A stretch of 64,000 nt of DNA. It comes from Chloroflexota bacterium (lineage in GTDB: Bacteria; Chloroflexota; Dehalococcoidia; Tepidiformales; Tepidiformaceae). A program made the position numbers and the translations under genes. This document shows, in pieces, positions 1 to 64,000 of this stretch (the stretch's first letter is position 1; the number at the start of each line of letters is the position of its first letter). Below the pieces are notes generated by a model that saw nothing but the letters and a program-made list of their open reading frames with translations, did not search any database and was not told where the DNA came from. Where the stretch lies: the NCBI GenBank assembly GCA_016234445.1, contig JACRBT010000004.1:1-64000 (forward strand). The letters are read 5' to 3'.

Positions 1-61
1 CCGCCTGTTGATAGCGCCGTTGAACCGCCTGTGCGTACTCCGTTGCTGCCTGCTCTGACAT
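1..61 (-). CDS. N-terminus of an unidentified protein (cut by window edge)
   Basis: An ATG at position 61 reads leftwards for 20 codons to the edge and begins MSEQAATEYAQAVQRRYQQA. A strong Shine-Dalgarno stretch (GAGAGGAGG) lies just upstream on the minus strand, which supports a real start. The EYxxxxxxRYxxA pattern recalls the N-termini of some integrase-type transposases, but 20 residues are too few to assign a family. Confidence 0.5.
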   Translation of the reverse strand, partial: MSEQAATEYAQAVQRRYQQA

Positions 62-181
62 CCTGCCTCCTCTCCCTGGCCGGTAACAGGGTTATGAGGC
101 ACCCACCATCCCTTCGGTAACATCTTCTTTGAGGCAGATCGGCGTCTTTCATGTTTGTCCGGGGTTCCGTAGGCTTGGCGG

Positions 182-646
182 ATGGCAATCGAAGTCGGTA
201 AGCCCGCCCCACCATTCACCCTCCTGAACAAGAAGCGGGAGCAGGTGACCCTCGAAAGCTTCCCGGGGAAGCACCTTGTGCTGGCGTTCTACCCGCTGGC
301 CTTCACCGGTGGCTGAACGGCCGAGATGACCGCCTTCCGGACGCACACGGATGCGTTCGCGAGGGCGAATGCCCAGGTCCTGGGCATCAGCGTTGATTCC
401 TTCGCCGCCGCGGGTGAGTTCGAAGACAAGCTCGGGCTTGAGTTCCCGCTGCTCAGCGACTTCCCGAAGAACCAGGCCGGCCTGGATTACGGCACCTACA
501 ACCCGGACTTCGGCGTAAACAGCCGGACGACGATCATCCTCGACAAGGACCGGATCGTCCGGGACGTGTACGTGGAGCACCGCGACTTCGAGTCCCACCC
601 GGTGCACGCGATCGAGCAGTTGGTGTTGCTGGGCGAGAACCCGTAG
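182..646 (+). CDS. Peroxiredoxin with selenocysteine at the peroxidatic position (in-frame TGA)
   Basis: This is an AhpE/Bcp-like thioredoxin-fold peroxidase of 154 residues that reduces hydroperoxides in the cytoplasm. Read from ATG182 (a TAG stop in frame just upstream fixes the start), the frame is open except for a TGA at 314-316, codon 45. The surrounding PLAFTGG-TGA-TAEM matches the universal peroxiredoxin motif PxxxT/SxxC, with P38, T42 and TGA exactly where the peroxidatic Cys belongs. The rest is intact, including an SRTTIILDKD segment carrying the expected active-site Arg, and there is no other Cys, so it would act as a 1-Sec enzyme. A hairpin 21 nt after the TGA could be a bacterial SECIS. 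An ordinary gene call would start at 326 and lose the catalytic half. The alternative is a nonsense-mutated pseudogene, less likely given where the TGA falls. It is convergent with dinB. Confidence 0.82.
338..359 (+). promoter_or_regulatory. Candidate bacterial SECIS hairpin
   Basis: Positions 338-345 pair with 352-359 in an 8-bp stem (one G-U pair) closed by the 6-nt loop CACGGA. It starts 21 nt after the in-frame TGA, and the loop guanines lie 33-34 nt from it, within the range reported for bacterial SECIS elements recognised by SelB. The loop G is not in the first two loop positions as the consensus prefers, so the assignment is tentative. Confidence 0.5.
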
Positions 647-664
647 CGAGTCCCTTTCCCGTCG

Positions 665-1936
665 TTATGTAGCGCGAACCTGCGGGGTCGTGCGCTCGGG
701 GACATCGTCGTCCGCCGGTTCGGGCGCCGCAAAGGGACGGAAGGCGGGGACGTCGGCGCGGGCCACGTGCTGGCCGAGTTCGGCGGCGCGCTGGACGGAA
801 GCTTCCCCGAAGCGGGCGCGGAGGTCGGCGACGGCCTCGGCCAGGCGGTCGGTGTCACCTGTGTCCCCGAGACGGAGCTGGCGGGCGCGTTCCTGGAGGT
901 TCGCGGCGCCGAGGCCAAGGAGCCGCACGGGCCGGCGGCCGTGTTCCTCCCAGGCACGTTCGAAGAGATTCGCCCCGGCTTCGAAGAGGTCGTCCGCGAG
1001 GTCGACGCTGGTGGGGCCGGTCCAGGAGCGGGTGAGGGTCTCGAACGGGGGAAAACGCAGCTTCAGCGTGACGGTCCGGGCGCTGCGGCCCTGGTGGGCG
1101 AGGTCGGCGGCGACGCGCTCGGCCTGGCCGCGAAGGACGGCGCGGAGGCGGTCGCGGGAGGGCTCGTCGGCGTCGAAGGTCATCTCCCGGCTGACAGACT
1201 TCGCGGCGGCGTGGCCGCTGAGGACGGGCGCATCGAAGACGCCACGGGCGCGGGCAGCGAGTTCGGCGCCGTGGCTGCCGAAGCGGGCGACGAGTGCGGC
1301 GGGGGGCATCCGGGCGATGTCGCCGATGGTCTTGATGCCAAGCGTGGCGAGCGTGGCGGCCGTCTTCGGGCCGACCATTGGCAGTTCGCGGATCGGCCGG
1401 GGAGCGAAAAAGGCGGCCTCTTCCCCGGCGGGCACCACGACGAGGCCATCGGGCTTGCCGGCATCGGAGGCGACCTTTGAGACGAGCTTGTTGATCGACA
1501 CGCCGGCGGAGGCGGTGATGCCGATTTCGTCGCGGACGCGCTGGCGGATGGCGGCGGCGATGGCTGGCGCGTCCCCGAAGAGGCGCTCGCTGCCCGCGAC
1601 GTCGAGGTAGGCTTCGTCGGCGCCGGCGGGTTCGACGACGGGCGTGTAGTCGCGAAGGATGGCATGGAACTTGCGGGAGGCCGGGGCGTACCAGGAGAAA
1701 TCGGTCTCAAGGTAAACGGCGGCAGGACAGAGACGGCGCGCCTGGGAGACCGGCATGGCCGAGCGGACGCCGAACTTGCGAGCTTCGTAGCTGCAGGTAC
1801 TGACAACGCCGCGGTTCCCGAGACCGCCGGCGACGATCACCGGCTGCCCGCGAAGTTCCGGGTGGCGGAGAAGCTCCATCGACACGAAGAATGCGTCGAG
1901 GTCGACGTGGATGACGCTGGGACGAGAGTGCGGCAT
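665..1936 (-). CDS. dinB: DNA polymerase IV (Y-family translesion polymerase)
   Basis: A 423-residue Y-family polymerase that copies past damaged template bases during the damage response. The palm motif HVDLDAFF (metal-binding D12, steric-gate F17) and the catalytic pair in ADEAYLDV (D107, E108) are intact, followed by the thumb helix-hairpin-helix (ELPMVGPKTAATLATLGI) and a little-finger domain. The usual clamp-binding QLxLF appears only as a degenerate QLRLG. The C-terminal tail after about residue 395 is Pro/Asp-rich and probably disordered. It is convergent with the selenoperoxiredoxin gene, with 18 bp between stops. Confidence 0.95.
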   Translation of the reverse strand: MPHSRPSVIHVDLDAFFVSMELLRHPELRGQPVIVAGGLGNRGVVSTCSYEARKFGVRSAMPVSQARRLCPAAVYLETDFSWYAPASRKFHAILRDYTPVVEPAGADEAYLDVAGSERLFGDAPAIAAAIRQRVRDEIGITASAGVSINKLVSKVASDAGKPDGLVVVPAGEEAAFFAPRPIRELPMVGPKTAATLATLGIKTIGDIARMPPAALVARFGSHGAELAARARGVFDAPVLSGHAAAKSVSREMTFDADEPSRDRLRAVLRGQAERVAADLAHQGRSARTVTLKLRFPPFETLTRSWTGPTSVDLADDLFEAGANLFERAWEEHGRRPVRLLGLGAANLQERARQLRLGDTGDTDRLAEAVADLRARFGEASVQRAAELGQHVARADVPAFRPFAAPEPADDDVPERTTPQVRAT

Positions 1937-2026
1937 GGCGAATGTTTGTTCGCATTGTAGCAGCGGCGGGCAATGGCTGATTGACCTGGCCCCGCGTGGT
2001 GGTCAGCATGGGCCGGGGAGAATGCC

Positions 2027-3328
2027 TTGCGGATATCTCCTGGGCGTGGAACCTCCCGGCGCCGGTTCCTGGCGCGGGTGGTGGGGCTGGCCGCCGCCGC
2101 GGCCGGGGCAGCGGCGTGGCCGGCGCGGCTGGCGGTCCCGGCGGTGCAGGCCCCAAGGGGCAGGATGGTGGTGGGTGGCGTCGCGCGCGATAGCCGGCCG
2201 GTAGGTGAAGACGGGAACGTGTTCGACGTGGCGACGCGCCGGTCGCTACAGGTGATCCCGCGGGAGACATGGGGCGCCGACGAGTCGTTCCGCTTCCACG
2301 ACGACGGCACCGAGCGCTGGCGGGAGATGTTCGTGCCGCCAAAGCTGCTGGTGATCCACCACACGGCGACGCCGAATTCGTACGAGACGCCGGAAGAGGC
2401 GATGGCCGAGATCCGGAACATCTACGACTTCCACGCCAACGGGCACGATTGGGGAGACATCGGCTACCACGCGATCGTCGACCGCTTTGGGAACATCTAC
2501 GAAGGGCGTCACGGGCGCGGCGGCGACCCGGGCGAGCCCGCGGAACGGGAGATCCTGAGCCAGGCGGTGACGGGCGGCCACACGACGGAGTACGAGTACG
2601 GGACGATCGGGGTTGCGCTGCTGGGTGACGCGACCGCTGACGACTGGGGGATGTGGGAGCCGGCGGGGCCGATGTGGGAGGCGCTGGTCCACTACTGCAC
2701 CTTCGAAGCCGGGCGCGCAGGTATCCGGCCGCTGGGAGCTGATGGCGAGGCTGCGGTCACGGACTTCCTGCGGAGCGATGACGCCTGGCACGATGGGGCG
2801 GCGAACGTCTGCGGGCATCGGGAGCTACAGGAGACATTCTGCCCGGGCGACGTGGTTATCGAGATGCTGCCTGCGCTACGGGCAGCGATTCACGACGGGC
2901 TGGCCGGACTGAGCCGCAGCGGCGCCAGCTTCTCAATCGTGGCGCCGGAGGGCCGCGAAGTCGCGCCGGGGACGCCGGTGGACCTCCAGGTTGCGGTGGA
3001 CGAACCGGAGCCGCCGTGGGCAGTCGCGGGCATCGAGTACGCGGTCGAAGGATGGTTCAAGCCGGTGGAGAGCGAGGACATCGCCTATCTTTCGGGGTAC
3101 ACGGACGAGTCCCAGCCGCGGCTAACCTGGCTCCCGGTGGGTCCTGACGGTTCGATCGCGTTCACTCCGGAGCGGCCGGGCCACTACACGGTGCATGCGC
3201 GGCCTGTCTTGCGGCGGGAGCGGCAGACGGCACCGTCCGCGTGGTGGGCCCAGCGAACGTACCTCGTCCGGGACCCGTCGGAGCCGGAGCGGGAGCGGCC
3301 GTCAGTGCCCGAGGACGTCGGCCACTGA
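2027..3328 (+). CDS. Tat-exported N-acetylmuramoyl-L-alanine amidase (PGRP/Amidase_2)
   Basis: A 433-residue secreted zinc amidase predicted to cut the MurNAc-L-Ala bond of peptidoglycan. I chose the TTG at 2027 because GGGGAG sits 6 nt upstream and no better start exists. A twin-arginine signal (SRRRFLA, residues 10-16, then an Ala-rich hydrophobic stretch) means export in folded form. The catalytic core spans about residues 80-290, with zinc ligands in VIHHTAT (H111/H112) and CGHRELQETFC (H264, C272). The remaining 140 residues look like a beta-sandwich wall-binding or Ig-like domain. The last 27 bp overlap the convergent deacetylase gene, another wall-modifying enzyme. Confidence 0.88.
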   Translation: MRISPGRGTSRRRFLARVVGLAAAAAGAAAWPARLAVPAVQAPRGRMVVGGVARDSRPVGEDGNVFDVATRRSLQVIPRETWGADESFRFHDDGTERWREMFVPPKLLVIHHTATPNSYETPEEAMAEIRNIYDFHANGHDWGDIGYHAIVDRFGNIYEGRHGRGGDPGEPAEREILSQAVTGGHTTEYEYGTIGVALLGDATADDWGMWEPAGPMWEALVHYCTFEAGRAGIRPLGADGEAAVTDFLRSDDAWHDGAANVCGHRELQETFCPGDVVIEMLPALRAAIHDGLAGLSRSGASFSIVAPEGREVAPGTPVDLQVAVDEPEPPWAVAGIEYAVEGWFKPVESEDIAYLSGYTDESQPRLTWLPVGPDGSIAFTPERPGHYTVHARPVLRRERQTAPSAWWAQRTYLVRDPSEPERERPSVPEDVGH

Positions 3329-4303
3329 GCCGATGGCATACCCCTGGGCGCGGAAGCCGTCGATCATTGCCTGGAGCGCTGGGCCGTCCTGGGACTGGAT
3401 GCCAACGTGGTAGAGGAAGATGGCGCCCGGTTCGGCGCGGGAAAGGCATCGGCTGATGATGTCCGCCGCGCTGAGTCCCATCCATCCCCAGGAGTCGACC
3501 GTCCACATGACGTTGTAGTAGTAGCCGCGGGCGGCGAGGTCGGCGTTGACCGCGGCGTTCTGGGAGCCGAATGGGGGCCGGAAGTAAGGCTTCATCCCAA
3601 GCCCGGTGAGGGCGGTGACGGCCGCGTCGGCGCGGTCGAGCTGGTCCCAGCGGGCGGCGGTAGTGAGGGTGGTGAAGTCGGGATGGTTGTAGGAGTGGTT
3701 GATGAGGTGGTGGCCTTCGTTGACGATGCGGCGAAGCATGGAAGGGTTCTGGTCGGCCCAGGCGCCGGTCATGCCGAAGCTGGCAGTGATGCCGTTCGCC
3801 TTGAGGACGTCGAGGATGAGGCTGGTGTAGCCGACATCGCTCCCGGCGTCGAAGGAGAAGGCGACCATGGGGATGGACGGGCCGCGGGAGATGACGGCGG
3901 CAGAGGCGGGGGCCGGCGGCGGGGCGGGCGCCGGCCCGACGGGGAAGATCAGCAGTTCCTGGCCGGGACGAATGGCGTTCTTGTTCGCGAGGCCGTTCCG
4001 GGTGGCGAGGACCGCGCTGGTGGTGCCGTAGCGGCGGGCGATGGCGTAGAGGTTGTCGCCGGGCCGGACCATGTAGCGGACGTCGGTGGCGAAGCCGTCC
4101 CTGGCGGTGAGGGGAAGGACCTGGCGGTGCGGGAGGGGGAGTGCCGGCGACCAGGCGGGTGCCTGGAGTACCGGCGCCGCTCCCACGCGGTCGCGGTACG
4201 GATGGCGGGGGCCGGGGGTGGCGCTGGAGGCTGCGGGGATGGCGACGGCCGCGAGCACGGCGAGGGCGGTGAGTGCCAGCCACAGGCGTCGTGTTGGGGC
4301 CAT
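3302..4303 (-). CDS. LysM-containing polysaccharide deacetylase
   Basis: A 333-residue secreted NodB-type deacetylase that removes acetyl groups from peptidoglycan or another GlcNAc polymer. It has a signal peptide (residues 1-28), one LysM glycan-binding domain (about 77-121, YMVRPGDNLYAIA), a Pro/Ala linker, and a NodB domain from about 145. Catalytic motifs are visible: SFDAGSD (D152, with Ala in place of the second Asp of the usual FDDG), HSYNH (metal ligands H203 and H207), RPPFGS, and the C-terminal LYHVG histidine. It overlaps the convergent amidase gene by 27 bp. The altered FDDG motif may change the metal or base geometry, so activity is inferred. Confidence 0.9.
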   Translation of the reverse strand: MAPTRRLWLALTALAVLAAVAIPAASSATPGPRHPYRDRVGAAPVLQAPAWSPALPLPHRQVLPLTARDGFATDVRYMVRPGDNLYAIARRYGTTSAVLATRNGLANKNAIRPGQELLIFPVGPAPAPPPAPASAAVISRGPSIPMVAFSFDAGSDVGYTSLILDVLKANGITASFGMTGAWADQNPSMLRRIVNEGHHLINHSYNHPDFTTLTTAARWDQLDRADAAVTALTGLGMKPYFRPPFGSQNAAVNADLAARGYYYNVMWTVDSWGWMGLSAADIISRCLSRAEPGAIFLYHVGIQSQDGPALQAMIDGFRAQGYAIGSVADVLGH

Positions 4304-4310
4304 TCGAGTG

Positions 4311-5483
4311 TTACCCCCGGGGCAGGCCGAGGCCGCGGGTGGCGATGATGTTGCGGTTCACCTCGCTGGTGCCGCCAGCGATCGTGTAGCTCGGCGCGGC
4401 GAGTGCCCAGCGTTCGATCCGTCCCTTGAGGGGGGCGTAGGGCGAGGGCGGCTCGACCTGGCCAGCCATGCCGAGGACGCGCATGCCGGTGACCCCCATC
4501 TGGCGCTGGAGCTCGGTCCCGAAGACCTTGGAGATCGACGCCTCGTAGTTGGGGACGCGGCCCTGGCTCTGCATCTCGGCGACGCGGTAACAGAGCCAGC
4601 GGCCGATTTCGAACTCCATGTGGCGTTCGGCCAATTCGTGGCGAATCTCGTCCCGGGCGCGGAGGGCCGGCGTTTCGCGGACGTACTGGATGAGCTCGGC
4701 GAGGGTGCTACGGCTCATGACGATCCGGTTGATGGACGAGCGTTCCTGGTCGAGGGTGGTGGTGGAGATATACCAGCCGCGGTTTTCGTCGCCGATGAGG
4801 CAGCTGGCGGGCACGCGGACGTCCTCCAGGAAGACCTCGCTAAAGTGGTCGGTGCCCATCATGTTGTAGAGAGGCCGGACGTTGACGCCGGGCGTCTTCA
4901 TGTCGAGGAGGAAGTAGCTGATGCCCTTGTGCTTGGGGGCGTCGGGGTCGGTGCGCGCGAGGAGGATGCCCCAGTCGGCGTGCTGGGCGCCGGAGTTCCA
5001 GATCTTCTGGCCGTTGATGATGTAGTCGTCGCCGTCGCGGGTGGCGCGGGTGGTGAGGGAGGCGAGGTCGGAGCCGGCGCCGGGTTCGCTGAAGAGCTGG
5101 CACCAGCCTTCGCGGGCGGAGCGGAGGCCGGGAAGCCAACGGCCCTGCTGCTCCTTCGTGCCGTACATCATGAGGGCGGGGCCGGCCAGCCAGACGCCCT
5201 GGTCATAGGCGCCGGGCGCGCCGCGGCTGCTCATCTCCTCCATGTAGACGGTCTGGGTCATGTAGCTGGCGCCCTGGCCGCCGAACTCCCTTGGCCAGCC
5301 CATGGTGAGCCAGCCCTTGCCGGCGAGCTTCTGGCGGAACTGGCGGGTGAATTCGCTGCCGCCGAGGGGCAGGTGGTCGCGGTCGTTGCGCATGTCCCAG
5401 TCGTCCGCGGGGAGCTCGGCATCGAGGAAGGCGCGGAGCTCGGCGCGGAAGGCGGCGTGTTCGGGGGAGTCGAGGAAGAGCAT
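4311..5483 (-). CDS. Acyl-CoA dehydrogenase (FadE-type)
   Basis: A 390-residue FAD flavoprotein that oxidises acyl-CoA to enoyl-CoA and passes electrons to ETF. The order is an N-terminal helical domain (1-120), a beta domain with SEPGAGSDLASL (FAD/substrate contacts) and WNSGAQHADW, and a C-terminal helical domain ending in IAGGTSEVNRNIIATRGLG. The Glu of the classical YEGT motif is not at that place (TIAGGTSE), as in many FadE homologues acting on bulky or branched acyl-CoAs. It lies 7 bp downstream of the deacetylase gene and near other catabolic genes, but the substrate cannot be told. Confidence 0.93.
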   Translation of the reverse strand: MLFLDSPEHAAFRAELRAFLDAELPADDWDMRNDRDHLPLGGSEFTRQFRQKLAGKGWLTMGWPREFGGQGASYMTQTVYMEEMSSRGAPGAYDQGVWLAGPALMMYGTKEQQGRWLPGLRSAREGWCQLFSEPGAGSDLASLTTRATRDGDDYIINGQKIWNSGAQHADWGILLARTDPDAPKHKGISYFLLDMKTPGVNVRPLYNMMGTDHFSEVFLEDVRVPASCLIGDENRGWYISTTTLDQERSSINRIVMSRSTLAELIQYVRETPALRARDEIRHELAERHMEFEIGRWLCYRVAEMQSQGRVPNYEASISKVFGTELQRQMGVTGMRVLGMAGQVEPPSPYAPLKGRIERWALAAPSYTIAGGTSEVNRNIIATRGLGLPRG

Positions 5484-5545
5484 CGGCGGGGTCCTGCGTC
5501 AGGTACCCCGAGTATAGCCCGAAGCCATCGCCGGGGCGCCGCCGG

Positions 5546-6199
5546 TCACTGGCCGGGGTTCGCCCTGCCGATCTGCTCCATGATGTTGACCGCCGCGCCA
5601 GCGCCCTGGGGGACCGGGATCTCGACGATGCGCTCGGGGACTTCGTCGTATTCGAGCTGAAGGGCGCGGCACATGGTGGCGTGGAGGCGGTAGACGCAGA
5701 CGGCGAAGGTCAGTTCGAGGATGGCCTCGTCAGGGAGGTGGGCCTTGAGGCGCTCGAAGGTGGCGTCCTGGACGCGTCCGTCGGCGAGGATGAGGTCGTC
5801 GGTGTAGGCGAGGACGGAGCGCTCGGCGGGGTCGAAGACGTCGCTGCTGGCCCAGGCGGGAATGCCGGCGAGCTTGTCCTCGGGGATGCCAGCGGCGCGG
5901 GCAGCCTTACAGTGCTGCGAGAAGACGAACTGGCTGCCGGCGGCGAACCCGGTCCGGGCAAGGCCGAGTTCGCGCAGGTAAGGCGAGAGGACGCGGCGCT
6001 TGCTGTTGAAGAGGGCGAACTGGGCCGTCGCGGAGTTGAAGATGTCGGGGACAAGGGCGAAGACGGTCCACCAGTTGCCGGGGGTGCCGGTGGCGGTGCC
6101 GGGTTGGAAGGCGGGGTCGCGGTCGTCGAAGAGGCGGTTGTACATCTCGAGTACTTCGGGGGCGGCTTCGGAGCGGGGGACCTGGCGGAGTCGAGGCAT
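5546..6199 (-). CDS. Carboxymuconolactone decarboxylase/AhpD-like protein
   Basis: A 217-residue all-alpha protein of the CMD/AhpD superfamily (LREL at about 95, QFVFSQHCKAARAAG at about 110-125). AhpD-type members use a CxxC pair with a nearby His as a thiol redox centre. Here only one Cys (SQHC) remains, so a peroxidase-reductant role is unlikely and a lactone decarboxylase-like or unknown function is more probable. It is upstream of the acyl-CoA dehydrogenase on the same strand and may be co-transcribed with it. Confidence 0.75.
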   Translation of the reverse strand: MPRLRQVPRSEAAPEVLEMYNRLFDDRDPAFQPGTATGTPGNWWTVFALVPDIFNSATAQFALFNSKRRVLSPYLRELGLARTGFAAGSQFVFSQHCKAARAAGIPEDKLAGIPAWASSDVFDPAERSVLAYTDDLILADGRVQDATFERLKAHLPDEAILELTFAVCVYRLHATMCRALQLEYDEVPERIVEIPVPQGAGAAVNIMEQIGRANPGQ

Positions 6200-6311
6200 G
6201 GCGTTCTCCAGTGGGTGAGGTGGGCATGGCCCGGGCGACGATGATAGGAATGCGCGGGGTTGCGGGATAGGTGTACGCTATCGGGCAATTCAACAAGCCG
6301 GGAGGCGCGGC

Positions 6312-6911
6312 ATGGCGAAGCAAAGCCTGACAAAGAAGCAGAACACAGAGTTCGAACTGCGGGGGATTAACCACCTCGCGCTCGTCTGCAAGGACATGTC
6401 CCGGACGGTCGACTTCTACACGAACGTGCTGGGGATGCCGCTGGTCAAGACGATCGAGCTGCCGAACAACATGGGCCAGCACTTCTTCTTCGACATCGGG
6501 AACGGGGATTCGCTGGCGTTCTTCTGGTTCCCGAACGCGCCGGAGGCGGCGCCGGGCGTGTCTTCGCCGAAGGGCGTGCCGGGGAAGTACGACCTCGCGA
6601 CGGCGCACGGTTCGATGAACCACGTGGCCTTCGACGTGCCGGAAGAGAAGTTCGAGGAGTACACCGCGAAGCTGGCGGCGAAGGGGCTGAACCCGACGCC
6701 GATCATGAACCACGACAACAGCAAGTACCAGGTGGCGCGGGAGATGCACCCCGGGGTGTTCGTGCGGTCGGTGTACTTCATGGACCCGGACGGGATCCTG
6801 CTGGAGTTCGCGACCTGGACGACGGCGGGGTTCACGGAAGAAGACGTGCGGCACGCCCCGGCGCGGGCGGAAGATGTTGCGCGCTACAAGGGTGACGCGG
6901 TCGCGGTGTGA
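6312..6911 (+). CDS. VOC-superfamily dioxygenase/glyoxalase-like protein
   Basis: A 199-residue cytoplasmic metalloenzyme of the vicinal oxygen chelate fold with two paired beta-alpha-beta-beta-beta units. Likely metal ligands are H21 (GINHLAL), H104 (MNHVAFDVP) and E165 (GILLEFA), the H-H-E set of glyoxalase I/extradiol dioxygenases. The substrate is unknown; the neighbouring acetoacetate decarboxylase-like, AhpD-like and acyl-CoA dehydrogenase genes suggest ring or ketone catabolism. Start ATG6312 follows GGGAGG. A 12-bp hairpin repeat begins right after the stop. Confidence 0.85.
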   Translation: MAKQSLTKKQNTEFELRGINHLALVCKDMSRTVDFYTNVLGMPLVKTIELPNNMGQHFFFDIGNGDSLAFFWFPNAPEAAPGVSSPKGVPGKYDLATAHGSMNHVAFDVPEEKFEEYTAKLAAKGLNPTPIMNHDNSKYQVAREMHPGVFVRSVYFMDPDGILLEFATWTTAGFTEEDVRHAPARAEDVARYKGDAVAV

Positions 6912-6953
6912 CCTCTCACCCCCGGCCCCTCTCCACCTTCGGTGGAGAGGGGT
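6912..6953 (+). repeat. Dispersed hairpin repeat, copy 1 (possible terminator)
   Basis: The CTCACCCC-type lead is followed by a perfect 12-bp stem (6926-6937 with 6941-6952) and a TTC loop, directly after the VOC stop codon. Related elements lie at 13089, 15600 and 55297. There is no U-tract, so Rho-independent termination is only possible, not shown. Confidence 0.75.
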
Positions 6954-6977
6954 GACAAACGGGAGGCGAACCGGCGG

Positions 6978-7784
6978 CTACCGGGCGGCGGCGGTCTGGG
7001 CGGCTCCGAGCCAGACGGTGAGGTTGTCCATCTTGGCGAAGGCGTGGGGCATGAAGCTCGCGGCCGGGACCGTGGCGACGACTTCGGCCGAGGTGTGGGT
7101 TTCGGTCTCGCTGTAGGTGGCGGCGCCCAGGGAGATCACGGGCAGGTCGATGATGGGGTCGTGGGTGGACTCGCGGAAGGTGAGCGTGCCGGTACCGCGG
7201 GTGGCGGCGTGGGCGCGGCCACGGTGCGTGACCCGGACGAGCTGGGGGTCGAAGGCGAGGCCGCGGCCGTCGGCTGAGGGCAGGTACTTGAAGTAGTAGT
7301 GGCTGGTGGTGCTTTCGCGGTCGATAGGGGTCATCGGGTCGTCGAAGGTGCCCGAGAGTTCGATGTAGGTGATGCCGTGGCGGGTGACGGTGCCGCGGAC
7401 GTGCTTGCCGCGCTCGACGAGTTCGATGGCGGCGAGCTTCTTGGGCTCGGCATAGAGTTCACGGCCGAAGATGACGGCGGTGTCGGTGTTCATGGGCATG
7501 GCCAGGCAATAGAGGCCCTCTTCGCCTTCGAAGCTGCAGGCGATGTTGACGGAGCAGCCGTTGAAGGGCCCGACGCAATCGGAGCGGCGGATCTCGCTGA
7601 CCGAGACGGAGACGCGCGGCTCGGCCGCGAGCTTGAGGGGCGCGGGGATGAGTTCGGCCAGGACGGCGGGGTCGGATTCGAAGGTGATGGCGAGGGAGCG
7701 GATGTCGAGGAAGGCGGGGGTGGCCATCGCTTCCTGGAGGCGGAGGATTTCGGAAGGGGACTTCACGTAGCGGGTGAGCGGCAT
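6978..7784 (-). CDS. Acetoacetate decarboxylase family protein
   Basis: A 268-residue ADC-like enzyme. The Schiff-base motif AEPKKLA places Lys115 and Lys116 where the clostridial enzyme has its catalytic pair, and Arg29 (DIRS) also matches an active-site position, so decarboxylase or related aldolase/dehydratase chemistry on a beta-keto acid is likely. The family includes enzymes that do not use acetoacetate, so the substrate is open. It is convergent with the VOC gene, with a hairpin repeat between them. Confidence 0.85.
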   Translation of the reverse strand: MPLTRYVKSPSEILRLQEAMATPAFLDIRSLAITFESDPAVLAELIPAPLKLAAEPRVSVSVSEIRRSDCVGPFNGCSVNIACSFEGEEGLYCLAMPMNTDTAVIFGRELYAEPKKLAAIELVERGKHVRGTVTRHGITYIELSGTFDDPMTPIDRESTTSHYYFKYLPSADGRGLAFDPQLVRVTHRGRAHAATRGTGTLTFRESTHDPIIDLPVISLGAATYSETETHTSAEVVATVPAASFMPHAFAKMDNLTVWLGAAQTAAAR

Positions 7785-7847
7785 GGCCGGGACTCCTCGT
7801 TGGGATGCCCGGATTGTACGCCCGGTGCCGAAGCTCGTGGTCGGTGC

Positions 7848-9224
7848 TCAGGGACGAAGGGCAAGCAGCACCGTCGGATTCGGCCCGCCGATGCCCGTGG
7901 TGAGGAAGATGACGCCATCCCTGGCGGCGGCTGAGTCCACGGCCCCCTGCGGTGCCAGCCAGATCTGGGCGTTGAACTCGCCGCCGGGCCCGACGTCCAG
8001 GTGCCAGATGAGTCCGCAGAAAAGGAAGAACGGACTGTCAAGGACGACAAGGGAGCCGCATTTGGGCAACTCCTTCGCCCCGAGGACCCGCCCAGTGGCG
8101 AGGGAGCGGGATTCGAGGGCGCCGCCGGTCGTGGCAACGAAGAGGGCGCCGTCCACCAGGAGGATGGGCGTCGTAAAGGTGGCCCCTTGCGGTGGGGACT
8201 GTGACCAGGTCAGCATCCCGGTTTCCAGGTCGTATGCGGCAAGAGTCCGCCCCGGCACGATTACCAGACCGCCCGCGACCAGGGGTGACGCCGAAACGGG
8301 CGGGCTGTCCACCCGCCAGCGGGCGGTGCCGGTCGTGGTTTCCAGGAGCGCGACTTCGGAATCGCCCGAGGGTTGGGAACTCGCGACGACCAGGCCATGC
8401 GCGGCGGGCGCAGCCAGCACCGAAGACTCGCCGACGGTCTTCTCCCACAGCGTGGCCCCGGTGGCCGGATCCAGTCCGGCGAGCCGCCCTCCGAGCCGAG
8501 CCATGTCAACGTTGAGAACCGGACGTCCCGGCCAGACCTTGAGGGTGGACCAGAGGTTCGGGTCAGCGTCCGCGACTACCAGGACCGCGCCTGAGCGAAA
8601 GACCTGGAACGGGAGCCCCCCGACCTGTCGCTCCCAGGCCAACAGCCCGGTCCCGGCATCAAGCGCATAGACCGTCCCGCCCGACGTGCCGAAGAACACC
8701 CTGCCGCCGCCCGCCTCCACCGGGAACGGCAGCGACGGCGTTTCGAACCGCCAGCGTTCCTTTCCCGTGGCGGCGTCGAGGGCGGCGACATAGCTGGGTC
8801 CGTGGAGATTGTCACCCTCGTCCCGGGGGTTAACGGAGATGAACAGCGTCGTGTCGCCGAGGCTGATCCAGACCCAGGGATTCCTGGTGTCACTGTCCCA
8901 CCGCCAGAGAACCTCTGGTTTGCCGGGGAAGGGAGTGGACGACATCGTTGGGAGGGGCGGGACCGTGCTGGTTAGGGCAGGGGTCGCCGTGCTGGTTGAG
9001 GGAAGAGTCACCGGGGAGCTCGTGGGCGTTTCGACCGCGGGTCCAATGCTGCCATCGTTATGCCCGGACCCGCCCGAACAGCTGACCGCCATCGCGACGA
9101 AGGCCGCGATTCCCGCGTTGGTCAGCACGAATGCCCCGAGCCTTGTCGCGAGCCTCGGCCCGAATGCGACTCCACGGCACTGCAACCGTAGCGTCTTGCG
9201 CGTGGGGCCAGGCAAATGGGTCAT
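7848..9224 (-). CDS. PQQ-repeat beta-propeller lipoprotein
   Basis: A 458-residue protein with a hydrophobic N-terminus ending in a lipobox (AMAVSC-SG, about residues 44-50), a Ser/Thr/Pro linker to about residue 100, then repeated PQQ-like blades of the form AATGKERWRFETP / GTVYALDAGTG / PATGATLWEK. Such propellers usually scaffold proteins on the outer face of the membrane; no PQQ-binding catalytic residues can be claimed. The start is uncertain: ATG9224 has no clear ribosome site and gives a long n-region. Confidence 0.8.
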   Translation of the reverse strand: MTHLPGPTRKTLRLQCRGVAFGPRLATRLGAFVLTNAGIAAFVAMAVSCSGGSGHNDGSIGPAVETPTSSPVTLPSTSTATPALTSTVPPLPTMSSTPFPGKPEVLWRWDSDTRNPWVWISLGDTTLFISVNPRDEGDNLHGPSYVAALDAATGKERWRFETPSLPFPVEAGGGRVFFGTSGGTVYALDAGTGLLAWERQVGGLPFQVFRSGAVLVVADADPNLWSTLKVWPGRPVLNVDMARLGGRLAGLDPATGATLWEKTVGESSVLAAPAAHGLVVASSQPSGDSEVALLETTTGTARWRVDSPPVSASPLVAGGLVIVPGRTLAAYDLETGMLTWSQSPPQGATFTTPILLVDGALFVATTGGALESRSLATGRVLGAKELPKCGSLVVLDSPFFLFCGLIWHLDVGPGGEFNAQIWLAPQGAVDSAAARDGVIFLTTGIGGPNPTVLLALRP

Positions 9225-9327
9225 GAACTACCACCGAATCCCCGGGCGAGCGGGTACCGTCACCCTGACCGATCGTAGAGACGCTTGCGGCGTGGAAAAG
9301 GTTCCGAGCGGAAGCGAGAGACGGCGG

Positions 9328-10107
9328 TTAGCGGCGGAGGCGGACGATGGGGCCTTCGGCGAAGAGGCCGCGGGCGGAGACGCCGCCGTAGCGTTCGTGG
9401 ACGGCGTGGGGGATGCCGACGTCGGCGAGGTAGAGTTCGCCGACGCAGGGGCGGGAGACGGGGTCGAGGAGGCCGCGCTTGGGGAGGTCGAGGATGATGG
9501 TCGTTGTCGCCTTGATCGCGGGCGAACTGATGACGCCGCTGGTGGCGTTCACGCCCGTGGGGACGTCGATCGCGAGGATGGGGCGGCGGGAGGCGACGGC
9601 GAGCTCGACGATCGCGGCAGCGATGCCCATTGGCGGTCCCTCCTGGCCGTACCCGGCGAGGGCGTCGATGACAAGGTCGGCGCGGCCAAGGTGCTCTTCG
9701 AGCGTCATCTCGCTGGTTTCCTGGTCGCGGGGCTCGACGATGCCGGAGCGGCGGAGGACGTCGAGCTGGCGGCGGGCGGGGAGAGACATCTCGCTTTCGA
9801 CTTCGCCGAAGACCGGTTCGACGTTGAGCCCCCAGTTCTGGAGGTGGCGGACAGCGCAGAGGCCGGCGCCGCCGTTATTGCCGCCACCGGCGAGGACGAC
9901 GACGCGCTGGCCGCGGCCGCGTCCGCCGAGCATGGCGAGGGTGAGGGTGGCGATGGCGCGGCCGCTGTTCTCCATGATCTGGAGGATGTCGAGGCCGTAC
10001 TCCTCCTGGGCCGCACGCTGGATCTCGCGCATCTGGGCGCCGGAAACCGCCGGGACGTCGGCGACGCGGCGCTGGGGGAAACCGCCGGGGTCAGCCTTGA
10101 AGGTCAT
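9328..10107 (-). CDS. nnrE: NAD(P)HX epimerase (YjeF N-terminal domain)
   Basis: A 259-residue single-domain YjeF_N protein that epimerises damaged, hydrated NAD(P)HX so that a dehydratase can repair it. The Rossmann-like core carries VLAGGGNNGGAGL (nucleotide phosphate binding), DALAGYG and AIDVPTGVNATSG. I chose ATG10107 (GCGAGG just upstream) over the longer frame to 10230, whose extra 41 residues are Pro/Arg-rich and unlike the family. The ADP-dependent dehydratase half often fused in bacteria is absent and not found in the window. Confidence 0.88.
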   Translation of the reverse strand: MTFKADPGGFPQRRVADVPAVSGAQMREIQRAAQEEYGLDILQIMENSGRAIATLTLAMLGGRGRGQRVVVLAGGGNNGGAGLCAVRHLQNWGLNVEPVFGEVESEMSLPARRQLDVLRRSGIVEPRDQETSEMTLEEHLGRADLVIDALAGYGQEGPPMGIAAAIVELAVASRRPILAIDVPTGVNATSGVISSPAIKATTTIILDLPKRGLLDPVSRPCVGELYLADVGIPHAVHERYGGVSARGLFAEGPIVRLRR

Positions 10108-10344
10108 GGGTGATTCCTCGCAGCGCGCCCGGGCGCAATCCCGAGGGGGCGCGGGCGGCTGAAACGCATGCTGCTGGGGTCGACGGGGTCCATGGCGCTC
10201 CGGGGGCAGTCGGCGGCGGAATGATAGCAAAGCCTCGGGTAGGCGGTAGCCCGTACCCGGCGGGGATGCGGGGGCTTGCCCCGGGACTTCGTTTTACACG
10301 GAATTTACATGAAGCATGATTTACGACCGCCGGGCCGTGCTAGG

Positions 10345-10462
10345 GTGGCTGTGTCGAATCCCGGGCGTGCCGGGAACGGGGGACCCAACTATAGGGGTGT
10401 ATTGCGCGGCCAGCGCAACGGCGACTTCCGACGCCGAACCCGGCAGCTAACCTCGTAGACGG
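10345..10462 (+). ncRNA. c-di-AMP riboswitch (ydaO/yuaA class)
   Basis: The stretch contains the hallmark blocks of this riboswitch in order: GGGGGACCCA at about 10378-10387, GGGGTGTAT near 10394-10402, and CCGAACCCGGCAGCTAACCT from 10434, followed by CGTAGAC. It lies upstream of a two-gene operon ending in trehalose-6-phosphate synthase. In known cases c-di-AMP binding switches off osmolyte and wall genes. The outer boundary (P1) is approximate. The 240 bp before it (10108-10344) hold no gene I can support and probably contain the promoter. Confidence 0.88.
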
Positions 10463-10750
10463 TCGGAGGCCTTTGCGGCCTCTCATCTCAAGGGCGCGAA
10501 CGTGTGCCGTGGGAGGCGCCCATGTTGGAGCGTACTGTCCCGGCCATGCCCCGCGCAGCGTGCAAGGGCGCGTGGCACCACATCGCCGCAGGGGAGCGGC
10601 CATGGCAAAGGCGGAAGCAAGCGCTCCCCGTCTCCCGTCCGTGGCAGGTTGTGTTGCCGCACACGGGCCGAGCCGAAATCCCACAACCTTAGCCCCACCG
10701 CCCACCGCCCCACGATCGACCTTCAGTGCCCTGTTTCAGGAGGGATAGTC
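10463..10750 (+). other. Long leader between riboswitch and first gene
   Basis: About 290 nt without a convincing gene. A 6-bp GAGGCC/GGCCTC hairpin (10466-10482) directly follows the aptamer, and a second GGGCGC/GCGCCC pairing (10492-10497 with 10516-10521) follows it; either could be part of the expression platform, although no U-tract follows. The Shine-Dalgarno AGGAGGG lies at the right end, just before ATG10751. Short frames here lack coding character. Confidence 0.5.
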
Positions 10751-11233
10751 ATGACGTTGTCTTCTACCAGTCCCGTGTTCGCCCCCGGAAGCGGGGACGA
10801 CCCACTCTACGAGGCGTGGGAGGCGTTGCGCCTTGCCCGCCAGGTTCCCTGGAGCGTCGAAGCCCCGGCACATTGGCGGTCAACGTTCGAACGGCAGGTC
10901 TCCCGTGCCCGGCGGCTCCTCGTGGAGCACATCGAGCAGGGCGACGGGCCAGAGATAGTCCTTGCCCGCCGGGCGGACGCCAGTGGCGCCTTCCGCCGCC
11001 AGGTCGAGGAACACCCTGCGCTCCTGCAGCAACTCGACGACCTCACCCGGGACGCTTCGGCAGCGAAGCCCGGCGACATCCACGCGGTGGTGGAGTGCAG
11101 CGAACGGGCGGCGATGGTCGAGATCCGCCTCGCGATGCACCAGAACCGGCTGCACGAGCTTCTCACCCAGGGCGACGGCCGGGCACGGGCCCACGTTGCC
11201 CGGCGCACGCCCACGTTCGCGGGGAGGTCCTAG
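10751..11233 (+). CDS. Hypothetical protein, first gene of the c-di-AMP-controlled operon
   Basis: A 160-residue soluble protein I do not recognise, rich in Arg, Ala and Glu and mostly helical (VSRARRLLVEHIEQGDGPEI, HPALLQQLDDLTRDA, MHQNRLHELLTQGDG). There is no signal or membrane segment. ATG10751 is preceded by AGGAGGG. Its stop is 2 nt before the otsA start, so the two are surely translated from one mRNA. The helical hairpins could mediate binding to OtsA or to a small regulator, but that is conjecture from position only. Confidence 0.75.
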   Translation: MTLSSTSPVFAPGSGDDPLYEAWEALRLARQVPWSVEAPAHWRSTFERQVSRARRLLVEHIEQGDGPEIVLARRADASGAFRRQVEEHPALLQQLDDLTRDASAAKPGDIHAVVECSERAAMVEIRLAMHQNRLHELLTQGDGRARAHVARRTPTFAGRS

Positions 11234-11235
11234 CC

Positions 11236-12648
11236 ATGACACGAACACTCATCGTCTCGAACCGCCTGCCCGCCACGATTTCGATCGAACACGGGAAGCC
11301 CTGCACCCGGCCCTCGGCGGGCGGGGTCGCCAGCTGCCTGGCTTCTGTCCATCGCCCCTCGCGGACGCGGTGGATCGGCTGGAACGGATCCCCGATGGAG
11401 CCGGGTGCGCCACACGCTGAAGCGATTCGCTCCGGGCTGGACGACATGGGATGTGTTCCCGTGTTCCTCGAAGAGGCCGTAAGCAAGGGCTACTACTCGG
11501 AGCTGTCGAACGCCGCGCTCTGGCCGCTGCTCCATTCGCGCCTCGACGAGCTACCGCTGCGGATCAGCGGCTGGGGAAGCTACCGGGAGGCGAACGAGCG
11601 GTTTGCCGACGCAGTCGCGGACGAATACGAACCGGGCGACGTCGTCTGGGTCCACGACTACCAGCTGGCGCTGGTGCCGGCGGCAGTGCGGCGGCGGCTG
11701 CCCGGGGCCCGCATCGGGTTCTTCTTCCACGTGCCGTTCCCCCCAGTCGAGATCCTGCGGGCCTTCCCGTGGTGGCGCGACCTGGTGACGGGCATGCTCG
11801 GGGCCGATCTCGTCGGCTTCCACACAGAGGAGTTCGCGGAGAACTTCCGGGCCGCGGCTTCCCTGGTCCAGGGCCTCGGCCCGGGCGACAGCCGTTCGCC
11901 CGGGGACGTCGAGATCGCCGCGTTCCCGGTGGGCGTCAACGCACGGGAATGGCAACAGCGCGCCGGCGACCCGAAAGTGCTGGAGATGGCGCGTTCGATC
12001 AGGGAGGAGGCGGCGGGCCGGAAGCTTCTCCTCGCCGTCGACCGCCTCGACTACACGAAAGGGATCCTGCGGCGGCTCGCAGCCTTCGAAGAACTCCTGG
12101 CGAGCGGACGTGTCCGCGCCGACGAAGTGGTGCTTTTCCAGGTTGCAGTGCTCTCTCGCGGCGACATCGCCGCTTACGAGACAGTGAAGGCGCAGGCTGA
12201 AGAGCTCGTCGGCCGGGTCAACAGCATCCACGGCACCTTCAACACCGTGCCAATCCGATGCAGCTACGGGTCGATGGAGCCCGATCAGCTCGCCGCGTTC
12301 TACCAGGCCGCCGACGTGATGCTCGTGACGCCACTCCGGGACGGGATGAATCTCGTGGCCAAGGAGTTCGTGGCTTCGCGGGCTGACGGCGAGGGGGTGC
12401 TGGTGCTGAGCGAATTCGCCGGCGCGGCGACACAGCTCAGCGACGCCCTCATCGTCAACCCGTACGACGTGGAGGGCATGGCCCGGGTGATCCTGCGTTC
12501 GATTGAAATGACGGCAGTGGAGCGCCGCTACCGCATGGAACGGATGCGGGAGGTGGTCCAGGCGAACACGGCCGCGGACTGGGCGGACGCGTTCCTGGAC
12601 CGCCTTACGGCCCCACGCCGAGCCCGCACGCCAGCCTTCGCGCTGTGA
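11236..12648 (+). CDS. otsA: Trehalose-6-phosphate synthase (GT20)
   Basis: A 470-residue retaining glycosyltransferase joining UDP- or GDP-glucose to glucose-6-phosphate. Visible family motifs are VSNRLP at the N-terminus, GGVASCL (sugar-nucleotide loop), [30 protein letters not shown] (nucleotide/phosphate binding) and the C-terminal [13 protein letters not shown]. No phosphatase (OtsB) domain is fused, and none is encoded nearby. A related glucosylglycerol-phosphate or valienamine-type synthase is the main alternative. Placement behind a c-di-AMP riboswitch fits osmoprotectant synthesis. Confidence 0.9.
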
Positions 12649-12688
12649 CAGCCGTGTCCCGGGGCCAACGACGCGTCGGCAGCGCCGC

Positions 12689-13054
12689 TCAGTCTCCGTG
12701 GAAGCTGGCGGTGACCCGGGCGGTGATGCCGCCGCGGGCGTTGAATTCGCCGGTGACCATCGCCGAGCGGGGGGCGATGGCAGCGACGATGTCATCGAGG
12801 ACCTGGTTGACAAGGTCCTCGTAGAAGATGCCCCGGTCACGGAAGGCGAAGAGGTAGTACTTGAAGCTGCGGAGCTCGATGCAGCGGGCGCCGGGCACGT
12901 AGGTGATGGTGAGGGTGCCGAAGTCCGGGAGGCCCGTCATGGGGCAGACGCTGGTGAACTCGGGGGCGACGAATTCGATCTCGTACTCGCGGCCGGGGCG
13001 CGGGTTCTCGAAGCTGTCGATCGTGCCGTCGGTCTTGTAGATGTTCTCGGCCAT
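12689..13054 (-). CDS. queF: NADPH-dependent 7-cyano-7-deazaguanine reductase
   Basis: A 121-residue unimodular QueF that reduces preQ0 to preQ1 in queuosine tRNA modification. It carries the catalytic Cys in FTSVCPMTG, the general-acid Asp in LPDFG, and the ELRSFKYYLFAFRDRGIFYED motif. I used ATG13054 (MAENIY) rather than the upstream in-frame start at 13102, which adds a Pro-rich tail. It lies downstream of the queuosine-precursor transporter gene on the same strand. Confidence 0.95.
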   Translation of the reverse strand: MAENIYKTDGTIDSFENPRPGREYEIEFVAPEFTSVCPMTGLPDFGTLTITYVPGARCIELRSFKYYLFAFRDRGIFYEDLVNQVLDDIVAAIAPRSAMVTGEFNARGGITARVTASFHGD

Positions 13055-13088
13055 AGGCCATAGGGTGCCTTCGCGGGGCGGCGGGGGC

Positions 13089-13139
13089 AACCCCTCACCC
13101 ACCGGCCCCCTGCTCCCACTTCGCGGGCGAGGGGGAGCG
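13089..13139 (+). repeat. Dispersed hairpin repeat, copy 2 (degenerate)
   Basis: The CCCCTCACCC lead, a GGCCCCC block and an imperfect stem (GCTCCCACTTCGCGGGCGAG-like) resemble the elements at 6912, 15600 and 55297. It sits between yhhQ and queF on the plus strand. The stem carries mismatches, so it seems an older copy. Confidence 0.6.
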
Positions 13140-13186
13140 CGCCTGGCGGCGCCGCGGCGTGGCGCTGTGGCCCGCTTCGCGAGCTG

Positions 13187-13897
13187 TTACTCCCAGACGG
13201 CGATGGGGTTCAGGTCGAGGTCTTGGTCGTAGGTGTCGATGCCTTCGAGGCGCTTGAGGGCGATGACGGCGGCGTAGGTGACGGGGGTGGCGATGGTTTC
13301 GAAGCCGACCTTGAAGAGCCACTGCTTCCAGATGAGCGGCCAGAGGTCGATGCCGTTCTTCCCGGCGAAGGCGATCGTGATGAAGATGGCCGAGTCGAGG
13401 CCCTCGCCGACGATGGTGGAGCCGATGGTCCGGGCCCAGAGGAAGCGGCCGCGGGTGGCGACTTTCATCCGGGCGAGGACGATGGAGTTGGCGAATTCGC
13501 CGACGAGGAAGGCGGAGAAACTGCCCCCAACGATGCGCCAGGTCTGGCCGAGGATGGACTCGTAGGCACCCTGGTCCTGCCAGAAGGGGGCGCTCGGGAC
13601 TTCCTGGGCGATGACTATCGCGAGGACGGCGAGGCCATTGGCGAGGAACGCCGACCAGATGACGCGGCGGGCGGCTCGGAAGCCGTAGACCTCGGTGAGG
13701 ACGTCGCCAAGGATGTAGGAGATGGGGAAGACGATGACGGCTGCGGGAAGGAAGTAGTCGTCGATGGGGCCTGAGACGCCGGTGAAGTTGGCGATCTTGA
13801 CGGCGACGATGTTGGAGACGATGAGGGCGCCGGTGAATAGCGCGGCGATCAGGACCAGGAAGCGCGGCTGGGCCGGGGTGGCCGGGGACTGGCTCAT
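13187..13897 (-). CDS. yhhQ: Queuosine precursor transporter (YhhQ/QPTR family)
   Basis: A 236-residue inner-membrane protein with about six transmembrane segments (for example FLVLIAALFTGALIVSNIVA and IVFPISYILGDVLTEVYGF). YhhQ-family members import preQ0/preQ1. Family motifs GDVLTEVYGF and the SFSAFLVGEFANS region are present. It is immediately upstream of queF, the usual salvage-plus-reduction pairing, and since no queC/D/E genes are seen here the host may salvage preQ0. Confidence 0.92.
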   Translation of the reverse strand: MSQSPATPAQPRFLVLIAALFTGALIVSNIVAVKIANFTGVSGPIDDYFLPAAVIVFPISYILGDVLTEVYGFRAARRVIWSAFLANGLAVLAIVIAQEVPSAPFWQDQGAYESILGQTWRIVGGSFSAFLVGEFANSIVLARMKVATRGRFLWARTIGSTIVGEGLDSAIFITIAFAGKNGIDLWPLIWKQWLFKVGFETIATPVTYAAVIALKRLEGIDTYDQDLDLNPIAVWE

Positions 13898-14031
13898 CTG
13901 ACTACCCGCCAGGGGGAGTGGTCAGTCGCAAGCCCGGGGAATCGAGCGTCTGGCATGGCGTTGGAGGATACAGGAGGAACGGCGCTGTGGCGCGTCTACC
14001 GGAGAGCGGCCCGGGTCCGTATCCTTTTGGG

Positions 14032-15033
14032 ATGAGCAAGATCGTCGTGGTGGGTGCGGGCGCCGTCGGCGGGTACTACGGCGGGCTGCTGGCGCGCGGG
14101 GGGCACGACGTGACCTTCGTGATGCGCAGCGGGCTGGAGGAGGTGCGGGAACAGGGCCTCGACGTCCGCAGCCCGAACGGGGATTTCCATGTTCGCGTGG
14201 GGGCGGTTGCATCGACGGCGGAGGCGGGCGTCGCGGACTGGGTGGTGTGTTCGCTCAAGGCAACGGCGATCGACGAGGCCGAACGGCTGGTGCGGCCGGC
14301 GGTGGGCCCGGAGACACGCATCCTGGCGCTGATGAACGGGTTGGGGATAGAGGAGCGGTTCGCGGGCTGGGCCGGCGCCGAAAGGGTCTTCGGGGGGATG
14401 GCCTTCGTCTGCATCAACCGGGGGCACGGGGGCGTCATCCATCACCTGGAGTACGGCCGGGTGAGCGTGGGCCACGCGGGGGACGACGCGGCTCAGGTGG
14501 CGGAACTGGCGGCGCTGCTGCGGAGCGGCGGGGTGGAGGTGGTGGAGGCGCCGAACCTGCGCTACGCCCGCTGGGAGAAGCTCTGCTGGAACATCCCCTT
14601 CAACGGGCTTTCGGTGGCGAGCGGCGGGCTGGGCACGGAGAGCATCCTGAAGGACCCGCTGCTGGCGGCTACGGGCGAACGGGCGATGCGGGAGGTCGTG
14701 GCGGCGGCGAACGCGGACCTCGAGGCAGCGGGGAGCACGGCCCGGCTGGACCCGGAGGACGTGGTCGCGCGGATGTTCGGGCAGACGAAGATGATGGGGG
14801 ACTACCGGACGAGCATGGTCATCGACTACGTCCTCGGGCGGCCGCTCGAGGTGGAGGCGATCCTGGGCGAGCCGTCGCGGCGGGCGGCGGCGCTGGGCGT
14901 GGCCGTCCCAACGGTGGATGCGCTCTACGCGCTCGTCAGGAACGCGGACCGGGTTCGCCGCGGGTTGCAGCCGGCGCTCCGGGTTGAGGATGTCGCGGGT
15001 GAAGATTCGCCGCCGCCGTTGCGACGCGAGTAG
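14032..15033 (+). CDS. panE: 2-dehydropantoate 2-reductase family protein
   Basis: A 333-residue NADPH-dependent ketopantoate reductase-type enzyme, the step before pantoate in pantothenate/CoA synthesis. The Rossmann motif VVGAGAVGGYYGG begins at residue 5; SLKA, the Lys-bearing RWEKLCWNIPFNGLS region and the C-terminal helical domain with RTSMVIDYVLGRPLEVEAI follow. ATG14032 starts directly on the conserved MSKIVVVGAG; the longer frame adds an unlike tail. Paralogues acting on other 2-keto acids exist, so the exact substrate is less certain than the fold. Confidence 0.85.
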   Translation: MSKIVVVGAGAVGGYYGGLLARGGHDVTFVMRSGLEEVREQGLDVRSPNGDFHVRVGAVASTAEAGVADWVVCSLKATAIDEAERLVRPAVGPETRILALMNGLGIEERFAGWAGAERVFGGMAFVCINRGHGGVIHHLEYGRVSVGHAGDDAAQVAELAALLRSGGVEVVEAPNLRYARWEKLCWNIPFNGLSVASGGLGTESILKDPLLAATGERAMREVVAAANADLEAAGSTARLDPEDVVARMFGQTKMMGDYRTSMVIDYVLGRPLEVEAILGEPSRRAAALGVAVPTVDALYALVRNADRVRRGLQPALRVEDVAGEDSPPPLRRE

Positions 15034-15080
15034 ACTGCGGGCACAACAGCCGCCGCCCGAAGCGGCGCCCGGAGGCAACC

Positions 15081-15599
15081 ATGGACATCCGCGACGTGCT
15101 CATCGACGGCATCAGCCAGCTCAACGAATGGCTGGACGACAACATCAAGGACCTGACCCCGGAACAGTTCAACTGGCGCCCTGACGGGAAGATGGTCTCG
15201 GCCGCGTTCGCCGCCTGGCACGTGGTCCGGACCCAGGACAACGTGAACAACTTCGTCTTCCAGCGCAAGAATCCCGTCTGGATCGAGGGCGGGTACGTGG
15301 AGAAGTTCGGGCTGCCGAAGGTGGAGCAGGGCACGGGCATGACCCTGGCGGACGCGCAGGCGCTGCGGATCGACGACATCGGCCTCTTCCGGGAATACAA
15401 CGCCGCCGTGGCGAAGGAAGTGACCACCTTCCTGAAGAGCGTCTCGCTGGAGTGGCTGGAGGAGATCCAGATGGTCCGGCCACTGGGAGAGATGCCGAAG
15501 TGGAAGGTGTTCCGGCAGGTGTTGATGACCCACGGGTTCATGCACCTTGGCGAGATCAACGCGCTCAAGGGGATGCAGGGGATGCAGTTCTCGATCTGA
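15081..15599 (+). CDS. DinB-superfamily four-helix metal-binding protein
   Basis: A 172-residue protein of the DinB/YfiT four-helix-bundle family (unrelated to polymerase IV). The three-His metal site is visible: H47 (AAWHVVR), H151 and H155 (MTHGFMHLGE). Members are damage-inducible or act as thiol-dependent S-transferases using bacillithiol or mycothiol; the role here is not known. A strong GGAGG precedes ATG15081. A hairpin repeat begins right after the stop codon. Confidence 0.85.
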   Translation: MDIRDVLIDGISQLNEWLDDNIKDLTPEQFNWRPDGKMVSAAFAAWHVVRTQDNVNNFVFQRKNPVWIEGGYVEKFGLPKVEQGTGMTLADAQALRIDDIGLFREYNAAVAKEVTTFLKSVSLEWLEEIQMVRPLGEMPKWKVFRQVLMTHGFMHLGEINALKGMQGMQFSI

Positions 15600-15700
15600 C
15601 CCCTCACCCCGGCCCTCTCCCCCTTCGGGGGCGAGGGAGACGGATGGTGGCGTGGAAGGATCGGTCGCTCCCCCTTCGGGGGCGAGGGAGACGGATGGTG
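15600..15700 (+). repeat. Dispersed hairpin repeat, copy 3, with duplicated stem
   Basis: The CCCCTCACCCCGGCC lead and a CCCCC-TTC-GGGGG stem follow the stop codon of the DinB-like gene. A 33-bp block containing the stem (15617-15649) is repeated exactly at 15668-15700, 51 bp further on. Both halves fill the space to the convergent PAC2 gene. Related copies lie at 6912, 13089 and 55297. Confidence 0.8.
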
Positions 15701-15717
15701 ACGGTTCCGAGGGGGCG

Positions 15718-16590
15718 TTAGCGGTCGTCGCGCTGGCTGCGGAGGAACTCCTCGACGTCGAGGACGAGGTCCTGGCCTGCGGGAAGGGTGCTGGGCTCTT
15801 CGGGGGTGATGCCGGCGCGGGCGGCGGCTTCTTCAAGTTTGCGGACGTAGTCGCCGATCTCGGAATTGGCCTCGACGGCGGTGTTTACCTCGCGGACGAA
15901 GCGCTCGCCGGCGGAGAGCAACTCGGTGAAGTCGAATTCGAGGCCGACCATGCCGCGGAGGCGTTCGAGCAGGGCCATCGTCGCCGGGGGGTTCTGGTTC
16001 GTCGTGAGGTAGTGGGGGACGTTCGCCCAGAGACTGGCGGCGGGGAGAGTGGAGCGGCGGAGGAGGTCGTGGAGGACGCCGACGATGCCTGTGGGGCCCT
16101 CGTAGCGGGACGTCGTGAGGCTGAGTTTGGCGGCAGTATCAGGGTCGGCGGCGGTGCCGGTGACGCGCACGGGGAGGGTGTGGGGGACTTCGGCCATGAG
16201 GGCGCCGAGGGAGACGGCCATCGTCACGCCAAGGTCGGTGAAGAGCGACTGGCAGAGGTTGGCGAAAGTGCGCCAGCGGAGGTTGGGCTCGACGCCGATC
16301 ATCACGACGATGTCGTGAGGACCCGTTGGGTTGCGGGCGTAGTAGAACTCGTTCGCCGGCCAGTCGAGCTGGCGCTGACCGCGTATGTCGAGGCGGACGG
16401 AGGGGCGGGTATCGCTGAAGACGTAGAAGGGCTCGGGGTCGACGCTGGCGAACTTGCGGGCGCCCATGCGGCGGACGAGGAAGCGCGCGGCATTGGTGGC
16501 GGCGCTGGCGGCGTCGTTCCAGCCGGCGAAGGCGATGACCGCGACCGGCTCATGCAGGTCGGGCTGGCTCGTGATGTTGAGGTGCTCCAC
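15718..16590 (-). CDS. PAC2-family protein (proteasome-assembly-chaperone-like)
   Basis: A 290-residue cytoplasmic protein of the PAC2 fold, named after eukaryotic proteasome chaperones and common in Actinobacteria and Chloroflexota. It shows the family opening PVAVIAFAGWNDAASAA, then VVMIGVEPNLRW, SLGALMAEVPHT and YEGPTGIVGVLHDLL. No catalytic motif is evident and no proteasome genes lie in the window, so the partner is unknown. The C-terminal 60 residues form a charged helix typical of prokaryotic members. Confidence 0.85.
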   Translation of the reverse strand: MEHLNITSQPDLHEPVAVIAFAGWNDAASAATNAARFLVRRMGARKFASVDPEPFYVFSDTRPSVRLDIRGQRQLDWPANEFYYARNPTGPHDIVVMIGVEPNLRWRTFANLCQSLFTDLGVTMAVSLGALMAEVPHTLPVRVTGTAADPDTAAKLSLTTSRYEGPTGIVGVLHDLLRRSTLPAASLWANVPHYLTTNQNPPATMALLERLRGMVGLEFDFTELLSAGERFVREVNTAVEANSEIGDYVRKLEEAAARAGITPEEPSTLPAGQDLVLDVEEFLRSQRDDR

Positions 16591-16719
16591 GGGGCCAGCT
16601 TACCAGAGCGCGCCAGAGCCTTCTCGCAGGGGTGGCGACAGGGCAAGGATGTGATCGCCGTCATTCCCAACGACCGGAGAGTGCGAACGATGGAGGCAAC
16701 CAGGAGGGGGGACCGAGCC

Positions 16720-17742
16720 GTGACGAACAAGCCGAAGTATTGGGGCGTGATTTCGCCGATGCCGGCGCCGATGCTCACGGGCATGGCCCAGCAGTACGAA
16801 GCGATGGGGCTGGAGGGGCTCTTCGCCCCCCAGGTCTACGGGCCGCCGTTCATCCCGCTGGCGGTGGCGGCAGGCGCGACAAGCCGCGTGAAACTGGCAA
16901 CCGGGATCGCGCTGGCATTCGCCCGGAGCCCGTTCGAGACGGCGGTCGCGGCGATGGACATGGATCGGGTCAGCAACGGCCGTTTCGTGCTGGGACTGGG
17001 TTCGAGCGTCCGGTCGTGGAGCGAAGGTTTCTTCGGGATGCCGTACGGGAAGCCCGTGGAGCACCTCCGCGAAGTGATCGACATCGTCCGTCAGGTGATT
17101 GCGAAAGGCCACACGGGCGAGCTGCGCCGGTACGACGGCAAGTACCATCACCACGACTTCAGCGAGTACCAGTCCCTGGCGGCGCCGTTGCGGACGGACC
17201 TCCCCATCTGGGTGGCGGGACTGCGCCAGCCGCTGCTCCGGATGGGCGCCGAGGTCGCCGACGGCGTCATCGGGCACCCCATCTGGTCGATCGGGTGGGC
17301 GACGACGAAGGTGATGGCCGACATCGAGGCGGGGCTGGCGAAGGGCGGCCGGAAGCGATCGGACATCGAGTTCAACATCTGGCTCTTCGTGGCGCCGAAC
17401 AACGATCGCAAGCAGGCAATCGAGGACGCGCGGGCGACGGTCGCCTTCTACGGCGGGATCGAGCAGTACGAGGAATACTTCGCGGCGCACGGCTTCCGGA
17501 AGGAGGCAAAGCTTCTCCAGGAGGGCGTCAAGGGCGGCAGCTACGTGGACGTGAAACACCTGGTCACGGACGAGATGGCGCAGACGTTCGTGGTCTGCGG
17601 GACGCCGGACGAGGTGCGGAAGCGGGTTGCGGCAATCTGGGAACACGCCGACTCCGCCTGCCTCATGCCCCCGGCCTACGCCCTCGCGCCGGAGCAACAG
17701 GCGGCTTACGGGATGGCGATCGCGCAGACGTTCTACGGCTAG
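16720..17742 (+). CDS. F420-dependent LLM-class oxidoreductase
   Basis: A 340-residue luciferase-like TIM-barrel enzyme, most like F420-using members (MDMDRVSNGRFVLGLGSSV, GMPYGKPVEHLREVIDIVRQV, DLPIWVAGLRQPLLRMGAEVADG). Coenzyme F420 is expected to be made in this cell because FO synthase is encoded at 52846. I chose GTG16720 because AGGAGGGG lies just upstream; the ATG at 16690 lacks one. Reaction and substrate are unknown. Confidence 0.88.
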   Translation: MTNKPKYWGVISPMPAPMLTGMAQQYEAMGLEGLFAPQVYGPPFIPLAVAAGATSRVKLATGIALAFARSPFETAVAAMDMDRVSNGRFVLGLGSSVRSWSEGFFGMPYGKPVEHLREVIDIVRQVIAKGHTGELRRYDGKYHHHDFSEYQSLAAPLRTDLPIWVAGLRQPLLRMGAEVADGVIGHPIWSIGWATTKVMADIEAGLAKGGRKRSDIEFNIWLFVAPNNDRKQAIEDARATVAFYGGIEQYEEYFAAHGFRKEAKLLQEGVKGGSYVDVKHLVTDEMAQTFVVCGTPDEVRKRVAAIWEHADSACLMPPAYALAPEQQAAYGMAIAQTFYG

Positions 17743-17851
17743 GCGCCTCCGCCCCGTGAACGCCGCTCTCCGCCGGGTGGGCGGTCAGCGGGACGGGACC
17801 CTATGATGATCTGAACAATCCAGGGTCCCCGGTTTCGGAAGGCAGGCAGCC

Positions 17852-19417
17852 GTGGCAGCGCCCAACGCCGGGCCTGCCGGCGCGCGTCCGACGCCCCGGC
17901 CCGGAGTCGTGAACGAGGGCCACCGGGCGAGCCGCATGCAAATGGGACACGTGTATATCGTTGGGGCGGGCCCGGGCGACCCCGGGCTGATCACGGTCGC
18001 TGGCGTGGAAGCGCTGGGCCGTGCCGACGTCGTCCTCTACGACGCGCTCGCGACACCGCAGCTGCTCCGGCACGCTCGGCCGACGGCGGAACTGGTCTAT
18101 GTGGGCAAGCGGGCGAACCAGCACGCCCTCACGCAGGACGAGATCAACGCGGCGATCGTGGCTCACTCCAGCCAGGGGAGGACGGTTGTCCGTCTCAAGG
18201 GCGGCGACCCCTTCGTCTTCGGGCGTGGCTCCGAGGAAGCGTTGGCGTGCCGGGAAGCGGGCGCGCCGTTCACGGTTGTTCCCGGGATCACCTCCGCGAT
18301 AGCGGCGGCCGCGTACGCGGGGATCCCGGTGACGCATCGCGGGCTCGCGAGCAGCTTCATGGTGGCGACGGGGAGTGGCGCGGAACAGGAAGACGCGGCC
18401 ATCGACTGGTCCGCCGCGGCACGAGTGGACACGCTCGTCATCCTCATGGGCGCGGGGACACTCGACCGGATCGCGGACCGGCTTGTCGCCGCGGGGCGCC
18501 CGCCGGCGACGCCCGCCGCCTGCGTGCGCTGGGGGACGCGGGCGGACCAGGCAGTCGTCCGGGGGACGTTGGAGACGATAGCGGCCCGGGCGCGCGAAGC
18601 CGGGCTGGGCTCGCCGATGGTGACGATCGTGGGAGACGTCGTGGGCCTGTCGGAGCAGCTGGCGTGGTTCACCCCGGGACCGCTGGCTGGGCGGCGGGTG
18701 GTGGTAACCCGGAGCCGCGCGCAGTCGAGCGAACTCGCGGCCCGGCTGACCGCGTTGGGGGCACTGGTGGTCGAGGCGCCGGTCATCGCGACTCGCTGGC
18801 TGACCCCGAACCCGAAGCTCCGGGAGGCGCTGCTGAGCAAACCCGCGTGGCTTTGCGTCGCCAGCCAGAACGGGGTCGCGGCGGTCGCCGCCGAACTCGA
18901 CGCCGCCGGGCTGGATGCCCGCGCGCTTGCGGGGGTGCGGGTGGCGGCGATCGGCGAGGCGACGGGCGCGGAACTGCGGGCTCATGGCATCCGGGCGGAC
19001 TTTGTCCCGGACCGGGCGACGACGGCGGCGCTGGCGGACGAACTGCCGCTGGCCTCGGGCGAGCGTGTTGTGCTCGCGACCTCGACGCTGGCAGACGACG
19101 GGCTGGAGGTGGCCCTGACGGCACGGGGCGCTGTCGTCGAGCGTGTCGACGCCTACGAAACAGTTTTCGAAGCGCTGGACGCCGAGCGGTTGCGGGAGGT
19201 GGTCGAAGCCGACGCCGTCACCTTCACCAGCGCCTCGACAGCCCACAACCTGGCGCAGGCCCTCGCCGGGAACGCTCTGCCAGCCGGGGCACGGCTGATC
19301 AGCATCGGCCCACAGACGTCGTCGGCGGTGGAAGTCGAATTCGGGCGCATGGACGCCGAAGCGCGGGTTGCCTCGATCGACGCGCTCGTAGAGGCCGTGG
19401 TGGACGCGCTCCAATGA
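17852..19417 (+). CDS. Fused uroporphyrinogen-III C-methyltransferase / uroporphyrinogen-III synthase
   Basis: A 521-residue bifunctional enzyme. Residues about 30-275 are SUMT (SAM loop VGAGPGDPGLITV, YDAL, LKGGDPFVFGRG, VVPGITSA), methylating uroporphyrinogen III to precorrin-2 for siroheme or cobalamin. Residues about 280-521 are HemD, which closes the linear bilane made by HemC (RRVVVTRSRAQSSELAARL, FTSASTAHNL). Start GTG17852 has GGAAGG upstream, but ATG17936 or ATG17942 would begin at the conserved MGHVYIVGAG, so the first 28-30 residues are doubtful. Its stop overlaps the next start (ATGA). Confidence 0.9.
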   Translation: MAAPNAGPAGARPTPRPGVVNEGHRASRMQMGHVYIVGAGPGDPGLITVAGVEALGRADVVLYDALATPQLLRHARPTAELVYVGKRANQHALTQDEINAAIVAHSSQGRTVVRLKGGDPFVFGRGSEEALACREAGAPFTVVPGITSAIAAAAYAGIPVTHRGLASSFMVATGSGAEQEDAAIDWSAAARVDTLVILMGAGTLDRIADRLVAAGRPPATPAACVRWGTRADQAVVRGTLETIAARAREAGLGSPMVTIVGDVVGLSEQLAWFTPGPLAGRRVVVTRSRAQSSELAARLTALGALVVEAPVIATRWLTPNPKLREALLSKPAWLCVASQNGVAAVAAELDAAGLDARALAGVRVAAIGEATGAELRAHGIRADFVPDRATTAALADELPLASGERVVLATSTLADDGLEVALTARGAVVERVDAYETVFEALDAERLREVVEADAVTFTSASTAHNLAQALAGNALPAGARLISIGPQTSSAVEVEFGRMDAEARVASIDALVEAVVDALQ

Positions 19418-20094
19418 GCTGGCTGGAGCGGGCGTTGAACCTGCGGGAACCGTTCGTCCTGGGTGAGGTCACGATCCGGCCGGAGGGGGATTCGTTTGTA
19501 GTACAAGGCCCCGCGGGCTCGCGCGCGATCACGCGGATCGAAGGCGCCGCGGCGCTCCGGGACCGGCTGCGAACGGACCGGTTGGGCCGCTACCGGCCGC
19601 TGTCTGGCGCCCGTTCGATGCCCGGCGGGTGGGAAATCTGGTGCGCGAACGAGGCTGAATTGCGCGACGGGCTGGACGTGATCTACCCCCTGGCGGTCCG
19701 CCACATCGAGCAGGCGGCGACCTCGACGCTGCGGACCACCGCCCTCGACGCCGTGCTGGGGCGGCAAACAGGCCGCTACGAGGCAGCAGACCGCCTTCTA
19801 GTGGCGGGACGCGAGATCGCTGTGGAGGTGGTTTGCGCCGCTTGCGTCCGGACCCCCGCCTGGGAAGGCATCCTGCCCAACGAAGGCGGTACGATCCCAT
19901 GCCCGGAGGCATGCAGCGTGCTTGTCGGATTCTGCCGCGAGGCCGCACTCTGGGAAGCGGACCCGCCGGCGCCACAGCCAATCTCGGACGCGGTCGGGTT
20001 CGCCGCCTTCGACGACCCGGGGAACGAGCTGCGCGAGACGTACCTGCGTCGCCGATTCGGCGGCCACCAACCAGCGGAGGAGCCGAACCCGTGA
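19414..20094 (+). CDS. DR2241-like Fe-S protein in the tetrapyrrole operon
   Basis: A 226-residue protein resembling the stabilising and 4Fe-4S domains that follow the CbiX chelatase domain in Deinococcus DR2241; this is from memory of the family and moderately sure. Four clustered cysteines (C141, C144, C163, C167; pattern CxxC..CxxxC), with C174 and C77 nearby, could hold a 4Fe-4S cluster. Here it stands alone, without a chelatase domain, translationally coupled (ATGA) to the SUMT-HemD fusion and overlapping hemL. A role in siroheme/heme synthesis or redox sensing is inferred from position. Confidence 0.7.
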   Translation: MSWLERALNLREPFVLGEVTIRPEGDSFVVQGPAGSRAITRIEGAAALRDRLRTDRLGRYRPLSGARSMPGGWEIWCANEAELRDGLDVIYPLAVRHIEQAATSTLRTTALDAVLGRQTGRYEAADRLLVAGREIAVEVVCAACVRTPAWEGILPNEGGTIPCPEACSVLVGFCREAALWEADPPAPQPISDAVGFAAFDDPGNELRETYLRRRFGGHQPAEEPNP

Positions 20095-21365
20095 CCAATG
20101 ACGAAATTCGCCGCGAGGCCGCGCTGCTCTTCCCGGGGGGAGTGAACAGCCCGGTGCGGTCGTTCCGGTCCGTTGGCGGGAAGCCGGTGCCGATCGTGCG
20201 GGGGGCCGGCGCCCACGTGTTCGACGCCGACGGCCAGCGTTACGTCGACTACATCGCCGCCTTCGGCCCGCTGATCCTGGGCCACGCGCACCCGGCGGTG
20301 GTCGACGCAATAGCGGCTGCAGCCGCCGAGGGGACGGCATTCGGAGCGCTCACGCCCGGGGAAGTCGAGCTGGGGCGGCGGGTGATGCAGGCCACGGGCC
20401 TCGAACGGGTCCGCTTCGTGAACTCAGGTACCGAAGCGACGATGACCGCGATCCGACTGGCCCGGGCAGCGACGGGCCGGGCAGTGATCGTCAAGTTCGA
20501 CGGCTGCTACCACGGCCACAGCGACGGGCTCCTCGTGAAAGCGGGCAGCGGCGTCGCGACCTTCGGGCTGAGCGATTCGGCGGGAGTCCCGGCGGAGATC
20601 GCGGGGCTGACGGCGGTGCTGCCCTACAACGATCCTGGCGCCCTGCGGGAGTGGTTCGCGAGCCATGGAGCCGAGACGGCGGCGGTGATCGTCGAGCCCG
20701 TGGCGGGGAACATGGGGCTGGTCGAGCCGTCGCCGGCGTTCCTTGCGGCGCTCCAGGAGGCGCCGCGGGAGCACGGCGCGCTGCTTATCGCGGACGAGGT
20801 GATCACGGGATTCCGGCTGCGGTTCGGGCTTTCGAACCTGCTGCCCGGCGCGGACCTCGTCTGCCTGGGCAAGATCATCGGCGGGGGGCTGCCGGTGGGC
20901 GCCTTCGGCGGGCGAGCCGAGTTGATGGACCAGCTTTCGCCCGCGGGGCCGGTGTACCAGGCGGGAACGCTCGCAGGGAACCCGCTGGTGATGGCGGCCG
21001 GTGTCGCGACGCTGGACCTCCTGAGTTCGGGAGCCGCCTATACCCGGGCGGAGGAGCTGGCGCGGCACCTCGAGAACGGCCTGGTCGCCGCCTGCCGCCG
21101 GGCGGGAGTACCCGGCGCGGCCGTGCGTTCGGGGTCGATGCTGACGCTGTTCTTCCGCGAAGGGGCGCCGAGGGACTACGCCGAGGCCCGGGAGTCGGAC
21201 ACGGCGCGATTCGGACGATTCCACCGGGCGATGCTGGAACGCGGGATCCTCCTGCCGCCCTCGCAGTTCGAGACGTGGTTCGTTTCGGCGGCGCACACGG
21301 AGGCGGACATCGACCAGACGGTGAAGGCGGCGCATGACGCACTGGCGGGCGAGGCGCACCTGTGA
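20091..21365 (+). CDS. hemL: Glutamate-1-semialdehyde 2,1-aminomutase
   Basis: A 424-residue PLP enzyme making 5-aminolevulinate from glutamate-1-semialdehyde (C5 pathway). The PLP Lys is K261 in CLGKIIGGGLPVGAFGG. The N-terminal FPGGVNSPVRSF, the FVNSGTEATMTAIRLARAATGR region and HGALLIADEVITGFR are all intact. Start GTG20091 overlaps the previous stop (GTGA) and follows GGAGGAG. HemA and HemB are not in the window. Confidence 0.97.
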   Translation: MTNDEIRREAALLFPGGVNSPVRSFRSVGGKPVPIVRGAGAHVFDADGQRYVDYIAAFGPLILGHAHPAVVDAIAAAAAEGTAFGALTPGEVELGRRVMQATGLERVRFVNSGTEATMTAIRLARAATGRAVIVKFDGCYHGHSDGLLVKAGSGVATFGLSDSAGVPAEIAGLTAVLPYNDPGALREWFASHGAETAAVIVEPVAGNMGLVEPSPAFLAALQEAPREHGALLIADEVITGFRLRFGLSNLLPGADLVCLGKIIGGGLPVGAFGGRAELMDQLSPAGPVYQAGTLAGNPLVMAAGVATLDLLSSGAAYTRAEELARHLENGLVAACRRAGVPGAAVRSGSMLTLFFREGAPRDYAEARESDTARFGRFHRAMLERGILLPPSQFETWFVSAAHTEADIDQTVKAAHDALAGEAHL

Positions 21366-22252
21366 CGGGACGGGTGCTCCGGATTGGGACGCGAGCGAGC
21401 CGGCTGGCGCTGGCCCAGGTCGACCTCGTGGCGGCTTTCCTCCGCGCGGCAGACCCCGGGCTTCGGATCGAAGTCGTCGAGATTACCACCGCGGGCGACC
21501 GCGACCAGTCGACGCCGCTGCGGGAAGGGACCGGTTGGTTCACTTCGGCGATCCAGGAGGCGCTGCTGGACGGCCGGGCGGACGTGGCGGTGCACAGCTA
21601 CAAGGACCTTCCCACGGCGCGGCCGGCCGGCCTCGTGATCGGCGCGGTGCCCGTGCGAGAGGATGTCCGCGACGCGGTGGTAACCCGCGACGGACGGGGA
21701 CTCGCCGGTCTGGCGGTGGGTGCGGTGATCGGCACGAGCAGCCCGCGGCGCGAGGCACAGCTGCGGGCGCTTCGCCCGGACCTGCAATTCAGGCTCATCC
21801 GGGGGAACGTGGAGACACGCATCGGCCGGGTCGATGGGGGCGACTACGACGCGACCGTGCTGGCGCTCGCCGGGCTGCGACGCCTTGGCATCGAGCACCG
21901 TGCGGGGCAGATCCTTGGCCCCGACGAGATGCTGCCAGCGCCGGCCCAGGGCGCGATCGCGGTGGAATGCCGCGAGGCTGACGCGACGACAGTCGCGGCG
22001 CTGGCGGCGATCGACGTGCCCCGGCTGCGGGCGGAGACCGGGGCCGAGCGCGCGTTCATGGCGGCGCTGGAGGCCGGCTGTTCGTTCCCGGCGGCGGCGC
22101 TGGCGACGGTAGGCGCCGACGGGACGCTGGAGCTTCGTGGGCTGGTGGAGCTGGACGGGAAGCTGGTGAGCGGCAGGCTGACCGGCGCGGCAGGCGATGG
22201 CGCAGGGCTGGGCGAACGGCTGGCAGCCCGCTTGCTGGGGCGCGGCGGGTAG
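21362..22252 (+). CDS. hemC: Porphobilinogen deaminase (hydroxymethylbilane synthase)
   Basis: A 296-residue enzyme joining four porphobilinogens into hydroxymethylbilane, the substrate of the HemD half encoded two genes upstream. RIGTRASRLALAQ opens the protein; VHSYKDLP, GTSSPRREAQ and RGNVETRI line the active site, and C240 (EAGCSFP) is the dipyrromethane attachment site. Start GTG21362 overlaps the hemL stop by 4 bp. Three tRNA genes follow its stop. Confidence 0.97.
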   Translation: MTGRVLRIGTRASRLALAQVDLVAAFLRAADPGLRIEVVEITTAGDRDQSTPLREGTGWFTSAIQEALLDGRADVAVHSYKDLPTARPAGLVIGAVPVREDVRDAVVTRDGRGLAGLAVGAVIGTSSPRREAQLRALRPDLQFRLIRGNVETRIGRVDGGDYDATVLALAGLRRLGIEHRAGQILGPDEMLPAPAQGAIAVECREADATTVAALAAIDVPRLRAETGAERAFMAALEAGCSFPAAALATVGADGTLELRGLVELDGKLVSGRLTGAAGDGAGLGERLAARLLGRGG

Positions 22253-22299
22253 GCGGGGAAGCGGTGGCGGAGAGTGGGTTGGGGCCATACGCTTGGGTT

Positions 22300-22374
22300 G
22301 GGCCCGTAGCTCAGCGGTAGAGCAGTGGACTTTTAATCCATTGGTCGTGGGTTCGAATCCCCCCGGGCCTACCA
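22300..22374 (+). tRNA. tRNA-Lys (anticodon TTT)
   Basis: A full cloverleaf: D arm GCTC/GAGC, anticodon stem GTGGA/TCCAT with loop CTTTTAA, T loop TTCGAAT, and encoded CCA. The first pair of the acceptor stem is G-U, not the usual G-C, and one T-stem pair is mismatched. Confidence 0.96.
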
Positions 22375-22477
22375 GCAGATTGAGGTTCGCCGCGGCCAGT
22401 TCACTCGCGCGCGAAGGTCCTTGGCCGCGGCTTCGGTTGAATGGGTGGGGGGGCGGGCCCATAATGAAAGGTCTGGG

Positions 22478-22563
22478 GCCGGAGTGGCGGAATGGCAGAC
22501 GCGCTACGTTCAGGGCGTAGTGTCCATTAGGGCGTGTGAGTTCAAATCTCACCTTCGGCACCA
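22478..22563 (+). tRNA. tRNA-Leu (anticodon CAG)
   Basis: A class II tRNA with a long variable arm; acceptor stem GCCGGAG/CTTCGGC, anticodon loop TTCAGGG on a 5-bp CTACG/CGTAG stem, T loop TTCAAAT, and encoded CCA. Confidence 0.96.
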
Positions 22564-22576
22564 TCGGATTCAGCGG

Positions 22577-22652
22577 GCGCCCGTAGCGCAGTGGATAGCG
22601 CGTTTGGTTGCGGACCAAAAGGTCGGAGGTTCGAGTCCTCCCGGGCGTACCA
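22577..22652 (+). tRNA. tRNA-Arg (anticodon GCG)
   Basis: A cloverleaf with acceptor stem GCGCCCG/CGGGCGT, anticodon stem TTTGG/CCAAA, loop TTGCGGA, T loop TTCGAGT, and encoded CCA. The anticodon reads GCG; most bacteria encode ACG here and edit it to inosine. The first acceptor pair is G-U, as in the Lys tRNA. Confidence 0.93.
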
Positions 22653-22670
22653 TACCTCCCCCTCCCGCCC

Positions 22671-22705
22671 CGGCTTTCGGCTTTCGGCTGTCGGCTGTCG
22701 GCTTC
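22671..22705 (-). repeat. Heptamer tandem array (GCCGACA/GCCGAAA type)
   Basis: Five 7-bp units read CGGCTTT, CGGCTTT, CGGCTGT, CGGCTGT, CGGCTTC on the plus strand. The array lies between the tRNA-Arg gene and the stop codon of the minus-strand lipoprotein gene. The same unit recurs in reverse orientation near 55357. Confidence 0.85.
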
Positions 22706-22725
22706 CGCCAAGCGACGCCGGTGCT

Positions 22726-23541
22726 TCAGTTCCCGGCCTCCGGGAAGTACGGCTTCGCGGCGGCGATGGCCGCCCCCAGGTCCTTGACGTTCTGGGCGCC
22801 GGCGGCGACGGCTTCGGCTGTGTAGGTGGTGACGATCTTGCCATCGCGGTATTCGGTACGGACCGAAGGCGGGGCGTAGTCGGCGATGGCGACGGCGGCG
22901 ACCAGACGGTCCCAGCCGACGAGGAAGTCGCCGGACATGCCCGCTCGGGAGGCGAGATCCCGGAGGTAGCGGAGGCTCGCGCCGTATTCGGCGAAGCCGT
23001 CCTCCGACTCCTGGCCCTGGAACGATCGACTCGTCGTGCCGGCGGTCTGCAACTCAGACACCCAGGCCGCGCGGTTGGCGACAGCCTCGTCGAGGCGGAA
23101 GAGGTAGTGGCCGGCGCGCTCCAGCAGGCGGTCGCGCAACCTTTCCACAACCGCGGTGGCACGGTAGGGCGCCGGGGTCGCCTCGGTGAAGCCAAAGAGG
23201 CTGCGGTAAGTCTCAAGGTAGAGGTCCGAGACGTCGCTCGCCGGCGCGGGGGCACGGTCCGAGAAGAGGCCGCCTTCCGCGGATACATACCACTCGAGGA
23301 AGGCGTCTTCAGCAAACGCGAAGGCTTCGTCGCCCAGCGGTTTGCCGGCGTTCCGGGCTGCAACCGCGAGGGCGTCGACGAGCAGGGCCTCCCGTTCGGC
23401 GTCATCAAAGAGGAACTCCGACTCGGCGCGGAGGCGGTCGAGTTCCTCGCGGTCAGGGTCGCCCCCGCCGCAGGCGGCAACCGTCGCCGCCAGTGACCCG
23501 AGGACCGCTACTACCAGTACCAGCCACCTCATCGCCCGCAC
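22726..23541 (-). CDS. Hypothetical lipoprotein
   Basis: A 271-residue protein with a lipoprotein signal (hydrophobic residues 5-22, lipobox VAAC, C24), then GGGDPD, suggesting export and membrane anchoring. The mature part is helical and charged (LDRLRAESEFLFDDAEREAL) without a family I recognise; the final 60 residues have an IADYAPPSVRTEYRDG strand-rich stretch. It is the only minus-strand gene between the tRNA cluster and the ParA-type gene. Confidence 0.78.
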   Translation of the reverse strand: MRAMRWLVLVVAVLGSLAATVAACGGGDPDREELDRLRAESEFLFDDAEREALLVDALAVAARNAGKPLGDEAFAFAEDAFLEWYVSAEGGLFSDRAPAPASDVSDLYLETYRSLFGFTEATPAPYRATAVVERLRDRLLERAGHYLFRLDEAVANRAAWVSELQTAGTTSRSFQGQESEDGFAEYGASLRYLRDLASRAGMSGDFLVGWDRLVAAVAIADYAPPSVRTEYRDGKIVTTYTAEAVAAGAQNVKDLGAAIAAAKPYFPEAGN

Positions 23542-23717
23542 CCCCTATCCACATCAACCTTAGGCCCGGGGATGGCAGGAGGAACGGCCGATCGATCCCC
23601 GTGGGCGGGCCGGAAGTCGCGGCCGGGCGCGGGAAATGCGGCGCCATTCGTCGCCGGACCCTTGACCGCGGGGCGTCCGCGCCGAATAGTCCGGTAATCC
23701 AGCGGTGGGGGAGAGCT

Positions 23718-24494
23718 GTGGCCACGATCGTTTCCGTGCATTCGTTCCGCGGGGGGACCGGGAAGTCGAACACCTGCGCCAACCTCGCGGTGCTGATGGC
23801 GCGCCGGGGCCGCCGCGTGGGAGTGGTCGACGCGGACATCCAGTCGCCGGGGATCCATGTCCTCTTCGGCCTGCGGGGCGACGACATCACGGTCTCGCTG
23901 AATGACTACCTCTGGGGGCGGGCTTCGATCACAGACACAGCGCGGAAGGTCTACTCGGCGGAAGGCGGGGGCGAGGTCTACCTGATCCCGGCGAGTATGA
24001 AGACGAACGAAATCGTCCAGGTGCTCCGCCAGGGCTACGACATCCGCCGGCTGACGGAGGCGTTCCGGGAACTGACAGAGACGCTGAGCCTGGACGCGAT
24101 GCTGATCGACACGCACCCGGGGCTGAACGAGGAGACGCTGTTTTCGCTGGCGATCTCGACGGCGGTCGTGATGGTGCTTCGCCCGGACCAGCAGGACTAC
24201 GAGGGCACGGGCGTGGCGGTCGAGGTTGCTCGCTCGCTGGAGGTGCCGCGGCTGCTGCTCGTGGTGAACAAGGCGCCCTCGACGCTCGACGCCAGGGCGT
24301 TGAAGGAGCGGCTGGAAGGGACATTCCACTGCACGGTGGCGGCAGTGTTGCCGCACAGCGACGAGATGATGACGCTTGGGAGCGCGGACGTCTTCGCCAA
24401 CAAGTACCCGAACGACCCGATCACGCGCGCACTCGACGGGGTGGTGGAGATGCTCCTCGCGGAAACGGACACAGGCCCGGACGGGACGGCATAG
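23718..24494 (+). CDS. MinD/ParA-family ATPase
   Basis: A 258-residue deviant-Walker P-loop ATPase (residues 9-17 FRGGTGKSN, then VGVVDADIQSPG and IDTHPGLNEET), the fold of proteins that position or segregate cell components by ATP-driven membrane or DNA association. GTG23718 follows GGGGGAGA. The stop is directly adjacent to the ATG of the next gene, so it forms an operon with the patatin and GAF genes. No ParB or MinE partner is present, so a plasmid/chromosome segregation role is not supported; it more resembles cargo-positioning or signalling MinD-like proteins. Confidence 0.88.
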   Translation: MATIVSVHSFRGGTGKSNTCANLAVLMARRGRRVGVVDADIQSPGIHVLFGLRGDDITVSLNDYLWGRASITDTARKVYSAEGGGEVYLIPASMKTNEIVQVLRQGYDIRRLTEAFRELTETLSLDAMLIDTHPGLNEETLFSLAISTAVVMVLRPDQQDYEGTGVAVEVARSLEVPRLLLVVNKAPSTLDARALKERLEGTFHCTVAAVLPHSDEMMTLGSADVFANKYPNDPITRALDGVVEMLLAETDTGPDGTA

Positions 24495-26774
24495 ATGGCT
24501 GATTCGAACTCCGTCTCGCGGGCCGACATTCTCCTGGGCCGCCTTTCCCTGGAGCGGCGGGCGGCGCGCGTGCTCGGGACCGTCGAGGCCCGCGTCGCCC
24601 ACATGCGGACGGAGACGCGCCATGCGGTGCAGGCGCTCTTCAGCGGGCGCGAAGATGAGTTCACCCGGACGTTTGGCGACGACTATCTGCGATCGTTGAA
24701 GATGACCGCGCGCTTCGCCGACGCCCCGCGGGTGGAGGACATCGAGCGGTTCGCCCGCCATTGGCGGCCGCTGGTGCCGCCGGAGCCGGAAGTCCGGGCC
24801 GCGGTTATCCAGGCCATGAACGCGCGCTACGGGGTGTCACCGGGGACGGCGCCGCTGTCGTTCGAGTCGATGGGCTACGGCGACCCGGCGGTTGGCGAGG
24901 CGTATCAGCGGCTCTTTGGGGCGGCCCTCGACGCGGCCGCCCTCCCGGGGCGCGAGGAGCCAACCGCGGCCGCCGTGACCGAGGACGGGGACCTGGAGAA
25001 CCAGGCACTCCGGGACGCCGAGGCGGCGCTCGACTGGCTGAGCGTGCCGGCCGGGACGGTGCTGATGCGAGAAGGAGACCAGCCCGACTACCTCTACTTC
25101 GTCATCAGCGGCAGGCTCAGGGTCGCGGCGGGGTATGGGCGCGAACAACGGGTAATCGCCGACCTTGGGCGGGGAGAGCTCGTCGGGGAGATTGGCGTCC
25201 TGACCGGGGAACCGCGGACGGCCAACGTCACAGCGATGCGCGACAGCGAGGTGGTCCGGCTGCCCCAGGCGGAAGTGCTGCGGATGGCGCACCAATCGCC
25301 GCAAATGCTGCTGCGAGTCAACCACATCCTCGCTCAGCGCCTGCGGGTGGAGCTTTCGCCACGGCACCGGACGGGCTCGTCGCAGCTGACGCTGGCGGTC
25401 GTGGGGCTAAGCCCCGGCGTGCCGGTACGCGAACTGGCGGCGCGGCTGGTGGAGGAACTGGCGGCGCTGGGACCCGTCGCGCATGTGAGCAGGGATCGGG
25501 CCGAGGGCGAGTTCCCCCGGCTGCGGACCGCGGACCCATCGCAAGACGGGGAGCTCCTTGCATGGCTGAGCGAGCAGGAGGCCCGGCACCAGTTCGTCGT
25601 GTTCGAAGCGGACCGCGAACCGGGTCAGTGGACAGACCTCTGCATACGCCAGGCAGACCGGATCGCCCTGGTCGCCGACGAGAGCTCGGGGCCCGCGCTG
25701 ACGCCGGCCGAGGAGCGGGTAGCGGCGCTCAACGGCAGCGCGCGTCGGGAACTCGTGATCCTTCGGCCGTCGACGGAGGCGCACCCGAACGACACGCGCC
25801 GCTGGCTGGGGACGCGCCAGGTGGCGGCGCATCACAACGTCGTCCTTGCCGAGCGGGCGCACGTGGCGAGGTTCGCGCGGCGGCTGGTCGGGCAGGCGAT
25901 TGGGCTCGTGCTCGGCGGCGGCGGGGTGCGCGGGTATGCGCACATCGGCGCGTGGCGGGCGTTCGAAGAGGCGGGGATCGCGGTCGACACAATCGGGGGG
26001 ACGAGCGTGGGCGCAATCGTGGCGGCAGGCATCGCCACCGATCGCGACGCGGAAGCGATGGAGAGGCTCGGAAGAACGTTCGCCGAAGGCGGCATCACCG
26101 ACCTGACGTTGCCGATGGTTTCGTTCTTCCAGACCCGGAAGCTGACGTCGCTGCTTCGGAAGCACACCGAGAACCTGCGGATCGAAGACCTCTGGCGGCC
26201 GTTCTTCTGCATCTCGACATCGCTGACCCGCGCGGAGCCGGTGGTGCATTCGGAGGGGCCCCTGTGGCGGGCAGCACGGGCCAGCTCGGCCATCCCGGGG
26301 CTGTTCGCCCCGGTGACGGGGGCGAACGGCGACCTGCTGGTGGACGGGGGCATCATGAACAACGTCCCCGTGGATTCCATGCGGGCCGCGTGCGAACGCG
26401 GCCCGGTTATCGCGATCAATCTGAGCCCGCAGGTGGAGCACTCGGACGACTACCGCCTGGGACCCTCCGTGTCAGGCTGGCGGATTCTCTGGAGCCGGCT
26501 CAACCCGCTGGTGAAGCCGATCCAGGCGCCGTCGATCTTCACCACGCTGCTTCGCACAACGGAAGCCGGGAGCATTCACCGGATGCGGACGGGACAGGTG
26601 CTGGGGATGGCCGACCTCCTCATCAACCCGCCGATGGAGAAGTCCGGGCTGCTCGACTTTCGCAACTACGACGGGCTGGTGAAGGTTGGCTACGAGGCGA
26701 CGAAAGCCGCCCTCGACCAGTGGCTCGCGGAGAACCCGGAACTGAAGCAGCGCCTCGGCGTGAAACCCGCGTAG
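24495..26774 (+). CDS. cNMP-binding NTE-type patatin lipase/esterase
   Basis: A 759-residue protein. Residues 1-170 are a helical region of unknown kind; about 185-300 form a cyclic-nucleotide-binding domain (MREGDQPDYLYFVISGRLRV, GELVGEIGVLTGEPRTANVTA); about 305-460 resemble the central part of NTE-like proteins; and about 468-720 are the patatin domain with oxyanion loop GGGGVRGYAH, nucleophile S504 (GGTSVG) and catalytic D617 (VDGG). It should hydrolyse phospholipid or lysophospholipid ester bonds under control of a nucleotide or other small ligand. Neighbours are a MinD-like ATPase (0 bp) and a membrane GAF sensor (1 bp). Confidence 0.9.
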   Translation: MADSNSVSRADILLGRLSLERRAARVLGTVEARVAHMRTETRHAVQALFSGREDEFTRTFGDDYLRSLKMTARFADAPRVEDIERFARHWRPLVPPEPEVRAAVIQAMNARYGVSPGTAPLSFESMGYGDPAVGEAYQRLFGAALDAAALPGREEPTAAAVTEDGDLENQALRDAEAALDWLSVPAGTVLMREGDQPDYLYFVISGRLRVAAGYGREQRVIADLGRGELVGEIGVLTGEPRTANVTAMRDSEVVRLPQAEVLRMAHQSPQMLLRVNHILAQRLRVELSPRHRTGSSQLTLAVVGLSPGVPVRELAARLVEELAALGPVAHVSRDRAEGEFPRLRTADPSQDGELLAWLSEQEARHQFVVFEADREPGQWTDLCIRQADRIALVADESSGPALTPAEERVAALNGSARRELVILRPSTEAHPNDTRRWLGTRQVAAHHNVVLAERAHVARFARRLVGQAIGLVLGGGGVRGYAHIGAWRAFEEAGIAVDTIGGTSVGAIVAAGIATDRDAEAMERLGRTFAEGGITDLTLPMVSFFQTRKLTSLLRKHTENLRIEDLWRPFFCISTSLTRAEPVVHSEGPLWRAARASSAIPGLFAPVTGANGDLLVDGGIMNNVPVDSMRAACERGPVIAINLSPQVEHSDDYRLGPSVSGWRILWSRLNPLVKPIQAPSIFTTLLRTTEAGSIHRMRTGQVLGMADLLINPPMEKSGLLDFRNYDGLVKVGYEATKAALDQWLAENPELKQRLGVKPA

Positions 26775-26775
26775 A

Positions 26776-28767
26776 ATGGCGCCAATGGTGGATAGCCCCG
26801 CGGACCCGGCCCCTCTTGCCCTGACGCGGATGCTCGGGCGCCCGTTTGGGACCGACGAGCAGGGCCGGCCGATCGACCACGGCAGCGGGAAGCTGATCGT
26901 TGGCGCGGTAGAGTGGTTGAAGCACTGCGTGGCGGCGAGAGCAGCGGCCGAAGCGCCCCCGGGACTTCCGGCCCCAGAACTGGCAACGCGCGTGGAGGAA
27001 GCTCAAGACCGAGCGATCGAACGGCTGGTCGTCATGTTGAACGCGGCAATCGACGACCCCCGCTACTGGATCACCCGGGATTACCTGCTCAACGAGCGAA
27101 ACCGCTATTCCTACGAATTCCGCCTGTTCGTAGCCGAATACTGCCGGGTCATCTCCGGGGACACGGCCTTCTTTCAGCACGCGGGGGCGCGGGCGATCCC
27201 GGGGGCGGTGAGCCTGCTCGGGCGGCCCCTGGGGATTCAGCGAACCTACGCGGTCTTGCCGAAGTTCACGGCGAAGTTCGTGAGGACCGACCTGCGAGTC
27301 GTGCACACGACTCCCACTTCCGCCGTGATCCGGTGGTACGGCGCCGACCAGACGGAGTTCGTCCCCCCGCCGCACCGCGACGCCTACGTCCGATACGCCT
27401 GCGCGGCCTACCGCGGGGGTTACGCAGCGATTCCCACGCACGTCTTCGGGCTGCCAGGCGCCGCGGTTGAGGAGCTGCGTTGTCAGTCGGACGGGTCGGA
27501 CTACTGCGAGTGGCGCTTCGACTGGGTGAACGCAGACGTGGCCGCGGGCAAGTGGCTGTTGCTCGGCGGGGGCGTGGCGACCGTGGCGCTGCTTGGTGCG
27601 GTAGCAGCGGGGCTGCCCGGGGCCGCCGTCCTCGGGTTTGGCGGGGCGCTGATCCCCGTGGGAGTCGCCTGGCACGTCCGTTCGACGGCCCGCGTCGGCG
27701 CCCACCGGGACGTGCTCCAGAAGCAGCTGATGGAGGAACGCGACCTCGCCGAGGAAGAGTACGACAAGAGCGAGCAGGCGAATGCGAACCTGCAGATGGC
27801 AAACGTCGAGCTCACACAGCGGATCTCTGAGCTCACCATCCTCCACGAGGCCGCACTGACGCTGAGCACCACGCTCGAGGTCGATGCGATCCTCGACCAG
27901 GCGTTGACCGCGGTCGTCCGGCACCTCGGGTTCGACCGCGCCCTGGCGATGCTTGGCGACGACGAGCAGGAGGTGCTGCACCGCTGCCGGGCAGTCGGGG
28001 GCACGGAGGAGATGGCGGCGAGGCTCGACGCGCTGGAACTGCCCTACTCGCTCGACGTGTCGCAGTTGGTGCAGGCGTTCCATGCGAAAGAACCGCTGCT
28101 TTTCGAACACGTAGACCAGGACCCGCACGAGGGCAACCGGAACCTGGCGCGGGCACTGGGCGCGAGTTCGTTCATCGCGACACCACTCATCACCAAGGGG
28201 CGGCATGTGGGTGTGCTCGCCGTCGACAACGGCCTCACGGGGCGGACGCTCGACCGGGGGAGTATGTCGCTGCTGCTGACGCTCGGGAGGCAGGTGGCGG
28301 CCGCGATCGAGACGGCCCGGCTGTACGCGGAAGTCGAAGCGCAGAACAGGAACCTGGAAGAGCGGGTCGCGGCGCGGACCGCTGAACTGGAAACGACGAC
28401 CGCTGACCTGGGACGCGAACTCGCAGAGCGGCGCCGCCTGCGGGAGCGCGAGCTGGAGTACCTCGCGCAGGTCAACCGGGTGGTGGCGGCCGCCGGCGCG
28501 GTGGAAGCCGACGCGTTTGACCCGCGCTCGCTGGATGAGACGGCGGCGCGTGGCGACGAACTCGGGCAGCTGGCGCGCACGTTCCAGCGGATGGCAGGGC
28601 ACATGATCGAGCGGGAGTACCGGCTGAAGCAGGAAGTGCTCGAACTCCGCATCGAAATCGACAGCGCCCGCCAGGCGAAGCAAGTCGCGGAGATCGTCGA
28701 TACCGAGTACTTCAGAGAACTCCGGGCGCAAGCGCGGGACCTCCGCCGGATCGTTACGAAGGCCTGA
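26776..28767 (+). CDS. Membrane sensor with V4R-like and GAF domains, no output domain
   Basis: A 663-residue protein. Residues about 100-250 look like a 4-vinyl-reductase (V4R)-type ligand domain, ending in the typical Cys motif LRCQSDGSDYCEWRF. Two transmembrane segments lie at about 258-300, then a coiled coil (about 310-355), a GAF domain (about 355-515; ELTILHEAALTLSTTLEVD, ATPLITKGRHVGVLAVDNG), a second coiled coil, and a HAMP-like stretch (RGDELGQLARTFQRMAGHM). No kinase, cyclase or GGDEF domain follows, so the signal must pass to a partner, perhaps the adjoining patatin or ATPase. Start is ATG26776 or ATG26785. Confidence 0.8.
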   Translation: MAPMVDSPADPAPLALTRMLGRPFGTDEQGRPIDHGSGKLIVGAVEWLKHCVAARAAAEAPPGLPAPELATRVEEAQDRAIERLVVMLNAAIDDPRYWITRDYLLNERNRYSYEFRLFVAEYCRVISGDTAFFQHAGARAIPGAVSLLGRPLGIQRTYAVLPKFTAKFVRTDLRVVHTTPTSAVIRWYGADQTEFVPPPHRDAYVRYACAAYRGGYAAIPTHVFGLPGAAVEELRCQSDGSDYCEWRFDWVNADVAAGKWLLLGGGVATVALLGAVAAGLPGAAVLGFGGALIPVGVAWHVRSTARVGAHRDVLQKQLMEERDLAEEEYDKSEQANANLQMANVELTQRISELTILHEAALTLSTTLEVDAILDQALTAVVRHLGFDRALAMLGDDEQEVLHRCRAVGGTEEMAARLDALELPYSLDVSQLVQAFHAKEPLLFEHVDQDPHEGNRNLARALGASSFIATPLITKGRHVGVLAVDNGLTGRTLDRGSMSLLLTLGRQVAAAIETARLYAEVEAQNRNLEERVAARTAELETTTADLGRELAERRRLRERELEYLAQVNRVVAAAGAVEADAFDPRSLDETAARGDELGQLARTFQRMAGHMIEREYRLKQEVLELRIEIDSARQAKQVAEIVDTEYFRELRAQARDLRRIVTKA

Positions 28768-28773
28768 CGGGAG

Positions 28774-31260
28774 TCAGCGCCGGCGCCGGCGGAAGAGCGA
28801 GGTGCGGGAGTCCTTGCGCACCTGCACCACCACGGTCGCAGCGCTGAAGAGGATGCTAAATCCCGCGAGGACGGCCCAGCGGGAGGCCTCGCTGATGGCG
28901 AAAGCGCCTTCATACGGGCGGTATTCCAGCTGAACCTCGACGGGGTCGGCCTGGCCGGTGACCTTGAGGCGCTGGACCGACTGGGCTGCCAGGCGGTCTT
29001 CAAGGCCGGTGATGCTGCCGCCGAGCTCGAGCCCCCATTTCGTGGTGGTGAACTGGGAGGCGACGCTCGACACCGGGCTCATCTCCGACTTGGGGATGGT
29101 GGCGCCGGCGAAGATGAGCTGGGGGATCAGGGCGAGGATGACCAGGATGGCGGCGCGGTCGGCGTTGGCGCTGACGGCGGAGATGAGCATCCCCATGGTT
29201 GCGCCGGCGAAGGAGACGAGGGCGAGGAGCGCCCCCAGCTGGAGCAGGGTTTCTCCGGTGGGCGACGGGAAGTCCACCTTCAGCGAAAGCACGGCAATGA
29301 AGAGGAAGCCCTGGAAGATGGCGAAGGCCGCGGCCACGGCGACCTTCGAGAACACGTAGGCCGCGGGGGACAGCCCGACGAGCCGTTCGCGGCGGAAGAC
29401 GCCGGCCTCGCCGGTGATCGCGTTGGCCGAAGTGAAGGCGCCGAGGAAGAGGGTGATGGCACAGGCGAGATAGAGCAGGATCACCGCCTGTTGGGCGTTG
29501 CCGCCGTCGGCGCGAAGGGGCTCGAAGACGGCGGCTTCGAAGCTCCCGGTGAGGATGGCCGCGAGGATCGGGGCGCCGGCGAGGCGGAGGGCCAGGTTCA
29601 CGCGGTCGCGCGAAAGGAGGCGCGCGTTCCGGCGGACGAGCTGGCCGAACTGGCCGATTGCACCGAGCGTCCGCGGGCGCGCTGAGCTGTCGCCGGCGTC
29701 GCGGGATTCACGGCGAAGGTCGTGGAGGGCGTGGAGGGCGTCCCGGCGGCGGAAAGCGGGCGATTCGCGGTAGCGTTCCACACCCTCCCGGGGGTCACCG
29801 CCGAGGGCCGCGTAGACGTCGGCGAAGTCGTCAACCTTGAAGTGGTCCAGGGCCTCGCCGGGGGAACCGTCGAAGACGACGTGGCCTCGGTTGACGGCGA
29901 TCACGCGGTCGCAGAGACGGATGTTCCGGGTGGCGTGGGTGGTGATGACGATGGTGCGGCCTTCGTCGGCGAGCTCGCGAAGCTGCAGCATGAGGGCCGC
30001 GTCGAGGCCGGGGTCGAGGCCGGAGGTTGGCTCGTCGAGGAAGACGACGCCGGGATCGGTCAGGAGCTCGGCGGCGATGCAGGCGCGCTTCCGCTGGCCG
30101 CCACTGAGCTTGCCTACCAGGAGGTCGGCCTGGAGTTCGAGATGAAGCCGGTGAAGGAGCCCGGCGATGCGCTGGTCGACATCGGACCGGAGCGTGCCGG
30201 GAGGAAGCCTGAGGCCCGCGGCGAACCTCAGCGACTCCCGGACGGTGAGTTCCTGGTGGACGATGTCGTATTGCGGCACGTACCCGAGGATGGAGCGGAG
30301 CCGGGCCGGGTCCTGGGCGATGGGCACGCCGCCGTAAAGGACTTCGCCGGCGGAGCGGGGCACGAGGGCGATCAGCGCGTTCAGGAGCGTGCTCTTGCCG
30401 GCGCCCGAGGGCCCGACGATAGCGACGAGCTCGCCGGGCTCGATGGAGACGTCGACATCCGTGAGGAGGTCGCGCTCGCCGATCCGGACGCCAAGGCCGC
30501 GGGATTCGACAGCGACGCCGACGCCGGCTGGCGCGCGGTAGAGCACGCGATCGCGCAGGTACAAGCGCACGGAAGCGAGGCGAAGGGTGTCCCCCTCGGC
30601 CAGGGGGGCTTCGTGGATGGGGTTTCGATTCAGGAGTGTCCCGGTGGCGCTCCCGCCGTCGACGACGACCCACTGGCCGTCGCGCGAGATGAGGGTCGCG
30701 TGGACGGCGGCGATGCCGGGGTCGGCGAGGACGACTTCGTTGGCCGATTCGCTGCCAATCCGGATGGGGCCGTCGCCGGAGAGGACGGCGAGGGCGCGGC
30801 CGCCAGCCGGCCGGGGCGCCTCGGCAAGGCGGACGGCAACGACGCGGCGAATTTCGTCGTCCAGTTCGGGCCGGGCGCGGACCAGCGCCTCGAAGCGCTC
30901 CCGAGAGATGGCGGCGACGCGGCTGGGTCCATCGCTGGTCACAGAGGCGTTGCGAGGGTCCCCGGTGACAAGGGCCATTTCGCCGAACACGTCCCCGGCC
31001 CCCAGTCTTGCGAGGAAGACGGCAGTGCCGTTGGCGTCGTGGGCAACCTCCACCTGGCCTTCGAGGATGACGAACATGGCGTCGCCCGGGTCGCCTTCGC
31101 GGACGATGGTGTCCCCGGCGGCGAACTCGCGGACGGTGACCGAAGCGGCCAGTTCATCCATCTCGTCGGCGTCGAGAGGCGCGAACCAGGCGACGCGGGC
31201 GAATCGGGCCCTCACGGCGTCGCGGGTGTCGTCGGTAAGGGCAGGGCCGGCCACGGTCAT
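28774..31260 (-). CDS. ABC exporter with N-terminal cNMP-binding and FHA domains
   Basis: An 828-residue ABCG-type half-transporter. Residues about 20-150 form a cyclic-nucleotide-binding domain (IVREGDPGDAMFVILEGQVEV, FGEMALVTGDPRNASVT); about 165-250 an FHA phosphothreonine-binding domain (IRIGSESANEVVL, HATLI); about 258-490 an ATPase (Walker A GPSGAGKST, signature LSGGQRKR, Walker B VVFLDEPTSGLD); and about 545-815 an ABC2 membrane domain with six segments. It probably exports a lipid or hydrophobic compound as a homodimer. It is convergent with the ParA-patatin-GAF operon, with 6 bp between stops, and shares the cNMP-binding domain with the patatin. Confidence 0.92.
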   Translation of the reverse strand: MTVAGPALTDDTRDAVRARFARVAWFAPLDADEMDELAASVTVREFAAGDTIVREGDPGDAMFVILEGQVEVAHDANGTAVFLARLGAGDVFGEMALVTGDPRNASVTSDGPSRVAAISRERFEALVRARPELDDEIRRVVAVRLAEAPRPAGGRALAVLSGDGPIRIGSESANEVVLADPGIAAVHATLISRDGQWVVVDGGSATGTLLNRNPIHEAPLAEGDTLRLASVRLYLRDRVLYRAPAGVGVAVESRGLGVRIGERDLLTDVDVSIEPGELVAIVGPSGAGKSTLLNALIALVPRSAGEVLYGGVPIAQDPARLRSILGYVPQYDIVHQELTVRESLRFAAGLRLPPGTLRSDVDQRIAGLLHRLHLELQADLLVGKLSGGQRKRACIAAELLTDPGVVFLDEPTSGLDPGLDAALMLQLRELADEGRTIVITTHATRNIRLCDRVIAVNRGHVVFDGSPGEALDHFKVDDFADVYAALGGDPREGVERYRESPAFRRRDALHALHDLRRESRDAGDSSARPRTLGAIGQFGQLVRRNARLLSRDRVNLALRLAGAPILAAILTGSFEAAVFEPLRADGGNAQQAVILLYLACAITLFLGAFTSANAITGEAGVFRRERLVGLSPAAYVFSKVAVAAAFAIFQGFLFIAVLSLKVDFPSPTGETLLQLGALLALVSFAGATMGMLISAVSANADRAAILVILALIPQLIFAGATIPKSEMSPVSSVASQFTTTKWGLELGGSITGLEDRLAAQSVQRLKVTGQADPVEVQLEYRPYEGAFAISEASRWAVLAGFSILFSAATVVVQVRKDSRTSLFRRRRR

Positions 31261-31350
31261 CGTTGGTCCTCCGCGTCATCCCGTCCGGGGGGCGGGTGTA
31301 GTCAACGGTACCGGCGCGCTACAGGGTAGGTGGGGGGCGGGACACCGTCG

Positions 31351-32559
31351 TCAGTCGAGGGCGTGGGTGCTGCTTTCCGGGGGGCCCTCGTCGCCGCGGC
31401 CGCGCATCACGTCCCAGGCAGCGCGAGCGGTGTGGGGGATGTCGGTACGATTGACGATGAGAATGACGAGGCAGAGCGCGGTATAGGCGCTGGCATACAC
31501 GAGGCGGGCCCGCTCATCGGTAATGAAGAGTTGCGTGGCGAAGAGGAGGAAGAGGGCGACCGCTTCCTTGCGGCCCATGCGGAGGTTCGCGAAGACGGCG
31601 ATGGCGAAGGCGGACTGGGCGGCCGTGAGGAAGATCTCCTCGCGCTGACGGTCGTCGAGGGGAAGACCCGAGGTGAAGGAGAATTCGCCCGCCGACAGGA
31701 GGAAGGCGATTGGCAAGGTGCCGATCAGGAGCGTCCACTGGTTCACCTTGGACGAGATGAGGACGCCCATGCCGGCGGCGGCCCGGCCGCGCCAGGCAAG
31801 GAGCCCCGCCACGAGCACTTCCGGGGACTCCGAAGCGAGGGGGGCGAGCCACTGGATCAGGAGGAATTCGGACACGCCGAAACGTTCGCCGATGTGGACG
31901 AGGGCCTCGGCGAAGGGCTCGGCCGAGGTGAAGATGACGACGGCCGAAAAGACGAGGACGATCACGACAAGGGGGCGGCGCTTCCTGTCGGGCAGGGCTC
32001 CCATGGCCTTCGCGGGGCCGACGAGCTCGACTTCCTCGGCTTCGACGCGGGAAGTGAAGAAGAGATAGATGACGAAGAGCGAGACGAGCACGATGGTGTC
32101 GATAACGCTCACTGAGTGGCGCAGCGGGATGAGGAGCACATAGAGAGTGGCGACACTGAGGAACGCGAGTTCGAGACTCCGCTGGCGGTCGACGATGAGT
32201 TCCTTGAGGCGAGTCCGGAAGAAGAAAAGGGCGAAGACGACCGGCCAGCCGACACCAATCAGGAGCCGGTTTCCGCCGGTCATGTTGGCGATGGCAAGGC
32301 CCTTTTCGGCTTCTTCGGCGCTTCCGCCGGCCTTCCAGGCGAGGACGAAGTCGACCGCGTATTCGGGGAGGACTGCGATGATGGCGATCACGGCGAGCGC
32401 GAGGCCCTGGGAGATGTCCATCTCGGCCGTTTCGGCGGCCCAACTGAGAAGGAAGGCGGCCGAAAGGATGGCGACGCCGAAGATGAGGGCCGCAAGTACC
32501 TCGTCGGGGTGGGTTCCCGTCAGCCGGAGGACGATGCCGGGGAGGCCAAGGGCGACCAT
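31351..32559 (-). CDS. Sodium/calcium exchanger family membrane protein
   Basis: A 402-residue CaCA-superfamily cation antiporter with about ten transmembrane segments in two inverted halves. The alpha-repeat motifs are visible as VLPEYAVDFVLAW (first half) and LAPLASESPEVLVAG (second half), each supplying an acidic ion ligand, with GNRLLIG and SSKVNQWTLLIG nearby. It is likely to move Ca2+ out in exchange for Na+ or H+. It is monocistronic as far as seen. Confidence 0.92.
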   Translation of the reverse strand: MVALGLPGIVLRLTGTHPDEVLAALIFGVAILSAAFLLSWAAETAEMDISQGLALAVIAIIAVLPEYAVDFVLAWKAGGSAEEAEKGLAIANMTGGNRLLIGVGWPVVFALFFFRTRLKELIVDRQRSLELAFLSVATLYVLLIPLRHSVSVIDTIVLVSLFVIYLFFTSRVEAEEVELVGPAKAMGALPDRKRRPLVVIVLVFSAVVIFTSAEPFAEALVHIGERFGVSEFLLIQWLAPLASESPEVLVAGLLAWRGRAAAGMGVLISSKVNQWTLLIGTLPIAFLLSAGEFSFTSGLPLDDRQREEIFLTAAQSAFAIAVFANLRMGRKEAVALFLLFATQLFITDERARLVYASAYTALCLVILIVNRTDIPHTARAAWDVMRGRGDEGPPESSTHALD

Positions 32560-32768
32560 GGCACCGATCGCCAGCCAGGATGCAAATCTGCCTCCCTCGG
32601 AGGCCGGCGTGTGTGAATGCTCGCCCAGGGTGCTTCTCCCGGTTTGCTGTTTGGCGCCGCCAGCTGGCGACCGTATGGGTCAAAGGAATGCCGGGCGCGA
32701 TGGCGGCCCGGCGGGTTGGCTAAGTCTACCGGGCCGCTGTCCGAGCGGCTAGCGAAACGTCTTGCCGG

Positions 32769-33482
32769 TCATTCGTAGAAGGCGACTGGCTCGGCGGTCT
32801 CCCAGAAGTTGTTGAGCTCGCCTTGGGGGAGGCCCCGGCCAGGGTAGAACCGGCCCTTGTGCATCTCCTCCACCATCTGGCCGGCGCTTTCCAGCTGCTC
32901 CTCGAAGACGGCGGTGAAGTAGCCGATGCCCTGGGTCGAATGCGCGTCCGAGCCGCCGGTACCGGGCTTTCCGAGGATCTTCGCGACCTGGAGGGCGAAG
33001 TAGTTCTCGCGAGGGGTGTTGCAACCGTTGAGGACTTCGATCCCGTGGACCAGCTGAAAAACCGGGAGCTTCGCCGCCTGCTCCGGGGTCAGGTTGAACG
33101 GCTCCTTGCCTTCGCGCTTGAAGTGGACGGGGTCGAAGAAGTGGCGGAACGGGTGGGCGACGACGAGGAAGGCGCCCTGTTCGTCGGCGACTTCACGCAG
33201 GCGGGCGAGGCGGCGGATGCCCCCTTCGTAGCCTTTGAGGCCGATGGCGAGGATGTGCCCCATGTCGGTGGAGACTTCCATGCCGTTGGAGACGAAGATG
33301 CCTTCGTGCTTCTGGCGGAAGGGAGCGAGGTCCCACGACTCCCACATGCGGTCGTGTTCGGTGATGTTGACGCCGGTGAGCCCGACCCGCCGGGCCTCTT
33401 CGATAAGGTCGTCGGGGTTGAGCATGGAGTCGGAAGCGCCCTTCGTCGTGTGCAGGTGCATGTCGATGATGGTGCCCGGCAC
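32769..33482 (-). CDS. PHP-domain metal-dependent phosphoesterase
   Basis: A 237-residue PHP-fold hydrolase. Metal-binding motifs are intact: DMHLHT (H9, H11), TEHD, VAHPFRH and GGSDAHST near the C-terminus. Stand-alone PHP proteins hydrolyse nucleotide or sugar phosphates (3',5'-bisphosphates, histidinol phosphate and others); the substrate is not evident. It is the last gene of a minus-strand run from the SRP RNA through ispE and the small membrane protein. Confidence 0.88.
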   Translation of the reverse strand: MPGTIIDMHLHTTKGASDSMLNPDDLIEEARRVGLTGVNITEHDRMWESWDLAPFRQKHEGIFVSNGMEVSTDMGHILAIGLKGYEGGIRRLARLREVADEQGAFLVVAHPFRHFFDPVHFKREGKEPFNLTPEQAAKLPVFQLVHGIEVLNGCNTPRENYFALQVAKILGKPGTGGSDAHSTQGIGYFTAVFEEQLESAGQMVEEMHKGRFYPGRGLPQGELNNFWETAEPVAFYE

Positions 33483-33529
33483 TCGCGCCTCCGTCGTTTG
33501 TTCAGGGTTTCACGAACCGGGTGAGTATA

Positions 33530-33943
33530 TCACCCGCTCGCCAGCAGAGGCAGCACCCAGCCGAAGAGTGCGACGAAGATGGCGGACATCGACAGCCAGA
33601 GCCACCAGTAGCGGCGAAAGAAGATGACGAGCGGTGGCAGGGGGAACCAGGCCAGGGCGGCGACGATGAGCGTGAAGACGCCGCTGGGGCTGCCAAGGAC
33701 GTCCCGCCGCGATTCGAAGCCGCCGACTTCGTAGAGCGAACCGAGGATGAGGCCAGCCATGGTCCAGGCGAGGGTGGTGCCGATGGAGATGGGCACGGCG
33801 AGCAGCGCCCCCGGGACATCGGGCGAGAACCAGCGCGAGAGCAGGGAGGCGTCGCGCATGCGGGTGACGAGGAAGGTGAGGGCGACCGTGGAAGCGATTG
33901 CCATGGCATAGCCGAGAAGCCAGCCGGCGATCACCGCCTCCAC
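33530..33943 (-). CDS. Small membrane protein of unknown function
   Basis: A 137-residue protein with about four hydrophobic segments (near residues 5-25, 45-70, 88-108 and 115-135), separated by short charged loops including FSPDVPGALL. I recognise no family. Its start overlaps the 3' end of ispE by 13 bp, implying translational coupling. Confidence 0.72.
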   Translation of the reverse strand: MEAVIAGWLLGYAMAIASTVALTFLVTRMRDASLLSRWFSPDVPGALLAVPISIGTTLAWTMAGLILGSLYEVGGFESRRDVLGSPSGVFTLIVAALAWFPLPPLVIFFRRYWWLWLSMSAIFVALFGWVLPLLASG

Positions 33944-34827
33944 AGTGAGCCTGCCGTCGCGCTGCGGATGGTGGTGCAGGGGAGGCCGGCGGAGGCCGCG
34001 GCAACGGCGCCAGCCCGCGCTTCGGTGCCGATCCAGAAGAGGGTGGGGCCGGCGCCGGCAAGGCGGATGGGCTCGCCCACGCCTGATTCAAGGCGCTCGT
34101 GGAGGCTGGCGAGGCCCGGGAAGACATCGAAGGCGACGCGCTCGAACGCGTTGTAGACATCCGCGCTGGCGAACCGCCGCGGGGGTTCCTTCACAAACGC
34201 GGCTGCGACCGAGCCGGAATCGAACGGCTGGCCGGCGAGGGCGGCGAACAGGCGTGGGGTCTTGGCCTCGATCGTCCCGGGCGGGATGAAGAGGACGACG
34301 GCGTGCGGCGGGAGCGCGGGCAACGGCGTGACAACTTCGCCCCTGCCCCGGGCGCGGGCGGTGCCCCCGTCCAGGAAGAATGACTCGTCGCTCCCCACTT
34401 CTGCCGCCGCGCGCTGGAGGGCGTCCTCGCTGGCGGCGGGCCACCACTGCTGGAGGAGGCGGAGGACGGTCGCGGCGTCGGAAGCCCCGCCGCCGAGGCC
34501 GCCGGCGGCAGGAATCTCCTTGTCGATCGCGATCGTCAGCCCGGCGGTCGACTCGCCGCAGACTGCGGCCAGCGCCTCAGCCGCGCGCCAGGCGAGGTTC
34601 GACCCGTCGGCGGGGGTGCCGTTCGCCATCAGGCCCAGGACCAGCACCGGCGGCCCGTCGCCGCGCGATATGGTCACACGGTCGGCGAGGGCGAGGGTCT
34701 GGAGGATAGTGTCGAGTTCGTGGTAGCCGTCGGGGCGCGTGCCGAGGACTTCGAGGACGAGGTTAACCTTGGCCGGCGCGAGGCCGGTCAGTGTCTCAGG
34801 CGCGGGCACGGATAGAGTCCGTCGCAT
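33931..34827 (-). CDS. ispE: 4-diphosphocytidyl-2-C-methyl-D-erythritol kinase
   Basis: A 298-residue GHMP kinase of the MEP isoprenoid pathway. LAPAKVNLVLEVLGTRPDGYHEL supplies the substrate Lys and His, and the ATP loop is IPAAGGLGGGASDAA; SDESFFLDGGTARARGRGE and the C-terminal LAGAGPTLFW complete the GHMP motifs. It overlaps rsmA by 32 bp upstream, as in the rsmA-ispE neighbourhood of Firmicutes. Confidence 0.96.
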   Translation of the reverse strand: MRRTLSVPAPETLTGLAPAKVNLVLEVLGTRPDGYHELDTILQTLALADRVTISRGDGPPVLVLGLMANGTPADGSNLAWRAAEALAAVCGESTAGLTIAIDKEIPAAGGLGGGASDAATVLRLLQQWWPAASEDALQRAAAEVGSDESFFLDGGTARARGRGEVVTPLPALPPHAVVLFIPPGTIEAKTPRLFAALAGQPFDSGSVAAAFVKEPPRRFASADVYNAFERVAFDVFPGLASLHERLESGVGEPIRLAGAGPTLFWIGTEARAGAVAAASAGLPCTTIRSATAGSLWRR

Positions 34828-35617
34828 CGAGGAGCGCGAGCCACTCGGGGATGGTGAGGGTTTCGGCCCGGCGCATGGGGTCGATGCCCGCGGCGGCGAG
34901 GGCCTCTTCGGCGCCGCCCTTGGGTAACCAGACGCCCTGGCCGAGGGCGTTGTGGATCTGCTTGCGAGGGTTGCGGAAGGTCCGGGCCACGAGTTCGAAG
35001 AAGGCAGCGTTCCGTTCGGGCGCCACCAGGGGCCGTGGCCGCAACGTCAGCCGGACGACGCTCGAGACGACCGCGGGAGGCGGGTCGAAGGCTTCGGGGC
35101 GGACGTCGAAGAGGTGCTCGGCTTCGGCGTAGACCTGGACCGAGATCGCGAGGAGCGACATCTGGCCGGGCGGCGCGGCGAGTTCGCGGCCGACTTCGCG
35201 CTGGACCATGACCACCATCTCCGTGGGCTTCGCCTCTGCTTCGAGGAAATGGCGAATGATTGGGTTGGCAGCGAAGTAGGGCAGGTTTCCGGCGACGGCG
35301 AAGGGCCTGCCGCCGACGAGGTCGCCAGGGTCAACGTCCCGGGCGTCGGCCTGGACCAGGGTCAGGAGCGGGTTGTCCCCGAAGCGGTCGCGGAGGTGGG
35401 CGAGGAGCCGGCCTTCCAGTTCGATGGCGACCACAGGCACGCCGCGTTCGAGGAGGAACTCGGTGAGCTGGCCGGTGCCGGCGCCGATCTCGAGGATGAT
35501 GCCCCCCGGGGGGACGCGGACGGCAGCGGCGATGTCGGCGAGGACGCCGGTGTCGCGGAGGAAGTGCTGGCCGAGGGACTTACGTGGACGCGGGCCACCG
35601 CTGCGAATCTGGGGCAC
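34796..35617 (-). CDS. rsmA: 16S rRNA (adenine1518/1519-N6)-dimethyltransferase
   Basis: A 273-residue SAM-dependent methyltransferase (KsgA) that dimethylates two adenines near the 3' end of 16S rRNA in late 30S assembly. RPRKSLGQHFLRD opens the fold, ILEIGAGTGQLTE binds SAM and AGNLPYF is the catalytic NLPY motif. It lies between the 3D-domain wall gene and ispE. Confidence 0.97.
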   Translation of the reverse strand: MPQIRSGGPRPRKSLGQHFLRDTGVLADIAAAVRVPPGGIILEIGAGTGQLTEFLLERGVPVVAIELEGRLLAHLRDRFGDNPLLTLVQADARDVDPGDLVGGRPFAVAGNLPYFAANPIIRHFLEAEAKPTEMVVMVQREVGRELAAPPGQMSLLAISVQVYAEAEHLFDVRPEAFDPPPAVVSSVVRLTLRPRPLVAPERNAAFFELVARTFRNPRKQIHNALGQGVWLPKGGAEEALAAAGIDPMRRAETLTIPEWLALLDATDSIRARA

Positions 35618-35645
35618 ACTCCGATGGTAGGTGACGGGATCGGGC

Positions 35646-37103
35646 TCAGTCGAGGATGTAGATCTCGACGTACTGGTTGCCCCAGCCCGGATCCCCGGCG
35701 CTCTCGGGAAAGCCGAGGTCGATCACGTTGCCCTTGACCGCGCCCCCGGTATCGGCGGCGATGCAGGGGCCGTAGCCGGGGACGTAGAAGCGGGTGTTCA
35801 GAGGGATGAACTCCGGGTCGACGGCGCAGATACCCTTGTCGACGAAGGCGCCGGTGGCGGTGCGGCCGTAGTTCGGGTCACCGGGCGCCCACCAGCCGCC
35901 GGCGGCGTTGTACCAGGTGGCGCGGACGGTGACCTTGCGGGTGTAGGTGCCGTTGAACTCGGGCGACGTCAGGATCGGCTTCGGGTGGGAGCCCTTGGTC
36001 CCCGTGATGTGCCGGGTCGGGACGGCTTCGACGAGGATTGTGCCGCCGTCGAGCTGTTCACGCGCGGTCTCTTCGCCATTCTTATAGGTGACGCGGTACT
36101 TCATGAGGCGGAGGCCGTCGCTGCCGGGGACTTCGCGGACGCTGCCGGCGGTCAGGTTCGGGTCGGTCTCGTAGACGACGCGTGGGGAGATCTTCTCTTC
36201 GACTTCCTCGTCGACAATGCGGGTGAGGCCGATGGTGATGACGAGGCCGTTGGTGACGTAGGTGTCACGGGGCGGGTCGAGTACTTCCCCGGCGCCGGGG
36301 TTCACCCCGAGGACAGCAAGGACGTCCGCGACCGTCTGGGCCTGGGTGTAGAGGCTCTGTTCTTTGCCATCGAGACGGACGGTGATGGTGCGGGCCTTCG
36401 CCAGCCTGACGGTGAGGCCGGACGACAGCGGTGTGGCGAGGGCCGGGCGGACAAGGTCGCCTTCGCGGACCGTCATCCCGAGTTCCTGGAGGAGGGCGTC
36501 GACCGTCGCGGCGGAGGACATCATCTCGACGCGGAGGGTGTCGATCATGACGGTCACGGGGCGGGCGCGGACGACGGTGAGGGAGATGCCGGCAGCGGCG
36601 GCCGGGACGCCGGCGAGGGCGCCGCGGCTGGTGGTGAGCTTCCCGTCGAGGTAGACGCTGTCGCCGGGCTGGAGGTTGACGCCGGCGGCAGCGAGGACGC
36701 CGCCGACCGTGGCGGCGGTGGTATTGAGGCGGGCGAGGCGGCCATCGACGTTGACGGTGACGGGACGGGCACGCTGGATAGCCAGGCTGGAGTACTGGCC
36801 GCCGGTGGCCTGGAAGATGCGGTCGCCGGGGTTGAGGGCGACGGCAGCGGCGGCAAGGGCCTCGCTGCGGGTGTCGAAAGTCGCCTGGACGTTAAACGCC
36901 TCACCGTCGTGGATGACGGTGACGTTGTGGGACGGGAACAGCCGGGAGCCGAAGACAGCCAGCACTACGATCACGAAGATCGCAGCTGCATGATGCCGAC
37001 CTCGAAAATGGCGGGGGTGCAGGAAGAGGTCGGACCGGGTGATGTGCTGTGCTTCAGCTATCCGGCGCCCGCGGTAGCGAGGCGACCGAACTGCCTGGGC
37101 CAA
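35646..37103 (-). CDS. YabE-like wall protein (DUF348 repeats, G5, 3D domain)
   Basis: A membrane-anchored exported protein. An N-terminal transmembrane segment (AAAIFVIVVLAVFG) is followed by about four DUF348 repeats (for example RPVTVNVDGRLARLNTTAATVGGVLAAAG), a G5-type stretch (YKNGEETAREQL) and a C-terminal 3D domain with three Asp in AVDPEFIPL, AADTGG and VIDLGF, as in lytic transglycosylases and Rpf/YabE proteins. I prefer TTG37103, which has GAGGAG 5 nt upstream; ATG37160 has no ribosome site and nearly abuts the SRP RNA. Synteny with rsmA and ispE matches Bacillus yabE, without rnmV. Confidence 0.88.
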   Translation of the reverse strand: MAQAVRSPRYRGRRIAEAQHITRSDLFLHPRHFRGRHHAAAIFVIVVLAVFGSRLFPSHNVTVIHDGEAFNVQATFDTRSEALAAAAVALNPGDRIFQATGGQYSSLAIQRARPVTVNVDGRLARLNTTAATVGGVLAAAGVNLQPGDSVYLDGKLTTSRGALAGVPAAAAGISLTVVRARPVTVMIDTLRVEMMSSAATVDALLQELGMTVREGDLVRPALATPLSSGLTVRLAKARTITVRLDGKEQSLYTQAQTVADVLAVLGVNPGAGEVLDPPRDTYVTNGLVITIGLTRIVDEEVEEKISPRVVYETDPNLTAGSVREVPGSDGLRLMKYRVTYKNGEETAREQLDGGTILVEAVPTRHITGTKGSHPKPILTSPEFNGTYTRKVTVRATWYNAAGGWWAPGDPNYGRTATGAFVDKGICAVDPEFIPLNTRFYVPGYGPCIAADTGGAVKGNVIDLGFPESAGDPGWGNQYVEIYILD

Positions 37104-37167
37104 GTCCACTCCTCGGTACGAGATTTGTGGCGGCCCGCTGGCTGCGGGCTCACCGGACATGAAAGTA

Positions 37168-37437
37168 CAGGCCGTGCACCTGCCTTCGATCCAGCCACCG
37201 GGCTTGTCCTGCGCCAGCTAGCTCGGACCCGGTTGGCTGCGGCACCCGAAGCTAACCACTTATGGCTGCTTCCTTCCGGACCTGACCAGGTTCATGGCGC
37301 TTCGCCGCGCAGGACCAGATCGTCAACACCGCTTGACAAGGACAGTCCCCGATGAACCAGCCCTCCGGCAGGGATTCAACCCCGCTGTAGCGGATTGCGG
37401 GTTCAGGGCACCGCTAGCTCCCCGTCTAGCACGACCA
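37168..37437 (-). ncRNA. Signal recognition particle RNA, large (Alu-containing) type
   Basis: About 270 nt, like the Bacillus scRNA and unlike the 4.5S form. The helix-8 core GGTCAGGTCCGGAAGGAAGC is on the minus strand near 37267-37290, and the Alu part carries GGGGAGCTAGCGGTGCCCTG and CCGCAATCCGCT. The ends pair (GTCGTGC near 37435 with GCACGGC at 37171-37177), and an inner GTCCTGCGC/GCGCAGGAC helix (37206-37214 with 37307-37315) forms helix 5. The 5' end agrees with the promoter at 37444-37472. No clear terminator follows before the wall-protein gene. Confidence 0.95.
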
Positions 37438-37443
37438 CGGGTT

Positions 37444-37472
37444 ACCGTACCGACCGGCTCCCGCCGGGTCAA
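37444..37472 (-). promoter_or_regulatory. Sigma70-type promoter of the SRP RNA gene
   Basis: On the minus strand TTGACC (37467-37472) and TACGGT (37444-37449) are separated by exactly 17 nt, and the predicted start 7 nt later (37437) coincides with the 5' end deduced from RNA pairing. Confidence 0.75.
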
Positions 37473-37531
37473 TACGCCTTGCAGCAGATATGACGGGTTG
37501 CCTTGAAGCGGGTAAAGGGCCTTCCGGCGGG

Positions 37532-38050
37532 TCAGACCTGGAGGGAAACGAGGAGCTCGCCCGCCTTGATCCGCTGGCCGGGCGCGACAGGCACGGATTC
37601 GACGACGCCGGCGGCGGGCGAGCGGAGCTCGTTGTTCATCTTCATGGACTCGATGACGAGGAGGGTGGCGCCGGTCTCCACGCGCTCGCCGGGCTGGCAC
37701 TTCACTTCGAGGACGGAGCCAGTCATCGGGGCGGTGATCCGGACGAGCCCGGAGGCCAGGGACGCCTTCCCGGCGGGGCGGGCGCCGCCGGGCCGCCATG
37801 GGCCGACGTCGTAGTTGAAGGCGTGGCGGCCGATGGTGACGATCGCGCCACCCCGGCGCCGTTCGAGGTAGAGCTCCTCCGGGTGGTTGTCGATCATCAA
37901 CAGGCAGAGGCCGGAGTCGCCGACGCGCTCCAGTTCGACCTGCTGCCAGTGCTCCTCGCCTTCGCGGCGAACGAAGACCACACCGTCTTCGCGGCGCACT
38001 TCGAGTGTGCTCTCCTCGTCACCGAGGCGGACTAGATACTTTTCGGCCAA
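37532..38050 (-). CDS. Biotin carboxyl carrier protein of an acyl-CoA carboxylase
   Basis: A 172-residue protein whose C-terminal 75 residues are a biotinyl domain with the attachment Lys K137 in ESMKMNNE. The N-terminal part resembles the BT/linker region of acyl-CoA carboxylase alpha chains. It carries CO2-biotin between the biotin carboxylase encoded just upstream (19-bp overlap) and a carboxyltransferase not in this window. Whether the substrate is acetyl-, propionyl- or another acyl-CoA cannot be said. Confidence 0.9.
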   Translation of the reverse strand: MAEKYLVRLGDEESTLEVRREDGVVFVRREGEEHWQQVELERVGDSGLCLLMIDNHPEELYLERRRGGAIVTIGRHAFNYDVGPWRPGGARPAGKASLASGLVRITAPMTGSVLEVKCQPGERVETGATLLVIESMKMNNELRSPAAGVVESVPVAPGQRIKAGELLVSLQV

Positions 38051-39579
38051 CGGCCCATCCCCTTCCCGGCGGTGCTGCCTGACATGCGGTCGCGCCAGAC
38101 CGACGGCCCGTAGGTGGCGGCGCGGCCGTTGTGCCCGGCGGCAGCGCCGTTGCCGTTCTGGGCCTGCGGTTCGCCGCTCGTGACGAAGAGCAGGGCGGCG
38201 ATCTCCGCCATGCGTTTCTGATTGTCGAGATGCTCTTCCGTGGCGATTTCATGGCGGTCGAGGAAGCCCGTGTCGAGCCTGCCTTCGATGAAGTCGGGCA
38301 GGTCGAGGATCTGCTGGAGGTAGGGCATGTTGGTGGCGACGCCGACGACCCGGAACTCGGCGAGGGCGCGCTTCATACGGGTGCGGGCGCCTTCGCGGTT
38401 GCGGCCCCAGGCGGTGACCTTGGCGAGGAGCGAGTCGTAGTAGGGGGTCACCTCGACGCCGTCGTAGAGGGCGCTCTCGACGCGGATGCCGGGGCCGGCC
38501 GGCTCGCGGGCCAGCACCACTCGGCCGACGGACGGCAGGAAGTTGTTGAAGGGGTCTTCCGCGACGATCCGGCATTCGATGGCCCAGCCGCGGGTGAGGA
38601 GCTCGTATTCGTCGTAAGGGAGCTCTTCGCCGGCCGCGACCAGGATCTGGTCCTTGACGAGGTCGACGCCGGTCGCGATCTCGGTCACCGGGTGTTCGAC
38701 CTGGAGGCGGGTGTTCATCTCCAGGAAGAACCACTCGCCGTTCTCGGTGAGGAGGAACTCGACGGTGCCGACGCTGTGGTAGTCGGCGGCGCGGGCGATC
38801 TTGGTCGCGGCACGGCCGAGGGAGCGGCGCAGGTCGGGGGTGACCACCGGGCTGGGGCACTCCTCGATGAGCTTCTGATGGCGGCGCTGGATGGAGCATT
38901 CGCGTTCGCCGACAGGGACGATGTTGCCGAACTTGTCGCCGATGATCTGGACTTCGATGTGGCGGACGGGCGAGAGGTTGCGCTCGACGTAGATGGTGGC
39001 GTTTCCGAAAGCGGCCTGGGCTTCCTGCATGGCCCGCATCGCGGCGTCGTGGAAATCCGCGGGGTCCTGGACAAGGCGGATGCCACGCCCGCCACCGCCT
39101 GCGGCCGCCTTGACCATGCAGGGGTATCCCACCCTGTTCGCGGCCGCGAAGGCGTCGTCGATCGAGGTCGTTTCCAGGCTGCCGGGGACAACCGGGATGC
39201 CTGCGGCCATCGCGATCTTGCGGGCGGCGATCTTGTCGCCGAGGGCGCGCATCGACGCCGGCGAAGGGCCGATGAAGGTGAGGCCCGCGCGTTCGCAGGC
39301 TTCGGCGAAGTCGGCGTTTTCGGCGAGGAAACCGTAGCCAGGGTGGATGGCCTCAGCCCCGCAGGCCAGGGCCGTCTCGATGATCTTCGCGCCGTTGAGG
39401 TAGCTTTCGCGGGCGTCGGCCGGGCCGATGTGGTGGGCTTCGTCGGCGTAACGGACGTGCTGGGAGAGCCGGTCGACGTCGGAGTAGACGGCGACCGACT
39501 GGATCCCGAGGTCGCGCAGGCCGCGGACGATGCGGAGGGCGATCTCGCCGCGGTTGGCGATGAGCACTTTGGTGAACAC
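38032..39579 (-). CDS. accC: Biotin carboxylase subunit
   Basis: A 515-residue ATP-grasp enzyme that carboxylates biotin using bicarbonate and ATP. FTKVLIANRGEIALRIVRGLRDLG opens the N-domain, KAAAGGGGRGIR is the ATP-grasp glycine loop, FLEMNTRLQVEHPVTE supplies metal and base residues, and RIVAEDPFNNFLPS follows. The last 65 residues (QNGNGAAAGHNG) are a flexible tail not typical of free AccC and might connect to the carrier protein encoded downstream. Confidence 0.94.
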   Translation of the reverse strand: MFTKVLIANRGEIALRIVRGLRDLGIQSVAVYSDVDRLSQHVRYADEAHHIGPADARESYLNGAKIIETALACGAEAIHPGYGFLAENADFAEACERAGLTFIGPSPASMRALGDKIAARKIAMAAGIPVVPGSLETTSIDDAFAAANRVGYPCMVKAAAGGGGRGIRLVQDPADFHDAAMRAMQEAQAAFGNATIYVERNLSPVRHIEVQIIGDKFGNIVPVGERECSIQRRHQKLIEECPSPVVTPDLRRSLGRAATKIARAADYHSVGTVEFLLTENGEWFFLEMNTRLQVEHPVTEIATGVDLVKDQILVAAGEELPYDEYELLTRGWAIECRIVAEDPFNNFLPSVGRVVLAREPAGPGIRVESALYDGVEVTPYYDSLLAKVTAWGRNREGARTRMKRALAEFRVVGVATNMPYLQQILDLPDFIEGRLDTGFLDRHEIATEEHLDNQKRMAEIAALLFVTSGEPQAQNGNGAAAGHNGRAATYGPSVWRDRMSGSTAGKGMGRWPKSI

Positions 39580-39680
39580 GATACTTCTCTACGTTGCGTC
39601 GATGGGAGCCAAGCATACGCGCCAAGCGGCCAAAGAGGCGAGCGGTGGCACGGGCACCGGCTCGCGGATACGCTTGGCGG

Positions 39681-42041
39681 ATGGACGACCATACGCTCCG
39701 CGTCCTGGAGTTCGACAAGGTGCTGACGATGCTGGCCGACGAAGCCGCCTTCAGCATCGGGCGCGAGCTTGCGTTGGCGGTGCGGCCCGAGACCGAGTTC
39801 GCGGCGGCGCTGGAAGCCCAGTGGGCCACGGCGGAGATGAAGCTCCTGGACCAGATGGGGATCGACGTCCCGTTTGCGGGGGCGAAGGACGTCCGGCCGC
39901 TCATCCACTCGGCGGCGATCGGGCAGGCGCTCGACCCCGGTGACCTCCTCGACACCGCGCAGGTGCTGCGGACCGCCGCCCGGGCGCGGAATGTGGTCGA
40001 GCGGATCCGGGCGCGGGTGCCGAGGCTCGGCGAGATCACCGACGAGATCGGCGACTTCCGGCACTTCACCGACGAGGTGGACGCGGCGATCACGGCGCGC
40101 GGTGACGTGGCGGATTCCGCAAGCGACGCCCTCGCGACGACGCGGAGGGAGCTGAGGGTCGCGCACGACCGCCTGGAACAGCGCGCCCAGGCGGCGCTCG
40201 CGGACGCTGTGCGGCGCGGGATCGCCCAGGAAGGGCTTCTGACCGAGCGCAACGGGCGCAAGGTCATCCCCCTCAAGGCCGACTACCGGGGCCAGATCCA
40301 GGGCATCGTCCACGATGTGTCGTCCAGCGGCGCCACCGTGTTCGTCGAACCAATGGGTGTGGTGGAGGCAGGGAACCAGGTGCGCGAACTCCAGCTGGCG
40401 GAGGAGCGCGAGGTCCGGCGGGTGCTCCAGCGGATCAGCGGGATGCTGGGCGCCCGCGAAGAGGCCGCCCTCGCCACGGTGATGGCGCTGGCGCGGCTCG
40501 ACGTGCTGGTGGCGAAGGTGCGACTGGGGAAGAAGCTCCGGGCCCAGGTGCCGCCGCCGGGGGACGCGGAGAGCTGGCTGCATCCTTCGGGCCGAAGCAT
40601 CATCGTCCGGGGGCGGCACCCGCTCTTGCGAGGGGACGTGGTCCCGACCGACATCGACGTCGGCGGGGACGCGCCGGGTGTGCTGATCACGGGCCCGAAC
40701 ACGGGCGGGAAGACGGTGGCGCTGAAGACGGTGGGCCTGCTGACCTTGATGGCCCAGGCCGGGATTCCCGTTCCCTGCGACGAAGGCAGCCAGTTCACGG
40801 TGTACCCCCGCGTCTACGCCGACATCGGCGACGAACAGTCGATCGAGCAGTCGCTGTCGACGTTTTCGTCGCACATGCGGAACATCACGGCGATCCTGAC
40901 GAAGGCGGCGCCGGGGACGCTCGTGCTGCTCGACGAACTGGGGGCCGGGACCGACCCGGTCGAGGGCGCGGCCCTGGCTCGGGCGATCCTGGAGACGCTG
41001 TTGGAGCGCGGCTGCGCGCTTGTGGCAACGACCCACCACGGCGAACTGAAGGCCTTCGCCCACAGCGATCCGCGGCTGCGCAACGCCTCCGTGGAGTTCG
41101 ACATCGAAACCCTGAGCCCGACCTACCACCTGACGATCGGGCTGCCGGGGCAATCGAACGCGATCGCGATCGCGCGGCGGCTCGGGCTGGACGAAGCTGT
41201 GCTCGAACGGGCCAGCCAGCAGCTTTCTCCGGAGCACTTCGAGTTCGAACAGCTGCTGGCGGAGATCCGGGACGAGCGCGCCGCCGCGGCTGAGGCCCGC
41301 AAGCGGGAGGAGCTCGCCCGGCGGGAGGCGGAGGAACTGCGGCTGGCTCTGGCCGAGCGGCGCGACCGGATCGAGCAGGAGCGGGCAAGCATCCTCCAGA
41401 CGGCGACGCGGGAAGGGGAAGACGCGCTCGCTGACGTGCGGCGGGAACTCGACCAGGTGCGGAGACGGGCCGCGAACCGGGAGTTCGACGCAAGGGCCGC
41501 CGAAGAGACGTTGCGAACCCTCGACGCGAAGCTGGCGAAGGTGGCTGCCCGGGCGCGCCCCCAGCGGCGGGAGGCGGTGCGGCCGGCCGCTCTGAAGGCG
41601 ATCGAACCGGGAGACACCATCCACGTGCGGGACATCCCGCAGCCGGGGGAGGCACTCTCGGCGGAGGGCGAGGACGGCCGCGTCGAGGTCCAGTTCGGAG
41701 GCCTGAGGATGAAGGTCTCGGTGGACCGGATCGACCGGGTTGAGGGCGTGACCCGGGCGCCGGCCCAACCGTCGGTGGTGCCGCTGGGGCCGAGTCCCGG
41801 GGTCGAACTCGACCTCAGGGGCCAACGCGCGGAGGAGGCGCTCCTGCGCTGCGAGACCTACCTCGACGACGCCTTCCGGGCGGGGCTGCCGTTCGTCCGG
41901 ATCATCCACGGGAAGGGCACGGGGGCGTTGCGGGCGGCCATCCGGGAGACGCTGACGGGCCACCCGCTGGTGCGGCGGTTCGAGACCGCGCAGGCGAACG
42001 AAGGCGGCGAAGGCGTGACCATCGCCGTGCTGGCGGGATAA
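39681..42041 (+). CDS. mutS2: Endonuclease MutS2
   Basis: A 786-residue MutS-family ATPase without the mismatch-recognition domain. It has a lever/clamp core, Walker A TGPNTGGKTVALKT (about 335-350), Walker B TLVLLDELGAGTDP, a long coiled coil (about 510-640) and a C-terminal Smr nuclease domain (VELDLRGQRAEEA, RIIHGKGTGALR). MutS2 limits recombination or splits stalled, collided ribosomes in studied bacteria. ATG39681 is chosen because the longer frame upstream lacks family similarity. It overlaps nothing but is 2 bp from rarA. Confidence 0.96.
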   Translation: MDDHTLRVLEFDKVLTMLADEAAFSIGRELALAVRPETEFAAALEAQWATAEMKLLDQMGIDVPFAGAKDVRPLIHSAAIGQALDPGDLLDTAQVLRTAARARNVVERIRARVPRLGEITDEIGDFRHFTDEVDAAITARGDVADSASDALATTRRELRVAHDRLEQRAQAALADAVRRGIAQEGLLTERNGRKVIPLKADYRGQIQGIVHDVSSSGATVFVEPMGVVEAGNQVRELQLAEEREVRRVLQRISGMLGAREEAALATVMALARLDVLVAKVRLGKKLRAQVPPPGDAESWLHPSGRSIIVRGRHPLLRGDVVPTDIDVGGDAPGVLITGPNTGGKTVALKTVGLLTLMAQAGIPVPCDEGSQFTVYPRVYADIGDEQSIEQSLSTFSSHMRNITAILTKAAPGTLVLLDELGAGTDPVEGAALARAILETLLERGCALVATTHHGELKAFAHSDPRLRNASVEFDIETLSPTYHLTIGLPGQSNAIAIARRLGLDEAVLERASQQLSPEHFEFEQLLAEIRDERAAAAEARKREELARREAEELRLALAERRDRIEQERASILQTATREGEDALADVRRELDQVRRRAANREFDARAAEETLRTLDAKLAKVAARARPQRREAVRPAALKAIEPGDTIHVRDIPQPGEALSAEGEDGRVEVQFGGLRMKVSVDRIDRVEGVTRAPAQPSVVPLGPSPGVELDLRGQRAEEALLRCETYLDDAFRAGLPFVRIIHGKGTGALRAAIRETLTGHPLVRRFETAQANEGGEGVTIAVLAG

Positions 42042-42043
42042 CC

Positions 42044-43405
42044 ATGCAGCCTGGATTCGACATGCCGGAACCGGCGGTGCCAGGCGATTCGCCGCTGGCA
42101 GCGCGGATGCGGCCGCGGAACCTGGACGAGTTCGTGGGGCAGGACGCCGCGATCGGCCGGGGATCGATGCTTCGCGGGGCAGTCGACCGCGGCCAGCTGC
42201 CGTCGGTCATCCTCTGGGGCCCCCCGGGCTGCGGGAAGACGACGCTGGCGCGGCTGCTGGCGAAGCACCTGACGGCCGAGTTCGTCGGGCTCTCTGCAGT
42301 GGCCTCGGGGGTGGCCGAGTTGCGGAAGGTCGTGGCCGAGGCAGCGGTGCGGCGCCAGATGGGGCGGCGGACGGTGGTGTTCATCGACGAGATCCACCGG
42401 TTCAACAAGGCCCAGCAAGACGTGATTCTCCCTTATGTCGAGGACGGGACGATCACGCTCATCGGCGCGACCACCGAGAACCCTTCGTTCGAAGTCGTCG
42501 CGCCGCTGCTCAGCCGGGCTCGGGTCGTGCGACTCACGGCGCTGACCCCGGATGACCTCGACCGGGTCATCGACGCGGCACTCAGCGACCACGAACGAGG
42601 CGTCGGCGCCCACGGGCTCACCATCGCGGAGAACGCGCGAAAGCTGCTGACGGAGGGCACGAACGGCGATGCGCGGGCGGCCCTCTCGGCGCTGGAGATC
42701 GCGGCGGAGTCGGCGCACGCCGCCGGGGCACGCGAGATCGACGCCGAGGCGGTCCAGCAGGCGCTGCAAGACCGGCGGCCGTACTACGACAAGGCGGCGG
42801 ACTACCACTACGACACGGTGTCGGCGTTCATCAAGTCGATGCGGGGGTCGGACCCCGACGCGGCCCTCTACTGGCTGGCGCGCATGATCGAAAGCGGCGA
42901 AGACCCGCTGTTCATCGTCCGGCGGATGGTGATCCTGGCCTCGGAGGACGTCGGGCTTGCCGACCCGCAGGCGCTGACGGTGGCCGTGGCCTGCCAGCAG
43001 GCGGTCCACTTCATCGGGATGCCCGAGGGGTTCTACGCGATGGCGGAGTGCTGCCTCTACCTGGCGCTGGCGCCGAAGAGCAATTCGGCCGGGACCAGCT
43101 ATGGCCGGGCGCGCGAGGACGCCGCGGCGACCTCCCACCTGCCGGTGCCGCTCCATCTGAGGAACGCGGCGACGGGGATGATGCGGCAGTTCGGCTATGG
43201 CAAGGGCTACCGCTACGCCCACGACGAACCGGGGCATTTCGCCCGCGGCGCAGCCTATTTGCCGGAAGGGTTGGAGCGGCGAAAGTATTACCTGCCTGGC
43301 GACACCGGGGCAGAACCGGGGCTCGGCCGGCGGCTGGAGAATCTCCGGGCAAGCGGCGACGCAGGCCCGTCAATCACGGAAGACAGAGACCCCAATGAAG
43401 ATTGA
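42044..43405 (+). CDS. rarA: Replication-associated recombination ATPase RarA (MgsA)
   Basis: A 453-residue AAA+ ATPase acting at stalled replication forks with SSB. Features are RPRNLDEFVGQ, Walker A WGPPGCGKTTLAR, Walker B TVVFIDEIHRFNKAQQD, sensor IGATTENPSFEV, and the C-terminal tetramerisation domain (YHYDTVSAFIKSMRGSDPDAALYWLARM). It is in an operon with mutS2 upstream and the thioredoxin-like gene downstream. Confidence 0.96.
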   Translation: MQPGFDMPEPAVPGDSPLAARMRPRNLDEFVGQDAAIGRGSMLRGAVDRGQLPSVILWGPPGCGKTTLARLLAKHLTAEFVGLSAVASGVAELRKVVAEAAVRRQMGRRTVVFIDEIHRFNKAQQDVILPYVEDGTITLIGATTENPSFEVVAPLLSRARVVRLTALTPDDLDRVIDAALSDHERGVGAHGLTIAENARKLLTEGTNGDARAALSALEIAAESAHAAGAREIDAEAVQQALQDRRPYYDKAADYHYDTVSAFIKSMRGSDPDAALYWLARMIESGEDPLFIVRRMVILASEDVGLADPQALTVAVACQQAVHFIGMPEGFYAMAECCLYLALAPKSNSAGTSYGRAREDAAATSHLPVPLHLRNAATGMMRQFGYGKGYRYAHDEPGHFARGAAYLPEGLERRKYYLPGDTGAEPGLGRRLENLRASGDAGPSITEDRDPNED

Positions 43406-43721
43406 GTTCCTTTATTCGAAGTCCACCGGGCGCGGGAAAGAGGCCGAAGAGGCCCTGGCGCAGGCCATCGAAGCGACGGAGATCGCCGCCGAGGTCACCT
43501 ACACCGAGGTGGCCGACAGCGAGGACGCGAAGCACAAGCGTTTCCTCGGCTCGCCGAGCATCCGGGTGAACGGCATCGACGTGGAGTACGGCGAGCGCGA
43601 ACCGGACGAGTACCAGGCGGGGACGCGGTATTACAACACTCCCCAGGGCTGGAAGCCGTTTCCCCATGCGCGGTTGATCGCGAACACGATCATCGAACAG
43701 CAGAAGCGACTGCAGGGGTAG
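43395..43721 (+). CDS. Thioredoxin-fold protein lacking the CxxC pair
   Basis: A 108-residue protein with the pattern of small thioredoxin-like proteins (beta strand, EAEEALAQAIEA helix, RFLGSPSIRVNGIDVE cis-Pro strand) that normally carry CPxC after the first strand. Here that loop is YSKSTGRGKEAEE: both cysteines are gone, and the protein has no Cys. It is thus not a dithiol oxidoreductase and more likely a binding or scaffold version. ATG43395 overlaps the rarA end by 11 bp. Confidence 0.78.
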   Translation: MKIEFLYSKSTGRGKEAEEALAQAIEATEIAAEVTYTEVADSEDAKHKRFLGSPSIRVNGIDVEYGEREPDEYQAGTRYYNTPQGWKPFPHARLIANTIIEQQKRLQG

Positions 43722-43740
43722 GAGCCCCCGGAAGCGAGGC

Positions 43741-44370
43741 TTACCCGCGGTCGACCTCGGTGGCGACGCCGTCGAGGTGGCAGACGTCGTTGTGGCGGAG
43801 GAGGACGAGGCCGCCGGTGCGGTCGCGGACGATTTCGGTGATGGAACAGTTCGCGACGCTGAAGCCGCCCCGCCCGATGGCGGCCACTTCGAGACCAAGC
43901 ACGAGGCGGCAGACTGCCTGGTTGACCCCGCCGTGGGCGACGGCGACGACGGTCTCCTCCCTCGAGCGCAGAGTTTCGAGAACGGCCGCGACGCGGGCGC
44001 CGAAAACGTCCCGGCCCTCTTCCCCGGGGAAGCGAGGGCGTTCGCCACGCGACCACGCGGCGGTGACTTCGGGGTAGCGTTCGCGGAGCTCCGGGCCGGT
44101 GAGCCCACTCACCTCACCGATGTCGTACTCCATGAGCCCGGGTTCGGGCTCCACGGGCAGGCCAAGGGCGGTGGCGATCGCCTCGGCGGTGGTGACAGCG
44201 CGCTTCAGGGGGCTTGTAAGGACCCGATGGATGGGTTCCTTGCGGAGACGCTCGGCGGTGGCGGCCGCCTGCCGTTGGCCAAGGGGCGTGAGGCCGAAGT
44301 CCATCCGGCCCTGCATGACGCCGCTGGCGTTGCCCATGGATTCGCCGTGGCGGACGAGTATCAGTCGCAC
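43741..44370 (-). CDS. Histidine phosphatase (phosphoglycerate-mutase-like)
   Basis: A 209-residue branch-2-fold phosphatase with the phospho-His motif LVRHGES (R7, H8), the second active-site Arg/His pair in TSPLKRA and VAHGGVNQAV, and a GLTPLGQRQA helix. The family covers phosphoglycerate mutases, alpha-ribazole phosphatase and broad phosphatases; no neighbour gives a substrate. Convergent with the thioredoxin-like gene. Confidence 0.9.
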   Translation of the reverse strand: MRLILVRHGESMGNASGVMQGRMDFGLTPLGQRQAAATAERLRKEPIHRVLTSPLKRAVTTAEAIATALGLPVEPEPGLMEYDIGEVSGLTGPELRERYPEVTAAWSRGERPRFPGEEGRDVFGARVAAVLETLRSREETVVAVAHGGVNQAVCRLVLGLEVAAIGRGGFSVANCSITEIVRDRTGGLVLLRHNDVCHLDGVATEVDRG

Positions 44371-44375
44371 CGGCC

Positions 44376-44621
44376 TTAACCGGACACTGGGCCAGGGAGT
44401 CTGAGGTCGACCCCGACGGGCACTTCCAGGCCCTCGTTGGGCACGGAGCGCCGCCGAAAGCCGAGGATCTCGACCCCTTCGATTACCCCGGTACGAGTGT
44501 TCTTCCGGAGCAGCGTACCGGGGGCCACCTCGATCATCACCTGATCCTCGGTAGGCGGCGCGACATCCAGGTAGAGGATGTCCCCGACGTCGTCGTACTC
44601 GACGGTTATCTTCGTTCCCAT
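44376..44621 (-). CDS. DUF2283 protein, possible antitoxin
   Basis: An 81-residue protein opening with the DUF2283 pattern ITVEYDDVGDILYLDVA. It overlaps by 16 bp the end of an upstream gene for a barnase-like protein. Small overlapping pairs of this sort are usually toxin-antitoxin modules; I infer the antitoxin role from gene order and size only. Confidence 0.75.
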   Translation of the reverse strand: MGTKITVEYDDVGDILYLDVAPPTEDQVMIEVAPGTLLRKNTRTGVIEGVEILGFRRRSVPNEGLEVPVGVDLRLPGPVSG

Positions 44622-44932
44622 ATCACGGTACCGAGCGGAAGCTCCTCGCTTAGAAAAGCTGTTGCGACCCAGAGTCTCGGCGAGTCGGAGTCGGTCTGAG
44701 GCTCATCGGTCACGACCGCCACCACAATGTGCGTCCCTCCGGCACCATCGTCAACCCGCCGGACCAGCAGCGTCTCGGCCAGCAGCCATGGGCGGCGGAT
44801 CGCGATGTCAGGGTCGGCGAGCGCATCCGCGAGGAGTACGATGGCCACGTTGGGATGGCGGCGCCGGATGTGACGTTCCCTCTCCGCCGTCAGCTCCACC
44901 TGAGCGCCCAGGAACTCGCAAGGGAGCCACAT
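44606..44932 (-). CDS. Barnase/RelE-fold (PBECR-like) nuclease-type protein, possible toxin
   Basis: A 108-residue protein with ERERHIRRRHPNV near residue 20, then alternating strands (LLVRRVDD, HIVVAVVTDE, WVATAFLSEE), the layout of the phage-linked barnase-EndoU-colicin-RelE fold in which an E/H pair is catalytic. No signal peptide or membrane segment is seen. It overlaps a DUF2283 gene downstream. The family call is by pattern and moderately sure; RNase activity is inferred. Confidence 0.6.
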   Translation of the reverse strand: MWLPCEFLGAQVELTAERERHIRRRHPNVAIVLLADALADPDIAIRRPWLLAETLLVRRVDDGAGGTHIVVAVVTDEPQTDSDSPRLWVATAFLSEELPLGTVIWERR

Positions 44933-44944
44933 CTCCCCGGCAGC

Positions 44945-47900
44945 TTACTCCGTCAGGCGGCGGTAGAGGGCGGGGAGGCGGCTGGGCAGGGATTCGATGT
45001 CTGCCACCACCTCGTAGCCCATGTCCTCGCACATCGTCTTCAGGTAGTCGTGGCCGGCGCGGTCGACGGTGAGGGCAAAGGGGGTGATGCCTTCGCGCTT
45101 GGCCTCGTTCAGCGCCTGCTTGGTGTCGTGGATCGCGTATTCCTTCTCGGTGCGGTCGCGGCCGTAGCCGTGGTCCTGGGGGCGGCCGTCGCTGAGAAGG
45201 AAGAGGATCTTCACCTTAGCGTCGGTCAGGTTCAGCTTGTGGGTCGCGTGGCGGATGGCCGGCCCCATGCGCGTGGAGCGGATCGGGGTGATCTTGTCCA
45301 GCCGCCGCTTGATGGGCTGGTCGAGGCCTTCGTCGAAGTCCTTGATGACGAAGAACTCGACGTTGTCGCGCCCGTAGCCGCTGAAGCCGTAGATGCCGTA
45401 CTGGTCACCGATGGTTTCGAGCGCCGTCATGAGGAGGACGGTGGACTCCTTCTCCAGATCGATGATCCGCTTCGGGGGGCTGGAGAGCTCCTGCCGGCGC
45501 TTCGAAACCCACCAGCTGAGGTACTTGCGCGGGTCGTCGTCGTAGTCGTCGTCGTCGTACTTCTTCTCGCGCTTGTTGATCTCTTCGTCGGTGCTGGCCG
45601 ACATGTCGATGAGGAAGGCGACGGCGACGTCGCGCTCGATCTTGTTCCGGCGCCAGTAGATCTTGTCGCTGGGGCTGGCCCCCGCCCGGCGCTCGGTCAT
45701 CCACTCGATGGCAGCATCGAGGTCGAAGTCTTCGCCGTCGGGGAGGCGCTTGATCTTGCGGAAGAGCTCGGGCTTCATCAGCTCGAACTGCTTGCGAGTC
45801 TGGGCGACGAGGCCGGCATGTTCGCGAAGGGCGTTCTCGTAGAAGTCCTCTTCGCCCTGTTCGAGCTTCGACTCCTTCACCGCGCACCAGCGGGGTTTGT
45901 AGTCCTGGGCGCGGAAGTCCCACTCGTCGTAGTAGTAGACGGTGACGATGGGGATGAGGGCTTCGTCGCCTTCGCCCTGGCCGGTGCTGTCGTCGCCGGT
46001 CTTGTCGCCCTTCTGGGGGCCGTCGTCGGTCTGGGGGGTGCCGGCCTCCTTCATGAGGTTCGACATGAACATGCCGGTCGTGGCGTCGAGGTCGCCCTCC
46101 ATGAGCGCGTCGAGGTCGATGTCGGCGCTCTTTTCGAGGAGCTCCTGGAGCTGTTCCGGGGTCAGCTGCTGGGGCGACATCTCGCCGGCGTCGCCGCCCT
46201 GGGCGTCCTTACGGAGCTTCATCAGGAGCTCGACGAGCTCTGGTTTGAAGTCGCCGCGGAAGTCGACGTCCTGCGGGCTCTCATAGTCCTGTTCGCCTTC
46301 GCCGACGTCGCCCATCTTGGCAGAGCCGCCTTCGCCGCCCATTTCGCCGGCTTCCATGGACATGCCCTCGGCGCCTTCAATCGGCTCCACGGACTCCCAG
46401 TCGGGCACGTCTTCGTAGATGTTCGGGATGGAGGCGGCGAGCTTGTAGAGACGGAGCGTGGCTTCGGCGGCATCTTCCACGAGGGCGCCTTCGTTGGCGA
46501 GCGCCTGGAGGACACCGAGCGCCTGTGACATCACCTCGGCGCGGCTGCGAGGCCAGAGGACCGCGTCGATGCCGTCGAGGCTGGAGCGGACGAGGTTCTC
46601 GACGAAGGCGTTCCGAAGGGGCAGGCGGGTGACGTCCGGGCGCTTCGTGAGCTCTTCCCGCTGCATCGAGCGGAGCGGCCTGCGGATGCCGCCGTATTCG
46701 CGGCGGATGGCGCCGTCGACGCGAGAGTCTTCGGCGATGGTATAGAGGTCGCTGGCCATGTCGCGGTCGGGGAAGAGGTCGAAGAAGTGCTCGATCTCGG
46801 TGAATGCCTTGGACTCGCCCATCTCTTCGGCGATGGCCACGCGGCTGGTTTCGAAGATGTTGCCGGGGCGATCGAAGTCGAACTCAAAGCTTCCGAATTC
46901 GAGGTGGCCGGCCTGGTGGGTGGCGAACACCTTGAACGCGGCGAAGTTGTCGGCCTTGTCGTGGTAGCGCTCCATCACTTCGGGGAGGTAGATGGCCGAG
47001 CCTTCGGTGCTGGCGCGGTGTTCGTCGACCCAGCCGATGCCCTTTTCGGCGAGTGCGGCGGTCGTCTGGACGGTGACGTTGCGGGCGGTGAGGGCCTTGC
47101 AGTAGAGGCGCAGGATCTCGCCGACGCGGTTGAGCTCGACCCGCGCGGAAAGGGTGTCGAGGATGTCTTCGCCGCGGGTGGACTGCAGGCGGAAGTAGGC
47201 CTCGCCGCCGTCGTGGCTGGCCTGGAGGATCTTCAGGCCCGCGGCGTGCCACGGTTCGAGTTCGTCGACCCGGATGCGTTCGAGGACGCGCGGGACGCTG
47301 GTGACGAAGTCCATCGCCGCGTAGGGGGAGTAGGGCGCGAGCTGCTCTGCGAGTTCGACGACCTGCTGGTGGTCGTCGGGTTCGAGCTCCCCGAGGGCGA
47401 GGGCGGCTTCCTCGAAGTACTGGAAGGCGGAGCGGTTGTGGCCGCGGGCGACCTGGGCAGAGAGCAGGAGGTAGCGTTCGCGGACAGGGCCGTGGACCTT
47501 GTGGATGAGCGGCACGCCGCGTTCGAAGTAGAGCCGGGAGTCGGCCCAGCTGGACTGGGCGAGTTCGACCGCGAAGGCGAGGTAGGGCAGGCGGTCGTCT
47601 TCGTCGAGCCGTTCGAGGACGGTGGGAGACGAACTGAGGCAGGCCGAGGCGAGTTCGTAGCTGTGCCGGGAGAGCTCGTCGATGAAGAGGACGAGGCGGG
47701 CGGCCTGGGACGGGCGGAGCACCTTGAAGACGCCGGGGCCGAGGTCGTAGAACTGGGCAGCGAGGGAGGAGCTCTTCCAGTTGCCCTTGTAGAGGCGGCG
47801 GCCGAGGTCGGCCCATTGGCGGAGGTGGTTCGGGCCGATGGTCTCGATGACGCCCGGTGTGGAGCGGAGGAAGGAGACGGCGAGCGGCGCGGACTCCGTG

Positions 47901-48178
47901 GCCATGGAGACGGCTTCGCGGCCAAGGTGCTCGATGGCGTCCCAGGTGGTGTTTTCGGGGAAGGCGGCGGAGGCGCGGAAGTATTCGAGGGCGGCTTCCC
48001 ACGAGCGGAGGCTGAGGCCGGTCAGCTCGACGCCGGTCTCGGTCCACTGCTGGAGCTGCGAGGGGCTGAGGCGAGGCGCGAGGGCACGGAGGGCGGCTTC
48101 GAAGTGCTGTTCGAGGGGCGCCGGGAACCCGGACAGACGCTCGCGATGGCGGGCGATCAACTCACTGATGACGCTCAA
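44945..48178 (-). CDS. Large VWA-domain protein of the NorD/CbbO type
   Basis: A 1077-residue cytoplasmic protein. The N-terminal two-thirds consist of helical-repeat segments (tandem 35-40-residue units such as ELTGLSLRSWEAALEYFRAS), then an acidic Glu/Gln-rich region and a C-terminal VWA domain whose MIDAS motif is DMSAST (about residue 856), with TRMG and SDGRPQD. NorD/CbbO proteins work with a NorQ/CbbQ AAA+ ATPase as remodellers of metalloenzymes; a NorQ gene lies upstream at 49322. No Nor or Rubisco genes are here, so the client is unknown. An Asp-rich insert sits between the MIDAS and later motifs. Confidence 0.88.
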   Translation of the reverse strand: MSVISELIARHRERLSGFPAPLEQHFEAALRALAPRLSPSQLQQWTETGVELTGLSLRSWEAALEYFRASAAFPENTTWDAIEHLGREAVSMATESAPLAVSFLRSTPGVIETIGPNHLRQWADLGRRLYKGNWKSSSLAAQFYDLGPGVFKVLRPSQAARLVLFIDELSRHSYELASACLSSSPTVLERLDEDDRLPYLAFAVELAQSSWADSRLYFERGVPLIHKVHGPVRERYLLLSAQVARGHNRSAFQYFEEAALALGELEPDDHQQVVELAEQLAPYSPYAAMDFVTSVPRVLERIRVDELEPWHAAGLKILQASHDGGEAYFRLQSTRGEDILDTLSARVELNRVGEILRLYCKALTARNVTVQTTAALAEKGIGWVDEHRASTEGSAIYLPEVMERYHDKADNFAAFKVFATHQAGHLEFGSFEFDFDRPGNIFETSRVAIAEEMGESKAFTEIEHFFDLFPDRDMASDLYTIAEDSRVDGAIRREYGGIRRPLRSMQREELTKRPDVTRLPLRNAFVENLVRSSLDGIDAVLWPRSRAEVMSQALGVLQALANEGALVEDAAEATLRLYKLAASIPNIYEDVPDWESVEPIEGAEGMSMEAGEMGGEGGSAKMGDVGEGEQDYESPQDVDFRGDFKPELVELLMKLRKDAQGGDAGEMSPQQLTPEQLQELLEKSADIDLDALMEGDLDATTGMFMSNLMKEAGTPQTDDGPQKGDKTGDDSTGQGEGDEALIPIVTVYYYDEWDFRAQDYKPRWCAVKESKLEQGEEDFYENALREHAGLVAQTRKQFELMKPELFRKIKRLPDGEDFDLDAAIEWMTERRAGASPSDKIYWRRNKIERDVAVAFLIDMSASTDEEINKREKKYDDDDYDDDPRKYLSWWVSKRRQELSSPPKRIIDLEKESTVLLMTALETIGDQYGIYGFSGYGRDNVEFFVIKDFDEGLDQPIKRRLDKITPIRSTRMGPAIRHATHKLNLTDAKVKILFLLSDGRPQDHGYGRDRTEKEYAIHDTKQALNEAKREGITPFALTVDRAGHDYLKTMCEDMGYEVVADIESLPSRLPALYRRLTE

Positions 48179-48226
48179 ACAACCCCTCCACAGACCTGTA
48201 GCCAGCCACCCGGGACGCCAGCCTGT

Positions 48227-48838
48227 TCACAGCTGGCCCGATGACGCAACGAACGTGCGGGTGGGATCAGGGTAATCGTAAAAGATGACCTCGTCGGTTG
48301 TCGTGTCCCAGGTCGCGCAGGAGAGCTGGAAGCCGTTGCGGTGGTCCCGGGGGTCGCCGGCGGAGCCGGGATTGATGACGAGCGTCCCGCCGAAGCGCTG
48401 GGCCATCTTGAAGTGCGTGTGCCCGACGATGAGGGTGTCGCAGCCGAGGGTGGCAGCCTTCGCCCAGATGGTTTCGTGGGGATAGTGGTAGTCCTTCCAG
48501 GGCTCCCAGGGCGAGCCGTGCGTCATGACGACGCGCTTCCCTTCGATGATAGCCTCGATCCGGTAGGGGCGGGTGCGGAGCCATTCGACGAGGTCCTGGC
48601 GAACCTTCGGGTTGGCGCGCGCCCGCTCGCCGTCGGGGCCGAGGATGGTCTCTTCGTGGTTCCCAAGGATGACGCGGGCGCCGGTGTCGCGGAGGAGTTC
48701 GACGACTTCGTTCGACCAGCGGAATTGGAAGACCGAGTCGCCCGCACACCAGAGTTCGTCGTAAGGGGCCATGAGTTCGAGGGCGCGCTGCAGCCCGGGG
48801 AGGTTGCAGTGGATGTCGGAGACGATCGCGATTCTCAT
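48227..48838 (-). CDS. Calcineurin-like (YfcE/MJ0936-type) metallophosphoesterase
   Basis: A 203-residue binuclear metal phosphodiesterase with SDIHCNL, GDSV, GNHE, THGS and GHTHF motifs in order. ATG48838 is the start; the longer frame runs through the repeat array and the neighbouring gene. It is between the NorQ and NorD genes, separated from NorQ by the four-helix-bundle cassette, whose left array ends 6-10 nt before this start codon. Confidence 0.92.
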   Translation of the reverse strand: MRIAIVSDIHCNLPGLQRALELMAPYDELWCAGDSVFQFRWSNEVVELLRDTGARVILGNHEETILGPDGERARANPKVRQDLVEWLRTRPYRIEAIIEGKRVVMTHGSPWEPWKDYHYPHETIWAKAATLGCDTLIVGHTHFKMAQRFGGTLVINPGSAGDPRDHRNGFQLSCATWDTTTDEVIFYDYPDPTRTFVASSGQL

Positions 48839-48848
48839 CGCGGGTACC

Positions 48849-48876
48849 GAGTCCCGAGTCGCGAGTCCCGAGTCCT
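48849..48876 (+). repeat. Heptamer array, left side of the cassette
   Basis: Four units GAGTCCC, GAGTCGC, GAGTCCC, GAGTCCT preceded by GGTACC. It is inverted relative to the array at 49276. Confidence 0.9.
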
Positions 48877-48887
48877 GAGGGCCCCTG

Positions 48888-49262
48888 TCATCGAGAGGGC
48901 GCGTCCTGGCGCGCTCGAGACTGGATCGCCCCGAGCATGCGCCCGATCTCCTCGCAGCGGGCGAAGAGGCCGTCGAACGTCTCCGTGGGGAGATAGCCCA
49001 CGTCTGAGGCGACATAGAGGTGGGACATGACTTCGGCACAGGACCCCTTGGCGATCCCGACCGACCGTAGGAACTCGTTCGGGCGGTTCCGGTCGAACCC
49101 CTCGGCAAGGTTGGCCATGATAGATACCGACGCGCGCTGCAACTGACTGGCAAGACCAAAGTCCCGCGCAAGGCCGCCGTCCCGGGTGGCGCGGTAGACC
49201 TCGGCGGTCAGTTCGCGAGCCCTCTGCCAAACGATGAGGTCCTGGAACCGGTTCGCCGCCAT
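48888..49262 (-). CDS. Four-helix-bundle protein (S23/IVP-like, Avd-related)
   Basis: A 124-residue all-helical protein of the family first known from intervening sequences in 23S rRNA: FQDLIVWQRARELTAEVYRAT opens it, then QLQRASVSIMANLAEGFDR and FLRSVGIAKGSCAEVMSHL. Relatives assist reverse transcriptases in diversity-generating elements; no RT is here. ATG49262 follows GGAGGCGAA. It sits between the inverted heptamer arrays and interrupts the norQ-phosphoesterase-norD run. Confidence 0.9.
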   Translation of the reverse strand: MAANRFQDLIVWQRARELTAEVYRATRDGGLARDFGLASQLQRASVSIMANLAEGFDRNRPNEFLRSVGIAKGSCAEVMSHLYVASDVGYLPTETFDGLFARCEEIGRMLGAIQSRARQDAPSR

Positions 49263-49275
49263 TTCGCCTCCGGGT

Positions 49276-49321
49276 GGGACTCGGGACTCGGGACCCGGTA
49301 CTCGGTACTCGGTACTCGGTA
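49276..49321 (-). repeat. Heptamer array, right side of the cassette
   Basis: Units GGGACTC twice, GGGACCC once, GGTACTC three times and a partial unit on the plus strand; the last bases touch the norQ stop codon. The reverse complement gives GAGTACC and GAGTCCC units matching the left array. Confidence 0.9.
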
Positions 49322-50206
49322 CTACTCGAAAATGCTCGTCGCCACTTCCTCGATGCTGCGCTGGATCTCGGCGTCGTCGGTGAGAGCCCAGGTGATGGCG
49401 ACCTGGCAGGCCCGGCGAGCCGGGATGCCCTTCTTCATCAGGCGGCCGGCGTAGATGAGCAGGCGGGTGCTGACGCCTTCGCCGAGGCCGTGTTCGCGGA
49501 GGTTGCGGACCTTTTCGCCCAGCTTGGCAAGGTCCAGCGCCTGGGCGCGGTCGCATCCGGATTCGTGGGAGATGATCTCGGCTTCCTGTTCGCGCGGCGG
49601 GTAGCCGAATTCGATGGCGATGAAGCGCTGGCGGGTGGAATGCTTGAGGTCCTTGAGGGCGCTCTGGTAGCCCGGGTTGTAGGAGATGACAAGGAGGAAG
49701 CCGTCGGCGGCTTCCACCACCTGGCCGAGCTTCTCGATCGGGAGGAGACGGCGGTAGTCGGTCAGCGGGTGGATGAGGACGGTGGTGTCCTTGCGGGCTT
49801 CCACAACTTCGTCGAGGTAGCAGATGGCGCCGACCTTGACCGCGCGGGTGAGGGGACCGTCGACCCAGTGGGTGCCGTCGGTATCGAGGAGGTAGCGGCC
49901 GACGAGGTCGCTGGCGGTGAGGTCTTCGTGGCAGGCGACGGTGATGAGCGGCATGCGATGTTCCGCCGTCTTGCCCGTGGCGGTAGAAACCCGGGTAACG
50001 GGGCGGGCGAGCCGGTAGGCCATGTATTCGACGAAGCGGGTCTTGCCGGCGCCCGTGGGGCCCTTGAGGAGGACCGGGATGCGCTGTTCGTAAGCCATTT
50101 CGAAAAGGGCCACTTCATCGCCGATGGGCAGGTAGTACGGCTCGTCCTGGACGGTGTACTCCTCGACGGCGTGGATTGTGGCGGCCGGGTGTGCGGTGTC
50201 AGACAA
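49322..50206 (-). CDS. NorQ/CbbQ-type MoxR AAA+ ATPase
   Basis: A 294-residue AAA+ ATPase with Walker [11 protein letters not shown] (residues 47-56), Walker B AICYLDEV, sensor ISYNPGYQS and arginine finger in STRQRF. It should form a hexameric motor with the VWA protein encoded at 44945 to remodel a metalloprotein. It is 5 bp after coaE. Its stop codon marks the edge of the repeat cassette. Confidence 0.93.
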
Positions 50207-50211
50207 ACCAG

Positions 50212-50829
50212 TTACCTCCCGGCAGCGGCCTTAAGCCGCTGCTGCAGTGTTTCCCATGCGCGCTGGATGGCCGTTTCCAGGCCAGCCAGCGTGCTGTTGT
50301 TCTCGATGACGACATCGGCGCGAGCGGTGCGCTCGGCGTTCGAAAGCTGCGAGGCGATCCGGGCGCGGGCCGCGGCTTCGTCCATGTTGTTGCGCGTGGC
50401 AAGCCGTTGGACGGCGATGTCCGGTTCGACCACGACGACCCAGATCTCGTCGGCGAGGTCTTCCCAGCCGGCTTCGAAGAGGACGGCAGCTTCGAGGACG
50501 GCGAGCCCGGTGCCGCCGACTTCGAGCTCGGAGAGCTCGGCGGTGGCGAGCTTGCGGATGCCGGGCCAGACGATGTCGGTGAGCTTCTTCAGCTCGTCCG
50601 GCTTGCCGAAGACCTTGCCGCCGAGGACGCGGCGGTCGATGGTGCCGTCGGGCGCGACGAGGTCATCGCCGAAGGTGGCGACGACGGCGCGGAAGGTGTC
50701 CGTGCCCGGTTCGTAGGTGCGATGGCCGAGGAGGTCGGCATCGAGGACCGGGATATTCCGGTCACGGAAGAACTTCGTGACCGTGGACTTGCCGCTGGCA
50801 ATGCCGCCGGTCAGGCCAATGACGTGCAA
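50212..50829 (-). CDS. coaE: Dephospho-CoA kinase
   Basis: A 205-residue P-loop kinase adding the 3'-phosphate of CoA, the last biosynthetic step. P-loop [12 protein letters not shown] (residues 5-16), VLDADLLGH, and [18 protein letters not shown] with the lid residues are in place. First gene of the run with norQ. Confidence 0.95.
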
Positions 50830-50972
50830 GGGAGTCTCCGGAGCGCGGGCGCTGTTAGTCGAAAGCTAAGGATACCGCCGGGGGGGAAGGGGCGGCAAAC
50901 GGGAGGGGTGGGGGCTCAAGGGGATCAGGCTCCCCTGGCCGGATGTCGCGCCGGGCGGGGACAAGCCCGGTG

Positions 50973-51404
50973 CTACTTGCTCGTGCGTTCGAAGATCAGC
51001 AATTCGTTCCCGCCTTCGTCGTACAGCGTCAGCTTGCCACCGGCTTCCTTGTAGGACCGGGCCTGCCCGAGGAGCGCCCAGTAGTCCGACTCGGCCCGCA
51101 GCTGCGCTTCCGAGCCACCGGTTAGTGTGGACGCGATCTGCCCCACCGAGAACGCGTCTCCCGGGCCGAGCTTGTAGGGCCCACCGTAGTGGTTGACGGC
51201 GCTCTTGCCTTTGACCTGCCCGTCGGCGAACTCCGCGGTAATGGTCACGCCCGCGGGATCGAAGGAACTCGCCGCCGAGCCGACCAGCTTCCACGCGGTC
51301 CCTTCCAGGGGCTGGTCGGACGAGCACCCGGCCAGGGCAACGAGCGACACGGCCACAAGAAGGGTCGCGGCCAACGACATGGACGGGCGGCGGAAGTCAG
51401 CCAA
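50973..51404 (-). CDS. META-domain lipoprotein (HslJ-like)
   Basis: A 143-residue lipoprotein: RR-containing n-region, hydrophobic segment, lipobox LAGC (C27), then a META-like domain (LEGTAWKLVG, VTITAEFADGQVKGKSAVNHYGG, LTLYDEGGNELLIFER). TTG51404 overlaps the stop of the HicB gene and is 7 nt after GGAG; ATG51380 would leave a signal without positive charge. Confidence 0.8.
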   Translation of the reverse strand: MADFRRPSMSLAATLLVAVSLVALAGCSSDQPLEGTAWKLVGSAASSFDPAGVTITAEFADGQVKGKSAVNHYGGPYKLGPGDAFSVGQIASTLTGGSEAQLRAESDYWALLGQARSYKEAGGKLTLYDEGGNELLIFERTSK

Positions 51405-51624
51405 CGGCGGGCTCCAGTGGGAAGGTCACCACGATCACTGGGGATGCGGCGAGACCGAGCTCCTCCAGATCCTCACCTTCGAGCGCCAGCGCGACCACCT
51501 CTCGCAGATTGCCGGCAACCGCGTCCAGGGTCTCGCCCTGTGTGACGGCGTTCAGTTCCGGACATTCGGCAACGTAGCCCGATTGCTCTCCCGGACGGAT
51601 GACGGCGTGAACGGTGCGCTGCAC
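51397..51624 (-). CDS. Orphan HicB-type antitoxin
   Basis: A 75-residue protein with the partial RNase H-like fold of HicB (VHAVIRPGEQSGYVAECPELNAVTQGETLDAVAGNLREVV). No HicA gene is next to it. Start GTG51624 is the only start in frame that fits the family length, but it lacks a clear ribosome site. It overlaps the META lipoprotein start. Confidence 0.78.
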   Translation of the reverse strand: MQRTVHAVIRPGEQSGYVAECPELNAVTQGETLDAVAGNLREVVALALEGEDLEELGLAASPVIVVTFPLEPAVG

Positions 51625-51646
51625 GGGACGAGCATAGCGCAGCCGG

Positions 51647-51988
51647 CTACTTCCCGAGCACGATGTCGATCCCCGCAAGTACCAGCTCGAGCTTCTGGCG
51701 CGTGACTTTGCCGACGCGGTCCGTGAGCGCCGACCTGTCCAACGCAACGATCTGGGAAACGTTGGCCACTGAATCCTTGGGGAGGCCGGTGGCCCTCGCG
51801 GCGAGAATGACGTTTCCGGGGGCGTCGCCCCACTTGAGGTTGCTGGTCAGGGGTACACACACCACCGTCGCGATCCGGCTCCGGTTCAACGAGTCGCCCT
51901 GCACGACCAGGACCGGCCGAGAGAATCCAGGGGCCGACCCCACCGGCTCCGCAAGGTCCGACCACCAGACCTCGCCTTGGGAGATCAC
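51647..51988 (-). CDS. mazF: MazF/PemK-type mRNA interferase toxin
   Basis: A 113-residue PemK-like toxin cutting mRNA at short motifs. Visible are the opening SQGEVWWSDLAEPVGS, FSRPVLVVQGDSLNRS and VPLTSNLKW, with the C-terminal LVLAGIDIVLGK helix. GTG51988 overlaps the antitoxin stop (GTGA), the classic order of antitoxin then toxin. Confidence 0.92.
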   Translation of the reverse strand: MISQGEVWWSDLAEPVGSAPGFSRPVLVVQGDSLNRSRIATVVCVPLTSNLKWGDAPGNVILAARATGLPKDSVANVSQIVALDRSALTDRVGKVTRQKLELVLAGIDIVLGK

Positions 51989-52221
51989 CACTCGCTTCGT
52001 TCCAGCACGCGGAGTGCAGCGGTGTGCGCGAAGCCGTCCGACTCCGGTTCGATCTCCTCGCAAACACGGTTCATGGCTTCGGTCACCTCGTCGGGCGAGT
52101 GGCGGGCAACGAATTCCCGAACGGCCCGGCTGTAGAGGCGACTTCGGGACGTCTTCATTCGGCGGGCGAGCCGATCTGCCTCATTAAAGACATCGTCGGG
52201 GATAGAGATGGCAGCTTTCAT
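51985..52221 (-). CDS. Ribbon-helix-helix antitoxin (MazE-type)
   Basis: A 78-residue RHH DNA-binding protein (MKAAISIPDDVFNEADRLAR, then SRSRLYSRAVREFVARH) that neutralises MazF and probably represses its own promoter as a dimer. ATG52221 is chosen because the family begins with the strand MKAAISI; the longer frame to 52257 adds an Arg/Ser tail. Confidence 0.9.
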   Translation of the reverse strand: MKAAISIPDDVFNEADRLARRMKTSRSRLYSRAVREFVARHSPDEVTEAMNRVCEEIEPESDGFAHTAALRVLERSEW

Positions 52222-52301
52222 ACTGGGAGTATGACTACACCGGCGTCGGCGGGTCAACCGCGCTGAGGTTCCATTTCGGTGCCGGCTCCGCCGTCGCCCC
52301 C

Positions 52302-52721
52302 TCAGCTCTCCACGAGGCGGACGCGGTTGCGGGGGGCGGCGCGGTTACAGGTTTCGCAGTGGTAGACGAGGCTGACGCCGTGGCCGCAGGCGTTGTCGAC
52401 GATCGAGAGGTCGTGTTCGCCGTACCTTTCGCCCCACGACGAGAGCGCGCCGACGACGACGCCGAGGGCATGGCCCTTGCCGGTGAGGGTGTAGGCGGAG
52501 CGCGGCGGCCGGTCGCTGTATGGGCGGCGGGCGACGATGCCTTCGCGTTCGAGCACCTTGAGGCGGTCCGAGAGGATGCTGGAGGGGATGCCTTCGACCG
52601 TTTCACGGAGGTCGGAGAAGCGATGGTGGCCGCGGAGGATGTCGCGGACGATGAGCAGCGACCAGCGGTCCCCGACGATGTCAAGAGTGCTGGCGATCGG
52701 GCAGCGGACCCGGCGTGACAT
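52302..52721 (-). CDS. HxlR-family winged-helix regulator
   Basis: A 139-residue MarR-like regulator of the HxlR family: CPIASTLDIVGDRWSLLIVRDI, RFSDLRETVEGIPSSILSDRLKVLEREGIV and the wing YTLTGKG. A C-terminal extension carries YHCETCNRAA, a possible metal-binding CxxC. ATG52721 follows GGGAGGG. It is divergent from the FO synthase gene, so it could regulate F420 synthesis. Confidence 0.9.
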   Translation of the reverse strand: MSRRVRCPIASTLDIVGDRWSLLIVRDILRGHHRFSDLRETVEGIPSSILSDRLKVLEREGIVARRPYSDRPPRSAYTLTGKGHALGVVVGALSSWGERYGEHDLSIVDNACGHGVSLVYHCETCNRAAPRNRVRLVES

Positions 52722-52845
52722 TGGCAGTTGCCCTCCCTGGGGAGTGTTGGGTATGCTACCAGCGCGAAGGGGTAAGTTCAATTTCTGGACTGACCCCGCC
52801 ATCTTCGCATGAGGATCTCGCGACGCCCGGCCACCGGAGGCCAGC

Positions 52846-55296
52846 ATGAACGGCACAACCCGCGACATCCTCGCCGCCGCACTCGACGGCCGAAACCCGG
52901 CGCCCGCCCAGGCGCTGACCCTCGCGAGAGAGACGGACCTTGGCCCGTTGCTTGAGACGGCGGCGACCCTCCGCGACCGCGGCCACGGGAACCTCATCTC
53001 CTACTCGCGCAAGGTCTTCATCCCGCTGACCCAGCTCTGCCGCGACGTCTGCCACTACTGCACCTTCGCGCATCCGCCGAAGCCCGGCCAGCGCGCCTAC
53101 ATGACCCCTGAGGAAGTGCTGGAGATCGCCCGGGCGGGGGCCGCGGCAGGTTGCCACGAGGCCCTCTTCACGCTGGGCGACAAGCCCGAGCTTCGCTACA
53201 AGGTGGCCTCGCGCGAACTGGCGGAGATGGGCCACCCGACCACGATTTCGTACCTCACAGCGATGGCGGAACTCGTGCTGAAGGAGACCGGGCTGCTGCC
53301 CCACGCGAACCCCGGCGTGATGACCCGCGACGAGATCGCGGCGCTGCGGAAGGTGACCGTTTCGCAGGGGATCATGCTGGAGAGCGCCTCCGAGCGCCTC
53401 TGCCAGAAGGGGGGCGTGCACTACGGGTCGCCCGACAAGCGCCCGTCGGTGCGCCTGGAGACGATGCGGCACGCGGGCGAACTGGCGGTGCCCTTCACCT
53501 CGGGCATCCTCATCGGCATCGGGGAGACGCGCGAGGAACGGGTCGACGCATTGCTCGCCCTCCGCGGCCTCCACGAGGAGTTCGGCCATATCCAGGAGAT
53601 CATCGTCCAGAACTTCCGGGCGAAGGACGGCACGAAGATGGCCGCGGCGCCGGAACCGGACCTCGACGACCTCCTCTGGACGATCGCCGTGGCGCGCATC
53701 ATTTTCGGGGCGGAGATGAACATCCAGGCGCCGCCCAACTTGAGTTATGACGAGTATCCACGGCTGGTCGCCGCCGGGCTGAACGACTGGGGAGGGGTCT
53801 CGCCGGTGACGCCGGACCACGTCAACCCGGAAGCGCCGTGGCCGCACCTCGACCACCTTCGCCGGAACACGGCCGCCTGCGGGAAGGAACTGGTCGAGCG
53901 GCTGGCGGTCTACCCCGCCTACAACCAGGACCTGGCGCGATGGCAGGACGAGGCGCTGCGGACGCCGGTGCTGCGGGCGATCGACGGCGACGGGTTCGCC
54001 CGGACCGGGGCATGGTCGCCGGGGATCGCGATGGAGGTGCCGGCGAGGTACGCGGCGCTCGCGCATGGCCCCCTGGCTTCGCCGAAGGGCACCGCCGTCG
54101 CGCCGATTATCGAGCGGGCGCTGGCCGGGGAAGACCTGACCGAAGCAGACATCGAACGGCTGTTCCGGGCACGCGGCCCCGAGTTCGACGCCGTCTGTGC
54201 GGCGGCCGATTCGCTCCGGCGGCAGGTGAACGGCGATGTCGTCACGTACGTCGTGAACCGCAACATCAACTACACGAACATCTGCTACTTCCGCTGCCAG
54301 TTCTGCGCGTTTTCGAAGGGCAAGCTGAGCGAGAACCTGCGCGGTCAGCCCTACGATCTCGGCACGGACGAGATCTCACGGCGCGCTATCGAAGCCTGGG
54401 GGCGCGGCGCGACGGAAGTCTGCATGCAAGGCGGCATCCACCCCGAGTACACGGGCGAGACCTACCTCGCCATCACCCGGGCGGTCCGGGACGCGGTCCC
54501 CGGGATGCACATCCACGCGTTCTCGCCACTCGAAGTCTGGCAGGGAGCAGCGACCCTCGGGATCGGCCTCGACGAATACCTGGGGCGGCTGAAGGAAGCC
54601 GGACTGGGGACGCTGCCCGGGACCGCGGCCGAGGTGCTCGACGACGAGGTGCGTACCATCCTTTGCCCGGACAAGCTGACGACGGCGCAGTGGTTCGAGG
54701 TGATGGAGGCGGCGCACCGCGCCGGCTATCGCACGACAGCGACGATCATGTACGGGCACGTGGACGGCCCCCGGAACTGGGCGCGCCACCTCTCGCGGCT
54801 GCGCGACCTGCAGAAGAAGACGGGCGGCTTCACCGAGTTCGTGCCGTTGCCGTTCGTACACATGGAGGCGCCCATCTACCTCAAGGGGCGGGCGCGAAAG
54901 GGGCCGACCTTCCGGGAGGCGGTGCTGATGCACGCCGTCGCGCGGCTCGCGCTCCACCCGCACATCACGAACATCCAGGTCTCGTGGGTGAAGATGGGAC
55001 CGGAAGGCGTGAAGGCCTGCCTCAACGCCGGATGCAACGACACCGGCGGGACGCTGATGAACGAGAGCATCACCCGGGCGGCGGGCACGGAGCACGGCCA
55101 GGAGATGCCACCGGCGGAAATGGACGCGCTTATCCGGTCGGTCGGGCGGGTGCCGCGGCAACGCAGCACACCCTACGGCACGCCGCCGGCCGAGCAGGTG
55201 CAGCGCTCATATCAGGCGCCGGAACTGACGCCGGTCGTCCTCACGCCCGCCCGGAAATGGCAGCGCGACGGGGAGCTGGAGCTGGTGCGGAACTGA
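52846..55296 (+). CDS. fbiC: FO synthase (CofG-CofH fusion, FbiC)
   Basis: An 816-residue double radical-SAM enzyme making the deazaflavin chromophore FO of coenzyme F420 from tyrosine and a pyrimidine. The CofG half holds CRDVCHYC (about residues 65-72) and the CofH half CYFRCQFC (about 483-490), each a CxxxCxxC 4Fe-4S site. The fusion is known from Actinobacteria and some Chloroflexota. Other F420 genes (cofC, cofD, cofE) are not in the window. A hairpin repeat begins at its stop codon. Confidence 0.97.
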   Translation: MNGTTRDILAAALDGRNPAPAQALTLARETDLGPLLETAATLRDRGHGNLISYSRKVFIPLTQLCRDVCHYCTFAHPPKPGQRAYMTPEEVLEIARAGAAAGCHEALFTLGDKPELRYKVASRELAEMGHPTTISYLTAMAELVLKETGLLPHANPGVMTRDEIAALRKVTVSQGIMLESASERLCQKGGVHYGSPDKRPSVRLETMRHAGELAVPFTSGILIGIGETREERVDALLALRGLHEEFGHIQEIIVQNFRAKDGTKMAAAPEPDLDDLLWTIAVARIIFGAEMNIQAPPNLSYDEYPRLVAAGLNDWGGVSPVTPDHVNPEAPWPHLDHLRRNTAACGKELVERLAVYPAYNQDLARWQDEALRTPVLRAIDGDGFARTGAWSPGIAMEVPARYAALAHGPLASPKGTAVAPIIERALAGEDLTEADIERLFRARGPEFDAVCAAADSLRRQVNGDVVTYVVNRNINYTNICYFRCQFCAFSKGKLSENLRGQPYDLGTDEISRRAIEAWGRGATEVCMQGGIHPEYTGETYLAITRAVRDAVPGMHIHAFSPLEVWQGAATLGIGLDEYLGRLKEAGLGTLPGTAAEVLDDEVRTILCPDKLTTAQWFEVMEAAHRAGYRTTATIMYGHVDGPRNWARHLSRLRDLQKKTGGFTEFVPLPFVHMEAPIYLKGRARKGPTFREAVLMHAVARLALHPHITNIQVSWVKMGPEGVKACLNAGCNDTGGTLMNESITRAAGTEHGQEMPPAEMDALIRSVGRVPRQRSTPYGTPPAEQVQRSYQAPELTPVVLTPARKWQRDGELELVRN

Positions 55297-55339
55297 GCCC
55301 CTCACCCCGGCCCTCTCCCACTTCGTGGGAGAGGGAGAA
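55297..55339 (+). repeat. Dispersed hairpin repeat, copy 4 (possible terminator)
   Basis: The CCCCTCACCCCGGCC lead is followed by an 11-bp perfect stem (55311-55321 with 55325-55335) and a TTC loop, immediately after the fbiC stop. It matches the elements at 6912 and 15600. Confidence 0.8.
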
Positions 55340-55356
55340 CCGCAAGTGTACCCAGG

Positions 55357-55382
55357 GCCGACTGCCGACAGCCGAGAGCCGG
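55357..55382 (+). repeat. Heptamer tandem array (GCCGACA type)
   Basis: Units GCCGACT, GCCGACA, GCCGAGA and a partial GCCGG lie between the hairpin repeat and the stop codon of the minus-strand AsnC-like gene. The unit is the reverse complement of the 22671 array. Confidence 0.75.
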
Positions 55383-55388
55383 ATCCCG

Positions 55389-55634
55389 TCAGCCGGCTTC
55401 GGGGAAGGTCACGCAGGTGGTGGTGCTTTCGATGCCTTCGACGGCGCGGATGTGGCGGCTGATGACGGCCGGGACGTCGGTCAGCGTGGGGACGTCGACC
55501 ACGGCGACGATGTCGTAGGGACCCATGACCTGGTAGACCTCGCTGATGCCGTCGACGGCGCTGAGCTTGTTGAAGACGTCGATGGTCTTCGCGGGGTCGA
55601 CGACGATGAGCACAAACGCCTTGATGGAAGCCAT
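55389..55634 (-). CDS. Stand-alone Lrp/AsnC ligand-binding (RAM) domain protein
   Basis: An 81-residue RAM-type domain (AFVLIVVDPAKTIDVFNKLSAVDGI, VMGPYDIVAVVDVP, ESTTTCVTFPEAG) without the DNA-binding half. Such small proteins oligomerise and bind amino acids or act as partners of full Lrp-type regulators. The target is unknown. Confidence 0.88.
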   Translation of the reverse strand: MASIKAFVLIVVDPAKTIDVFNKLSAVDGISEVYQVMGPYDIVAVVDVPTLTDVPAVISRHIRAVEGIESTTTCVTFPEAG

Positions 55635-55744
55635 GGAAGTTCACTCCTGGGCGAGGTTCGAATCGTACCGGGTCCGGGTTGATTATCCGCCCGCGGGGAA
55701 AACCCGGGCAATGGCGGAAACAGAGACGTAACAGTTGGCGCGCG

Positions 55745-57166
55745 TCAGTCGCGGCCGGCGGAGCGCCAGGTGCGGGAGCCGGGGACGAAGGCGTAGCGGT
55801 CGCCGAGCTTTGGGGCGATGGTCCTGGCCTTCATCGCCCGGAGCCGGTCGCCGAGCATCGCCGTCGCGGAGGGTTCGCCGTGAGCGAGGAAGACCGTCTG
55901 GGGCGGCCGCGGCGCGGTCCGCACCCAGTCGAGGATGCCGTCGCGGTCGGCGTGGGCGGAGAGGCCTTCGATGGACACCCAGTGGCAGCGGACGGGGATG
56001 TCCTCGCCGTGCATGCGAAGAGTTGGTGCGCCTTCCATGAGCGCGCGTCCTCGGGTGCCGGCCGCCTGGTAGCCAACGAGGACGATGAGGCTGTCCGGAT
56101 TGGCAAGGTGACGGCGAAGGTGGTGGAGGACACGCCCGCCAGTGAGCATGCCGCTCGAGGAGATGATGATCCGGGGGCCCGGGAGGTCGTTGAGGCGCTG
56201 CGACTCCTCGACCGTGCGGTGGAAGCTGACGGTGTGGGGGAAAAGCGGGCCGCCGGGCCGGGTGGCGGCGTCGCCGTCGAGTTCGTGGCGGCCGAGGTGG
56301 CGGTTGTAGATGCGGGTGACGTCCACCGCCATGGGGCTGTCGACGTGGATGGGGATCTCCGGCAGCTTGTGCTCGTCCATGAGCTTGCGAAGGAGGAGGG
56401 TCACGACCTGGGCGCGGGCGACCGCGAAGGCCGGGATGAGGATGGTCGCGCGGCGGCGAATGGCGGCGAGGAGGGGGCCGCGAAGCTGCTCTTCGAGGGT
56501 CGCCGGATCGTGGAGACGGTCGCCGTAGGTTGAGTCGAGCACGAGGGTGTCGCATTTCGGCAGCGGTTCGGGGTCGAGGTGGAGGGGAGCGTCGTAGCGG
56601 CCGAGGTCGCCGCTGAAGACGATCGTGGTGGCGCCGTCGTCCCCGGGCGCGAGCGCTTCCACACTGGCGGCGCCGAGGATGTGCCCTGCCTGGCGGAAGC
56701 GGACACGCAAGCCCGCTGGTTCGAACCACTGGTGGTAGGACACGGGCCGCAGGTGACGGAGAGCGTTCTCGGCGTCGCGCTCCGTGAACAGGGGAAGGGC
56801 GGGATGGTGCTTGCTGAAGCCCTTGCGGTTGGCGTAGTCGGCGTCTTCTTCCTGGAGGCGGGCGGCATCGAGGAGGAGGACCTCGGCGAGCTCGGCCGTC
56901 GCGGGGGTGCAATAGACGGGACCACGGTAGCCATCGCGGACGAGGCGGGGGAGGTAGCCGGAGTGGTCGATGTGGGCGTGGGTGAGGACAACGGCGTCGA
57001 GGCGGCGGACGTCGAACGAGGGCGGCGCCCAGTTCCTCAGGCGGAGGTCCTTGAGGCCCTGGAAGAGGCCGCAGTCGACCAGGAGTTCGCCGTCGTCGTG
57101 GCTGAGGAGGAAGCGGGAACCGGTGACCGTGCCGGCCGCGCCATGGAAGGCAAGCTGAAGGACCAT
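55745..57166 (-). CDS. MBL-fold beta-CASP exonuclease-like hydrolase
   Basis: A 473-residue metallo-beta-lactamase-fold RNA hydrolase of the CPSF/YSH1 type. Zinc motif THAHIDHSG (H63, H65, D67, H68), FRQAGHILGA and SGDLGRYD; beta-CASP part with LDSTYGDR, IHVDSPMA and SSSGMLTGGR; and the RMMBL end with GLSAHADRDGI and FLAHGEP. It is expected to cut single-stranded RNA, with exact role unknown. It is divergent from the universal stress protein gene. Confidence 0.92.
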   Translation of the reverse strand: MVLQLAFHGAAGTVTGSRFLLSHDDGELLVDCGLFQGLKDLRLRNWAPPSFDVRRLDAVVLTHAHIDHSGYLPRLVRDGYRGPVYCTPATAELAEVLLLDAARLQEEDADYANRKGFSKHHPALPLFTERDAENALRHLRPVSYHQWFEPAGLRVRFRQAGHILGAASVEALAPGDDGATTIVFSGDLGRYDAPLHLDPEPLPKCDTLVLDSTYGDRLHDPATLEEQLRGPLLAAIRRRATILIPAFAVARAQVVTLLLRKLMDEHKLPEIPIHVDSPMAVDVTRIYNRHLGRHELDGDAATRPGGPLFPHTVSFHRTVEESQRLNDLPGPRIIISSSGMLTGGRVLHHLRRHLANPDSLIVLVGYQAAGTRGRALMEGAPTLRMHGEDIPVRCHWVSIEGLSAHADRDGILDWVRTAPRPPQTVFLAHGEPSATAMLGDRLRAMKARTIAPKLGDRYAFVPGSRTWRSAGRD

Positions 57167-57259
57167 GGGCCGAGCTTACCCGCCGGGAGCGGTAATGCGC
57201 ACGGCGGGCAGTCGATTGAGCGGGTCGATGCTCCCCACGCGGCACTTCTATCCCGGGGG

Positions 57260-57276
57260 TATACTGCGGCTATACT
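57260..57276 (+). promoter_or_regulatory. Tandem -10-like boxes upstream of the universal stress gene
   Basis: Two copies of TATACT (57260-57265 and 57271-57276) lie upstream of GGAGGGGG and ATG57308. Neither has a clear -35 box, so the promoter call rests on the hexamers alone. Confidence 0.4.
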
Positions 57277-57307
57277 GGGCGCTCACAAGACGGAGGGGGC
57301 CACGGTA

Positions 57308-57823
57308 ATGAAAGTGCTTGTTGCGGTTGATGGGGGGGAAACGAGCGAACGAGTGCTCGCGGCCATCGCGGGGTGGGCGGCGGCGACGTCGGCCGACGTA
57401 CACCTTCTGACAGTGCTTCATCCCAAGGACGTCCACGCGACCCTGGCGTCGCGAGGGTTCGGCCATTCCCTGACACCGCAGGGGACGGCGTCGGGGTCCA
57501 TCCTTCGGGCCGAGGAACCGCCCGCCGTGGCAGCCGAGGACCGGACGCAGGCCCTGGAGCGCGTGACCCAGGAGACGGCCGCCCGGTTACGGGAACTGGT
57601 CGCCAGCACGCTCCCCGGGGTCCAGGCGACGATGCACGTCGAAGCGTCGGACAAGACGGCGGAAGAAATCGTCAACCAGGCGTCACACCTGGGCGTCGAG
57701 CTGATCGCGATGGGGACGCACGGTCGGCGCGGCGTGGCCCGGGCCATGCTTGGGAGTGTGGCTGAAGAGGTGGTCCGGAACTCTCCGGTGCCTGTGCTCG
57801 TCGTCGGGCCGGCGATGCCCTGA
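57308..57823 (+). CDS. Universal stress protein (UspA family)
   Basis: A 171-residue single-domain USP (MKVLVAVDGGETSERVLAAI) with the ATP-binding signature GTHGRRGVARAMLGSVAEEV, so it is the nucleotide-binding class. Residues 60-95 form an extra loop. It is convergent with lepA. Confidence 0.93.
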   Translation: MKVLVAVDGGETSERVLAAIAGWAAATSADVHLLTVLHPKDVHATLASRGFGHSLTPQGTASGSILRAEEPPAVAAEDRTQALERVTQETAARLRELVASTLPGVQATMHVEASDKTAEEIVNQASHLGVELIAMGTHGRRGVARAMLGSVAEEVVRNSPVPVLVVGPAMP

Positions 57824-57838
57824 CGCCGCGAGACGGGC

Positions 57839-59665
<1,827 letters not shown>

Positions 59666-59679
59666 GGATCGAGCGTATA

Positions 59680-59697
59680 GGGGTTAGGGGTTAGGGG
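59680..59697 (+). repeat. Short heptamer array (GGGGTTA type) upstream of lepA
   Basis: GGGGTTA occurs twice plus a final GGGG, directly before the minus-strand lepA start at 59665. The unit length matches the other arrays, the sequence does not. Confidence 0.7.
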
Positions 59698-59712
59698 CGC
59701 TGGGGGGGCCGG

Positions 59713-59936
59713 TTAATCGAGGAGGGCGATGAAGTCTTCGACGGTGAGGCCAGCCCGGGCGATCTGGTCCCGAAGGAGGCCGACCCCCACCAGGTCGTGC
59801 ATGGGGATCGAAAGCCGGAAGGGGGAATCCGGTTTCCGCAGGATGACGTGGCTGCCCGTCTGCCGGGCGACAGTCCACCCCGCGTGCTGGAACGCCCGGA
59901 CTGCCTCCCGGCCGGCATCCTCGGGACCTTAGGCAC
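59713..59936 (-). pseudogene. HicA-type toxin gene with a one-base frameshift
   Basis: The HicA fold is readable (GREAVRAFQHAGWTVARQTGSHVILRK, then LSIPMHDLVGVGLLRDQIARAGLTVEDFIALLD) with its catalytic His (GSH), ending at 59713. GTG59936 gives MPKVP in another frame, so one base seems missing in the G/C run after it (about 59905-59925). The toxin frame itself has no start codon after the HicB stop at 59929, and is in frame with HicB across that TAA. Either a decayed toxin, a sequence error, or a rare recoding. Confidence 0.7.
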
Positions 59937-60147
59937 CTGCCGCTACTTCGACCTCGTGGGTCTCCAGCGGCACGGTCAATGGCAGCCCATCTTCACGGCG
60001 AACATCGAGACAGAGTTGGATTGCTTCCTTGATGTTCTCAAGCGCCTCGGCGGAGGACCGTCCCTGGCTCATACAGCCAGGAATGACCGGGCACTCGGCG
60101 ATGTAGAGGCCGTCCTCGTCGCGGTAGATGGTGACAGGGAACTTCAT
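59929..60147 (-). CDS. HicB-type antitoxin
   Basis: A 72-residue HicB protein (MKFPVTIYRDEDGLYIAECPVIPG, then AEALENIKEAIQLCLDVRR) with a good ribosome site GGAG. It lies directly upstream of the broken HicA frame and overlaps its proposed start by 8 bp. Confidence 0.9.
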   Translation of the reverse strand: MKFPVTIYRDEDGLYIAECPVIPGCMSQGRSSAEALENIKEAIQLCLDVRREDGLPLTVPLETHEVEVAAGA

Positions 60148-60284
60148 GGCGGCTCCAATCTCGTCCAGACGAGATTGAGTGTACCGCAGCCACACGCCCG
60201 CCGGGTGCCGATCGACGCCGGTTCTCAGCTTGAGTGGCCCCCGTGCACGCTCGACGAACTGGTGCTGGCGAAGCGGCGCAGTAT

Positions 60285-61040
60285 CTATCCCGTGGTCCCG
60301 ACGTACACGGTGTCCCCCGACCGCAGCGCCGGATCGTCCGCGGCATCGACGATCGCCTGCGCGAAGTCGTCGATGGACGGGAGGTATCCTGCCTGCTCGC
60401 GGCGGAGGTCGATGAGGCCAGGCAGCTTTCGGTCCATGAGCCGCGGTGTGGTGGTACCGTCGATCAGGTCGCCGCTGACGACAACGAGGCTGACGCCCCG
60501 CGAGGCGAGCTCCGGGATGCGGGCGCGGAGAGCGACCTCGCCGGCCCTCTTGCTCGCCGCAACGGGTTCGTAGATTTCCGGGACGGGTTGTTCGCCATGG
60601 AAGTGAGCGAGGTGGCTGGTGACGAAGACCACCCGGCCACCTTCGGGGATTAGCGGCAGGGCCTCGACCACCGCATCCTCCTGGGCGTCGCGGTTGAGGT
60701 CCCTCGCGTACGAAGTGGGCATGTCCTTCTCGAGCCCGCCGCTGGCGTTGAGCACCAGGATGTCGAGCTTGCCGAACCGCTCCTGCACGCGCCGGAACAT
60801 CGCGGCGGTCTCGACCCGGCTGGTGATGTCGGCGGCGACAGCGATGGCCTCGACGCCGAGAGCCCGGGCGTGGGCGGCAACCTCCTCGGCGCGGCGAAGC
60901 TTGCTCCGGTAGTTGACCACCACGCTGGCACCCCGCGCGGCCAGCACCTCCGCGACCCTGGCGCCGACCCCCCTCGATGCTCCAGTCACGAGTGCCACGC
61001 GCCCTTCGAACTGGCGGATGGCCTTTCTGCGATTCGTCAC
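60285..61040 (-). CDS. Short-chain dehydrogenase/reductase with a Tyr-to-Val change
   Basis: A 251-residue classical SDR with the cofactor motif TGASRGVG (residues 19-26) and LVLNASGG in place of NNAG. The YxxxK active-site motif reads VAASK, so the catalytic Tyr position is Val; a Tyr three residues further upstream (EIYEPVAASK) could substitute in space. GTG61040 has GGGAGGA upstream; the longer frame to 61094 lacks this. Substrate unknown. Confidence 0.85.
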   Translation of the reverse strand: MTNRRKAIRQFEGRVALVTGASRGVGARVAEVLAARGASVVVNYRSKLRRAEEVAAHARALGVEAIAVAADITSRVETAAMFRRVQERFGKLDILVLNASGGLEKDMPTSYARDLNRDAQEDAVVEALPLIPEGGRVVFVTSHLAHFHGEQPVPEIYEPVAASKRAGEVALRARIPELASRGVSLVVVSGDLIDGTTTPRLMDRKLPGLIDLRREQAGYLPSIDDFAQAIVDAADDPALRSGDTVYVGTTG

Positions 61041-61173
61041 GGTGTCCTCCCATTGGGCCGGTTTGCCGAAGCTTCGCCGGGTCAATGGTGGCATTGAATC
61101 TCGCTATTGGGGAACCCGTAGCCCGGCCCGGTGGTATTCTTCGCCCAACAATCTACCGTCGAGGAGTCCTCCT

Positions 61174-62115
61174 ATGCCTCGGAAGAAGGTCACGATCATC
61201 GGCGCCGGGATGACCGGCGGGGCAATGGCCCAGCGTCTCATCGAGAAGAACATCTGCGACGTCGTCCTCCAGGACGACCCCCAGTACGCCGGCACGATGC
61301 ACTTCGGCAAGGCGATGGACGAAGGCCAGGCGGCGGCCTGGGAAGGCTTCAGCACCCGGATCAGCGCCACCGACGGCTGGGACGAGACGGCGAACTCCGA
61401 CGTCATCATCTGCACGGCCGGGGCGCCCAGGAAGCCGGGCATGAGCCGCGAGGAACTCCTGAACGGCAACGCCGCCATCGTCCGGGCGAAGGTGAGCGAA
61501 GCGGCGAAGCACTCCCCGAAGGCGGTCCTCATCATCTTCGCGAACCCGATGGACGCGATGTGCCACGTGGCAATGAAGGCGAGCGGCTTCCCCCGGGAAC
61601 GCGTCCTCGGCCAGGGCGGGATGCTCGACAGCGCCCGCTATCGCTACTTCGTCGCAGACGCGCTTGGCGTGTCGCCCGCCGACGTGCACGGCTATGTCAT
61701 CGGCGGGCACACCGACACGACGATGGTGCCGGTGGTTTCGCAGACGCGCATCGGCGGGGTGCCGCTGACCGACCTGCTGCCCCCTGACAAGGTCCAGGCA
61801 CTGGTCGCGCGGGCGATGCGGGGCGGGGCGGAGATCGGCGAGCTCTACAAGACCGGCAGCGCCTATTACGCGCCCTCGACGGCGACGATCGCGATGGCGG
61901 AGTCGGTCTTGCTGGACCACCGGCGGCTGATGCCGTGCTCGGTCTACCACCAGGGCGAATACGGGATCCGCGACGTCTTCAGCGGGACGGTCTGCCAGCT
62001 CGGCGAAGGCGGCATCCAGCGGACCTTCGAGCTGCCGTTGACGGCGGAGGAGAAGGAAAAGGTCGTCGCCGCGGCGAACGCGACGAAGGACCTCGTGAAG
62101 TTGATCACGGACTGA
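61174..62115 (+). CDS. mdh: Malate dehydrogenase (LDH-like type)
   Basis: A 313-residue NAD-dependent oxidoreductase interconverting malate and oxaloacetate. KKVTIIGAGMTGGAMAQRL binds NAD; ICTAGAPRKPGMSREELL holds the substrate Arg, IFANPMDAMCH the central segment and IGGHTDTTMVP the catalytic His (the usual GGHGDTMVP has Thr for Gly). Lactate dehydrogenase is the near alternative; the arginine-rich RKPGMSR loop favours malate. A strong GAGGAG precedes ATG61174. Confidence 0.93.
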   Translation: MPRKKVTIIGAGMTGGAMAQRLIEKNICDVVLQDDPQYAGTMHFGKAMDEGQAAAWEGFSTRISATDGWDETANSDVIICTAGAPRKPGMSREELLNGNAAIVRAKVSEAAKHSPKAVLIIFANPMDAMCHVAMKASGFPRERVLGQGGMLDSARYRYFVADALGVSPADVHGYVIGGHTDTTMVPVVSQTRIGGVPLTDLLPPDKVQALVARAMRGGAEIGELYKTGSAYYAPSTATIAMAESVLLDHRRLMPCSVYHQGEYGIRDVFSGTVCQLGEGGIQRTFELPLTAEEKEKVVAAANATKDLVKLITD

Positions 62116-62148
62116 GCGAGGAAGCGGGGGCGGCCGTGCGTGAGGGCG

Positions 62149-62154
62149 TATACT
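62149..62154 (+). promoter_or_regulatory. -10 box placed for a leaderless transcript
   Basis: TATACT ends 6 nt before ATG62161, so transcription would start at or next to the start codon. No -35 box or ribosome site is seen. Confidence 0.4.
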
Positions 62155-62160
62155 TCGCCC

Positions 62161-62413
62161 ATGCGGCCCGCTCCCGTCCTTTCGACCTACCTCGACGCCG
62201 CGATGCGGCAGGCGCGCTACGAGCTGATCGACGGAAACTCGACCGTGTACGCCGAGATTCCCGGGCCTCCATGGCGTGTACGCCACCAGCCGGACTGTGG
62301 AGGATGCACGCGAAGAGCTGCGCTCGGTGCTCGAAGAGTGGGTGCTCCTCGGACTCACGCTGCGGCACGCGCCTCTCAGTCGCGACCCGAAGCCCCGCGG
62401 CGTCCCTCGCTAG
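62161..62413 (+). pseudogene. HicB-like gene with a single-base insertion
   Basis: ATG62161 gives MRPAPVLSTYLDAAMRQARY and then YAEIPG; the sequence continues as GLHGVYATSRTVEDAREELR in the next frame, through EEWVLLGLTLRH to a TAG at 62411. One extra G in a CCCGGG tract (about 62251-62262) breaks the frame. The rebuilt protein is a typical HicB-like antitoxin of about 83 residues. Decay and sequencing error both fit. Confidence 0.75.
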
Positions 62414-62691
62414 CGATCCAGTGAGCGCGCCCCGTGTACGACGCCCAGCACGCTCACTTCCTCTTCCCCGGCGAAGTAAATGATGCGGTAGGCGCCCTCG
62501 ATCAGTTCCCGAACCTCGACCGAGTCGTACTCCGGCACACTGCGCCCGGACCTGGGGAACTGCTCCAACTGGTCAACCCGGCGCATGATCGCCTCGAATA
62601 CGCGAGCGCCGAACACCGGAGAGTCACTGGCGATGTAGTCGCGGATTGCTCGGAGGTCGGCCCGGGCGACGTCAGTCCAGACGACCTTCAC
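62410..62691 (-). CDS. RelE/ParE-type toxin
   Basis: A 93-residue RelE/ParE-superfamily toxin (VVWTDVARADLRAIRDYIASDS, FPRSGRSVPEYDSVEVRELIEGAYRIIYF, VLGVVHGARSLDR). It follows its antitoxin with ATGA overlap. ParE-like gyrase poisons share the pattern with RelE-like mRNA-cutting toxins; I cannot separate them. Confidence 0.92.
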   Translation of the reverse strand: MKVVWTDVARADLRAIRDYIASDSPVFGARVFEAIMRRVDQLEQFPRSGRSVPEYDSVEVRELIEGAYRIIYFAGEEEVSVLGVVHGARSLDR

Positions 62692-62882
62692 CGTTTCAGC
62701 CCGAATGACTCCCTAACAGTTGCGTGGTCCACCACGCGACCCGCCGCCACGTCCTGAAGCCCGCGTTCCACCGCTTCACGGACGTAGATCGCGTACATCA
62801 GATCCTCCCAGCTGGCATCGTCGCTCAGCTGGTCGATGAGGCGGTGCGCTTCATCCTTGATAGAGGCGGCTGAGGTTCCCAT
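62688..62882 (-). CDS. Cognate antitoxin of the RelE/ParE toxin
   Basis: A 64-residue protein (MGTSAASIKDEAHRLIDQL, SWEDLMYAIYVREAVERGLQD) like the short helical antitoxins of RelE/ParE pairs. The start at 62882 is chosen because the frame before it (MQRNRAGESH) is unlike the family. It overlaps the toxin by 4 bp. Confidence 0.85.
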   Translation of the reverse strand: MGTSAASIKDEAHRLIDQLSDDASWEDLMYAIYVREAVERGLQDVAAGRVVDHATVRESFGLKR

Positions 62883-62948
62883 GTGCGACTCTCCTGCGCG
62901 GTTACGTTGCATCGTACCGCATGGCGGTCAGCCAATGGGCTAACGCCC

Positions 62949-64000
62949 TTACAGTTCCGCCCGCAAATCCCTCGCCGCCTGGCGGACGCGGTTGGGCGCG
63001 GTGCCGCCGGGGAGGTCGCGGGCGGCGAGGGCCGAGTCGACGTCGAGCGAAAGGATGTCGGCTTCGAAGAGCGGGCTGGCCTGGCGGTAGACGTCGAGCG
63101 GGAGTTCGTGGAGCTCGCACCGCCGGGCTTCACATTCGCGGACGAGTGACCCGACGATCCCGTGGGCCTCGCGGAAGGGCATGCCCTTCTTCACCAGGTA
63201 GTCGGCGACGTCGGTGGCGAGGGAGAAGCCGGCGCTGGCGGCCGCGCGCATCGCGGGGAGATTGAAGCCGAGGGCGGGCATCATCGCGGCGAAGATCTCC
63301 AGCGTGGGCAGGAGGGCGCCGGCGGCGTTGAGGACGGCGGTCTTGTCTTCCTGGAGGTCGCGGTTGTAGGCGAGGGGCAGGCCCTTCTGCATGACGAGCG
63401 CGTTCACCAGTTCGCCAATCGCCCGCCCGGTTCGGCCCCGCGCGAGTTCGGCCACGTCGGCGTTCTTCTTCTGCGGCATCATGCTGGAGCCAGTGGCGAA
63501 ACCGTCGGGAAGGCGGACGAAGCCGAATTCCGCGCTCGCCCAGAGGACCACTTCCTCGGCGAGCCGCGAGAGGTGGACCTGGGCGATCGCGCAGGCGGCG
63601 GTGAATTCGACGACGAAATCGCGGTCGGCGGTGGCGTCCATGCTGTTGCGGGTGACGCCGTCGAAGCCCAGTTCGCGGGAGACCATTTCGCGGTCGAGCG
63701 GATAGGGCGAACCGGAGAGGGCCCCGGAGCCGAGCGGCATCACGTTGACCCGCTTGCGGCAGTCGCGGAAGCGGTCCCGGTCGCGGAGGAGCATCTCCCC
63801 ATAGGCGAGGAGGTGGTGGCCGAGGGTCACCGGCTGGGCGCGCTGGACGTGGGTGTAGCCGGGCATCGGGTCCGCGGCGTGGGTATCGGCCAGGTCGCAG
63901 AGGACGCTCACCAGCGCTTGGCATCCGTCGGCGGCGTCGTCGCAGAGGCGGCGGACCAGTATCCGGTTGAGGAGGGCGACCTGGTCGTTCCGCGAGCGGG
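62949..64000 (-). CDS. argH: Argininosuccinate lyase, C-terminal 350 residues
   Basis: The gene continues beyond the window edge. It splits argininosuccinate into arginine and fumarate. Visible motifs are RSRNDQVA at the very edge, PGYTHVQRAQPVTLGHHLLAY, and the signature GSSMMPQKKN with the catalytic loop Ser and Lys; the C-terminal domain is complete, ending DLRAEL. Residues before RSRND lie outside the window. Confidence 0.97.
   Translation of the reverse strand, partial: RSRNDQVALLNRILVRRLCDDAADGCQALVSVLCDLADTHAADPMPGYTHVQRAQPVTLGHHLLAYGEMLLRDRDRFRDCRKRVNVMPLGSGALSGSPYPLDREMVSRELGFDGVTRNSMDATADRDFVVEFTAACAIAQVHLSRLAEEVVLWASAEFGFVRLPDGFATGSSMMPQKKNADVAELARGRTGRAIGELVNALVMQKGLPLAYNRDLQEDKTAVLNAAGALLPTLEIFAAMMPALGFNLPAMRAAASAGFSLATDVADYLVKKGMPFREAHGIVGSLVRECEARRCELHELPLDVYRQASPLFEADILSLDVDSALAARDLPGGTAPNRVRQAARDLRAEL

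What the first reader, a model, noticed from the sequence alone, without database searches (positions are those of the whole stretch)
23718..31260. Putative cNMP/lipid signalling block: MinD-like ATPase, cNMP-patatin, V4R-GAF membrane sensor and cNMP-FHA ABC exporter
Three genes form one operon with 0-1 bp spacing. The convergent fourth gene carries the same cNMP-binding fold as the patatin plus an FHA domain. None has an obvious output by itself: the GAF protein lacks a kinase or cyclase, and the ATPase lacks ParB or MinE. A combined role in sensing a lipid or small ligand at the membrane, hydrolysing a lipid and moving it with an ABC exporter is plausible and, as far as I know, undescribed.
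Basis: partly seen in the sequence, partly recalled or inferred. Interest (0 to 1): 0.72.

Follow-up and report, generated by a model that had tools for sequence, protein, structure and literature searches.

The report
Lipase switched by MinD-like relay
A bacterial operon joins a membrane sensor, a MinD-like ATPase and a nerve-esterase-type lipase into one unit, and related operons in several phyla swap the sensor or replace the lipase with a transporter, which points to an unnamed, modular way of relaying a signal to membrane proteins.

Summary
The four genes are real. The ATPase, the patatin and the sensor form a tight operon (0 and 1 bp gaps); the ABC exporter is convergent.

(1) The sensor ends in HAMP plus a ~50-residue C-terminal tail. 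This tail also ends receiver, cNMP, cache, CHASE3 and GAF sensors beside the same MinD-like ATPase elsewhere. In 400 Chloroflexota genomes the ATPase is in 49, the tail in 52 and both in 47. (2) The patatin's first ~155 residues are a helical domain also found on amino-acid-permease-like proteins. It occurs in 9 of 400 genomes, all with the ATPase, on the same contig in 8.

An Anaerolineae contig (L133) has the same V4R-TM-GAF sensor on a hybrid histidine kinase, then receiver-HAMP-tail, MinD, NTE-type patatin and GDPD. The window's sensor looks like those two proteins with the phosphorelay removed.

Best reading: sensor, tail, MinD-like ATPase, docking domain, membrane effector, here an NTE-type (lyso)phospholipase. 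The exporter is a looser partner: its relatives sit beside other NTE-type patatins in two same-family genomes. I found no description of the module in the open-access papers searched; nothing is shown biochemically.

The parts
23718..24494 (+). MinD/ParA-like ATPase, 258 aa, deviant Walker A SFRGGTGKSN (Arg in place of the signature Lys)
24495..26774 (+). NTE-type patatin phospholipase, 759 aa (N-terminal domain, cNMP, NTE P-loop, patatin)
24507..24959 (+). N-terminal all-helical domain (about residues 5-155) shared with amino-acid-permease-like proteins beside MinD-like genes; proposed docking domain
25041..25295 (+). cNMP-binding domain (residues 183-267), phosphate-binding E232/R241 kept
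25905..26378 (+). patatin catalytic domain (residues 471-628), Ser504/Asp617 kept
26776..28767 (+). membrane sensor, 663 aa: V4R-like, two hydrophobic segments, GAF, HAMP, tail
28441..28764 (+). HAMP plus C-terminal output tail (residues 556-663; ends LRIEIDSARQAKQVAEIVDTEYFRELRAQARDLR...)
28774..31260 (-). cNMP-FHA-ABC-ABC2 exporter, 828 aa, convergent; looser associate

Best explanation
The operon is one version of a modular sensor-to-effector pathway built around a MinD-like ATPase. The V4R-like/TM/GAF sensor detects a hydrophobic or small ligand at the membrane and passes a conformational change through HAMP to its C-terminal tail. The tail binds or triggers the MinD-like ATPase, the job that receiver-HAMP-tail or cNMP-HAMP-tail proteins do in related operons. 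The ATPase's nucleotide state then sets the activity or membrane location of the effector through the effector's N-terminal helical domain. Here the effector is an NTE-type (lyso)phospholipase, probably also gated by a cyclic nucleotide; in most relatives with this domain it is an amino-acid-permease-like protein. Shown: gene order, shared domains and co-occurrence. Inferred: the tail-ATPase and domain-ATPase contacts, the ligand and the direction of control.
For: Tail and ATPase co-occur in 47 genomes (49 with ATPase, 52 with tail, of 400), over 13 families; 40 of 49 ATPase loci hold a tail gene, 22 within 300 bp. The N-terminal domain is in 9 of 400 genomes, all with the ATPase; it lies within 300 bp of the ATPase gene in 18 of 21 loci, same strand in all. 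L133 splits the window's sensor into V4R-TM-GAF-histidine kinase (37% identity over 517 aa) and receiver-HAMP-tail, next to MinD, the same patatin type and a GDPD. L115 has MinD, patatin and the start of a V4R sensor in the window's order, cut by the contig end. All three patatin versions, and none of the permease versions, carry the V4R sensor. The window genome has exactly one ATPase, one tail and one N-terminal domain of these families. Catalytic residues are intact.
Against: No biochemical data. Only three patatin versions are known, two on short MAG contigs; in L133 the receiver protein, not the V4R protein, has the tail. The N-terminal domain has no recognisable fold, and more than half of the ATPase loci show no such domain, so other effectors must couple differently or the link is indirect. 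The MinD tree puts the patatin versions in two places, so the combination was rearranged at least once. V4R identity is weak and the sensor model failed (pLDDT 51).
Confidence: 0.6

Rival explanations
1. Localisation system: the MinD-like ATPase positions the patatin or permease at a membrane site or pole, as ParA/MinD proteins position cargo, and the tail is its ATPase-activating partner; enzyme activity itself is not switched.
For: Known ParA/MinD ATPases position cargo, with activating proteins that use short basic peptides grafted on diverse domains (PMC7993993); the tail is short, charged and grafted on very diverse sensors.
Against: Known activating peptides are N-terminal, this one is C-terminal; frequent histidine kinase and receiver partners suggest signal-dependent control rather than fixed positioning.
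Confidence: 0.2
2. Lipid-remodelling and export block: the patatin cleaves a lipid and the cNMP-FHA-ABC exporter moves the product, both under one cyclic nucleotide.
For: In G014 an NTE-type patatin gene overlaps the start of the exporter gene and a class III cyclase-AAA-TPR gene lies upstream; G003 has two such patatins and then the exporter. The window genome has nine class III cyclase matches.
Against: The exporter is convergent here, near no other MinD module seen, and present in only 4 of 38 order members; the other patatins lack the N-terminal domain and form a separate clade. The exporter's FHA lacks the usual phosphate contacts.
Confidence: 0.12
3. Anti-phage system of the Pycsar or CBASS type with a cyclic-nucleotide-activated patatin.
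For: Weak PADLOC matches of the cNMP domain to Pycsar effectors and of the patatin to CBASS phospholipases.
Against: Matches are domain-level only; no cyclase in the four proteins; two-component partners and transporter-bearing versions do not fit; the patatin is of the NTE type.
Confidence: 0.04

Closest known systems
Neuropathy target esterase family (PNPLA6/7) and bacterial homologues
   Same: cNMP domain, NTE P-loop-like domain, patatin with Ser-Asp dyad; L133 adds a GDPD, which fits glycerophosphodiester products
   Different: one cNMP domain; extra N-terminal helical domain tied to a MinD-like ATPase
ParA/MinD ATPases with activating proteins (MinDE, ParAB, PomXZ, McdAB)
   Same: MinD-like by sequence, P-loop kept, one small partner element grafted on diverse proteins
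   Different: Arg replaces the signature Lys; the candidate partner element is the C-terminus of a sensory protein; the cargo or target is an enzyme or transporter
Two-component signalling
   Same: related operons carry hybrid histidine kinases and receiver-HAMP-tail proteins
   Different: the window version has no kinase or receiver; output appears to go to an ATPase, not to DNA or a cyclase
Mycobacterial Rv1747 (FHA-ABC exporter)
   Same: FHA fused to ABC and ABC2 membrane domains
   Different: cNMP domain instead of a second FHA; FHA phosphate contacts degenerate; no kinase neighbour

Membership tests
NTE-type patatin | cNMP, NTE_Ploop and patatin in one chain | tested here: met
   Pfam above cut-offs for all three
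NTE-type patatin | Ser-Asp catalytic dyad | tested here: met
   GTSVG Ser504 and DGG Asp617; also kept in L115 and L133
NTE-type patatin | (lyso)phospholipase activity | not testable with these tools
   no assay
ParA/MinD ATPase | deviant Walker A KGGxGK with signature Lys | tested here: inconclusive
   RGGTGKS: P-loop Lys kept, signature Lys replaced by Arg in most homologues; Pfam ParA and AAA_31 above cut-off
ParA/MinD ATPase | ATP hydrolysis stimulated by a partner | not testable with these tools
   the tail is the candidate partner
V4R domain | Pfam V4R above cut-off or matching fold | tested here: inconclusive
   14.9-16.2 bits against a cut-off of 31 in two homologues; structure model of low confidence
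Two-component system | histidine kinase and receiver | tested here: not met
   absent from the window proteins, present in relatives
Pycsar/CBASS | cyclase gene paired with a cyclic-nucleotide-activated effector | tested here: not met
   no cyclase domain in the four proteins; the nine class III cyclase matches in the genome lie on other contigs
Rv1747-type exporter | FHA, ABC and ABC2 membrane domains fused | tested here: met
   Pfam
Rv1747-type exporter | phosphothreonine-binding FHA residues | tested here: not met
   IGS and IAAVH in place of the GR and SRxH motifs (by eye)

The most novel reading that the evidence does not exclude
A new class of bacterial signal transduction in which a MinD-like ATPase is a general relay between interchangeable sensors that share one C-terminal tail and interchangeable membrane effectors (permeases, NTE-type lipases and perhaps proteases), found in Chloroflexota, Actinomycetota and Deinococcota.
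Probability: 0.5. Interest if true: 0.85.

Novelty: new variant of a known kind. Interest (0 to 1): 0.68.

Why it matters
MinD/ParA ATPases are known for positioning things in cells. Here one is tied, by gene order, shared domains and near-perfect co-occurrence, to sensory proteins on one side and to membrane enzymes or transporters on the other. That would be a new route from sensing to membrane output, and it gives a testable regulatory setting for bacterial relatives of the human nerve esterase NTE.

Tried and rejected
Fold search of the N-terminal domain: no confident match; an annexin-repeat-like stretch (residues about 90-154, Z up to 4.9; sequence E 0.09 to 6b3i) is too weak to use. Sensor structure prediction from two sequences gave pLDDT 51 and was not searched. 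Paper searches found no description of the module. Recent-transfer test by base composition: operon G+C 0.67-0.70 is like the window (0.69), so no signal; yet the ATPase is missing from the other same-class genomes sampled, so older transfer or loss stays open. Tail matches in G172, G303 and G368 cover little beyond the HAMP half and are probably not true tails. An alignment of the sensor with tail fragments misplaced the GAF domain and was dropped.

Full report
Observation. Pfam gives ParA/AAA_31; cNMP, NTE_Ploop and patatin; GAF and HAMP; cNMP, FHA, ABC and ABC2 membrane. V4R is weak but recurs in a homologue. Patatin catalytic residues and the cNMP phosphate-binding residues are present.

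Distribution of the ATPase. Relatives of the ATPase (46-61% identity for the best match per genome) occur in 49 of 400 Chloroflexota genomes; none of the other same-class genomes listed has one. A scan of species genomes found 26 close loci (48-64% identity) and one weak hit. They include Thermoleophilia, Rubrobacter, Nitriliruptoraceae, Trueperaceae and Methylomirabilis bins, the cultured Patulibacter minatonensis and the isolate Kouleothrix aurantiaca. Nearly all carry the motif SFRGGTGKS, with Arg where ParA/MinD have the signature Lys.

The tail. Residues 556-663 of the sensor (HAMP, a coiled stretch, then LRIEID...QVAEI.DTEYF..L...A..LR) match the C-termini of many other sensors at these loci: receiver-HAMP-tail (L133, L126, L137), cNMP (L121, L107, L112), CHASE3-HAMP (L166), cache-HAMP (L170) and GAF (L097). 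In the same 400 genomes the tail model hits 52, the ATPase 49, both 47 (Fisher p 6e-53, not corrected for relatedness; 13 families hold both in one genome). Of the five tail-only genomes, three match little beyond the HAMP half. Forty of 49 ATPase loci hold a tail gene, 22 within 300 bp; several of the rest are cut by contig ends.

The N-terminal domain. Residues 1-155 of the patatin match the N-termini of a family of amino-acid-permease-like proteins next to the ATPase. The domain is in 9 of 400 genomes, all among the 49 with the ATPase, and on the ATPase's contig in 8. At 18 of 21 loci it lies within 300 bp of the ATPase gene, same strand in all; those loci were chosen for the ATPase, so one search is the independent test. 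The AlphaFold model is all-helical (pLDDT 80) with no confident structural relative.

Rosetta-stone loci. L133 (Anaerolineae) encodes, in order, V4R-TM-GAF-histidine kinase-receivers, receiver-HAMP-tail, ATPase, patatin with the N-terminal domain, and a glycerophosphodiester phosphodiesterase. Its kinase matches the window sensor over V4R, TM and GAF (37% over 517 aa). So the window sensor equals the kinase's input fused to the receiver protein's output, without the phosphorelay. L115 (Dehalococcoidia) has ATPase, patatin and the first residues of a V4R sensor in the window's order. The V4R sensor was found in no other genome of 171 sampled, yet it is in all three patatin versions and in none of the permease versions.

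Mechanism (inferred). NTE-type enzymes deacylate (lyso)phosphatidylcholine to glycerophosphocholine (PMC9025805), which fits the GDPD in L133. ParA/MinD ATPases are driven by short partner peptides grafted on diverse domains (PMC7993993), which fits the tail. I propose sensor, tail, ATPase, docking domain, effector, in that order of information flow; the direction and the contacts are not shown. The MinD tree puts the patatin versions in two places among permease versions, so effectors have been exchanged.

The exporter. Its orthologues are in 4 of 38 order members. In G014 it follows an NTE-type patatin whose gene overlaps it, with a class III cyclase gene upstream. In G003 an N-terminal piece of it follows two such patatins. 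Those patatins lack the N-terminal domain and form a separate clade. A link between exporter and NTE-type patatins is likely in this family; a link to the ATPase module is not shown.

Novelty. The MinD-like ATPase, patatin, GAF, HAMP and exporter domains belong to known families; the tail and the N-terminal domain matched no Pfam family of their own. I found no paper describing the combination, but the library lacks most subscription journals. I rate it a new variant of a known kind, with a real chance of being a new class of signalling module.

Noticed in passing
L034:8084-11518 (-): Class III cyclase-AAA-TPR gene directly upstream of a cNMP patatin and the cNMP-FHA-ABC exporter in a same-family genome.
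   Followed up: partly
L107:15017-18267: PrsW protease, cNMP-tail protein, MinD-like ATPase, a 70-aa possibly zinc-binding protein and a 119-aa unknown in a row: a possible protease-effector version.
   Followed up: partly
L096, L099, L101-L103, L105, L118: Two MinD-like genes at the same locus, side by side in most; the second copy lacks the RGGTGKS motif and might be a regulatory partner.
   Followed up: no
window 38718-41963 (-): 1082-residue open frame without any Pfam match; may be a real unknown protein or a high-G+C artefact.
   Followed up: no
window 28774-31260 (-): FHA domain of the exporter lacks the usual phosphothreonine contacts.
   Followed up: partly
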